A stretch of DNA of 35,368 nucleotides, taken from a virus. Numbering within the stretch: the stretch's first letter is position 1; every line of letters begins with the position of its first letter. Shown in pieces: positions 1 through 35,368 of this stretch. The notes below the pieces were generated by a model. The model was given only the letters and a program-made list of their open reading frames with translations, searched no databases and was not told the origin of the DNA. A program made the position numbers and the translations under genes. Where the stretch lies: positions 1 through 35,368 of IMG/VR virus record IMGVR_UViG_3300035661_000192; one strand, written 5' to 3'.

Positions 1-1
1 G

Positions 2-76
2 AAAATACACGTAGCAGTAGATTCAACAAGTAAACAAGTTATTGATATACAAATTACTCAGGAAAACGTACATGAT
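2..76 (+). pseudogene. Fragment of IS5-type DDE transposase gene (host flank)
   Basis: Read in the frame starting at base 2, this gives KIHVAVDSTSKQVIDIQIT followed by QENVHD. That is the usual form of the KxHxAVD...VT..NVHD block around the first catalytic Asp of IS4/IS5-type transposases. The reading enters the phage terminal repeat directly after VHD, so the phage seems to have inserted into an insertion sequence. Only 25 codons are visible and the start lies outside the window. I see no continuation of the gene in the 24 bases beyond the right end. The family call is from motif resemblance only. Confidence 0.55.
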
Positions 77-77
77 A

Positions 78-100
78 TAATTTTTCAAAAAAATGCAACA
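78..100 (+). repeat. Left terminal inverted repeat of the transposable phage
   Basis: This 23-bp stretch (core TTTTTCAAAAAAATGCAACA) is repeated perfectly in inverted orientation at 35320-35342. Both copies lie just inside the window edges and outside all phage genes, as expected for the outermost transposase-binding sites. The exact end base is uncertain. The right copy is followed by CA at 35343-35344, giving a TG...CA-type terminus. The left copy has TG only at 73-74, five bases before the repeat. Confidence 0.8.
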
Positions 101-140
101 CCCCCACCTTTGCAAACCATTATCAAATAAAGTCCAAAAA

Positions 141-200
141 GGTGTTGCAAACACATTTTTTGTGCAAAAATTTTTTGTGTCAAAAAAATGCAACACCCTG
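141..200 (+). repeat. Subterminal transposase-site-like repeats, left end
   Basis: TCAAAAAAATGCAACACC recurs at 180-197 in the same orientation as the terminal copy. An inverted partial copy (GGTGTTGCA) lies at 141-149. With the terminal copy this makes about three sites at the left end, resembling the multiple transposase-binding sites at each end of Mu. Function is inferred from position and repetition. Confidence 0.6.
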
Positions 201-249
201 CAAAATTTCAGATTGGCATGATTTTTGATATTGTCTAAAAGGTCAAAAT

Positions 250-280
250 ATGCGAACCTGCAAAAATTGCAGATTTGCAT
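250..280. repeat. Palindromic element X, left copy
   Basis: A 31-bp imperfect palindrome with outer arms ATGC/GCAT around the core CCTGCAAAAATTGCAG. An exact 31-bp inverted copy lies at 35058-35088 at the other phage end. Open reading frames running through this region are by-products of the palindromes, not genes. Confidence 0.85.
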
Positions 281-310
281 AAAACCCCTCTCATCTACAA
301 TCATTTCATC

Positions 311-345
311 TGTCGGGAACCTGCAAAAATTGCAGGAAACCGACA
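311..345. repeat. Palindromic element Y, left copy
   Basis: A 35-bp palindrome with arms TGTCGG/CCGACA around CCTGCAAAAATTGCAGG. An inverted copy with one mismatch lies at 35097-35131. X then Y is the order reading inward at the left end; reading inward from the right end it is Y then X. Confidence 0.85.
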
Positions 346-355
346 CTAACATCAA

Positions 356-392
356 AATGTCGCAACCTGCAAAAATTGCAGATTCCGACATT
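356..392. repeat. Palindromic element Z, copy 1
   Basis: A palindrome with arms AATGTCG/CGACATT and the same CCTGCAAAAATTGCAG core as X and Y. Near-identical copies lie inside the ParB-like gene (22580-22612) and just upstream of the repressor gene (25258-25291). Confidence 0.85.
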
Positions 393-492
393 TTCTCTAA
401 TCACTTTCTATATGTCAGATTTCAAATAAAAATCCGTTTCTATGATTAATAGCTATTGAAAAGTAGAATATGGCTAAAAATCAAGACTAAAG

Positions 493-508
493 ATTACAAA
501 TTTGTAAT
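493..508. promoter_or_regulatory. Operator-like palindrome next to left-operon promoter
   Basis: ATTACAAATTTGTAAT is a perfect 16-bp palindrome directly abutting the -35 hexamer of the left-operon promoter. The same sequence with one central change is found at 25208-25223 in the repressor control region. This suggests that the phage repressor, or the Cro/Ner-like protein, also controls this operon. Confidence 0.6.
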
Positions 509-537
509 TTGACAAATGCATAATGCAAATGTATAAT
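509..537 (+). promoter_or_regulatory. Consensus sigma-70 promoter of the left operon
   Basis: TTGACA (509-514), a 17-bp spacer and TATAAT (532-537) match the consensus perfectly. It lies about 50 bases upstream of the first gene of the rightward operon. No box of the late-promoter type is present, so this is probably an early or lysogenic promoter under repressor control. Confidence 0.8.
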
Positions 538-586
538 TATTATAGAAAATGAATAAAGAAAAAATTAAAAAGTAGGAGGATGTGCA

Positions 587-1009
587 ATGGCAAAAGTAAA
601 ATTAGTAGGAGACTTAAACATAGAATTTGAAGTAAAGTTCAACCAAACAGAAGATGTAGTAATTGAAACAAAAGCTATCGATGTAGATGGCAAGAAAATC
701 TACATCGGAAAAGCTGACATTACAAAAATCAACCCAAAAGCATTTTCATTTATCATGGATAGGGTTGAATATTTCGTCAAAAAGAATGGCGGTCATATCC
801 TCAACTTTTATGCAATCAAAGACGACGATATAAACGTGCAGTTGATTAACATAATAAATAGAGAGAAAATAGAGCCACTCAAAACTATTATTACAGCTTA
901 TCAATTCAGCAACTCAAGAGCTGTTGAAAAAATGCTACAAGATGGCTGGTTTTTACTCAGCCGTGAAGGTGTTAAAAAATACGCAGACAGATTTTATAAA
1001 AAATCTTAA
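587..1009 (+). CDS. Hypothetical protein, first gene of left operon
   Basis: I do not recognise the family of this 140-aa protein. It is soluble-looking, with no signal peptide or membrane segment, and has a basic C-terminus (KYADRFYKKS). The first half looks beta-rich with alternating hydrophobic residues. The start is supported by a strong ribosome binding site (AGGAGG) ten bases upstream. It opens a run of small rightward genes between the phage left end and the late operon. Such positions in transposable phages often hold accessory or host-takeover genes, but nothing in the sequence shows the role. Confidence 0.75.
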   Translation: MAKVKLVGDLNIEFEVKFNQTEDVVIETKAIDVDGKKIYIGKADITKINPKAFSFIMDRVEYFVKKNGGHILNFYAIKDDDINVQLINIINREKIEPLKTIITAYQFSNSRAVEKMLQDGWFLLSREGVKKYADRFYKKS

Positions 1010-1023
1010 AAGGAGGATGTGTT

Positions 1024-1278
1024 ATGTGGGTATCAGCAGAAAAAAGATACAAATACTCAAAAAGTATTAACTCTACAAACATAACCGTGGAGCTAATATG
1101 GGATGCAAAATGGAAAGAAGCTTTGGTTGTTGTTGGTGTTAACGATTCTCTGTATGAGCCAAATTACAAACCATTTAGTTTTGTGAGTTCCGGGAGAGCT
1201 TTTCTAAAAACAATTAAAGAACTTGAAAGAATAAATACACTTGCAGAATTGAATGAGTTTTTAAACAAATTAAATTGA
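1024..1278 (+). CDS. Hypothetical small protein (84 aa)
   Basis: This is an 84-aa protein of unknown function with several aromatic residues near the start (MWVSAEKRYKY). It follows the previous gene by 14 bases and has the same type of AGGAGG ribosome binding site, so the two are co-transcribed and well translated. There are no membrane segments or recognised motifs. The C-terminus (INTLAELNEFLNKLN) looks like an amphipathic helix. Confidence 0.7.
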   Translation: MWVSAEKRYKYSKSINSTNITVELIWDAKWKEALVVVGVNDSLYEPNYKPFSFVSSGRAFLKTIKELERINTLAELNEFLNKLN

Positions 1279-1287
1279 TATGACAAA

Positions 1288-1316
1288 ACCGTGTCAGAAA
1301 TTTACACTGGCACGGT
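1288..1316 (+). promoter_or_regulatory. Intergenic hairpin with ACCGTG repeats
   Basis: ACCGTGTCAG and CTGGCACGGT form a 10-bp stem (one G-U pair) with a 9-base loop between two genes of the left operon. A third ACCGTG follows at 1335-1340. There is no T-run after the stem, so it is not a typical terminator. It may be a processing or stability hairpin, or a protein-binding site. Confidence 0.45.
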
Positions 1317-1376
1317 GTATATAAATACATCTGAACCGTGTGGGGAATAAAAAATTTTTGAGTAGGAGGTGTTATC

Positions 1377-1763
1377 ATGGAGTTTTTAAAAGGTAAGTTC
1401 GAAATTGTTAAGTTTAAAGAATTTGAAAAAGCCGAACACGACGAAGCAATCTATCATTTTACTAATCCGAACTACACAGGTGGAGAAACTGAAAGAATTT
1501 ATGCGCCGTCTAACAAAATTAAGAAGTTTATGAAAGAGTTATACGAAAACTATCCTGAACTTTTAGACCTCGTAAAAGAGGTTAAGGTTGCTTATTGGAG
1601 AGGCAACAGATTTCGTGGAGAAGGAGCAGACAGAGGTTTTATAGAAGCAGATAAGCAATTCTTAGATACTGTAATCAAAACGGCCTATTTCCAATGGATT
1701 GACATGGGAATGGGTCATTGGAAAGGTGATTTGCAATACGATTTAAGCCCATACAAAAAATAA
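1377..1763 (+). CDS. Hypothetical protein (128 aa)
   Basis: A 128-aa protein that I cannot assign. It has charged helices in the middle (KKFMKELYENYPELLDLVKEVK) and an aromatic, glycine-rich C-terminal part (FQWIDMGMGHWKGDLQYD). It has no signal peptide or membrane segment. Its AGGAGGTG ribosome binding site is strong. It is separated from the preceding gene by about 100 bases holding a hairpin, so its expression might be tuned separately. Confidence 0.7.
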   Translation: MEFLKGKFEIVKFKEFEKAEHDEAIYHFTNPNYTGGETERIYAPSNKIKKFMKELYENYPELLDLVKEVKVAYWRGNRFRGEGADRGFIEADKQFLDTVIKTAYFQWIDMGMGHWKGDLQYDLSPYKK

Positions 1764-1779
1764 CAAGGAGGTTGTTGTT

Positions 1780-2055
1780 ATGTGGAACAGATTTATCCTA
1801 TCTGCCAACGGTATTAAACCGTTAGCTGAATTCTCTTACAGTAATCATGCTGAGTTTATCTCAGCGGGGTATTTAGTTAGGATTGAATTAGAAGCTCTGT
1901 CTGATGCGGAAACTCATTTAGACATTGAAGTAGCTAAGGATTACATCATTATTGATGGCGTGGATAACGAAATAGCAATTCTTCCAATTAATAGGTTTTT
2001 AAGAGTGTGGTATAAAGGCTATTTATTAAAATTTATAATTGAAAAATTATCATAG
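1780..2055 (+). CDS. Hypothetical small protein (91 aa)
   Basis: A 91-aa protein of unknown function starting 17 bases after the preceding gene, with an AAGGAGG site. It is acidic in the middle (ELEALSDAETHLDIEVAKD), with hydrophobic beta-like stretches afterwards. Its MW-start and size recall the 84-aa protein two genes upstream, but I see no convincing alignment. Confidence 0.7.
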   Translation: MWNRFILSANGIKPLAEFSYSNHAEFISAGYLVRIELEALSDAETHLDIEVAKDYIIIDGVDNEIAILPINRFLRVWYKGYLLKFIIEKLS

Positions 2056-2066
2056 GAGGTGTTACT

Positions 2067-2456
2067 ATGTTTTTTAGTGAAGTTACAGAAGAGTATAAAA
2101 ATTATCTAAAAATTGATAACGTAATTGATGAAAAGACTGTCAATTTAACATCTGAAATTGTATTAGGATTTACTGAAGTCGGTATGTTGCTTAACAATGA
2201 ACTTATTACAGATAGGTTAATTTTAATATTACCTAATGAATCTGTGGTTAAAGTGATTTATGATAAAGTGCCTTACAGGATAAGACCGCATGTTCCTAAA
2301 GTAGAATTTTTTAAAATCTTTTATGAGAATAATTGTCTTAAGATAAGAGGAATAAATACTTGCTTTAATATACCTGTAGCTGATAAAAATTTCAGAATTG
2401 ATGACATTATAGTTATAGACATATGGGATAACCAAATAGTTATAAGATGTGATTAA
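2067..2456 (+). CDS. Hypothetical protein (129 aa)
   Basis: An unknown 129-aa protein, rich in beta-type hydrophobic alternation and with few helices evident. It begins 11 bases after the preceding stop, with an overlapping AGGAGGTG site. There is no membrane segment. It belongs to the same co-transcribed set of small genes. Confidence 0.7.
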   Translation: MFFSEVTEEYKNYLKIDNVIDEKTVNLTSEIVLGFTEVGMLLNNELITDRLILILPNESVVKVIYDKVPYRIRPHVPKVEFFKIFYENNCLKIRGINTCFNIPVADKNFRIDDIIVIDIWDNQIVIRCD

Positions 2457-2486
2457 TGCTATCTTAAAAGTAGGGAGGCAATTAAC

Positions 2487-3155
2487 ATGATGAAACAGCT
2501 AATAAAAAACAAAAGGTTTGAAGTAATCAAAGCATTAGTAGAATCAAAGAAAATAAAGCAAGAATGGTTAGAAGATTTATACTCTATACTTCTCATGGAA
2601 GATTACGATGAAGAAATAGCACAAACAAAATACGAAATTGTAAAACTTATACTTTCGGATAAGCAGTATTTAAATGTAGAACTACTATCAAAAACATTAA
2701 ACATTGACAAACAAACAGCTGAAGAGATAGCTAATAACCGATTTATAGAATTTGAATTTCCGACTATCTATATTGAAAGACCGATTACTGTTAAAGGATT
2801 GGTAGTTCCATTATCCAATCAAATTATAGTATTAAATAAATTCGTAAAAGATTTGTTTCCATTTAAAATCTTACAGGTTATAACAAATAAAGGCTTTCTT
2901 GTAGTATTTAATAAATACTTTAACTACGAAGCAAGAGATTTCCACTTTGCTCTTGCTTATGTATTGCTAAATAATAAAGCTCCAGAGAATTTCCTCTGGG
3001 GACAATTCTTGATAGATGGAACATCTCACCCATACTTAAACTACAACATTACAATGAAGGAATTTGCAGAATATCATGATAAGCAGTTAATCACTTCCAA
3101 ACAAGTCCGTGAAATAAAAGATTTATTAGAGGTGGCTAATTATGGAAGAAATTAA
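2487..3155 (+). CDS. Hypothetical protein (222 aa), largest of left operon
   Basis: A 222-aa protein of unknown function. The N-terminal ~85 residues are mostly charged helices and include a possible HTH-like stretch (LLSKTLNIDKQTAEEIANNRF). The middle is beta-rich (IYIERPITVKGLVVPLSNQIIVL). I chose the first of two adjacent ATGs, which sits seven bases after GGGAGG. No catalytic motif is apparent. The 3' end overlaps the next small gene. Confidence 0.7.
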   Translation: MMKQLIKNKRFEVIKALVESKKIKQEWLEDLYSILLMEDYDEEIAQTKYEIVKLILSDKQYLNVELLSKTLNIDKQTAEEIANNRFIEFEFPTIYIERPITVKGLVVPLSNQIIVLNKFVKDLFPFKILQVITNKGFLVVFNKYFNYEARDFHFALAYVLLNNKAPENFLWGQFLIDGTSHPYLNYNITMKEFAEYHDKQLITSKQVREIKDLLEVANYGRN

Positions 3156-3261
3156 TGTTGAAGAAGTGTGGGTTGTGCCTGAAGATAACTTTGTATTAGT
3201 CGTTGTGAATTTGAAGCCTGAAGATTGTGATTTGGGGGCTAATAATGAGAAAGCAGAATAA
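3142..3261 (+). CDS. Small acidic peptide (39 aa)
   Basis: A 39-codon reading frame (MEEINVEEVWVVPEDNF...) overlapping the end of the preceding gene by 14 bases and the next gene by 17 bases. A GAGGTGG site lies upstream of its ATG. The tight overlaps on both sides are typical of translationally coupled phage genes. Product unknown. Confidence 0.5.
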   Translation: MEEINVEEVWVVPEDNFVLVVVNLKPEDCDLGANNEKAE

Positions 3262-3523
3262 ACAAGCACTTTTATACATAACCGAGCCTGTTTATAGGGC
3301 TTACCATACAAATTTATCATCAAAAGATTTGTGTGTATTCCTTTTTCCAGCAACCACGGACGAAATAGACAAGGTTAGCGAAGTTGAAAGGTCAGAAGTT
3401 TTTGATATCTTGATAAGAATGCCCCAATGGTGGATAAGCTGGTATTACAGCTTGACATTAGAAGAACGATATAAATTCGCTAAGATAATAGAACAAAGAT
3501 TGAAAGAATACAAATTAATCTAA
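3245..3523 (+). CDS. Hypothetical protein (92 aa), last gene of left operon
   Basis: An unknown, mostly helical 92-aa protein with a central aromatic segment (MPQWWISWYYSLTLEERYKF). I chose the ATG at 3245 rather than an upstream non-ATG codon because a G-rich stretch (GGGGG) lies about six bases before it. A dispersed-type palindrome and a terminator follow the stop codon directly. Confidence 0.65.
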   Translation: MRKQNKQALLYITEPVYRAYHTNLSSKDLCVFLFPATTDEIDKVSEVERSEVFDILIRMPQWWISWYYSLTLEERYKFAKIIEQRLKEYKLI

Positions 3524-3542
3524 CTGCAATTTTGCAGTCAAC

Positions 3543-3575
3543 AGCTCCCAACTCTCCGGGAGCTTTTCTTTTTTC
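3543..3575 (+). terminator. Rho-independent terminator of the left operon
   Basis: AGCTCCC (3543-3549) pairs with GGGAGCT (3558-3564) and is followed by TTTCTTTTTTC. The T-run is on the plus strand, so it ends the rightward operon. It also separates it from the convergent tape-measure gene. Confidence 0.85.
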
Positions 3576-5797
3576 TAATACTTTCTTCTCTCGTTATCTC
3601 TATTAATTTTCTCTAATACTCTTCTTATTTCTTTTTCCAATTCAGTAGCAACATTCTTAGAAATCTCAGCGTTTGTATTTGCTGATATTGTGATATTCCC
3701 AATGTGAACTGATATTGATGTTGCTGGCGTTCTTGCTGTAGATACTGAAGACAACGGAGCTGGCAATAAAGCTTTCGATAATACATTCTGCATTTTTTCA
3801 ACTAACGGACTTGGCTTTATTGTATCTGCTATTGTTTCTATAAGTTTAATTCTGTGTAAATCTCTCAGTGGTCCTTCCTTCGCTGGACTGAAAGGCAATA
3901 GATTTCTTATTTTCTGAACGATATTTCTCATTATCTCAACAGGTTTATTAGCAACAGCCTTAATACCATCTACAAGTGTTGATATTATCTTTTTGCCTGC
4001 CTCAATTAAATTTAAATTCGCAATCGACTTAATAACTTCTATGATTTTATTAATTACTGCTGAAACTACTTTATAAGCCGTTGGAAAGTTTGTTTTAAAC
4101 CACTCTACTACTTTATCCCAATTCTTCCAAAGTAAATAACCTGCCGCAATAGCTGCTATAACGGCTGTAATCAAGATTCCGACTGGATTAGTTAAAAATG
4201 CCATTCTCAAAAGATTTAAAGCCGGTACTATCATTCTTACAATCACAAATGCAAGCTTACCAAATACGGATATAACCTGAAAGCCTGCCATAGATAATGA
4301 TAGAAAAATACTGAGTATCTTAGCAACAATACCAAGTAAAGCCAAAAATCCTAATGACCCGCCAATCAATAAAGCAATGGTTGATGCAAGTGTTCTGTGT
4401 GCTTCTATCCAATCTTGCATTTTTGACAGATAATCGTTTAATTTTGTAAAAACTTTTATTAGTGTCGGAGCAAATAAAGAGCCGATGGTTGCCGCTAAGT
4501 TTAGAAAAGTTCCCTGCAACGCTTCAAATGTGTTTTTAAATGTGCTTATTAGCTTAGCCGTCCTCTCATTTACATTTGCTTGTTTTTGAATATCATTCGC
4601 AACTTTTTCAAGACCTGTAAAATTACCTTTCTCAATTTGGTCTTTCATTTCTTTATAGTCTTTTTCTGTTATCTTTTTCATTCTTAAAAGTGTATCTATA
4701 TACTCTAAAGCTTGTTCTTTGGTTCCATTGACAAGAAGAGCAACACCTTTTAATCCTTCTGTTCCGAATAATTCTTGCAGTATCAACATTCTTTGATTAA
4801 CATCTTGAATTTTAGAAAGCTTATCTCTTAATACTGCAAAGAATTTCTCTAATTGGAATTGTCCGTTCTCAAAGAAATCTTTGGTGTTAAGTTCAAAACT
4901 GATGCCTTTCTTCTGTAGAGTTTTTATATGGTCGTCTAATTTAGCTATATGCTCTAATGCATCTTTGACAGATGTTCCTGCTACTGTGCCTGATATTCCG
5001 ACCTTTCTTAGAGCTCCAAGTAGCGTGCTAACTGTATTGAAAGCCTGCATTCCTTTTAAGTTTAGAACATTTAAAGTTGGAGCTAAATATTCGGATGCAT
5101 ATGCTATTTCATCAAGTCTTAAACCTGTTGCAAATTTGACCTTTTGTAATCTATCAACGAACTGAGAAAAATCTTTATCTGCAATGTTATAAGCTTCTTT
5201 AAACTTTGCTATATATTCTGCTGCTTGTTCAGTAGAGATATGTTCGCTGTCCTTAACCAAGACCCAGAGATTGGCAGCTGCTTTTAATGCTCCGTTGGAA
5301 ATTGTTTCTGCAGACAGCCCGACTGTTTTTAAGGCATATGCCATCTCATAGTAATCTTTTGTAGAACCCGGATATAGATTTCCAAGCTCTATGACCTGTT
5401 TATTGATTTCTTTTAAATACTTTTCATTGTTTTTCAGTTCTTCCTCTGTGGCTGCATTCTTGTTTAACATAAATGCAACTTCTAAGTTGGCTTTTGCTTG
5501 GTCTAAATCAGCAAAAGCAAGTAAACTACCACCAATTCCTGCAATCGGAACGGCAGTAGCTTTTGCTATCTCGGAAGAAAAATTGTCTAATTTATCTGAG
5601 AAATTTTTAATATGCTCTACGCTAAAAGTTTCTTTGATGACTTTTTGCAGTTTTTGGAATGGAGACTGCAAATTTGCAGTAGTTTCTTGAACTTGTTTCA
5701 GCTGATTTTCAAGATTTTTGACTTGCTCTATTGGCTGTGATAATGCTCTTGAAAACTGGTCAAATAGCTTTAATACTATTTCAACATTATACTGCAT
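3575..5797 (-). CDS. Tail tape measure protein
   Basis: A 740-aa protein that sets tail length and helps DNA passage. The N-terminal 400 residues are long helices with coiled-coil character. They contain the TP901-type core (LAFADLDQAKANLEVAF; GALRKVGISGTVAGTSVKDALEHI). Hydrophobic segments follow at about 450-570, and a DALLY-like structural domain and helical C-terminus end the protein. It lies directly downstream of the tail chaperone gene, overlapping it by 11 bases, which is the standard order in long-tailed phages. A perfect 16-bp copy of the dispersed palindrome (5665-5680) encodes TANLQ near the N-terminus. Confidence 0.9.
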   Translation of the reverse strand: MQYNVEIVLKLFDQFSRALSQPIEQVKNLENQLKQVQETTANLQSPFQKLQKVIKETFSVEHIKNFSDKLDNFSSEIAKATAVPIAGIGGSLLAFADLDQAKANLEVAFMLNKNAATEEELKNNEKYLKEINKQVIELGNLYPGSTKDYYEMAYALKTVGLSAETISNGALKAAANLWVLVKDSEHISTEQAAEYIAKFKEAYNIADKDFSQFVDRLQKVKFATGLRLDEIAYASEYLAPTLNVLNLKGMQAFNTVSTLLGALRKVGISGTVAGTSVKDALEHIAKLDDHIKTLQKKGISFELNTKDFFENGQFQLEKFFAVLRDKLSKIQDVNQRMLILQELFGTEGLKGVALLVNGTKEQALEYIDTLLRMKKITEKDYKEMKDQIEKGNFTGLEKVANDIQKQANVNERTAKLISTFKNTFEALQGTFLNLAATIGSLFAPTLIKVFTKLNDYLSKMQDWIEAHRTLASTIALLIGGSLGFLALLGIVAKILSIFLSLSMAGFQVISVFGKLAFVIVRMIVPALNLLRMAFLTNPVGILITAVIAAIAAGYLLWKNWDKVVEWFKTNFPTAYKVVSAVINKIIEVIKSIANLNLIEAGKKIISTLVDGIKAVANKPVEIMRNIVQKIRNLLPFSPAKEGPLRDLHRIKLIETIADTIKPSPLVEKMQNVLSKALLPAPLSSVSTARTPATSISVHIGNITISANTNAEISKNVATELEKEIRRVLEKINRDNERRKY

Positions 5798-6169
5798 CGT
5801 CTAACTCGTCATTGATTTGTTTGTAATATTCATCAAGCTCTTTAGCCCAAAAAGATATTTCATCAATATCCATTTCTTTCAGGTCAGAATAGCTAAAGCC
5901 ATGCTTGACCATACTTAAGATTGTTGCGGTGCTAACAGGGGGGAGAATATCTTTCCAAATTCAGCAGTCAACTGTAAAACATCTGCTATATCCATCTCAT
6001 CTAAATCATCTTCTGTAATTGGTTTGCCATCAATTTCAACAAGCCTAATCATTAACATCTTCATAATCTCAGATGCATCATTTGCCATTTTTTGTGCCCA
6101 AAATAAATCCTTGCCTTTACCGTCTTTAATAGCTGCAATTTTCCCGCTTGGTAGTGTTATTTCTCTCAT
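5787..6169 (-). CDS. Tail assembly chaperone, -1 frameshift product (gpG-T/E-E' type)
   Basis: The unshifted frame (6169 to 5915) gives 84 aa. Near its end is a run of six C residues on the coding strand (5938-5943). Slipping back one base there continues without a stop through 50 further codons to 5787, giving a fused protein of about 127 aa. The downstream frame has an internal ATG at 5912 but no ribosome binding site, so it is probably made only by shifting. Position between tube and tape-measure genes is exactly where the conserved tail-chaperone frameshift occurs in lambda-, P2- and Mu-like phages. The shift itself is inferred. Confidence 0.7.
5915..6169 (-). CDS. Tail assembly chaperone, short (unshifted) product
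   Basis: An 84-aa protein starting MREITLPSGKIAAIKDGKGKD, which has the look of E/gp41-type tail chaperones. It binds and protects tape-measure protein during tail assembly in related phages. The ATG follows the tube gene by seven bases. It shares its first 77 residues with the longer frameshift product. Confidence 0.75.
   Translation of the reverse strand: MREITLPSGKIAAIKDGKGKDLFWAQKMANDASEIMKMLMIRLVEIDGKPITEDDLDEMDIADVLQLTAEFGKIFSPLLAPQQS
5938..5943 (-). promoter_or_regulatory. Probable -1 ribosomal frameshift site (C6 run)
   Basis: Six consecutive C residues on the coding strand, read TCC CCC CTG in the zero frame. In an AT-rich genome this run stands out. It lies eight codons before the zero-frame stop and is followed by an open -1 frame. 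The second slippery codon (CTG to CCT) re-pairs poorly, so slippage may occur mainly in the P site on CCC. Confidence 0.6.
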
Positions 6170-6176
6170 TTATTTA

Positions 6177-6695
6177 TTAACCTCCAATGTTAATTTTGTA
6201 TTGTTGCAACTTGTCAATGCCATTGACTTTGTAGATGTTGTTTATCACATCTACTTCTACGATTTCTTGTCCGTCAACTTCTAACTTGTAATAAATCACT
6301 GATAAAGTAGCTTCTGCTTCTGTGTTGTCTGCTTTCTTGAATTTTCCACTGTCAAATTCTTTAAAAAATCCTTTGAATTCTGCTTTCACAGGCAATTCTG
6401 TCATTACTCCCTGATTAGTCCAATATTGGTTTGATGCTCTAACAATTACAGTGTGAGATGTGAATGGGTCTGATGCAAGAGATAAAAATTCTGGATACAT
6501 GCTATTAAACTTGATTTTAGCTTCTAATTTGTCAAGTCCAGATGGAAGTTCAAACTCGCCGTATAAGCCAAGCCCTTTTGAATCTGCAAACTTAAATTTT
6601 ACTTTCGGAAGCTCTACTTCTTCTGCTTTTGCTATAAAGTCATTTCCGTCTATGTAGACTCTTGCGTTAAAAACTTTAGATACGTTTATTGCCAT
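6177..6695 (-). CDS. Contractile tail tube protein (P2 FII/Mu M type)
   Basis: A 172-aa protein forming the inner tail tube. Its pattern is that of P2 FII tubes: N-terminal NVSKVFNARVYIDGNDFIAKAEEVELPKVK, a central strand set with GLYGEFELPSGLDKLEAKIKF, and C-terminal YYKLEVDGQEIVEVDVINN. It follows the sheath gene by 14 bases and precedes the tail chaperone gene, as in P2. The ribosome binding site is AAGGAGG. Confidence 0.88.
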   Translation of the reverse strand: MAINVSKVFNARVYIDGNDFIAKAEEVELPKVKFKFADSKGLGLYGEFELPSGLDKLEAKIKFNSMYPEFLSLASDPFTSHTVIVRASNQYWTNQGVMTELPVKAEFKGFFKEFDSGKFKKADNTEAEATLSVIYYKLEVDGQEIVEVDVINNIYKVNGIDKLQQYKINIGG

Positions 6696-6709
6696 TGCTA
6701 TTTACCTCC

Positions 6710-7969
6710 TTATCCTGCTAATTTTTTAAGTAAATCAATGTTTATAACTTGCTCAAATGTGATTCTCTCCGCCGGAGTTGGTGGCATTATTTCGTATGTA
6801 AATGTTAGATGTCCCAAAGCTAATTGGTCGCTTGGATTTTTGTCTTTTAAGAAATAGCATTTGCCATCTACCAATGCACCTCTTCCAATCATTGTTCTGA
6901 TAAATGCGTTTACCATAGATAAAACGCCGTCAATTGCAACTGTTATTGGCTTGTCTAAAAACTGCAAAGTTGCATATTCTATACTTTCTGCTATTATGTC
7001 AGCTGTTCTGCGGACTGAAATGAAGTTTTTAGGGTCTGTATAAGTAGGAAATGCTGCGGTTCTGTTGCCCCATACTCTATATCCTGTCCCGAAGCTGTTA
7101 AATACTGTCAATATTCCATTTTCATTTAAGAGATTTGCTTCTGTGTTTGGGTCATTTATAGATGCTGTAATCGGTCTTTCTATCCCTGTTATGCCAAGTA
7201 TTTCTCTGTTTGAAGGCGAGAACCAATATCCGTCTTCGTGGTCTGTCTTTGCAATCACTCCTGCTAATCTTTGAGATAGTGGCTCTAATCTTTCTGAGTT
7301 TGCAGCTACATCGTAAGTCTTTAAATGTGGATAACAGATGACAGCTCTGTATGAAGATGTATTGAGTTGTCCGCCCGTTCCTCTTGCAGTGATTACCTGC
7401 TGAACTGTCAATCCAACCGGTGCATCTATAAGTGCCAATGCTCTTTTTGACTCAGCTTTTGAAATCATAGCAGACATAACGCTTGGAGATTCACAGAAGA
7501 CAGGTGCAAGTATTAATTTAGCTGTAAATCCAAATCTTGAATATAACTCTTCTATGATTTCTAAGCCTTTTCTTTGTCCTGTGGTTGCATCAATTCCGCC
7601 GATTATATCTGACGGCTGAACCTTCGTTGGGTCTGGAGTTCCATTTGTGTTATGGATTCTTGGGTCAAATACGTTAACAACTATGCAAGTAGTCCCGCCG
7701 TGATCGAAAATTGCGTCCAACGCATATGGGATTGTGTAGTTTGGTGCAGGATTTCCAAAGTATTTTACTGCATCGTCTTTACTAAGAATTAAAATTGGCT
7801 GGTTTACTACTTGATTATACCAACTGTCAGATGACATTCCAGCTGGAATAGTTGTATGAACTGGTGCCGTTCCAACTAAAAACACAACTGCAGATTTTAC
7901 CTCTCTAACCGGAACGGGTCCCTGCAAAATTTCAATTGTTTCTACGCCGTGAAGATAATTTGCTGCCAT
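6710..7969 (-). CDS. Contractile tail sheath protein (P2 FI/Mu L type)
   Basis: A 419-aa sheath subunit. The N-terminus (YLHGVETIEILQGPVPVREVKSAVVFLVGTAP) is the typical sheath opening. The C-terminal half contains the conserved ISVRRTADIIAESIEYATLQFLD and the domain linking neighbouring subunits. It shows that the virion is a myovirus. It is preceded by a 62-aa gene sharing its boundary and followed by the tube gene. Confidence 0.93.
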   Translation of the reverse strand: MAANYLHGVETIEILQGPVPVREVKSAVVFLVGTAPVHTTIPAGMSSDSWYNQVVNQPILILSKDDAVKYFGNPAPNYTIPYALDAIFDHGGTTCIVVNVFDPRIHNTNGTPDPTKVQPSDIIGGIDATTGQRKGLEIIEELYSRFGFTAKLILAPVFCESPSVMSAMISKAESKRALALIDAPVGLTVQQVITARGTGGQLNTSSYRAVICYPHLKTYDVAANSERLEPLSQRLAGVIAKTDHEDGYWFSPSNREILGITGIERPITASINDPNTEANLLNENGILTVFNSFGTGYRVWGNRTAAFPTYTDPKNFISVRRTADIIAESIEYATLQFLDKPITVAIDGVLSMVNAFIRTMIGRGALVDGKCYFLKDKNPSDQLALGHLTFTYEIMPPTPAERITFEQVINIDLLKKLAG

Positions 7970-8158
7970 TTATACGACCTCCTTTTTAAATTCCTTAGTT
8001 TCTTCTTGAATAGGTTCTAAGTAATTTAAAGCTATCAAAGTTTGGATATACTCATGGTCGTTATCCGGAATATCTACCTCTTGGTCTGGATAAAGTGTGT
8101 AATCAATTCCGTTAATAAATACAATTGTTGGATAGCTTGCTTTGACTTTAAATTTCAT
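7970..8158 (-). CDS. Small tail protein (Mu gp38-like)
   Basis: A 62-aa protein (KVKASYPTIVFINGIDYTLYPDQEVDIPD). Its size, the YPDQEVDIPD turn and the position just before the sheath gene resemble the small Mu gp38/DUF2635-type proteins. Its start overlaps the stop of the preceding gene. The family link is positional as much as sequence-based. Confidence 0.55.
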   Translation of the reverse strand: MKFKVKASYPTIVFINGIDYTLYPDQEVDIPDNDHEYIQTLIALNYLEPIQEETKEFKKEVV

Positions 8159-8589
8159 TATGCTTCCTCCATATTAATTAATGTTGTTAAAGATTCTTCT
8201 TGCTGTGGAACTACATATCTACCGTTAGCTTTAAAGCTAATTCTATATACAAAGTCTCCGCTTTCATGGGCTAAAAGCTCAATCTTGGTGGGTATTACGT
8301 TATATTGTGTTTGTTTGGCAAGCGTGTTAATAATGCTTGTGATAAGTGGATATGCTCCTTGCCCTTGCTCTCTTAGATTTTTGAAAAACAACAGAATGCT
8401 AAAGCTGTAGTCAACATTAAAAGAATAAGAGGAAATCTGTTCAAAAGATGCATTTTCAATGATGATTTTGACAGCCGGAGTATATCTTGGTTTGTCAAAT
8501 AATTCTTCTGGCTTTCCACTCCAAGCCTGAGCTTTTATCCCATTTTGTTCTAAAGCTGTTGTTATCTGATTTTCTAATACATCAAACAT
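8158..8589 (-). CDS. Tail completion/terminator-like protein (Mu gp37 type)
   Basis: A 143-aa protein starting MFDVLENQITTALEQNGIKAQAW, with a middle segment on strand-rich sequence (FNVDYSFSILLFFKNLREQGQGAYPLITSIINTLA). This fold order and length fit the gp37/DUF1834 proteins of Mu-like phages, which lie between the virion morphogenesis gene and the sheath. It overlaps the preceding gene by eight bases. Confidence 0.65.
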   Translation of the reverse strand: MFDVLENQITTALEQNGIKAQAWSGKPEELFDKPRYTPAVKIIIENASFEQISSYSFNVDYSFSILLFFKNLREQGQGAYPLITSIINTLAKQTQYNVIPTKIELLAHESGDFVYRISFKANGRYVVPQQEESLTTLINMEEA

Positions 8590-9022
8590 TTCTAAGCACC
8601 ATGTCTAAAGCTGATATAAAAAGTTTTTCTGCCACTTGCTCTTCTTGAAATTTTTCAGCTACTGGCTTTGCAAAAGGTCTTGCTACCATCTTTCTTGTTC
8701 CAAGTTCATGAAAAATTGCGTATGGTATTTCAGTTCCGATATGTGCTTCAAATGGTGTGATTGTGCTTGAAAATGATTGAGATAATGTAGTTGTTCTGTG
8801 TAATGTCTTCTCTGAGTATCCTTTTCTTTTTTTCCATCGTAAGTATGATTCTTTTACAGGTTGCCATTCTTCGCCGTATGCTTTACCTTCAGTTCGGAAC
8901 TGTTTTTTAATTCTTGCTTCAATCTCTAAAGCTGACTTTTGCAGCGTTATCTCAGTAGCTTCTTGCAATTTTGCAGGTAAACTTTCTAAAAATCTTTCCA
9001 AATCTTTTAAATCTTTTGCCAT
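8582..9022 (-). CDS. Phage virion morphogenesis protein (Mu gpG-like)
   Basis: A 146-aa protein with the gpG-type pattern: helical N-terminus, GEEWQPVKESYLRWKKRKG, a conserved LHRTTTLSQSFSSTI segment, then IGTEIPYAIFHELGTRKMVARPF. These motifs are typical of head-tail joining and tail completion proteins of Mu and HK97-like phages. It overlaps the preceding gene by 16 bases. A dispersed palindrome encodes PAKLQ at residues 16-20. Confidence 0.82.
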   Translation of the reverse strand: MAKDLKDLERFLESLPAKLQEATEITLQKSALEIEARIKKQFRTEGKAYGEEWQPVKESYLRWKKRKGYSEKTLHRTTTLSQSFSSTITPFEAHIGTEIPYAIFHELGTRKMVARPFAKPVAEKFQEEQVAEKLFISALDMVLRNV

Positions 9023-9315
9023 ATCACACCTGCTTTTGGAACAAGATTTAAAAGTCTTTCAGCTTCTGCAATCATGTTTTTAACGTTCATTGTTTGATGA
9101 TTTTCTGCTCTTTTCCAATACATATTAACGTTGGTGGATAACTCAGATGCAGCCAGAAGTAAGAGTGCTTTTCTTACTTCTGGAGTATCTGGTAATGTGT
9201 CGGTATTCAATAGCTTTTTGGCTCTATTTGTTGCTATATCTATGCAATTTTGCAGTATGCTATCTGGAAAAGAGCTGTCATTTACGAAAGCTTTTAAATC
9301 GTCAATCGTAATCAT
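9007..9315 (-). CDS. Head-tail connector protein
   Basis: A 102-aa helical protein (MITIDDLKAFVNDSSFPDSILQNCIDIATNRAKKLLN...) of the gp6/gp36-like connector type that stacks under the portal. The start ATG overlaps the stop of the 51-aa gene upstream (TAATG). Position after the capsid gene agrees with this role. Confidence 0.65.
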   Translation of the reverse strand: MITIDDLKAFVNDSSFPDSILQNCIDIATNRAKKLLNTDTLPDTPEVRKALLLLAASELSTNVNMYWKRAENHQTMNVKNMIAEAERLLNLVPKAGVIWQKI

Positions 9316-9470
9316 TATTTCTTCTTCTTATCTTCTTCTACTTTCTCGGCTAATTTTGCTTCGATTAAGATTAGTGCTATGTTGTCATCCACATCTTGTA
9401 TTCCTGCTTCAACTTTATACTCTTTGCCGTTAACCCAAACTTGAGCAGATTCTTTAACAAATACTTTCAT
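9315..9470 (-). CDS. Small protein after major capsid gene (51 aa)
   Basis: A 51-aa reading frame (MKVFVKESAQVWVNGKEYKVEAG...) with a short beta-like N-terminus and a lysine-rich end (EKVEEDKKKK). It starts 12 bases after the capsid gene with an AAGGAG site and its stop overlaps the next ATG. It resembles the small gp35/ head-fibre-type accessory genes by position, but the function is not evident. Confidence 0.65.
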   Translation of the reverse strand: MKVFVKESAQVWVNGKEYKVEAGIQDVDDNIALILIEAKLAEKVEEDKKKK

Positions 9471-9481
9471 TGTTCTACTCC

Positions 9482-10381
9482 TTAGTTGGATTCAATTCTT
9501 ACAATAGCTGGTTCGTATAGACGTTTAACAGCAAAGTAAGCTTTCCAACCAACTGTTTTTACTCTTCCAAGCTTGTCAAGGTTGCTATAAACGGTTTGTA
9601 ATGTGTTGCCGTCTAAATCTACTACACCATAAGCAATAGAGCCTACTACAAGAGTTTGATATACATCAGCTGGATTGGATGTGTTTCCGTTTGGAACGAT
9701 TGGCATTGCTGTAGTTTCAATAAATCTAACTCCAGCTAATTCTCCGATGTATCCTTGTGCAATTGGTTCTTTTCTTGTCATAGATAACATAATCAATTCT
9801 TGGTCAGTGAATAAGTCATTAACTTTGTCCGGATGAATAAAGCAAATATAATAACCATCAGCAAACGGCGGTATATCGGCTCTTTTAAGAAGTGTTGCAG
9901 CTTGTCTTATTTCTGCTTTTGTTAGTTTTTTACTACCATCTAACCCACTTCTGCTTGTTGCACCGCCAGCATAAATAACGTTAGTTCCAGCTGTAAGCTC
10001 ATCCATCGCTACAGCGTGCAATGATTGTTTTGCGTTATAAGCCAATCTATCAATTGCAACATCCATCAATGGAGTGAATGAAGTTATATCTGTGAATTCA
10101 TCTAAATCAATGTAGTTTCCATACTCTTCTATTGAAACGTTTACCTGTTGAGCTGCCAAGCTTGCTCCTGATGTAGGTGTTGGTTGGTACGTGATTGGTG
10201 TTTTAGCGATTGGAAGTGGAACAAATCTTGTAAATACAGCTGTTCTACCACTATTCATAGGTAAAGAAAACTTCTGCCCGTAATCCAACACTGGAAGATT
10301 TTGTTTTACATACTGCAATAACTTACGTTCATAATACTGTGGAAAAAGTTCCGGATTTGTTATTCCTGTAATTACTGCCAT
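9482..10381 (-). CDS. Major capsid protein, N4-gp56 family
   Basis: A 299-aa HK97-fold shell protein. The family signature is clear: an N-terminal NPELFPQYYERKLLQYVKQNLPVLDYGQ, then LPMNSGRTAVFTRFVPL, then VNVSIEEYGNYIDLDEFTDITSFTPLMD. The C-terminal LGRVKTVGWKAYFAVKRLYEPAIVRIE is also typical. It follows the scaffold gene, sharing its boundary base. The N4-gp56 family differs from the Mu gpT family usual in Mu-like phages, so the head is mosaic. Confidence 0.9.
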   Translation of the reverse strand: MAVITGITNPELFPQYYERKLLQYVKQNLPVLDYGQKFSLPMNSGRTAVFTRFVPLPIAKTPITYQPTPTSGASLAAQQVNVSIEEYGNYIDLDEFTDITSFTPLMDVAIDRLAYNAKQSLHAVAMDELTAGTNVIYAGGATSRSGLDGSKKLTKAEIRQAATLLKRADIPPFADGYYICFIHPDKVNDLFTDQELIMLSMTRKEPIAQGYIGELAGVRFIETTAMPIVPNGNTSNPADVYQTLVVGSIAYGVVDLDGNTLQTVYSNLDKLGRVKTVGWKAYFAVKRLYEPAIVRIESN

Positions 10382-10770
10382 TATCTAACCTCCTGTTTAA
10401 ATTTTTCTGCTAATTTAACAAGTTCTTGATAACTCATCTTTTCTAAGTCAATCTTCTCTTCTTCTACTTTTGCTTGAATTGAAGATGGTTGCAATTTTTC
10501 AGTTGCTTTTGCTTTGTATTCATTTACAATTTCAGCTAAAGTATCTACATCCGCTCTTTCAATGAGCTTTAACAATGCCGATGCTTCACCTTCTACAACT
10601 TTTACAAGTTTAGTTGCTTCTTTTCTCAAGTGTTCTTCATACTTCTTACCAATCTCTGCCAATTTTTTCAGTTCTTCGTTCTCTTTTTCTAATGCTGATA
10701 GCTTTGTTTCTAACATTCTTACTGCTTCGATAAGTTCTTCCTTTGCCAACATTTCAATTTTTTCTAACAT
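10381..10770 (-). CDS. Probable capsid scaffold protein
   Basis: A 129-aa, strongly coiled-coil, Glu/Lys-rich protein (LIEAVRMLETKLSALEKENEELKKLAEIGKKYEE...). It lies between the protease and the capsid gene, where scaffold proteins sit in most tailed phages. The ribosome binding site is AAGGAGG. Function is inferred from context and helix content. Confidence 0.7.
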   Translation of the reverse strand: MLEKIEMLAKEELIEAVRMLETKLSALEKENEELKKLAEIGKKYEEHLRKEATKLVKVVEGEASALLKLIERADVDTLAEIVNEYKAKATEKLQPSSIQAKVEEEKIDLEKMSYQELVKLAEKFKQEVR

Positions 10771-10804
10771 TCTTTGCCTCCTTTTAAGATTTTTTGAAAA
10801 AAAA

Positions 10805-10852
10805 TTACTTAGATGGTCTTGGTTTTGGTTGTGGCTTAGTTTTCTTTGCCAT
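10805..10852 (-). CDS. Possible 15-aa peptide between protease and scaffold
   Basis: MAKKTKPQPKPRPSK is preceded by a very good GGAGGTG site eight bases upstream of the ATG and overlaps the end of the protease gene. Its basic, proline-rich content could be a capsid-related peptide, a leader helping translation of the scaffold gene, or chance. Confidence 0.3.
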   Translation of the reverse strand: MAKKTKPQPKPRPSK

Positions 10853-11570
10853 TGTTAACACCTCCTTTACAGTAGTTTTCATATAAAGTTTTAGCTCTTG
10901 CATATACTCTGCTGTGTCCGTGAAGACTTGCTAAACTCATCGCTGCTTGAAGTCTATCGCAAGAGATTTTTCCGTCCCAGTCCCTATAAGGATACTTTCT
11001 GCTTGATGGGTCTAAGAAATAATCTCTTGGTGCTTTATCTCTTAATTCTGGGTCATCCCACCAATTCTTGAAGTCTTTTTTAGGTTCTGGATTGGCTTCT
11101 TGTGTGTCAGCTTCAAACAGTACTTTTGCGTTCTTATCTGCACCTTCAAAAACAAAGCTAATCTCTTTAAATGACATATTCTTAACGATATATTTACCGT
11201 CCTCTAATTTTTCAGTCTCTAATACGACGCCAACACTAACGTCTGTAATTGGCTTTGGCTCCATTTTTAAAAGGCTGATTAGTTTTTCATTTCCGGACTT
11301 AATTATCTGAAGTTTGGCAATGATTTTTCCGTTTTCATAAAACGCATCTTTTACTACACCGACCACAGAGCCTACCTTCCACTCATGGTCAAGCAAGACT
11401 GGTTTTCCGATTAAATCTTTTGCTTTTTGTTGCAATAACTCATCAGGAAAACAGAGATTGCCATATTGTCTTACGACACAAGTTGAAGATAAAGCAACTA
11501 CATTGACTTCTATAAAATCTTGTTCTTCTCGCAAGTTTTCAGTGGCTAACAGTGTATTAATCGTAAGCAT
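10836..11570 (-). CDS. Prohead protease-like protein with C-terminal extra domain
   Basis: A 244-aa protein. Residues 20-155 have the layout of phage prohead serine proteases: PVLLDHEWKVG (H62), ITDVSVGVVLE (S112), then KEISFVFEGADKNAKVLF. They process scaffold and capsid. Residues 165-240 form a separate segment (FLDPSSRKYPYRDWDGKISC...SLASLHGHSRVYARAKTLY) that I have not placed. The gene is first after a late-type promoter and heads the capsid sub-operon. Its ribosome binding site is GAAGGTG. Confidence 0.75.
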   Translation of the reverse strand: MLTINTLLATENLREEQDFIEVNVVALSSTCVVRQYGNLCFPDELLQQKAKDLIGKPVLLDHEWKVGSVVGVVKDAFYENGKIIAKLQIIKSGNEKLISLLKMEPKPITDVSVGVVLETEKLEDGKYIVKNMSFKEISFVFEGADKNAKVLFEADTQEANPEPKKDFKNWWDDPELRDKAPRDYFLDPSSRKYPYRDWDGKISCDRLQAAMSLASLHGHSRVYARAKTLYENYCKGGVNNGKEN

Positions 11571-11599
11571 ATAAACACCTTCAATATAATGATGCTAAT

Positions 11600-11644
11600 A
11601 TTTTGAATTGATGAATGGGATTAAACAAGCACAGATTTCACAGC
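11600..11644 (-). promoter_or_regulatory. Late-type promoter box before prohead protease (copy E)
   Basis: On the minus strand the box GTGAAATCTGTGCTTGTTT occupies 11641-11623 and includes the -35-like TTGTTT. The -10 at a 17-bp spacing is weak (CAAAAT, 11605-11600). The box overlaps the last codons of the MuF gene, so it should boost capsid transcription from within the late operon. Confidence 0.7.
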
Positions 11645-12921
11645 ACCCTGATAATCGCTGAAAGCTGATTCATTAAATCGTCCAAGCTGTGCAATTTTGC
11701 AAACTCTCTTATCTCAAGTGTATCATCGCTTGAAACTACATATTTACCGTCTTTTACAAAGATATAGTCCGTGCTACCGTCAATGTTCCTTCTGATAAAT
11801 ACTTCGTCTGGCTTTTTGATTATCTCTTTAGACATTCTTCTATATTGCTCTATTGTCTCAGCTCCAACTTCATGACCGTGTTCTTCAAAGTTTCTTAACA
11901 AATTCTCTTTGCTATATCTTGTCCAACTACTGCCAAGATGTGCTTTTATTCTTTCGCTAATTTCTTCGGGTTTTAGGCTTCTATACTCATTTTGTAATTG
12001 TTCTAAAAGTGCAGCCTGTTCTAAAGATTTCGGCTGTGTTGCTGGCTCTACGACAACAGGCAAAGGTCTTTCTACCTCTTCTTGATATGCGTTAACTGTG
12101 CATCTGCAATGTGGATGTGCCGGTGGAAGCTTGCTTGGAATATCATCTGACGGCATTCTTTTAAGTGTTTCTAAGTCAAAGTTTGTTAGAAATGGCTTGT
12201 AATCTGGCAAGTTTTCAGGGTCAGTTTCTATTAAATCCAGTATTCTTACGGCATCAGCTGTTCTGAAAATTCTTCCATCCATACTCCTGCAATAAGAGCA
12301 GGTTAGCCTGTCCCCTACAGCATTCCATCTGTAATATGTTATCTTGGCTTTTTGAAACGCCCGGATACGAGCCGAGTTTTTCAGATGGTTATAAGTGGTA
12401 TCAATTATTTGTCTTGCCTTTGTTTCTGTTCTTTGCTCTAAGTATTGACCAAATCTGTTTAGAAATACTTGAATACCTTCCGCATCTCTTCCGATTGGGT
12501 TTCCTTCTGTTAAGTAGTAGTTATTAAACCAATTAATAATCTCTCTTCTTATTCTATTGTCTCCACGAAAAAACTTTCCGAAGTAAAAATCCGATAGATT
12601 TTCTGCGTAGCTTATTGTTCTTAAATCAGGAGAACCAAGCGAGAAACTAATCATTTCCGGAACTGCTTCTTTCTGTGCTTTTTCATATATCTTCTCAAAT
12701 TCTTTTCTCAAGTATTCTTTTTCTTTAACTCCAAGCCTGAGCTTTTCTTCAAGTTTTGAAATAATAAATCTTTGTAAATCTTGAAAAGATATGAAATATT
12801 TTGCATATTTGAATACTTCCTTTAGAGCTTCTTCTACTTTCTGCAAAATTGCAGGTAGTATTGTATTGAGTATCCTATCAATATCCTGATTACCTTCTGT
12901 GTCCCAGTCGTATTCAGCCAT
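11638..12921 (-). CDS. MuF/SPP1 gp7-type head protein with toxin-like C-terminus
   Basis: A 427-aa minor head protein. The MuF domain spans about 130-280: RARQIIDTTYNHLKNSARIRAFQKA, then YRWNAVGDRLTCSYCRSMDGRIF (C208, C211) and PPAHPHCRC (H269, H271, C272, C274), the usual metal-binding pattern. A Pro-rich linker (285-300) leads to a C-terminal domain at 335-410 (FEEHGHEVGA, IEQYRRMSKEIIKKPDEVF, DYIFVKDGKYVVSSDD). That domain resembles the RNase-type C-terminal toxins carried by many MuF and CdiA proteins. MuF is packaged with the DNA near the portal, so the domain could enter the host. No immunity gene is evident. Confidence 0.85.
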   Translation of the reverse strand: MAEYDWDTEGNQDIDRILNTILPAILQKVEEALKEVFKYAKYFISFQDLQRFIISKLEEKLRLGVKEKEYLRKEFEKIYEKAQKEAVPEMISFSLGSPDLRTISYAENLSDFYFGKFFRGDNRIRREIINWFNNYYLTEGNPIGRDAEGIQVFLNRFGQYLEQRTETKARQIIDTTYNHLKNSARIRAFQKAKITYYRWNAVGDRLTCSYCRSMDGRIFRTADAVRILDLIETDPENLPDYKPFLTNFDLETLKRMPSDDIPSKLPPAHPHCRCTVNAYQEEVERPLPVVVEPATQPKSLEQAALLEQLQNEYRSLKPEEISERIKAHLGSSWTRYSKENLLRNFEEHGHEVGAETIEQYRRMSKEIIKKPDEVFIRRNIDGSTDYIFVKDGKYVVSSDDTLEIREFAKLHSLDDLMNQLSAIIRVL

Positions 12922-14150
12922 TATTCATACCCCAATTCTTTTCTTGCTTCCTCTGGCGTGATAATTCCGGCTTGTAGCATTTGAATAACTTTCTGAACTC
13001 TATCTAATTCTGCTTTTGCTGTTTTATCAGGATGGAAGTCCGGCAATGGATTAAACTCAATATCTACATCATCAATGTTGTAGCCTTTAAGTAGTAGATG
13101 CAGCTTGTAGGCATATTCCAAAAATCTTTTAATAATTGTCTGAATGCTTGACAATTGAGATACAAATGTATGGAGTGCAACAGTTGACCATGTCTCTGTG
13201 TATCCAGTTGAGAAACCTAACAGACTTGGCTGTGCTTTTGCCCCTTCAATGACCCACCTTTCAAGTAGTTCTATTATCTCTTTTACTCCTGAAGCGTTTC
13301 CTGTAATCTCTTCAAACTTTGCCTCTGTCCCTTCAAAGTGCAGAAATACACCTTTTGACATGTTTTCTGCAACATCTTGTCCGAACTGCTCTAAAAACTG
13401 TCTTGCTCTGTCTTGGTATTCTTTTTCTGTCTCGTTAACCGCCTTAGGTAGCTGCGGGAATTTAACATCTAAAAACCCTACTAAGCCAAGCTTTTTAGCA
13501 AGACCTTGCAGTTCGCTTAACAGCTCTTCTACTGTTTCGATAACGGATAACGATGCAAGGAACGGTGGAATGGCATATGGAGAACCATCGAGAGTTAATA
13601 AAGGCATGTATTTATATGTGTATGTGTTTAATTTAATGGGATTTTCTATTCCAACCCATTGGTATGGCTCATACTCGTCTGTTTCAGGATTGTAGTCAAA
13701 CCATATATATCTTGCAGGAACTAAGACAATTTTCTTTATTCCTGTTAGATTCTTATCTACGACTATTTCAGCAGATAAAGCTCCACCTATATTTATTTGT
13801 GCGATAAGTTGGTTAATGAGATGGTCTGTGTTTAAAGCAAATGCCAACTCTTCCAACTCCTGCATTGCTTTTTCTTCATCTTGTCCTTGAACCCTTATGT
13901 TATGTCCTGTGTTGGCTAAGGTGATTATGAGATTGTGTGTTTGACTTAAGATTGGATTAGCTACAACCGCTTTTTCTATTACATCTAACCATTCCCTGGG
14001 ATAGCGTGGATTTAAAAATCTAAATTTAGCATCTAATGTTCTCGGTGTGAATATCTTCGCAGGCTCTATCGATACTCTTGCGGTTGGTATCTGACTTTTT
14101 GGCAGTTCTTCGCCACCGAACAACTTTTTAATCCATTGCTTTATATCCAT
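12921..14150 (-). CDS. Portal protein (Mu gp29/DUF935-like)
   Basis: A 409-aa portal forming the DNA entry ring of the head. The N-terminal part has the gp29-type layout (FRFLNPRYPREWLDVIEKAVVANPIL), a central IGGALSAEIVVDKNLTGIKKIVLVPARYIWFD, and a C-terminal helical region with GYTETWSTVALHTFVSQLSSIQTIIKRFLEYAY. The order terminase - portal - MuF is the same as in Mu. It overlaps the terminase gene by 23 bases and shares a TAATG junction with MuF. Confidence 0.83.
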   Translation of the reverse strand: MDIKQWIKKLFGGEELPKSQIPTARVSIEPAKIFTPRTLDAKFRFLNPRYPREWLDVIEKAVVANPILSQTHNLIITLANTGHNIRVQGQDEEKAMQELEELAFALNTDHLINQLIAQINIGGALSAEIVVDKNLTGIKKIVLVPARYIWFDYNPETDEYEPYQWVGIENPIKLNTYTYKYMPLLTLDGSPYAIPPFLASLSVIETVEELLSELQGLAKKLGLVGFLDVKFPQLPKAVNETEKEYQDRARQFLEQFGQDVAENMSKGVFLHFEGTEAKFEEITGNASGVKEIIELLERWVIEGAKAQPSLLGFSTGYTETWSTVALHTFVSQLSSIQTIIKRFLEYAYKLHLLLKGYNIDDVDIEFNPLPDFHPDKTAKAELDRVQKVIQMLQAGIITPEEARKELGYE

Positions 14151-15441
14151 ATCTCAATTCTCCTTTATTTTGGCTTGCAAAATAGATAGGTGTAATTTCT
14201 TTTATATCTTCTTGGCTTGCCGCATGCAGAGCTAAAGCCAAACTCCAAAAACGGTCAGCGTGAGAATCTTCAGTCTCTCCCTCATATCTGATATTTCCGG
14301 CTTTTGTAAGTGTTCTTTTGACAGAATGCAGGTCTTCTATAAGGTCTTTGTCCGGTGGAATGCTGATTATTTTGTCTTGGAATACTGCTTTAGCTCTGCT
14401 TGCTAATTCATCTTTCATTTTGTTAGTAAAGTAAACTGGGAGAACTTTTATATCTCCCCATTTTTTAACAAGTTCTTCTGTAAGCTGCATACCTATTCCC
14501 GTTTCATCTATCGCCACTCTTCTTGCGTAGTGGCATAAATGGTCTATGATTTTAAACTGCTCTGAAAATGGCAGGTTTCTTAAGATTTCTTGCTTTCTGA
14601 GATAGTATCTTCCGGCTATCTTCTCAAGAATAGATATAACTGTTAAGTCATGTCTTCTTCCGATGTCAATTCCGATGTAAATATCTCCGGTAAGCTCTTT
14701 TATATCAGCTTCTATGTTTTCAACAGTGCAAGAATGCAAGATTTCATAAGGAAGTAAAACACTTTCTTCATCCATGAACTCACACATATATTCCTGCATC
14801 CAAATGTCTTGGTTTGGAACACCTTTTTGCAATTCTTCAATATCTATATTCAATCCCTGATTAACAGCATCAAATATCGTTAATTTTTGTCTAAACCAAA
14901 GTTCGTTATTCTCTGACATTTGCCAAAGATGACCGAAAATATCGCTTTTGGCTCTTGGTGTAGAAATTACTATAAGTTTAAAATCTCTATTTCTTGTAAT
15001 TGAAGGGAAAATTGCTTGATAGACTTTATAGCCATCTCGAAAGAATGCCGCTTCCTCTAAGATAACATCGCCTGTAAGCCCCCGTGTACCGTCGGGGTTT
15101 GCTGGTAAGCCAATAATCCTTGAACGGTTTGGAAATCTAATCTCTAATACATTGGTAGTGGTATCTTCAAAAAAGCTGACATCTCCTTTTATCTTTCCAA
15201 GTTCTCTTAAAAAATCAATGTGTCTTTTGACTTTCTCCATCAGTTCCTTTGATTGCCGTTCCGTAGGTGAGATTATAGCGACTAAGTGATTTTTTCTTTC
15301 GATTGCACGCAGTACAGCGAATAAAGAAACAACGAAAGATTTACCTGTTTGTCTTGACCACATAAGAATTGAGTATTTCTTTTCAAACATTTGATGTAAA
15401 GCACGCTGTTGGTAAGGCAGAAGGAGTTTGTCATACTCCAT
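14128..15441 (-). CDS. Terminase large subunit (Mu gp28-like)
   Basis: A 437-aa packaging motor. The N-terminal ATPase has Walker A SRQTGKS (29-35), Walker B DVILEEA (125-131) and the coupling motif VISTP (157-161). The C-terminal RNase H-like nuclease starts at YIGIDIGRRHD (D258) and continues with VAIDETGIG. It follows the small-subunit-like gene, overlapping it by 11 bases. The length fits headful-packaging terminases of Mu-like phages. Confidence 0.93.
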   Translation of the reverse strand: MEYDKLLLPYQQRALHQMFEKKYSILMWSRQTGKSFVVSLFAVLRAIERKNHLVAIISPTERQSKELMEKVKRHIDFLRELGKIKGDVSFFEDTTTNVLEIRFPNRSRIIGLPANPDGTRGLTGDVILEEAAFFRDGYKVYQAIFPSITRNRDFKLIVISTPRAKSDIFGHLWQMSENNELWFRQKLTIFDAVNQGLNIDIEELQKGVPNQDIWMQEYMCEFMDEESVLLPYEILHSCTVENIEADIKELTGDIYIGIDIGRRHDLTVISILEKIAGRYYLRKQEILRNLPFSEQFKIIDHLCHYARRVAIDETGIGMQLTEELVKKWGDIKVLPVYFTNKMKDELASRAKAVFQDKIISIPPDKDLIEDLHSVKRTLTKAGNIRYEGETEDSHADRFWSLALALHAASQEDIKEITPIYFASQNKGELRYGYKAMD

Positions 15442-15928
15442 AGATTTCCTCTTTGATTAATTTCAGGAACTCTGGGTCAATATTTCTTTTCTTGCCTTCT
15501 TCTTCTATTTTTTCAGCCGCTTTCTGCAATTTTTCAGTGATGTGTTTTTCAAGAGATTGGCTCATTTGTGAAAGTTTATGAACTGCTGTTATAAGTTGTT
15601 CTGGTTCTTCGAACTCGAAGCTGTCTATGTCTTTTGCAAATTCTAAGACTTTCTGAGTAAGCATTGCGACAAGAGATGACAGCATAAAAGAAGTTGGCTT
15701 GTTTTGTGTTTGCTGGACTAATACTTCTATTTTGTCCCACCATTCATTATATTCTCTTGCTGCTTGCGAATAGTCTTTATAAGCTCTATGAATAGCACTT
15801 TTAGAGATGTCATACCCTTCAGCTCTCAAGAGACTTTCAATTGATTTAAAATCTTTTTTTTCATTTTCGTATAGATAGACTATCTTCTGAATTATGTCAT
15901 ACAATTGAGCTTTTTTCCTGCGTGCCAT
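15431..15928 (-). CDS. Terminase small subunit-like protein (Mu gp27/DUF3486)
   Basis: A 165-aa protein with a basic start (MARRKKAQL) and an N-terminal HTH-like part (YDIIQKIVYLYENEKKDFKSIESLLRAEGYDISKSAIHRAYKDY), followed by long helices. This matches the DUF3486 layout of Mu gp27, the DNA-recognition partner of the terminase. The order of gp25-, 26-, 27-, 28- and 29-like genes is the Mu order. Confidence 0.8.
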   Translation of the reverse strand: MARRKKAQLYDIIQKIVYLYENEKKDFKSIESLLRAEGYDISKSAIHRAYKDYSQAAREYNEWWDKIEVLVQQTQNKPTSFMLSSLVAMLTQKVLEFAKDIDSFEFEEPEQLITAVHKLSQMSQSLEKHITEKLQKAAEKIEEEGKKRNIDPEFLKLIKEEIYGV

Positions 15929-16218
15929 TAGTCTCTCTCCGGAACAACAATACCATCATCTCTTTTTGTTAAATCTAAGATGTCAATACCGTCCGCTGTA
16001 ATCATATAAAATCTCATTTTTTCTCTTGGTTTATACATATGAGGTCCTTCAATCATTCTTACGTATCCACGGTCAACCAAGTAATGCAATGCGTTAATAA
16101 TATCTTTGTCCTTATAGTATTGATAAAAAACACTTATGATTGCCAATTCATCAATTGGTCTTGGTGAAACTCTATGTAAAAAGTCTAAGATTTCTCCTCT
16201 TAAAGCTTTCATGCTCAT
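15928..16218 (-). CDS. Winged-helix protein (Mu gp26-like position)
   Basis: A 96-aa protein with a winged-helix pattern: LRGEILDFLHRVSPRPIDELAIISVFYQYYKDKDIINALHYLVDRGYVRM, then a wing and FYMITADGIDILDLTKRDDG. Such small HTH proteins lie before the terminase genes in many Mu-like phages. It overlaps both neighbours by one to four bases. It may be a DNA-binding packaging accessory or a regulator. Confidence 0.7.
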   Translation of the reverse strand: MSMKALRGEILDFLHRVSPRPIDELAIISVFYQYYKDKDIINALHYLVDRGYVRMIEGPHMYKPREKMRFYMITADGIDILDLTKRDDGIVVPERD

Positions 16219-16547
16219 TTATCTCTCCTTATTTCTATAAACTTTTCAATGAACCTATCAAGTTTTGCATCAAGCTTTTGTAATTCACCCCGCCAACCGC
16301 TGACATCTCGATAATGTTCTTCTTTAGTGATGAAATCTTTCATCTGATTTTCTATTTCTGCGATTTTGTTGTCAAACTTTGCATCTCTTTCTTCAAGCTT
16401 TGCATCTCTCTCTTTTAGTGCTTTTGTTAAGCTGTCTATTTTTTCTTCTTGTCTTCTAATCAGAAAAAATATAGCTACGATTGTAATAATCGTTGAGATT
16501 TCTGGAGTAATTAATTTCCCTAATCCTATCTCAAGAAAATCCATCAC
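16215..16547 (-). CDS. Membrane-anchored coiled-coil protein (Mu gp25/DUF2730-like)
   Basis: A 110-aa protein with one N-terminal membrane segment (ISTIITIVAIFFLI, about 18-31), then a coiled coil with the repeated ALKERDAKLEERDAKF. This layout matches DUF2730/Mu gp25 proteins, whose role is not established. It overlaps the nuclease gene by four bases. Confidence 0.7.
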   Translation of the reverse strand: MMDFLEIGLGKLITPEISTIITIVAIFFLIRRQEEKIDSLTKALKERDAKLEERDAKFDNKIAEIENQMKDFITKEEHYRDVSGWRGELQKLDAKLDRFIEKFIEIRRDK

Positions 16548-16807
16548 AGAACCTCTAAAAATCTTTGAAGTGGAAGAACAATTAACGGTTCTTGTCTGTC
16601 AGCTTTTATTACAACTGCATCATTGCCTTCAAGCCATTTATAGATAGACAGCTCTTTTCTTGCTTTTACTTGAATGTGTCCGACGAGTTCCACGTGCAAA
16701 TCTGCAGAACCTAAAGAACCTGCAGACCTGACAACTTTTAAGCCTCTTTCTTCAAAGATTTTTTTTATCTCTCTTTCTACTCTGCTACCTTTTCTTTTTG
16801 CGTTCAT
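16544..16807 (-). CDS. Hjc-like Holliday junction resolvase/PD-(D/E)XK nuclease
   Basis: An 87-aa protein starting at the ATG at 16807 (MNAKRKGSRVEREIKKIFEERGLKVVRSAGSLGSADLHV...IQVKAR). It has the archaeal Hjc pattern KGSxxERE (E11), VVRSAGS (S31), AD (D36) and a QVK motif (Q46, K48), where Hjc usually has ExK. A longer TTG-started reading would add 20 residues but runs into the promoter, so I reject it. It would cut branched DNA, perhaps to clear branches before packaging. Confidence 0.8.
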   Translation of the reverse strand: MNAKRKGSRVEREIKKIFEERGLKVVRSAGSLGSADLHVELVGHIQVKARKELSIYKWLEGNDAVVIKADRQEPLIVLPLQRFLEVL

Positions 16808-16838
16808 AATAAGACCTTGAAATTGTGATTGTGATTTT

Positions 16839-16880
16839 ATGATAAAGAGATGGAACTGATTAAACAAGCACAGATTTCAC
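16839..16880 (-). promoter_or_regulatory. Late-type promoter before the packaging operon (copy D)
   Basis: The box GTGAAATCTGTGCTTGTTT runs from 16880 to 16862 on the minus strand, followed after 17 bp by TATCAT (16844-16839) as -10. The ATG of the resolvase gene is about 30 bases further on. It lies between the HTH gene and the packaging genes. Confidence 0.78.
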
Positions 16881-16911
16881 GAATGTGATGAAAAGGTAGG
16901 AAAGTAAGAGT

Positions 16912-17136
16912 TTAGAATCTGCTTCTGATGTTTTGTTTTCTTTCCTCTGATAATTTCTTTGGTGGTATTTCTAACGCTTCATTTAAGATTCTTTCAACTT
17001 CTGACGCCGGAATTCTGACAGCCAATCCATCTTTCAGTTTGATAGCTCTAATAACCCCCTCGTCAATCCAATTGTGAATAGTTCTTTTGCTTAATCTTAA
17101 TTTCTCTGCTACTTCCTTGACTGTTAGAAACTCCAA
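16912..17136 (-). CDS. Excisionase/MerR-like HTH DNA-binding protein
   Basis: A 74-aa protein with TTG start (MEFLTVKEVAEKLRLSKRTIHNWIDEGVIRAIKLKDGLAVRIPASEVERIL). This is the helix-turn-helix of the excisionase/AlpA family, with a winged element. An AAGAGG site precedes the TTG by nine bases. It has its own late-type promoter and is the first gene before the late leftward operon, so it is a candidate late activator or a packaging regulator. The role is inferred. Confidence 0.75.
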   Translation of the reverse strand: MEFLTVKEVAEKLRLSKRTIHNWIDEGVIRAIKLKDGLAVRIPASEVERILNEALEIPPKKLSEERKQNIRSRF

Positions 17137-17168
17137 GATTATAACCTCTTAAGAGATTGGCTTATTCA

Positions 17169-17213
17169 ATATTATAAATCAGAGCTAAGTTAAACAAGCA
17201 CAGATTTCACAGT
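17169..17213 (-). promoter_or_regulatory. Late-type promoter before the HTH gene (copy C)
   Basis: The box runs from 17210 to 17192 on the minus strand, preceded by CACT as in copy A. TAATAT lies at the 17-bp spacing (17174-17169) and TATAAT at a 15-bp spacing (17176-17171). A dispersed palindrome (17216-17229) sits immediately upstream. Confidence 0.75.
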
Positions 17214-17243
17214 GATTGCAATTTTGCAGATTTTTTAAGAGAT

Positions 17244-17273
17244 GATAAAAAAGGCTCCGGGATTGCCCCGGAG
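17244..17273 (-). terminator. Rho-independent terminator of the early operon
   Basis: On the minus strand CTCCGGG and CCCGGAG form a 7-bp GC-rich stem (17273-17255) followed by CCTTTTTTATC. It lies about 40 bases after the clamp gene stop and separates the early leftward operon from the late one. Confidence 0.9.
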
Positions 17274-17311
17274 AGAGTAGGAGGATGGGGGAAAGAAGGG
17301 GGAGAATACCC

Positions 17312-18403
17312 CTAAATTGTCATTGGCATTACTACTGCTAAATATTTTTCTTCTGGATTTTCCGGAATAATAACGGTTTGAGTATCTTTGTTTATAAATT
17401 TTACGACTATCTTTTCATCTTCTACTTTATCTATAGCTTCTAAAATATACTTTCCATTAAATCCAATCTCAAACTCTTGCCCGTTATAATTAGTATCTAT
17501 CTCATCTTCTGCGTAAGCATCTGTAGAAATTCTTGACGCTGTTGATATGGTTAGCTTGTTATTAAACAGTTGTATTCTTATAGGCTTATTTTCGTCTTCT
17601 TCTGCTATAGTAATTCTCTTTATAGAGTTTATTAACTCTTCCTTAGATAAGACTATTTCAATGTTAAAGCTATTTGGGATAACTTGAGTATAGTCTGGGA
17701 AAACGCCTTCAAGTAATCTTGCAGATAAAATGTAATTTGAGCCTTTAAAGAATATACTACTTCCGGAAACTGCCACTTCTACATCTTCAACATCACTTAC
17801 AAGTTTTTTAATCTCATTTAACGCTTTCATAGGGACTATATACTTGCCTTTAAGCTCACTATTGATTTGTATGTTGTACAAAGCAAGCCTATGACCATCG
17901 GTTGCTACAAAATCAAGCTTTCCTTTAATAAATGAAAAACAAACACCATTTAAAGCAAATCTACTTTCATCCTTTGAAACAGCATAAATCGTTTTAGATA
18001 TTCCTTTTAAAAGTTCTTTACCACTTATTGATACTGCTAAATCAGATGGAAAGGCTTCAGGCAATGGAAAATCGTCAGCTTCAAAAGTTGGTAGGTTATA
18101 CTTTGTTTTTCCTGATGTGATTTTTAAAGTTTCTCCATCTGTATAAAGCAAGGCTTCATTTTGAGCTAAAACTTTTGATATATCTGAAATCTTTTTTGAG
18201 TTTACACAAATAGAACCTTCTTCTTCAACATCTGCAGGTATAGTATATGAAGTATACACTTCCAAGTCTGTTCCATAAACTGTTAGTTTTCCATCTTCAG
18301 CTTTTAATAAGAAATTTGTCAAAATAGGAAGTGCTGCTTTCTTTTCCGATATGACTTTCTTAAACGCTTCCTGCAAGTCTTTTTTGTAGGCAAAGAATCT
18401 CAT
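17312..18403 (-). CDS. dnaN: DNA polymerase III sliding clamp (beta subunit)
   Basis: A full-length 363-aa beta clamp with three clamp domains. Recognisable marks are KAALPILTNFLLKAEDGKLTVYGTDLE near the start, FVATDGHRLALY in the second domain, YILSARLLEGVFPDY, and the C-terminal YLAVVMPMTI that forms the partner-binding pocket. It tethers polymerase to DNA. Its ATG overlaps the stop of the ATPase gene (ATGA), so it is truly part of the phage early operon. A beta clamp is unusual cargo for a Mu-type phage and should serve replicative transposition. Confidence 0.95.
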   Translation of the reverse strand: MRFFAYKKDLQEAFKKVISEKKAALPILTNFLLKAEDGKLTVYGTDLEVYTSYTIPADVEEEGSICVNSKKISDISKVLAQNEALLYTDGETLKITSGKTKYNLPTFEADDFPLPEAFPSDLAVSISGKELLKGISKTIYAVSKDESRFALNGVCFSFIKGKLDFVATDGHRLALYNIQINSELKGKYIVPMKALNEIKKLVSDVEDVEVAVSGSSIFFKGSNYILSARLLEGVFPDYTQVIPNSFNIEIVLSKEELINSIKRITIAEEDENKPIRIQLFNNKLTISTASRISTDAYAEDEIDTNYNGQEFEIGFNGKYILEAIDKVEDEKIVVKFINKDTQTVIIPENPEEKYLAVVMPMTI

Positions 18404-19062
18404 TTGTTAATACCTCCTTTTGTTTTTTCTAATCTTAAATCTTTTTTGCTTTCAATCTTTACATACTCACAATAGCTTCTTAATCTTGATAGTAGTGGCT
18501 CTGGAAATTGTTGAAAGCTTTCTTTACTGTTTGTTGTTATAAACAGCGGAATATTCTTGCTCTCAGCATAATAAATAACTTGTGTAATCAAATCAACTTT
18601 TATATCCTTTAGATTTGGCAGTAAATCATCAATCAAGTATGCATCATATTCTTGAAATGTTTCAAACGCTTTTGTGTCAAATAGAACTGTGCTAATATAT
18701 AGTGGGTTGTTTATTTTCCACCAATACAAAAGCTTTGCTATTTTCCAAGTGCAGGCTGTGGACTTCCCCACGCCTGCCATTCCTTCCATTATTACGCTTC
18801 TTTTAATTTCTTTTATTTTTTTAATGCTTTCGGTTTCTTTTACCTGAAAAATTGCAGTTTCTATTAGCTTCTCTGGAAATTTACCGCTTATTAAGATGTC
18901 TTTTATATGTTCTTTCGTTCTTGGCTTTAAATATCTTTTTACATTTGATATTGTGTATTTTTGATATCCATCTGGATAAACCCAAAAACCACTATCATCT
19001 TCTATTATATGAGCGTTTGGAAAATCCTTTTTAATGCTTTCTATACTTTTGTATATTCTCAT
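18400..19062 (-). CDS. DnaC/DnaI-like AAA+ ATPase (putative helicase loader)
   Basis: A 220-aa protein. The ATPase core starts near residue 85 with Walker A EGMAGVGKST (93-102), then Walker B AYLIDDL (141-147), sensor 1 PLFITTNS (172-179) and an arginine motif LLSRLRSYCEYVKI. This order and the TTN sensor are typical of DnaC/IstB-type loaders. The N-terminal 80 residues are unlike known DnaC partners. It lies directly before dnaN, which supports a role in loading a helicase at transposition-made forks. Confidence 0.75.
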   Translation of the reverse strand: MRIYKSIESIKKDFPNAHIIEDDSGFWVYPDGYQKYTISNVKRYLKPRTKEHIKDILISGKFPEKLIETAIFQVKETESIKKIKEIKRSVIMEGMAGVGKSTACTWKIAKLLYWWKINNPLYISTVLFDTKAFETFQEYDAYLIDDLLPNLKDIKVDLITQVIYYAESKNIPLFITTNSKESFQQFPEPLLSRLRSYCEYVKIESKKDLRLEKTKGGINK

Positions 19063-19071
19063 GGCTCACTC

Positions 19072-19572
19072 CTAAAATGGGATATCTTCGTCATCATCTT
19101 CTTTAGCCCAATTCTTGAGATAATAATCCTTTCCTCTCCTGTTTTCTGGACTTGTCCATTCCTTGCTGCCTGATTTGCCTTTTATATTTGGCAGCTGATT
19201 TCTGAAGTTTAGTAGTCCATTCCAATCTTTTCTTGATTTTTTAAAGTTCTCATAGTCTTTCTTTAGTTGTTCTATGCTTTCGTTGTTTCTTTTGTAGATA
19301 TGTATCAACTCTCTTAAGTGTTTCGCTATTATTGCTTTATACTCTGTCGCAAATCTAAACATTTCAGGTGGCTTTTCATCCCATAGCTGTAAATACCAGC
19401 CAATGAGATGTTGAATTTCTCTTCCGTCTTCTTTCCTGCTTTCTTCTTTTTCTATCTCCTCTTTAAGTCTGGTTCTTATCTCAAACAGAATATTAACAGT
19501 ATCTTGAATTTTACCATCAACTAAAGACTTTAATGCTTTTTCTACCTTTTTTAACATCTGTTTGTTATTCAT
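19072..19572 (-). CDS. Helical protein with SSB-like C-terminal tip
   Basis: A 166-aa protein, mostly charged helices (WYLQLWDEKPPEMFRFATEYKAIIAKHLRELIHIY...), then a flexible Gly/Ser/Lys stretch (PNIKGKSGSKEWTSPENRRG) ending in EDDDEDIPF. That last motif is the same kind as the C-terminal tip of bacterial SSB (DDDIPF), which recruits PriA, RecO, RecQ and other partners. No OB fold is seen. It lies between a zinc-finger protein and the DnaC-like ATPase, so it may link host repair or restart proteins to the phage fork. Function is inferred. Confidence 0.65.
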   Translation of the reverse strand: MNNKQMLKKVEKALKSLVDGKIQDTVNILFEIRTRLKEEIEKEESRKEDGREIQHLIGWYLQLWDEKPPEMFRFATEYKAIIAKHLRELIHIYKRNNESIEQLKKDYENFKKSRKDWNGLLNFRNQLPNIKGKSGSKEWTSPENRRGKDYYLKNWAKEDDDEDIPF

Positions 19573-20084
19573 AATACGCCTCCCATCTTTTTCATATGTT
19601 TATACTTACTCTTAATGCTTTCTGGGTGTCTTCCAAGTTTTCTTGAAAGCTCCTGCAAAATTGCAGTAGTTAATCCGTTCCTTGAGATTGCATCTAATAT
19701 TAGTTTTTCCTCTTCTTTAGAGTATCTTCTTTTTACTGCCATTCCTTTTTGTCTTCTTTTTTGTTCTAAATACTTTCTTCTGTATTCTTTTTCGCATTCT
19801 TCACTGCAATATTGGTCTGTATCTTGGACGGGAATAAATCTACTCCCGCATAACTCGCAAGTTCTTTTGATAGTCTCTACATCTTGACCTGGCAATCCAA
19901 AGACTGGTGGGTTATCGCTGTATATTTCCAATATTCCATTTTTAACTTGTGATGTTATAAGGCTTCTGATTTTTTCTTTATAGATATTCTTTAAATAACT
20001 TGGTGCTTTTAACTCTTTTAGCACCATCCAAGGTGTGAAAATTTTCAGTTTTAACATCACTTGCCAGATTTGTCCTTCTGTCAT
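19569..20084 (-). CDS. Zinc-finger and Myb/HTH-like DNA-binding protein
   Basis: A 171-aa protein in three parts. Residues 1-65 look like a winged-helix region (FTPWMVLKELKAPSYLKNIYKEKIRSLITSQVKNGILEIY). Residues 74-110 hold a CELC...CSEEC zinc finger (C76, C79, C93, C97). Residues 118-165 are Myb/SANT-like (RYSKEEEKLILDAI...LSRKLGRHPESIKSKYKHM). It probably binds DNA. It lies in the early operon right after the MuB-like gene, overlapping the next gene by four bases. A dispersed palindrome encodes TAILQ within the Myb-like part. Confidence 0.7.
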   Translation of the reverse strand: MTEGQIWQVMLKLKIFTPWMVLKELKAPSYLKNIYKEKIRSLITSQVKNGILEIYSDNPPVFGLPGQDVETIKRTCELCGSRFIPVQDTDQYCSEECEKEYRRKYLEQKRRQKGMAVKRRYSKEEEKLILDAISRNGLTTAILQELSRKLGRHPESIKSKYKHMKKMGGVL

Positions 20085-20086
20085 GC

Positions 20087-20776
20087 TTACCTCCCTAATG
20101 CTACTGCTATTTTTTCTACGATGTCTTTCTTAGCTGGCTGTTTTGCTTGTCTGCAAGTTTGCAGTATAAAAGCAACATCGATAGTAGTCCAGCCTTTTCT
20201 TTTTGCCATCTCAAACATTTCTTTCGCATCTGCTTCTACTTTTAGCTCTTTTGCCAAGGTGTCTATTGTTTTCTCTGTGATTGGCTGAAGTTCTCTCGTT
20301 ATAACTATTCTTTTATGAATACTATGTGGATGTGTTGCTAATATTTTTGGTATTGTATGGTCTCCCAGAAAGAGATAAGAAAAGTTTAGTTCCAAGTCTT
20401 CAGACAAGTCTTTTAATTCGTTTAAAATGTGATATTTTGAAAGTATTCTTTGACTTTCATCCAGTATGAATGTTGGCTTTAACTTTAAGTAATCTAAGTG
20501 ATATTTAATCATGTTTAAAGTGCCTTCCCAAGTGTGTCTTACTCCAGAACGTAAAGCCAAGCCGATAAGTCTATAAAGTCTTCCTTTAGATATTTCCCCG
20601 TCTGGGACTTTTATATAGAAAACATCGTCAAATCGTTGTATAATTTTCTGTGATGAAAATGTCTTACCAGTCCCCCATGAACCATACAAAATGGCGTGGA
20701 CTGGGCTTTTTTGCTCTTCTCTAATCTTTTTCAATGCTGAGATAGTGTTGATAATTGTTTCTTCTGTATGTATCAT
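20087..20776 (-). CDS. MuB-like AAA+ transposition ATPase
   Basis: A 229-aa protein that should bind target DNA and activate the transposase. Walker A is YGSWGTGKT (31-39) and Walker B TFILDESQ (102-109), followed by LFLGDHTIPKIL and a C-terminal HTH-like stretch. I chose the ATG at 20776; a GGAGG site sits just before it, and a longer TTG start would put that site inside the gene. It follows the transposase gene by one base, the A-B order of Mu. Confidence 0.88.
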   Translation of the reverse strand: MIHTEETIINTISALKKIREEQKSPVHAILYGSWGTGKTFSSQKIIQRFDDVFYIKVPDGEISKGRLYRLIGLALRSGVRHTWEGTLNMIKYHLDYLKLKPTFILDESQRILSKYHILNELKDLSEDLELNFSYLFLGDHTIPKILATHPHSIHKRIVITRELQPITEKTIDTLAKELKVEADAKEMFEMAKRKGWTTIDVAFILQTCRQAKQPAKKDIVEKIAVALGR

Positions 20777-20777
20777 T

Positions 20778-22223
20778 TTAATTACCTCCAAATAATTTTA
20801 AGATGTCAATTTCTTCTTGCTTTGTTTCTTCTTGTTTTACTTCTTCTGTTGATGCTTGTAAAATACTTGTTATGTCCAAAATCTCATCTTTTCTTTCTTC
20901 TTTTAGCTCTTCTTGTCTTATTTTTTCAAGTTCTTCTGTTAATTTAACTTTTCTTCTTCCTAATCTTTTTTCTTTGTTTCTTATTTCTTTTAGTTCTTTT
21001 GTGTCTAAAGTTGGAGTGTTTTTAGACACAAGTTCAGCATATCCAAGCTTTCTTTTCTCTTCTTTGTCCCATACTTCTAATCGTGTCAGATTTTCCAAAT
21101 CACGATAGCAGACTACCTCAGGAGCTTTGCTTTTTCTTCCATATTCTCCAAAACGCTGCTCCTGAGGGTAATAAAATTCATAAACAAGATTTCCAATTGT
21201 TATAGAATTATTCCTAACTGTTCTGATGAATTTTTCTCTGAATGCAAGTCTAATTTCATCAATATCAGCTTGTCTATATGTTTGTCTTATAGCAGAATGC
21301 AGGACTTCAGGAACGACAGGTTCGTTGAAGTGTTCGAACCTGTGTTCCGTTCTATTGTATGTTTCTATGGATACCCTCAGAGCTTCTTCAAAAGATTGAT
21401 GAGTAGTAATATAATATCGAAGCATACCTTTCAAATCACGAAAACTTCTTTCTATAAGCTTTTGGTTCGGTCTTCCGGCAGTGGTGTTGCGATATTTTAT
21501 CCCAAGTTTTTCCAATCCATTTATTATCAAATCTGTCTTAAGTATGGCTTCGTTATCGCAGATAATTTTATCTGGCAAGCCATACTTCTCAAATAAACTC
21601 ATCAGATATAAAGCAATATCAATCGTGCTAAATGCTCTGTTGTAATATTGAACGTTGGTGTCTTCCTTTACTTCTTTATGGAAGACACCTAAGAAGCAAC
21701 CTGACCAACGCTCACGGCAGATAAACACATGGTAGTGTTTTCCACCGTAGCTATAACCAGTAGCATCTATTTCCCATTCTCTTTGATTTCTTGATAGCTT
21801 ACCCTTGCTTACTATATGCTTAGACATTTCTTTTTTGTCCAAGCGTTTTCTTTGTAGTTTTTCGTATGACCCAAATTCTTCTTTTATAAAGCCTTTTATA
21901 AATCGGTACCAACTCGGTTTAGAGTTTATCCCTATCATTTTTAACTCCAATTCAAGCAGTTTATAAATCTGACTAAGAGAAAGGGTTCTTGTTTTCCCTT
22001 TCTCTTTATTGCCCAATAACAACAAGTTTTTTATTCTCTGTTTCAGATCGTCTGGTATTTCTGTTTTTTTCTCTTTCTCTTTTTGTAGCTTTAATTCTGC
22101 GTCCACCCACCTTTTGATTGTGGTGAAGTGGACTTTTTCTTTTAAAATTTGGTGTATTTGTCTTAAAGAATAGCCTTGGAGATAATACTCCAAAGCCATT
22201 TTCTTTAGCTTTCCCCTATCCAT
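20778..22223 (-). CDS. Mu-type DDE transposase (MuA-like)
   Basis: A 481-aa transposase that cuts and joins the phage ends. The N-terminus has two HTH-like segments (about 16-40 and 80-120). The integrase-fold core carries D153 (EWEIDATG), D223 (IICDNEA) and E259 (NQKLIERSFRDLKG). A beta-barrel region (340-400) and a Glu/Lys-rich tail end with TKQEEIDILKLFGGN, probably the contact for the B protein. It is shorter than MuA (about 660 aa), mainly in the DNA-binding N-terminus, so end recognition must differ from Mu. Confidence 0.92.
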   Translation of the reverse strand: MDRGKLKKMALEYYLQGYSLRQIHQILKEKVHFTTIKRWVDAELKLQKEKEKKTEIPDDLKQRIKNLLLLGNKEKGKTRTLSLSQIYKLLELELKMIGINSKPSWYRFIKGFIKEEFGSYEKLQRKRLDKKEMSKHIVSKGKLSRNQREWEIDATGYSYGGKHYHVFICRERWSGCFLGVFHKEVKEDTNVQYYNRAFSTIDIALYLMSLFEKYGLPDKIICDNEAILKTDLIINGLEKLGIKYRNTTAGRPNQKLIERSFRDLKGMLRYYITTHQSFEEALRVSIETYNRTEHRFEHFNEPVVPEVLHSAIRQTYRQADIDEIRLAFREKFIRTVRNNSITIGNLVYEFYYPQEQRFGEYGRKSKAPEVVCYRDLENLTRLEVWDKEEKRKLGYAELVSKNTPTLDTKELKEIRNKEKRLGRRKVKLTEELEKIRQEELKEERKDEILDITSILQASTEEVKQEETKQEEIDILKLFGGN

Positions 22224-22225
22224 AG

Positions 22226-23176
22226 CTAACCTCTTTTAGCAGATTTTGATAGTTCTTTTATCTCCTCTAATGCTTCTTCAAACATTGACAGAGCTTTATC
22301 CCAGCCAATTTTTACAACCATTTTTTCCATATAATAAATCAATTCATTTTTCAACCTTTCATACTCTTCTTTTTCTGTTAGTGGTGGCGGGTCGTTTGGT
22401 GGTCTTCCACCATAAGATTTTTTTCTTTCTTCTTCAAGAAATTTTTGTTGTGTATATTCAGATGCTTGTTTAGATATCTCTGGATTATTTGCAATTTTCA
22501 TAAGCTTTTCGTAAGAGATTTCGTCTTCTTCCTCTTCTATATCATCATAAAAATCTGGTTCTTCTTCTGAGGGGGTTTCGTCGGAATCTGCAATTTTTGC
22601 AGGTTGCGACATTTCTCTTTCCCAATCCGAAATTGTGTTTCGAGCTATTCCCAACTCTCTCGCTACTTCTTCCTGTGTATATCCTTGCTTTCTCATTTCT
22701 AACGCCTTTTCTTTCAATTCTTCTGGCTTTTCTCTTCTTTTTAGTCCATTAGTCCAGTAGTAAATAGTTCTCTCACTTACTCCAAATATTTTTTGAAGTT
22801 CTGGGATTTCTACTCCTTCCATATAAAGGTTCTGGCATAAAATCCTTTTTTCTTCTTTTGTCAGTGGTAATCCGTGCCTATTTTTTGTGATTGCTAAAAC
22901 TTTTGCCTCAAGCATATCCTTTAACTCTACCACTTCAGCTTTTATCGTTGTTCTGCCAAGTTTTTTTGATGCCATAAGGCGATGCATTCCATCAATTAAC
23001 CAATATTCATCGCCTTTTTGCCATACGGTGATTGGTGGAAATTCAGAGCCAAGCTCCATAGCTTCTCTGTATTCTTCTACTTTGTCCTCTACTGTATGGG
23101 TTTCTACTCTTGGAAGTAATCCTTGTATAATTTCAATTTTACTAACTGGGACTTCTTTAATGCCTAATATTTTCAT
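22226..23176 (-). CDS. ParB-like nuclease-fold protein with two HTH motifs
   Basis: A 316-aa protein. The ParB N-terminal domain is clear (VPVSKIEIIQGLLPRVETH, then WLIDGMHRLMASKKLG at 59-74). HTH motifs follow at 122-146 and 160-187. Residues 190-200 (SQPAKIADSDE) are encoded by palindrome Z2, and a long acidic stretch follows. It lies between a small gene and the transposase. It could bind specific palindromes or act as a regulator, but no ParA gene is present. A helical C-terminal region ends at SAKRG. Confidence 0.82.
   Translation of the reverse strand: MKILGIKEVPVSKIEIIQGLLPRVETHTVEDKVEEYREAMELGSEFPPITVWQKGDEYWLIDGMHRLMASKKLGRTTIKAEVVELKDMLEAKVLAITKNRHGLPLTKEEKRILCQNLYMEGVEIPELQKIFGVSERTIYYWTNGLKRREKPEELKEKALEMRKQGYTQEEVARELGIARNTISDWEREMSQPAKIADSDETPSEEEPDFYDDIEEEEDEISYEKLMKIANNPEISKQASEYTQQKFLEEERKKSYGGRPPNDPPPLTEKEEYERLKNELIYYMEKMVVKIGWDKALSMFEEALEEIKELSKSAKRG
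22580..22612. repeat. Palindromic element Z, copy 2, inside the ParB-like gene
   Basis: GTCGG...GCGAC arms around CTGCAATTTTTGCAGG. It is identical over about 40 bases to copy 3 at 25252-25291. It is read in frame as part of the ParB-like protein, in the linker after the second HTH. Confidence 0.85.
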
Positions 23177-23180
23177 GGCT

Positions 23181-23306
23181 TTATACCCCCTTTAAGTATT
23201 TTTCTAAATCCATGACAACATATTCCCCTGTACTTAAGTTTAACGCTACAACCTCAATAACTCTTCCATTTTTATATTGCATGTTTTCAAATATTTGTGC
23301 AATCAT
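23181..23306 (-). CDS. Small protein between RecT and ParB-like genes (41 aa)
   Basis: A 41-aa reading frame (MIAQIFENMQYKNGRVIEVVALNLSTGEYVVMDLEKYLKGV). Its ATG overlaps the RecT stop (ATGA), which favours translational coupling. It looks like two or three beta strands and a short helix. The function is unknown. Confidence 0.6.
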   Translation of the reverse strand: MIAQIFENMQYKNGRVIEVVALNLSTGEYVVMDLEKYLKGV

Positions 23307-24076
23307 TCTTCATTACCTCCTTCTTTAGAGATTTCTATTAATTCTTTTGTAATTTTTTCTATAATCTCTTCATAGTCTTTTTTAAATATATCTTTTGTAT
23401 GTTCTAATCCATACTCAGCTAATACACTTCTGATAATAGTTTCCACAACTTCAGAAGAAAGCCCGTGTTCTCTTGCTGTATTATTCGCAATAGCCCAAAG
23501 TCTTCTTTTTTGGGCTTCTGAGATTTTATCTTCTTTGTCTTCTATAGATGTTTCTTTTGGTAATTCTTTTACTGGTTCATTAATAGCTGGTTCCGACATA
23601 ACCTCTGCTTCTTCGTATGGCAGTGATGCTGTTTCCTCTGGAAATGCCAAGCGGAAAGCCTGTGCTATGGCTGTCTTTTTAAGCATAAATATTGGCATGC
23701 TTTTCCAACTCGGAGTATCTTTTTTAGCTTCATTAAGATATACACGCCATTTCAAAGGATATTGCCAATCCTTTCTATAGATTGTAGTTTCTGCATATGT
23801 GTCAATCTCATCTTTGCCAACTACTACATCCCAGCCGTTTAGCCTATTGCTCTTTTCAGCTCTTTTGATATATTCTGTATAGCTGACAACTAACTGTATG
23901 CTACCCTTGTATGGGATAAAGTGGCATTCTTTTTTTGTTGGGTCTAATCCAATGTGTCTTGCTAATGCTATTGCTTTCTTGATTTCAGCATCATTGACAC
24001 TTTGCAAGTGTGGAAATAAAACCTTTACCATTTCTACAATGTTGCCTTCTGTTGTTTTTACTACTGCTGTTGTCAT
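23303..24076 (-). CDS. recT: RecT-family single-strand annealing protein
   Basis: A 257-aa recombinase that anneals single strands. The RecT pattern is clear: KALFPHLQSVNDAEI-type start, ALARHIGLDPTKKECHFIPYKGSIQLVVSYTEYIKRAEKS, and WKSMPIFMLKKTAIAQAFRLAFPEE. A variable acidic C-terminal part follows. No exonuclease partner (RecE/Exo) is seen next to it. It has a strong AAGGAGG site. Confidence 0.88.
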   Translation of the reverse strand: MTTAVVKTTEGNIVEMVKVLFPHLQSVNDAEIKKAIALARHIGLDPTKKECHFIPYKGSIQLVVSYTEYIKRAEKSNRLNGWDVVVGKDEIDTYAETTIYRKDWQYPLKWRVYLNEAKKDTPSWKSMPIFMLKKTAIAQAFRLAFPEETASLPYEEAEVMSEPAINEPVKELPKETSIEDKEDKISEAQKRRLWAIANNTAREHGLSSEVVETIIRSVLAEYGLEHTKDIFKKDYEEIIEKITKELIEISKEGGNEE

Positions 24077-24127
24077 TTTACTTACCTCCTTTAGCTATGC
24101 TATAATCTATTTGCTGTAGTAATTGGA

Positions 24128-24373
24128 TCATTTTCTTATTTTTTCTATGTAAGCTTGGAGTTCTTTATATTCTCCAAGCTCTTTTTTTAAAATCAGATTT
24201 TCTACTTCCAGCTGAGATTTTTCAGCTTCTAATTTTGCAATCTCTTTATTCATTCTGTAGTTCATATACTGCCAAGCACTTAAAACTATTCCAACGCCAA
24301 GCATAACAGCAAGAGTTTTCTTTGCCATTTTTTTGTTTTTCTCGTAAGTTTCATCGAAATTAGTTTTTAACAT
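24128..24373 (-). CDS. Small membrane protein with coiled coil (81 aa)
   Basis: An 81-aa protein with one membrane segment (LAVMLGVGIVLSAWQYM, about 22-38) and a following Glu/Lys coiled coil (KEIAKLEAEKSQLEVENLILKKELGEY). Orientation is probably N-in. It overlaps the preceding 59-aa gene by 14 bases. No known function; location in the early operon is notable for a membrane protein. Confidence 0.6.
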   Translation of the reverse strand: MLKTNFDETYEKNKKMAKKTLAVMLGVGIVLSAWQYMNYRMNKEIAKLEAEKSQLEVENLILKKELGEYKELQAYIEKIRK

Positions 24374-24539
24374 GACGTTCTACCTCCTTTTTAGTGAATT
24401 CAAGAAATTTCACAACTTTCTTAATGCTGTCAAATTCAAACACCCTTCCATGCAGGTAAACAATGAATTTTCCATTGTCCGAAAAGACCTTCGCTCTCAA
24501 ATCCCAAGCTAATTTTTCAGCTACTTCGTATAAGTCCAT
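24360..24539 (-). CDS. Small early protein (59 aa)
   Basis: A 59-aa reading frame (MDLYEVAEKLAWDLRAKVFSD...) with an AAGGAGG site eight to ten bases before the ATG. It starts 14 bases after the HU gene and overlaps the next gene. It looks like helix - two strands - helix. No family recognised. Confidence 0.65.
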   Translation of the reverse strand: MDLYEVAEKLAWDLRAKVFSDNGKFIVYLHGRVFEFDSIKKVVKFLEFTKKEVERHVKN

Positions 24540-24553
24540 TTTTTCATACCTCC

Positions 24554-24832
24554 TTACTTTTTATTTACTGCTATTTGCAAAGATTTAGCTGGTTTAAACA
24601 CTACTACTTTCTTAGCTGGAATTGTAATTTCTTCACCAGTTCTTGGATTTCTTCCTTTCCTTGCTCTTTTTTCTTTAACACCAAAAACACCAAGTCCGGG
24701 AATAGTTACTCTTTCACCAGAAGCAATCGTACGAATCATAACTTCACAGACATAACTGACGATTTCGTTAGCTTCTGAAAGAGTAATGCCAAACTGCTTT
24801 TGTGTTGCTTGGACTAAGTCAAACTTTGTCAT
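24554..24832 (-). CDS. HU/IHF-type DNA-bending protein
   Basis: A 92-aa HU-family protein: helical N-terminus (MTKFDLVQATQKQFGITLSEANEIVSYVCEVMIRTI), GERVTIPGLGVFGVKEKRARKGRNPRTGEEITIPA arm with the conserved RNPRTGE, and VVFKPAKSLQIAVN. HU and IHF assist Mu transpososome assembly by bending DNA, so a phage copy in the transposase operon makes sense. It begins two bases after the Cro/Ner-like gene. Confidence 0.93.
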   Translation of the reverse strand: MTKFDLVQATQKQFGITLSEANEIVSYVCEVMIRTIASGERVTIPGLGVFGVKEKRARKGRNPRTGEEITIPAKKVVVFKPAKSLQIAVNKK

Positions 24833-24834
24833 GA

Positions 24835-25080
24835 TTACACCTCCTTTTTAGATTTAGATTTTTTAGATTTTCTTTCTTGAAGTTCTTTTTCATAGATATG
24901 CAAGATATTCGGGTCTTGGAAATAGTCAGTTATTTTCAAAATTAACGGTCTGGAAATTTTTTTCCCATACATAACTTCACGAATGAACATATCTCTTACT
25001 CCAATCTCTATTGCAAGTCTATTTATTGACATTCCCTTTTCTGCCAACTTTTTCTTTAAAAATTCCCTAAATTCTTGCAT
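24835..25080 (-). CDS. Cro/Ner-like HTH regulator, first early gene
   Basis: An 81-aa protein with an N-terminal helix-turn-helix (FREFLKKKLAEKGMSINRLAIEIGVRDMFIREVMYGKK) and a Lys/Ser-rich tail. It is divergent from the repressor gene and first of the leftward early operon, the position of Ner in Mu and Cro in lambda. It probably binds operators in the shared control region and tunes early transcription. Its ribosome binding site is AAGGAG. Confidence 0.78.
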   Translation of the reverse strand: MQEFREFLKKKLAEKGMSINRLAIEIGVRDMFIREVMYGKKISRPLILKITDYFQDPNILHIYEKELQERKSKKSKSKKEV

Positions 25081-25107
25081 TCTTTGTCTCCTTCATATAC
25101 TATTAAT

Positions 25108-25121
25108 AAGGTTATAACCTT
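25108..25121. promoter_or_regulatory. Palindrome AAGGTTATAACCTT in early leader
   Basis: A perfect 14-bp palindrome located between the early promoter and the Cro/Ner-like start codon. It lies just downstream of the predicted transcription start, so a protein bound here would block transcription. A candidate site for the Cro/Ner-like protein. Confidence 0.5.
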
Positions 25122-25134
25122 ACAGTGTGTAAAT

Positions 25135-25164
25135 ATTATAGTTCGATTTCTAACTTTTTGTCAA
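25135..25164 (-). promoter_or_regulatory. Leftward early promoter
   Basis: On the minus strand TTGACA (25164-25159) and TATAAT (25140-25135) are separated by 18 bp. It points to the early operon from the Cro/Ner-like gene to dnaN. An AAAGTTAGAAATC operator-like sequence fills the spacer and a second copy lies just upstream, so repression by promoter occlusion is likely. Confidence 0.75.
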
Positions 25165-25189
25165 TAGGTAAAGTTAGAAATCTAACTTT
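25141..25189. promoter_or_regulatory. Paired operator-like repeats AAAGTTAGAAATC
   Basis: AAAGTTAGA-AA-TCTAACTTT forms a near-perfect palindrome at 25170-25189. A second copy in the opposite orientation lies at 25141-25157 within the early promoter spacer, matching 15 of 17 bases. The pair spans the promoter like lambda operators. The binding protein is probably the repressor encoded to the right. Confidence 0.65.
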
Positions 25190-25207
25190 GAAAAACAATG
25201 ACTTTTT

Positions 25208-25223
25208 ATTACAAGTTTGTAAT
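25208..25223. promoter_or_regulatory. Second copy of the left-operon operator palindrome
   Basis: ATTACAAGTTTGTAAT is the same palindrome as at 493-508 with one central change. It lies upstream of the repressor gene, near weak rightward promoter elements (TTGTAA 25217-25222 and TATTAA 25239-25244), and may serve autoregulation. Confidence 0.6.
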
Positions 25224-25257
25224 GTTTAAGAATTGTTCTATTAACTATTTAGGTTTC

Positions 25258-25291
25258 GTCGGAATCTGCAATTTTTGCAGGTTGCGACATT
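25258..25291. repeat. Palindromic element Z, copy 3, in the repressor leader
   Basis: The same palindrome as at 22580, located between the operators and the repressor ribosome binding site. If transcribed it would form a hairpin in the repressor mRNA leader about 12 bases before the AAGGAG site. Confidence 0.85.
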
Positions 25292-25315
25292 AAAAAATAT
25301 GTAAGGAGTAGTGCC

Positions 25316-25975
25316 ATGGAAGACATTAAAGATAGAATTAAGCTATTAATGGATAAATTAGGAATTAAAACATTTGCTGAGCTATCAAGAAGAACTGGAG
25401 TATCAAAAGCTACATTGTCTGAAATGTTTACTGGCAAGCATACACCTTCAACAGCCACCATTAACCTAATATCCAAAACCTTTAATGTAAACCCAGAATG
25501 GCTAAAAACAGGCAAAGGAGAGATGTTCTTAAAAAATGAAGAAGAAGATATATTTAGTCATCCAAGCATAGAACAAATAATATACTTTCCTGTAGTTGCA
25601 AAAGTTGGGGCTGGATTTCCACAAGACAATAATCAAATAGAAGTCATAGAATATATACCACTTCCGGCATCAACAAATTTAGATAAAAACAAGCATTTTA
25701 TTGTTAAAGTGCATGGAGATAGCATGGAACCAACACTGCAAGATGGTGATTATGTAATAGCTAAATATTACTTTAACGGTGCAACAGATATACCAAACGG
25801 AAAAGTTGTAATCATTAGAGATGACAATGGAGAATTGTATATAAAAAAACTGTATAAAGGTAAAAATGGAATTGTGTTTATATCAGATAATCCAAATTAT
25901 GAGCCTTTATATCCAAACGAAGGATATAGAATTGTCGGGATAGCTCAGGAAGTAATAGCAAGAAGAAAGTTGTGA
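25316..25975 (+). CDS. LexA/CI-type self-cleaving phage repressor
   Basis: A 219-aa repressor. The N-terminal HTH covers about 16-60 (TFAELSRRTGVSKATLSEMFTGKHTPSTATINLISKTF). The S24 peptidase domain has a cleavage site in VVAKVGAGFP (A99-G100), the catalytic Ser in HGDSMEPTLQDGDYVIA (S136) and the Lys in GELYIKKLY (K177). Such repressors cut themselves with RecA help after DNA damage. Mu's own repressor is different, so this element is likely SOS-inducible. The start follows AAGGAG. Confidence 0.92.
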   Translation: MEDIKDRIKLLMDKLGIKTFAELSRRTGVSKATLSEMFTGKHTPSTATINLISKTFNVNPEWLKTGKGEMFLKNEEEDIFSHPSIEQIIYFPVVAKVGAGFPQDNNQIEVIEYIPLPASTNLDKNKHFIVKVHGDSMEPTLQDGDYVIAKYYFNGATDIPNGKVVIIRDDNGELYIKKLYKGKNGIVFISDNPNYEPLYPNEGYRIVGIAQEVIARRKL

Positions 25976-26047
25976 TTGTAAAATTTCAGAAATTGTATAA
26001 AAAGCGTATGATTTTGTATAAATTTTTATGAGTGAGGAGGGCAAGCT

Positions 26048-26731
26048 ATGGGATTTATTCTTTACCTTACAGGATTAATTATAATTGGATTGACATTTGA
26101 TAAGATAAGAAATAAAACCAATGTGAAAGAGTTTGAAGTGTTCGGAAAACATAAATGGAAATATAGAATTGGCGGATTTATTCTCATGGTTATTGGTTCG
26201 GCGTTGATAGTTGATACTTCACAATCAACAGTAGAAACACCCGATATTTCAGAAGAAAATCTAAAGCAAACTGTAGCATCATTTTATAATGAAAAATATC
26301 CTGAAGCTAAAATATACGGCCAAAATAATGAAGCTATTATATATTTCCCTTCCAAAAAATCACCCCCTCCTGCTACTGATTATGTAGGATTTATAAAATG
26401 GAGTTCAGGTGTTTACTTAGTTGTTAACTGCGATTTGGATAATCCACACAATAGAAGCTTAGGAAGCAAAGAATGTTTATCCGATGAAGATAAAGAAGGG
26501 CGTTCTATTATTGATGCTTTATATTATATTTATAACTTAGAGAAACCAAGCAAAGAAGAATTTATTGAGTATATTAGACATAATTGCTTAGAAAGTGAAT
26601 GCTATATAAATGACATGCCTGTAATGGCGTCTAATAATAAAAAGTATATGCTTAATATTCGTTCTTTTTACATTTCACCAAAAAATAAACATATACAATA
26701 CGTCTATATAGATATTAGCCCTGCCCAGTAG
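26048..26731 (+). CDS. Membrane protein next to the repressor (possible moron)
   Basis: A 227-aa protein with two N-terminal membrane segments (FILYLTGLIIIGLTF, 3-17; IGGFILMVIGSALIV, 41-55) and a soluble C-terminal part probably outside or periplasmic. That part has four Cys (CDL, KECL, NCLE, ECYI), which could pair. It follows the repressor with a GAGGAGGG site and no terminator between, so it is probably expressed in the lysogen. Superinfection exclusion or another lysogenic trait is a fair guess only. Confidence 0.7.
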   Translation: MGFILYLTGLIIIGLTFDKIRNKTNVKEFEVFGKHKWKYRIGGFILMVIGSALIVDTSQSTVETPDISEENLKQTVASFYNEKYPEAKIYGQNNEAIIYFPSKKSPPPATDYVGFIKWSSGVYLVVNCDLDNPHNRSLGSKECLSDEDKEGRSIIDALYYIYNLEKPSKEEFIEYIRHNCLESECYINDMPVMASNNKKYMLNIRSFYISPKNKHIQYVYIDISPAQ

Positions 26732-26779
26732 CTATAAAGTAGTACTGCAAAATTGCAAATATAAACATCACCTTCTAAT

Positions 26780-26824
26780 CTTGTGAAATCTGTGCTTGTC
26801 TGAAGCTTGCATCTAAAAGATAAT
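26780..26824 (+). promoter_or_regulatory. Late-type promoter before gpU (copy B), leaderless
   Basis: The box GTGAAATCTGTGCTTG (26783-26798) leads into TTGTCT (26796-26801), a 17-bp spacer and GATAAT (26819-26824). The gpU ATG (26831) begins only seven bases after the -10, at the expected transcription start, so the mRNA would lack a leader. Confidence 0.78.
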
Positions 26825-26830
26825 GAGATT

Positions 26831-27328
26831 ATGAAATATGCAAGCTTTGGCGATATTATCTTTCAAATATTTTCATACAGAGAACATAAAGAAAGTAATC
26901 AGTATGCTGTTGCAAAATTGCAGACTGTAATCGCTCCAAGTAGTCTGCAGTATCTCGGTAATGAATTACAATCTCTGGAACTTTCAATAAATTTTCACAA
27001 TGCATTCTGTAATCCCTTAGAGGAGTATCAAAAGCTTAAAGATTTAGCCAAAACGGGGGAACCGCAGAAATTAATCATTGCTGAAAAAATCATTGGTGAT
27101 TTTGTAATAGAAAGTATAGATGCAGATTTTCAACAGATTGATGCATACGGTCAACCGGTTGACATATCTCTAAACGTTAAATTCACTGAATACATCAAAA
27201 AAGAAATTCAAAAGAAACAAACAGCATCAAGCAAAAAGAAAGGCAAAGCTGTTAAAAAGAAAAATACTCAAAAACAAAATCAAAACTTGCAGCAAAAAAG
27301 CAACTATACAAATATGCTTGATAAGTGA
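26831..27328 (+). CDS. Tail protein gpU-like (P2 type)
   Basis: A 165-aa tail terminator-type protein starting MKYASFGDIIFQIFSYREH. It has the gpU layout, including LQYLGNELQSLELSINFHNAFCNP and GQPVDISLNVKFTEY. The last 35 residues are a Lys/Gln-rich tail. A TTG start 24 bases upstream would overlap the -10 and is rejected. There is no ribosome binding site before the ATG; see the promoter. A dispersed palindrome encodes VAKLQ. Confidence 0.82.
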   Translation: MKYASFGDIIFQIFSYREHKESNQYAVAKLQTVIAPSSLQYLGNELQSLELSINFHNAFCNPLEEYQKLKDLAKTGEPQKLIIAEKIIGDFVIESIDADFQQIDAYGQPVDISLNVKFTEYIKKEIQKKQTASSKKKGKAVKKKNTQKQNQNLQQKSNYTNMLDK

Positions 27329-27336
27329 GGTAAAAG

Positions 27337-27558
27337 ATGAACTATATTAACTACATAGTCAAAGAAGGCGATAGATGGGATACTATCTCATATGAAATGT
27401 ATTCTGACCCATATCTGTATGAAATAATCATTCAAGCAAATCCACAGTTTTTAGCTCATGCTTATCCACCACCCGGAACTGTTTTAAAAATTCCAATCTT
27501 GGAAATTGATGACACAGACAATCAAGAAGTAATTAATCCACCATGGCAGACAGATTAA
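27337..27558 (+). CDS. Tail protein X (LysM-like, P2 gpX)
   Basis: A 73-aa LysM-type protein (YIVKEGDRWDTISYEMYSDPYLYEIIIQANPQ...PPGTVLKIPIL). The YxVxxGDxWDxIA pattern is the gpX mark. It lies between gpU- and gpD-like genes as in many P2-like tails and overlaps the next gene by 16 bases. Confidence 0.88.
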   Translation: MNYINYIVKEGDRWDTISYEMYSDPYLYEIIIQANPQFLAHAYPPPGTVLKIPILEIDDTDNQEVINPPWQTD

Positions 27559-28559
27559 CTTACTACAAGCCATATCTTTATGTTGAAATCAACAATAACA
27601 ACGTATCAGCTTACATAACACCGTATTTATTAAGTTTTAAATACACAGATAACGATGGACTTGATAAAGATGAAAGTGATGACATAGAGATTGAAGTTGA
27701 GGATTCTACTTATTTTTTCCGAGATAATCCACCGGCAAGAGGTTCAAGCTTAAAAGTTCGGTTCGGATATGAAGAAACAGTTCGAGACGCAGGAACTTTC
27801 TTTATAGACAGCTACAACTTTAGATATAGCCGTTCTGGAGCAACTTTCACAATCAAAGCACTTGCTAAAGATGTTAAAGCATCATTCAGAACTCTTAAAA
27901 CAACAGCATTTGAAAATACAACACTTAAAAAGATTGCTGAAGATATAGCAAAAAGGAATGGTTATAAGCTGTTTTTTGAAGGTAATGACATTAATTTTCA
28001 AAGAATAGACCAATATAAACAAAGAGATTTAGAGTTTTTGCAGAAATTATGTAAACGATACGGTTATATATGCAAAATTGCAGACAAAAAGATTGTAATT
28101 AGAGATTTAGAAAAAAGCTCAAATGATAACGGCATATACGTAATAACTCCTGACATAACAATTGACTTAGATATTGAAGTAAGCAGTTTATACGCTTCTG
28201 ATGTTGATGTTGTTTATTTAGACCCAAACAAAAAAGACAGCATATCAGACAATAAAAAGACAAAAGTCAAAGCATCGCAAGACAAACAAGTTGAACGTGT
28301 AAGAGTAGAAAATAAAAAACAAGCTGAAAAGGTAGCATCGGCTCAGAAAACAATAAATGAAATGAAAGAATTAAAAGGCAGAATAACCACTGTAGGAATT
28401 CCAAACATCTATGCATCTTCTCAAATAGAGCTTAAAGGATTTGGAAAGTTTGACGGCTTATATTACTGCTCTACTGTAATACATGAAATAAAAAGAGATG
28501 GATATACAACAGAAATAGAGTTTTTGAAAAATCCAAACCAGACAGGTAAAAAGAAATGA
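27543..28559 (+). CDS. Tail hub protein gpD-like (P2 type)
   Basis: A 338-aa baseplate hub protein. Typical parts are SFKYTDNDGLDKDESDDIEIEVED near the start, LKVRFGYEETVRDAGTFFIDSYNFRYSRSGATFTIKALAKD, and RDLEFLQKLCKRYGYICKIADKKIVIRDL. It overlaps gpV by four bases. A dispersed palindrome encodes CKIAD. Confidence 0.9.
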   Translation: MADRLTYYKPYLYVEINNNNVSAYITPYLLSFKYTDNDGLDKDESDDIEIEVEDSTYFFRDNPPARGSSLKVRFGYEETVRDAGTFFIDSYNFRYSRSGATFTIKALAKDVKASFRTLKTTAFENTTLKKIAEDIAKRNGYKLFFEGNDINFQRIDQYKQRDLEFLQKLCKRYGYICKIADKKIVIRDLEKSSNDNGIYVITPDITIDLDIEVSSLYASDVDVVYLDPNKKDSISDNKKTKVKASQDKQVERVRVENKKQAEKVASAQKTINEMKELKGRITTVGIPNIYASSQIELKGFGKFDGLYYCSTVIHEIKRDGYTTEIEFLKNPNQTGKKK

Positions 28560-28960
28560 TTAGAAGAGGCATTGTCGTTGCGGTAGATGAAAAAACAGCG
28601 AGAGTAAGAGTGCAAATGCCAGATTTGGATAATATGGTTTCAAATTGGCTTCCAGTTATAAATCACAAAACACATCAGGATAAGTCTTATTGGATGCCAG
28701 ACATCGGCGAATATGTCGTTATTGCTTACGACGAAGAGGGGGAGCATTCAGACGGTTATGTGTTAGGAGCTATCTATAACGAAGCAGATAAACCACCAGT
28801 AGCAAGTAAAGATAAATACTTTATTAGGTTTTCCGATGGAACAGAAATTGAATATGACAGACAACAACATCAGTTAAGAATTAATGTAAACGGTGATATT
28901 ACAATAGAAGCATCTGGAAACATCATCATTAAAGGCTCAAGAATAGATTTAAACCCGTAG
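28556..28960 (+). CDS. Baseplate spike protein gpV-like
   Basis: A 134-aa OB-fold plus beta-helix spike: MIRRGIVVAVDEKTARVRVQMPDLDNMVSNWLPVI, YWMPDIGEYVVIAYDEEGEHSDGYVLGAIY, then the repeat-rich C-terminus (FSDGTEIEYDRQQHQLRINVNGDITIEASGNIIIKG). It pierces the cell envelope at the tail tip. It overlaps gpD by four bases. Confidence 0.9.
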   Translation: MIRRGIVVAVDEKTARVRVQMPDLDNMVSNWLPVINHKTHQDKSYWMPDIGEYVVIAYDEEGEHSDGYVLGAIYNEADKPPVASKDKYFIRFSDGTEIEYDRQQHQLRINVNGDITIEASGNIIIKGSRIDLNP

Positions 28961-28969
28961 GAGTTAGTG

Positions 28970-29257
28970 ATGTCAGCAGCAGTTGTTAGATTAGGTGATA
29001 GTTGCAGTGGACACGGCTGTTATCCACCAAGAAAAAATGTTGAAGCATCTAATAATGTTTTTATAAATGGAAGAGGGGCTCATAGAGTTGGAGATGCTTG
29101 GGCTTCTCATTGTTGCGGAACTCCTTGCCATGATGGAGTTGCTGCAAGTGGCTCTTCTTCTGTTTATGTGAACGGAAAACCAATCTGTAGAGTAGGCGAC
29201 AGTGTAAGCTGTGGCTCAACAATGGCAGAAGGCAGTCCGAACGTTTTCGCCGGATAA
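28970..29257 (+). CDS. PAAR spike-tip protein
   Basis: A 95-aa PAAR protein that caps the gpV spike. It has a VVRLGDSCSGHG start, the VFINGRGAHRVGDAW and SVYVNGKPICRVGDSVSCGS repeats, and SPNVFAG at the end. His and Cys (HCCGTPCHDG) could bind metal. I chose the ATG at 28970, six bases after TAGGAG, rather than the GTG one codon earlier. Confidence 0.92.
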   Translation: MSAAVVRLGDSCSGHGCYPPRKNVEASNNVFINGRGAHRVGDAWASHCCGTPCHDGVAASGSSSVYVNGKPICRVGDSVSCGSTMAEGSPNVFAG

Positions 29258-29261
29258 ATTC

Positions 29262-29306
29262 ACTGTGAAATCTGTGCTTGTTTAATTAGTTCTATAAATA
29301 GATAAT
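29262..29306 (+). promoter_or_regulatory. Late-type promoter before gpW (copy A), leaderless
   Basis: The box GTGAAATCTGTGCTTGTTT (29265-29283) includes TTGTTT as -35. A 17-bp spacer and GATAAT (29301-29306) follow. The gpW ATG (29313) lies exactly seven bases after the -10 as in copy B, with no ribosome binding site between. Confidence 0.8.
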
Positions 29307-29312
29307 GAAGAT

Positions 29313-29630
29313 ATGAGAGTGGTAGAGTTTAATCAGCTTAATAGCATTTTTCAGAACATAAAGATTATACTAACAACTTTGAAAGGTGAAGATATACACA
29401 GACCGGAGTTTGGCTCTAATCTGTATCTGCTTTTAGACAAGCCACTAACAGCAATCACGAAAGGGAAAATCATGGCAGAAATAACAGATGCAATAGAAGA
29501 ATGGGAGCCAAGAGCAAAAGTCAGAAATATTTCACTTAATAAAGACTATGAAAGACTTTTGATAAGCATTGAATTAGAAATCAAAGATACCGGAGAAATA
29601 ATAGAGATACCGCTATGGCTGAATTCGTGA
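29313..29630 (+). CDS. Baseplate wedge protein gpW/gp25-like
   Basis: A 105-aa wedge protein (FQNIKIILTTLKGEDIHRPEFGSNLYLLLDKPLT...AIEEWEPRAKVRNISL). The RPEFGS motif and EPR are typical of gp25/gpW. It starts from a leaderless late-type promoter and overlaps gpJ by 16 bases. Confidence 0.9.
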   Translation: MRVVEFNQLNSIFQNIKIILTTLKGEDIHRPEFGSNLYLLLDKPLTAITKGKIMAEITDAIEEWEPRAKVRNISLNKDYERLLISIELEIKDTGEIIEIPLWLNS

Positions 29631-30712
29631 ATACTGATGCAACTTATTATGAATCTCTATTGATAGATGCATATCAACAAATCACAGGCAGAACTCTATA
29701 TCCAGCAGACCCTGAACGCTTGTTAATTAATCTGCAGACTTATGCAACTACTCTGCTTGCAATTGCTATAAATGAAACGGCAAAGCAAAACCTTTTAGCA
29801 TATGCAACAGGCAATAATTTAGACAAATTAGCAGAATTTTATGGAGTAAAGAGACTGCAAGCTCAACCAGCACAGACAACATTGAGATTTTATTTAGACC
29901 AACCACTGAATTTTGATGTTGTTATTCCAGCAGGAACAAGAACAACTCCAGATAACAATATTTTCTTTGCAACATTGCAGGAAGCTAAGATACCAGCGGG
30001 GAGTGTATCCGTTGATGTTTTAGCTTCTTGCAATATTGCAGGTTCTGTCGGAAATGGTTTTAGCATCGGGCAGATAAACAAACTTGTTGATGCATTGCCA
30101 TACATTACAAAAGTAGAGAATATTACAACAAGTATGTATGGGACAGACACAGAAGATGATGATAGATTTAGAGAAAGAATAAGATTGTCTATTGAGAGAT
30201 TTAGCAACGCAGGAAGCAGACAAGCTTATATCTATCATACATTGTCAGCACATCAAGACATAGAAGATGTAGAAGTCTATTCTCCAAATCCCGGACAAGT
30301 AAAAGTCATTTTTACTGTTAAAGGTGGCAATATTCCAAGCCAAGACATGATTAATACAGTTATCAATTATTTGTCAGATGACAAAGTAAGACCGCTGACA
30401 GACCAAGTGATAGTATCAGCACCAAGCATAATTAACTATGACATCAACTTTACTTATTACATAAATAACAAAGACGAAGCTAAAGTGTCAATCATCCAAA
30501 GTGCAGTTCAAAATGCAGTTAACGATTTTATCAACTGGACTAAAAGCAAAATTGGAAGAGATGTATTACCAGAAGAACTTATAGCAAGAGTAAAAGAAGC
30601 TGGAGCTTACAGAATAGATTTAACATCACCAGTTAAGCAAGCGTTGACAATAGAACAAATAGCATATGTAAATAACGTAAATATCACATATGGCGGGCTT
30701 GTAGATGATTAA
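29615..30712 (+). CDS. Baseplate protein gpJ-like
   Basis: A 365-aa baseplate protein. Marks include GNNLDKLAEFYGVKRLQAQPAQTTLRF, VIPAGTRTTPDNNIFFAT, TEDDDRFRERIRLSIERFSNAGSRQAYIYH and VEDVEVYSPNPGQVKVIFT-like sequence. It connects the wedge and fibre. Its end overlaps gpI by eight bases. A dispersed palindrome encodes CNIAG. Confidence 0.92.
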   Translation: MAEFVNTDATYYESLLIDAYQQITGRTLYPADPERLLINLQTYATTLLAIAINETAKQNLLAYATGNNLDKLAEFYGVKRLQAQPAQTTLRFYLDQPLNFDVVIPAGTRTTPDNNIFFATLQEAKIPAGSVSVDVLASCNIAGSVGNGFSIGQINKLVDALPYITKVENITTSMYGTDTEDDDRFRERIRLSIERFSNAGSRQAYIYHTLSAHQDIEDVEVYSPNPGQVKVIFTVKGGNIPSQDMINTVINYLSDDKVRPLTDQVIVSAPSIINYDINFTYYINNKDEAKVSIIQSAVQNAVNDFINWTKSKIGRDVLPEELIARVKEAGAYRIDLTSPVKQALTIEQIAYVNNVNITYGGLVDD

Positions 30713-31412
30713 GGAATTAACACCGTCAAGCATTGCAGAACTTCAATATTTAGTTGATACGTTTGATGTTAGCTTTGAAGACATAAAAGACAAAATCATC
30801 AATGTTTTAATACTGCCAAGAATAGATGAGATTACAGATGAAAATCTGCTGGACTTATTAGGCTGGCAGTTTCATATTGAAGGTTATGATAAAGCTGAAA
30901 ACATACAAGAAAAAAGAAATCTAATTAAAAATGCAATTGAGCTACACAGATACAAAGGCACACCGTATGCAATAAAGAAAGTTCTTGAGTCCTTAAATCT
31001 GGATGCAGAATTGCAGGAATGGTTTAATTACAATGGAAATCCATATATGTTTAAAGTTCTTGTCAAATCTGCAATTCAAGATGAAAACACTTACAAAAAA
31101 TTAGCTGAACTTATCAATGAATACAAAAATCAAAGAAGTTGGCTCGATACAATCGGATTTCACAGAGAATATACAAATAATGTTTATTATGCAAATGTAA
31201 TAACAAACGGAAAGAACTATAAGATTGGATTACACATAGATACAACAGTAGAAAATAACAATCTTTATATCGGTATGACAGAAAGATACGCAACATCTTA
31301 CCAAATCGGAATATATAACCCGCAAGCATCTATAGATAACAACAATCTATACATTGGTATAACACAAAGGATTGCAAGCTACATGTCTATATATCCAGCA
31401 TCAGGAGGCTAA
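30705..31412 (+). CDS. Tail protein I-like
   Basis: A 235-aa protein. The first 150 residues follow the P2 gpI pattern (ENLLDLLGWQFHIEGYDKAENIQEKRNLIKNAIELHRYKGTPYAIKKVLESL). The C-terminus has two similar segments (YKIGLHIDTTVENNNLYIGMTERYA and YQIGIYNPQASIDNNNLYIGITQRIA), a small duplication that may be a fibre attachment module. Confidence 0.88.
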   Translation: MIKELTPSSIAELQYLVDTFDVSFEDIKDKIINVLILPRIDEITDENLLDLLGWQFHIEGYDKAENIQEKRNLIKNAIELHRYKGTPYAIKKVLESLNLDAELQEWFNYNGNPYMFKVLVKSAIQDENTYKKLAELINEYKNQRSWLDTIGFHREYTNNVYYANVITNGKNYKIGLHIDTTVENNNLYIGMTERYATSYQIGIYNPQASIDNNNLYIGITQRIASYMSIYPASGG

Positions 31413-31415
31413 AAA

Positions 31416-32711
31416 ATGGCAGATTTTACAGGAACAGTATTAACGCAGAAAGGACGAAATCTTCTTTCTAAAGCACAGACCGGAGCAACACTGACATTTA
31501 CAAAAATAAAAATTGGTGATGGAACTTGGGCTACTGGCACAGACCCAACACAGTTAAACGACCTTGTTGACCCAAAATTAAGTTTACCAATCCAAGCCGT
31601 TCAAGTTATTGGAGATGGCACGGTTCGGCTAAGGTTTGTATTAACTAACACAGGTCTTCAGCAAGGTTTCTTTATGAGAGAAATCGGTATCTACGCACAA
31701 GACCCGGATTTGGGTGAAATCCTTTATGCAGTAGCTTATGCATCAGATAGGGCTGATTTTATCCCAAGTGACGGCGTAACTAAAGTTGAGAATGTGGTTG
31801 ACATCTATACAGTCATTGCTAACACACAGAATGTCACTGCAGTAATCTCCGATACAGTCGTGATTGCCACCAAGCAAGATGTAGACAATCTTAATACACA
31901 GCTAACTACTCAAATTAATACAGTAAATACACAGTTAACTAATCAAGTTAATACAGTAAAGCCTGAACTGGGAGCAACAGCACCAACTCTTACATACACA
32001 GGAAAGCTTTGGCTTAATGCAAATACAAAGTTTTTGCAATATTTTGATGGCTCTAATTGGCAAAATGTCTCAGTGTCTAATGCTGATAAAGTGGATGGTT
32101 TCGATGCGAGCCAAACTCCAGCTCCAAATGTGATAGTCCCTTTAAACGCAAGCGGAATTTTAGATTTATCTAAAACTTATATAAAAAGTGATGCATATTC
32201 ATTTAGAAGAATAGACTTGTCGAATGCATCAAGCAGTTATGATTTGCAAGTGGGAGAAGAAGCATATATAAGTTTTAACAACGTTTCAAGCAGAGCATTA
32301 TATATAACAACAAACACTAATAGAATTTATGAAATAATTTTACAATTTACAGTTAATGTGAGTAATTCAAACTCTTATACTTTTTTAAACCCTAACGATA
32401 CAACTTATTCTTCATCTTTTAGTCATTGTTCATACTATTGGAATTCTGGTGGAGGTAGCGGGTGGGGTGCATATTCAACAAGTGATAATGCATTTAAGAT
32501 TTACAACCAAACCCCGCATACATATATGATTGTAGATACATTTAGAAGAACAATGAAAGGAATAATAGATTACGAGTATGGAGACTCAAACATAGGTTAT
32601 GGATTTTTTGTTTCAAAATGGCAAAGCACATCAACAGCTTGGACATCTTTAGGCACATTTACTTTTCCACAATCAATGAGTGGAGTAATTTTAGTAAGGA
32701 GGTTAGCATAA
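31416..32711 (+). CDS. Tail fibre protein gpH-like
   Basis: A 431-aa fibre protein. The N-terminal 150 residues (FTGTVLTQKGRNLLSKAQTGATLTFTKIKIGDG) are the P2-type fibre attachment domain. A short coiled-coil repeat follows (QLTTQINTVNTQLTNQVNTV), then KLWLNANTKFLQYFDGSNWQNV, and a Ser/Tyr-rich C-terminal region likely to bind the receptor. It ends one base into the next ATG. Confidence 0.88.
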   Translation: MADFTGTVLTQKGRNLLSKAQTGATLTFTKIKIGDGTWATGTDPTQLNDLVDPKLSLPIQAVQVIGDGTVRLRFVLTNTGLQQGFFMREIGIYAQDPDLGEILYAVAYASDRADFIPSDGVTKVENVVDIYTVIANTQNVTAVISDTVVIATKQDVDNLNTQLTTQINTVNTQLTNQVNTVKPELGATAPTLTYTGKLWLNANTKFLQYFDGSNWQNVSVSNADKVDGFDASQTPAPNVIVPLNASGILDLSKTYIKSDAYSFRRIDLSNASSSYDLQVGEEAYISFNNVSSRALYITTNTNRIYEIILQFTVNVSNSNSYTFLNPNDTTYSSSFSHCSYYWNSGGGSGWGAYSTSDNAFKIYNQTPHTYMIVDTFRRTMKGIIDYEYGDSNIGYGFFVSKWQSTSTAWTSLGTFTFPQSMSGVILVRRLA

Positions 32712-33292
32712 TGAAAGTATGGGCTTATATTCACCCAGACTTAAATACTTTATGCTGTGCTTTATTACAAAGTGCAGTTCCAGAAGAAGTTAATGCTATT
32801 GAGTTTGATGTTAACTCAACAGATGATATTATTCTTGACAACGGCAAAATCAGATTAAAAACCGATGAAGAAAAACTGCAAGAAGCAAAACAGAAGGCTA
32901 TTAGTGATTTATACAGTAAATTATATACTTATATCTTCAAATACTATAACGACGCACAATTAAAGATTGACCTAATAAACAAAGAAGTGGGCGAGAATTA
33001 TCTCGTCTATAAAGGAATTGATACAACTGCATTTAGGAAAGATGTATCGGCTTTAATTTTATCTAACACAGATTTTAAAACCGCAGTATCTAACCTAAAC
33101 AAAAACTACAACTCTAATAACGACCAAATGATTTCGTTTTGGATTAACGAATTATTAAAGATTGCCTACAGACACTACTTCGCATTCTTAGTATCACAAG
33201 AATATACAGCATATATTCAACAAATCCAACAAGCTACTTCTTTACCGTTGCCAACTTTTGAATTTAAAACTCCTTATCCGAGCTTGCCGTGA
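32711..33292 (+). CDS. Hypothetical protein after tail fibre
   Basis: A 193-aa protein that may help fibre assembly by position. The first 50 residues (MKVWAYIHPDLNTLCCALLQS...) look like the small fibre-linked domain found downstream of fibres. The rest is helical (EKLQEAKQKAISDLYSKLYTYIFKYYNDAQLKIDL...). The start is the ATG at 32711, after an AGGAGG site; a longer reading into the fibre gene is rejected. Confidence 0.65.
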   Translation: MKVWAYIHPDLNTLCCALLQSAVPEEVNAIEFDVNSTDDIILDNGKIRLKTDEEKLQEAKQKAISDLYSKLYTYIFKYYNDAQLKIDLINKEVGENYLVYKGIDTTAFRKDVSALILSNTDFKTAVSNLNKNYNSNNDQMISFWINELLKIAYRHYFAFLVSQEYTAYIQQIQQATSLPLPTFEFKTPYPSLP

Positions 33293-33657
33293 GACTATTA
33301 ACACCTTTAAAAGTTGAATTAGAGAGCAACGGTAAAAAGTGGCGATTAGTTGAAAGGTTTTCTGTTTTCACAGAACAGGTAGGAGAAGAAAAGGTTTGGA
33401 TTGAGGTAGAAGAAGGTTTTGAGACTGACTTTGCAAGCATACCAAAACTTTTTATGCCAGTTTTAGAGTGGAAAGATAAATTCAATAAGGCAGCTGTTGT
33501 CCATGATTGGCTTTATAGCACAAAGCAATTCGATAGAAAAACAGCTGATAAAATCTTTTTGGAATTGATGCTTGCACTTGGCATTAGCAAATTTAAAGCT
33601 TACTTGTTTTATTACGTAGTGAGAGTTTTCGGTTGGACACACTGGAGGAAGAAATGA
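33289..33657 (+). CDS. DUF1353-like protein
   Basis: A 122-aa protein with the DUF1353 signature: GFETDFASIPKLFMPVLEWKDKFNKAAVVHDWLYSTKQFDRKTADKIFLELM, where DFASIP, HDWLY and ADKIF are typical. Its function is unknown; genes of this family often lie near lysis or tail-fibre genes. The start is a GTG overlapping the previous stop (GTGA). Confidence 0.85.
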   Translation: MRLLTPLKVELESNGKKWRLVERFSVFTEQVGEEKVWIEVEEGFETDFASIPKLFMPVLEWKDKFNKAAVVHDWLYSTKQFDRKTADKIFLELMLALGISKFKAYLFYYVVRVFGWTHWRKK

Positions 33658-34013
33658 TATTAAATAATCTAACATCAAAAATTGCGGCTTTCTTTTTAAT
33701 TGGCGGTTTTCTTCTTGGCTGCATTTTCGTTGTTATCAATGCATCAAACAAAATAACTGAACTTAGAACAGAGAATAAACAACTCCAAGCACAACTGCAA
33801 AATTGCAAAAACACAAATCAACAACTTGTTAATCAAATTCAAATACAGCAAGAAAATTACATTAAAGCACAGAAACAGCTTGAAGAGGCTTCTAAGAAAC
33901 CACCAAAAAGAGTTTTCATTAGACAAGTCATAAAAAAACCAATATATATTACAAATACAGAATGCCAACAAATGGCAGATTTAATAAAGCAAGCAGAGGA
34001 ACAGTTAAAATGA
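33654..34013 (+). CDS. Putative inner-membrane spanin (Rz-like)
   Basis: A 119-aa protein from the ATG at 33654 (GGAGGAAG site, ATGA overlap with the previous gene). It has one N-terminal membrane segment (IAAFFLIGGFLLGCIFVVI) and a long coiled coil (ELRTENKQLQAQLQNCKNTNQQLVNQIQIQQENYIKAQKQLEEA). The next gene encodes a small lipoprotein, so the pair fits Rz/Rz1 for outer-membrane disruption. A dispersed palindrome encodes LQNCK. Confidence 0.7.
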   Translation: MILNNLTSKIAAFFLIGGFLLGCIFVVINASNKITELRTENKQLQAQLQNCKNTNQQLVNQIQIQQENYIKAQKQLEEASKKPPKRVFIRQVIKKPIYITNTECQQMADLIKQAEEQLK

Positions 34014-34246
34014 AAAAGCTTTTAATCATTCCAGCTCTTTTTATAGTTTCTTGCTCTCAAGTTAAATATGTAGAAAAACCTGTGTATATAAAATGTCAAA
34101 TACCTGAGATACCAAAAGCGCAGAAACCTGTTTTAAACAATGAGATGTCATATCCTGAAAAATTGCAGAACATTTTAAATTATATGTTTGACTTAGAGAA
34201 AGAGAACAACCTACTCAGGGAGGCGATAAAGACATGCAACAATTAA
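34010..34246 (+). CDS. Putative outer-membrane spanin lipoprotein (Rz1-like)
   Basis: A 78-aa protein from the ATG at 34010 (MKKLLIIPALFIVSCSQVKYVEKPVYIKC), with a clear lipobox FIVSC, so C15 should be lipid-modified. It overlaps the Rz-like gene by four bases. A proline-containing stretch (QIPEIPKAQKPV) fits Rz1 proteins. The longer reading without a signal peptide is rejected. Confidence 0.72.
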   Translation: MKKLLIIPALFIVSCSQVKYVEKPVYIKCQIPEIPKAQKPVLNNEMSYPEKLQNILNYMFDLEKENNLLREAIKTCNN

Positions 34247-34506
34247 GCAGACTTAAAATTGATTTACTTATTTCGACTGCTCTGATTTTAATTTACATGA
34301 CAGGATTTTATAATTATCTTCCAGCACCAATACAGTTATTGTCTATTAAAATTTTGATAGTTAGCATCGCACTTATACACGCTCACATATCAAGAAAACT
34401 GTTATTACCGGCTGTAGATTGGAATAAAGAGGGGTTAAATGCAAAAACGATATTGGTTATTGCTCTTTATATTGCTTTCATCTTTGCTTACTCTCAAGCA
34501 GGCTAA
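34234..34506 (+). CDS. Putative holin
   Basis: A 90-aa protein with three predicted membrane segments (LLISTALILIYMTGFY, 10-25; IQLLSIKILIVSIALIHAHI, 33-52; TILVIALYIAFIFAYS, 71-87) and charged loops. Size, location before the endolysin and overlap with it fit a class I-type holin. No family motif proves it. Confidence 0.7.
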   Translation: MQQLSRLKIDLLISTALILIYMTGFYNYLPAPIQLLSIKILIVSIALIHAHISRKLLLPAVDWNKEGLNAKTILVIALYIAFIFAYSQAG

Positions 34507-35053
34507 TTCAAAACAAATAGAAAGATGTATCTCATTAGAACCTGCAATTAGAAAGGCTCATTTTTATTATTTTGGGTTAAACTTCCCGTATTGGTATAGC
34601 GTAGGTCAGGCTGAAAAAGAAAGTCAATGTAGGCATAATATCGTATCTTCGGACGGCAACAAATCAGAAGGCTTTTCTCAGATAACATTCAATTTATGGA
34701 AAAATGAACTACGAAAAGCAGGCATTCCAGAGATAGCATCTATTCCAAATCACGCTAAAGCTCAAGCTTATATTAATAAATACTATTATGACAGAGTTAT
34801 CTGTAAAAAGCTTTGGGCTATGTATCAAGCATACAACGGTGGATTATTGATAAACAAAGAATTACAAACAGCAGGTTGTGATTGGAATAAAGCTTATAAG
34901 GCTTGTAGGCGTGGTAATGTTTGCGTTTGGAAAACAAAAGAAGGTTGCAAGCAATATAGGAATGCTTGCAACGTCAATTATGAGTATTCTTTATTGATTT
35001 ATAAATACGGTCAGAAATATAAGAAAGGAACTGACTATCTTCTTTTTTGGTGA
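34439..35053 (+). CDS. Lytic transglycosylase-like endolysin with signal peptide
   Basis: A 204-aa protein. The first 24 residues are a signal peptide or signal anchor (MQKRYWLLLFILLSSLLTLK). The SLT-like fold has the catalytic Glu in GQAEKESQC (E61), then SEGFSQIT (76-83) and MYQAYNGG. Several Cys in the C-terminal half (C156-type KACRRGNVCVWKTKEGC) could form disulfides. It overlaps the holin gene by 68 bases. A secreted endolysin may not need the holin for export. Confidence 0.78.
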   Translation: MQKRYWLLLFILLSSLLTLKQANSKQIERCISLEPAIRKAHFYYFGLNFPYWYSVGQAEKESQCRHNIVSSDGNKSEGFSQITFNLWKNELRKAGIPEIASIPNHAKAQAYINKYYYDRVICKKLWAMYQAYNGGLLINKELQTAGCDWNKAYKACRRGNVCVWKTKEGCKQYRNACNVNYEYSLLIYKYGQKYKKGTDYLLFW

Positions 35054-35057
35054 TTTT

Positions 35058-35088
35058 ATGCAAATCTGCAATTTTTGCAGGTTCGCAT
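35058..35088. repeat. Palindromic element X, right copy
   Basis: The exact inverted copy of element X at 250-280, starting four bases after the endolysin stop. As a hairpin directly after the last gene it may also end transcription. Confidence 0.85.
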
Positions 35089-35096
35089 AAGAGGGG

Positions 35097-35131
35097 TGTC
35101 GGTTTCCTGCAATTTTTGCAGGTTTCCGACA
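35097..35131. repeat. Palindromic element Y, right copy
   Basis: An inverted copy of element Y (311-345) with one mismatch; arms TGTCGG/CCGACA. It is followed by ATGAAACG, matching the sequence next to the other Y and Z copies. Confidence 0.85.
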
Positions 35132-35176
35132 GATGAAACGAAAATAAAAATTGCAAATTTGCAGTTTAATTTTGTG

Positions 35177-35219
35177 TCAAAAAAATGCAACACTTTTGTG
35201 TCAGAAAAATGCAACACCC
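35177..35219 (+). repeat. Subterminal transposase-site-like repeats, right end
   Basis: Two direct copies: TCAAAAAAATGCAACAC (35177-35193) and TCAGAAAAATGCAACACCC (35201-35219), 24 bases apart. They match the sites at 85-103 and 180-197. With the terminal repeat they make three sites at the right end. Confidence 0.6.
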
Positions 35220-35289
35220 TGCAAAAATGCAAAATATATTTATTGCATAAAGTTTATTTTTCATATACTTAGATGTTATCCCGTTATAT

Positions 35290-35311
35290 CCAAAATAGTC
35301 CAAAATAGTCC
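35290..35311 (+). repeat. Short tandem CCAAAATAGT repeat near right end
   Basis: CCAAAATAGT occurs twice in tandem and is followed by CCC. A related AGTCCAAAAA lies at 131-140 at the left end. Possibly part of the end-binding architecture. Confidence 0.4.
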
Positions 35312-35319
35312 CGAAATGC

Positions 35320-35342
35320 TGTTGCATTTTTTTGAAAAATTA
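35320..35342 (-). repeat. Right terminal inverted repeat
   Basis: A perfect inverted copy of the left terminal repeat. It is followed by CA (35343-35344), making 5'-TGTAATTTTTC at the terminus when read inward, close to the TGTA... ends of known transposable phages. The remaining 24 bases are probably host DNA. Confidence 0.8.
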
Positions 35343-35368
35343 CATAATCTGTCTATTTCTTTCTATTA

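Follow-up and report, generated by a model that had tools for sequence, protein, structure and literature searches.

A conserved SSB-type C-terminal tip on a helical protein encoded between the transposition and helicase-loader genes of a transposable phage

A small protein in the replication-transposition module of a transposable-phage record, unrelated to bacterial SSB, ends in an SSB-type C-terminal tip. The presence of this tip on an unrelated replication-module protein is real, conserved and unusual, and our confidence in the mechanism that we propose for it is moderate. The record, called the window here, is a 35,368-base virus record from IMG/VR. SSB tips are regarded as a property of SSBs. 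A conserved tip on an unrelated protein in a transposition-replication operon implies that access to the SSB hub (in E. coli, SSB recruits about 17 partner proteins; PMC10018359) can be transplanted.

The open reading frame of the tip protein starts with ATG and the C-terminus of its product reads ...NWAKEDDDEDIPF, the last nine residues being EDDDEDIPF (Table 1). A preliminary description of this DNA had proposed a helical body that is not an OB fold, and structure prediction, which it had named as a check, bears this out. An AlphaFold2 model built with 32 homologues has an all-helical body (mean pLDDT 77, pTM 0.54) and, because it contains no strands, no OB fold; the final nine residues are disordered (pLDDT < 50). 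Likewise, no match to the bacterial SSB family (PF00436, an OB-fold domain) was found with Pfam. The same description placed the tip after a flexible linker; the tip itself stands, but the linker is interrupted by the conserved W.SPEN.RG.DYYL motif. The body has conserved stretches of its own (HLxGWYLxLW..PPE, IIgKHLkEL..IY, DYe.FK and G...FR..LP.iK) and carries a net positive charge of about +2 to +13, whereas the tail is negative.

Sequence searches of Pfam, PHROGs, NCBIfam and the PDB returned no credible family for the tip protein. Weak Pfam/PHROG matches to DUF6987, MCM6_C, Pbs27 and phrog_6802 were discarded as noise from helical composition, and a tblastn match to the uncultured phage LR756502 was discarded as insignificant (E 0.7). 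A fold search with the model gave nothing in the PDB and short-helix matches only in BFVD, and no known primosome adaptor matches the protein in sequence or fold.

Table 1. Coordinates in the window of the tip protein, its parts and the surrounding genes.
Feature	Position	Strand	Remarks
Tip protein	19072..19572	-	166 aa: helical body, W.SPEN.RG.DYYL motif, C-terminal SSB-like tip
Helical body of tip protein	19171..19572	-	residues 1-134
W-x-S-P-E-N-x-R-G-x-D-Y-Y-L motif	19117..19158	-	residues 139-152, conserved, immediately N-terminal of tip
SSB-like tip EDDDEDIPF	19075..19101	-	residues 158-166, predicted disordered; codon changes in close relatives mostly synonymous
DnaC-like helicase loader ATPase	18400..19062	-	Walker A GMAGVGKS, Walker B LIDDL, SRLRS
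DnaN beta sliding clamp, phage-encoded	17312..18403	-	confined to the window and L009, the relative closest to it
Putative DNA-binding protein (Zn/Myb protein)	19569..20084	-	treble-clef/NinG-like zinc motif and Myb-like HTH
MuB-like AAA ATPase	20087..20791	-	
MuA-like transposase (phrog_310)	20778..22223	-	
ParB-like/HTH protein	22226..23176	-	
RecT/Bet-like annealing protein	23303..24076	-	no SSB tip on the window copy

Relatives were gathered by scanning viral contigs, genome contigs and whole genomes, which gave over 40 loci. Within contig reach, the order ParB, MuA, MuB, Zn/Myb protein, tip protein, DnaC-like loader is kept in 44 of 44 loci, a set that includes some near-duplicates. In the loci compared, the Zn/Myb gene is always immediately upstream of the tip-protein gene; downstream, within contig reach, the DnaC-like gene follows in 44 loci either directly or past one small gene, an extra gene that can precede the loader in one clade. 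The window's loader gene begins 9 bases past the stop codon of the tip protein, and the best PDB profile matches of its product are DnaC (3ecc/3ec2) and a helicase loader (2w58). Repressors are also encoded in the window, and a candidate Hjc/RusA-like Holliday junction resolvase lies close to the replication genes (16544-16867). The neighbouring beta clamp was considered as a cause of the acidic tail and discarded, since the tip is distributed far more widely than DnaN. Seven of the eight cellular genomes with a tip-protein gene belong to Aquificota (those of L045, L046 and L047, together with G036, G045, G047 and G054, which are of the same family as G003, the genome of L046); the eighth is a MAG labelled Bathyarchaeota (L044), possibly misbinned.

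A tip not kept among homologues was one of two points on which the preliminary description had been prepared to give up its reading, and this point does not count against it. The tip or a recognisable variant of it is present in most members of the family, and it is canonical in both deep branches. Unambiguous SSB-type ends (a terminal aromatic residue with its carboxylate free, Pro before it and acidic residues upstream) occur in the window, L009-L013, L032, L034 and L047, and near-canonical ends in L053 (DIPY) and L055 (DIPL). Variant ends (DVPNF, DVPHF, DIPHF, DITL, DDNFSW, DDHFSW, DDEIPWL, DDEIPWLSK, DDEEISWLSK and DNEIPFA) include those of the L014 and L017 clades; in one large clade Pro is changed to Ser (DDNFSW/DDHFSW) or residues are added beyond the aromatic (DDEIPWL(SK)/DNEIPFA). 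When the tail is left out of the tree, SSB-type tips lie on both sides of the midpoint root, and therefore the tip either dates far back in the family or was regained; the tip labels assigned automatically on this tree are coarse, with L044 (EIPFA) tagged ‘none’ and L020 and L025 (IPWL) tagged ‘near’. Across the four closest relatives, two of the nine tip codons are identical, six show synonymous change only and one changes the amino acid (E to D), whereas in a stretch of the linker some 25 residues N-terminal of the tip one codon is identical, none is synonymous-only and eight are changed; this contrast is significant (Fisher p = 0.0014), but that between the tip and the whole body is not (p = 0.12). 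The tip is absent in L045 and in four closely related records (L036 and L038-L040). In these four, a 70-71 aa protein encoded upstream of ParB ends EDEFPF or DEFPF (L038:3488-3703). Its predicted structure is of low confidence (pLDDT 65), and a transfer of the tip to this protein is possible.

The tips of the phage proteins match those of host SSBs, which in the genomes carrying these prophages end DDDVPF, DEDVPF, DDEIPF or EDEIPF. Like the bacterial SSB-Ct, which docks PriA, RecG, RecO, DnaG and others, the end of the tip protein is an acidic run followed by I/V-P-F, is predicted to be disordered and equals Aquificota SSB tips; it differs in being carried by a helical non-OB protein without SSB homology, and in some members W stands for F, S stands for P or extra residues follow. 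Other proteins of these phages and hosts share this kind of end. RecT proteins of relatives end EEDIPF (L034:10360-11439), DDDVPF (L035:10758-11819) and DEDVPF (L041:11192-12271). Genome G054 encodes an Erf-like annealing protein (phrog_10048, with an Erf-like C-terminus; L095:724-1518, G054:C33) that ends SDDDVPF, with a tip-protein homologue about 3 kb upstream on the same contig, and a DnaB-like replicative helicase (L093:1501-2895, G054:C32) that ends TETEDVPF, with a second SSB gene within 3 kb. A search of six host genomes with a strict DNA pattern gave 17 matches, 12 of which lie in ORFs > 100 aa: seven SSBs, two RecTs, the annealer, the DnaB and one unknown. In the wider family group (41 genomes), the other tip matches in real ORFs are nearly all SSBs. 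Viral contigs encode at least 74 distinct proteins (≥ 60 aa) ending DDD[IV]PF; among the 74 listed are 19 with a PF00436 match, two that fit SF2 helicase models (ResIII/Helicase_C) and many that fit PHROG ssDNA-binding families. Such tips mostly mark SSBs of several kinds, yet not SSBs exclusively.

Use of an SSB tail by a phage recombination protein has a precedent in the Sak80alpha annealing protein, which uses the tail of its SSB (PMC11846896); here the phage proteins bear the tip themselves, as in the three RecTs above. No published non-SSB protein with an SSB tip was found in the open-access literature, subscription journals being outside this search. We tentatively suggest, as a possibility that falls clearly short of even, that the SSB tip is a portable module grafted by phages onto many DNA-metabolism proteins (the helical adaptor, RecT, the Erf-like annealer, DnaB and SF2 helicases), which would let an SSB-less phage bring SSB-interacting host enzymes to sites of its choice without relying on SSB-coated DNA.

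For the tip protein itself, the most likely reading, and one that we place close to an even chance, is that it is a phage primosome adaptor that mimics the SSB tip, recruits a host SSB-interacting protein and hands the fork to the phage loader, and that it is a core replication factor of a transposable-phage lineage infecting the heat-loving Aquificota. The predicted body is helical with no detectable OB fold, the gene lies with those of MuA, MuB and a DnaC-like loader, and the tip of the product is conserved and host-like; from these we infer the docking, the partner and the function of the body. The body would belong to a phage pre-primosome and bind DNA, the MuB or Zn/Myb proteins or the DnaC-like loader, and the tip would imitate that of the host SSB and offer a docking site to a host SSB-interacting protein, with PriA as the best guess among several possible partners. 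The strand-transfer fork from transposition would thereby be coupled to loading of the replicative helicase, and host enzymes would be drawn through the tip to the virus's own replication forks.

Several observations argue for this adaptor. The tip is kept while the nearby linker diverges, canonical forms occur to either side of the root when the tree is built from the body alone, the gene order is fixed and the tips equal those of host SSBs; a PF00436 SSB was found neither in the window nor in the records of 26 relatives, many of which are fragments. Tips are also present on RecT, on another annealer and on DnaB of Aquificota phages or prophages. In E. coli, Mu replication requires PriA and DnaT at the step that leads from transposition to loading of the helicase (PMC3325207). 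Searches of the six host genomes found neither DnaT nor PriC (an E. coli control was positive). A tipped helical adaptor encoded between MuB and the loader fits as the missing link. A PriA-like protein is clear in three of the six hosts (G045, G047 and G054), and Aquificota hosts possess DnaC-like proteins of the IstB family. For docking of RecG, the SSB tip is both necessary and sufficient; docking of the E. coli SSB tip involves a hydrophobic pocket, a basic lip that grips the alpha-carboxylate and a basic ridge (PMC10164576). The earlier reading is partly supported: the gene order speaks strongly for a replication setting and the tips are kept and host-like, and capture of PriA, RecO, RecG or similar proteins would be by putative mimicry. 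If the adaptor proposal is true, it supplies a concrete route from strand-transfer to replication forks for those transposable phages that lie outside the E. coli group and whose hosts gave no DnaT or PriC match.

The variant ends bear on the choice of partner. Deletion of the last Phe or change of Pro to Ser weakens docking of the SSB tip, the latter change weakening RecG docking in ssb-113 (PMC10164576), and the Pro-to-Ser and extended tips of this family are predicted from this biochemistry to be weak; in the extended tips residues follow the aromatic, so there is no terminal carboxylate at the site where SSB-tip pockets expect it. Given the weakened or extended tips in one clade and the loss in a few records, the partner may therefore vary. 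We argue that DDNFSW and the extended forms reflect either a partner pocket that has drifted or a partner able to dispense with a free carboxylate.

PriC is a small, helical protein that binds the SSB tip and carries none itself. The tip protein is likewise small and, by gene context, like E. coli DnaT and PriC in standing between transposition and a DnaC-type loader; it differs in that none of the 32 family members scanned against Pfam matched either one (PF17948, PF07445). Lambda O/P and SPP1 gp38/gp39 are phage replisome organisers and loader partners, and the tip protein is, as they are, an early gene beside a helicase loader, with no detectable sequence or fold match to them. The alternative offered in the preliminary description, a replisome organiser, suits the position of the gene beside the helicase loader in the replication module but draws no help from homology, there being no Pfam, PHROG or PDB match to a known replisome organiser or G39P-type loader partner.

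The protein might instead be the phage's own ssDNA-binding protein, with a helical fold other than OB and tipped as other SSBs are. The net basic body, the absence of a detectable PF00436 SSB from the records of these phages and the prior set by the listed viral DDD[IV]PF proteins, with their PF00436 and PHROG ssDNA-binding matches, would suit such a protein. T7 gp2.5, DdrB and ThermoDBP are atypical ssDNA-binding proteins with acidic C-terminal tails, some ending in an aromatic residue. The acidic tail is common to these and to the tip protein, but in the latter an ssDNA-binding fold was not detected: no family or fold evidence points to ssDNA binding in this 166-aa protein with its long helix and zero strands, and its fixed neighbour is a helicase loader, not an annealing protein. 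We regard this reading as unlikely. Rather unlikely, too, is a convergent likeness to SSB in which the acidic-aromatic tail docks on some other protein of the phage (RecT, the Zn/Myb protein or the DnaC-like loader) or, in an autoinhibitory manner, on the protein's own positive body. The persistence across a clade of Ser for Pro and of extensions past the aromatic suggests a partner site looser than the SSB pockets, as such docking would allow, but both deep branches have the exact I/V-P-F/W end, as do unrelated proteins (RecT, an Erf-like annealer and DnaB), and this end equals the host SSB tips. A decoy that fills the SSB-tip pockets of host repair nucleases and helicases, and so shields the phage DNA, is improbable: a soluble tip could compete in trans with the tip-bearing SSBs that these hosts possess, but a decoy would need neither a strongly conserved body nor an immovable place between MuB and the helicase loader in every genome.

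Least of all do we credit chance or a nucleotide-level artefact, such as a sequence constraint imposed by the following gene's start codon or ribosome-binding site, because composition leads one to expect about 0.006 ORFs ending [DE][DE][IVL]P[FW] among 646 distinct ORFs of at least 100 aa from related loci against 12 seen (homologues being counted separately, so that the 12 are non-independent), and because in the window clade the junction varies among relatives and the tip persists, mostly by synonymous change. All 12 belong to the tip-protein family or to RecT. The window's stop codon does abut the ribosome-binding site of the next gene; with the junction varying and the tip kept, the next gene's signals were discarded as the sole cause in the window clade. 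The L017-type clade retains a partial confounder: there the start codon of the following gene shares bases with the tip codons (GATGAAATCCCG read as ATG AAA TCC), and conservation may be partly nucleotide-level. At L017:8494-8528 and L033:8501-8538, this overlap with the start of a small following gene goes with extra C-terminal residues (WLSK).

Together with the adaptor proposal, these data suggest a search rule, in which a short C-terminal tip on non-SSB proteins would lead to phage factors for replication and recombination whose fold is unknown; in the six Aquificota genomes (ORFs > 100 aa), nearly everything that the rule picked out apart from SSBs was a phage-type DNA protein. Two viral proteins with SF2-helicase-like N-termini end DDDIPF (L144:4836-6524 and L167:942-2774), as does a viral family of 73-75 aa that has the stretch GIGEHPQF in common (L126, L135, L141, L165 and L197). 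Among Aquificota proteins, L260 (G067:C7, 186 aa) ends DDEDIPF and L085 (G002:C211, 154 aa) ends DDDEVPF.
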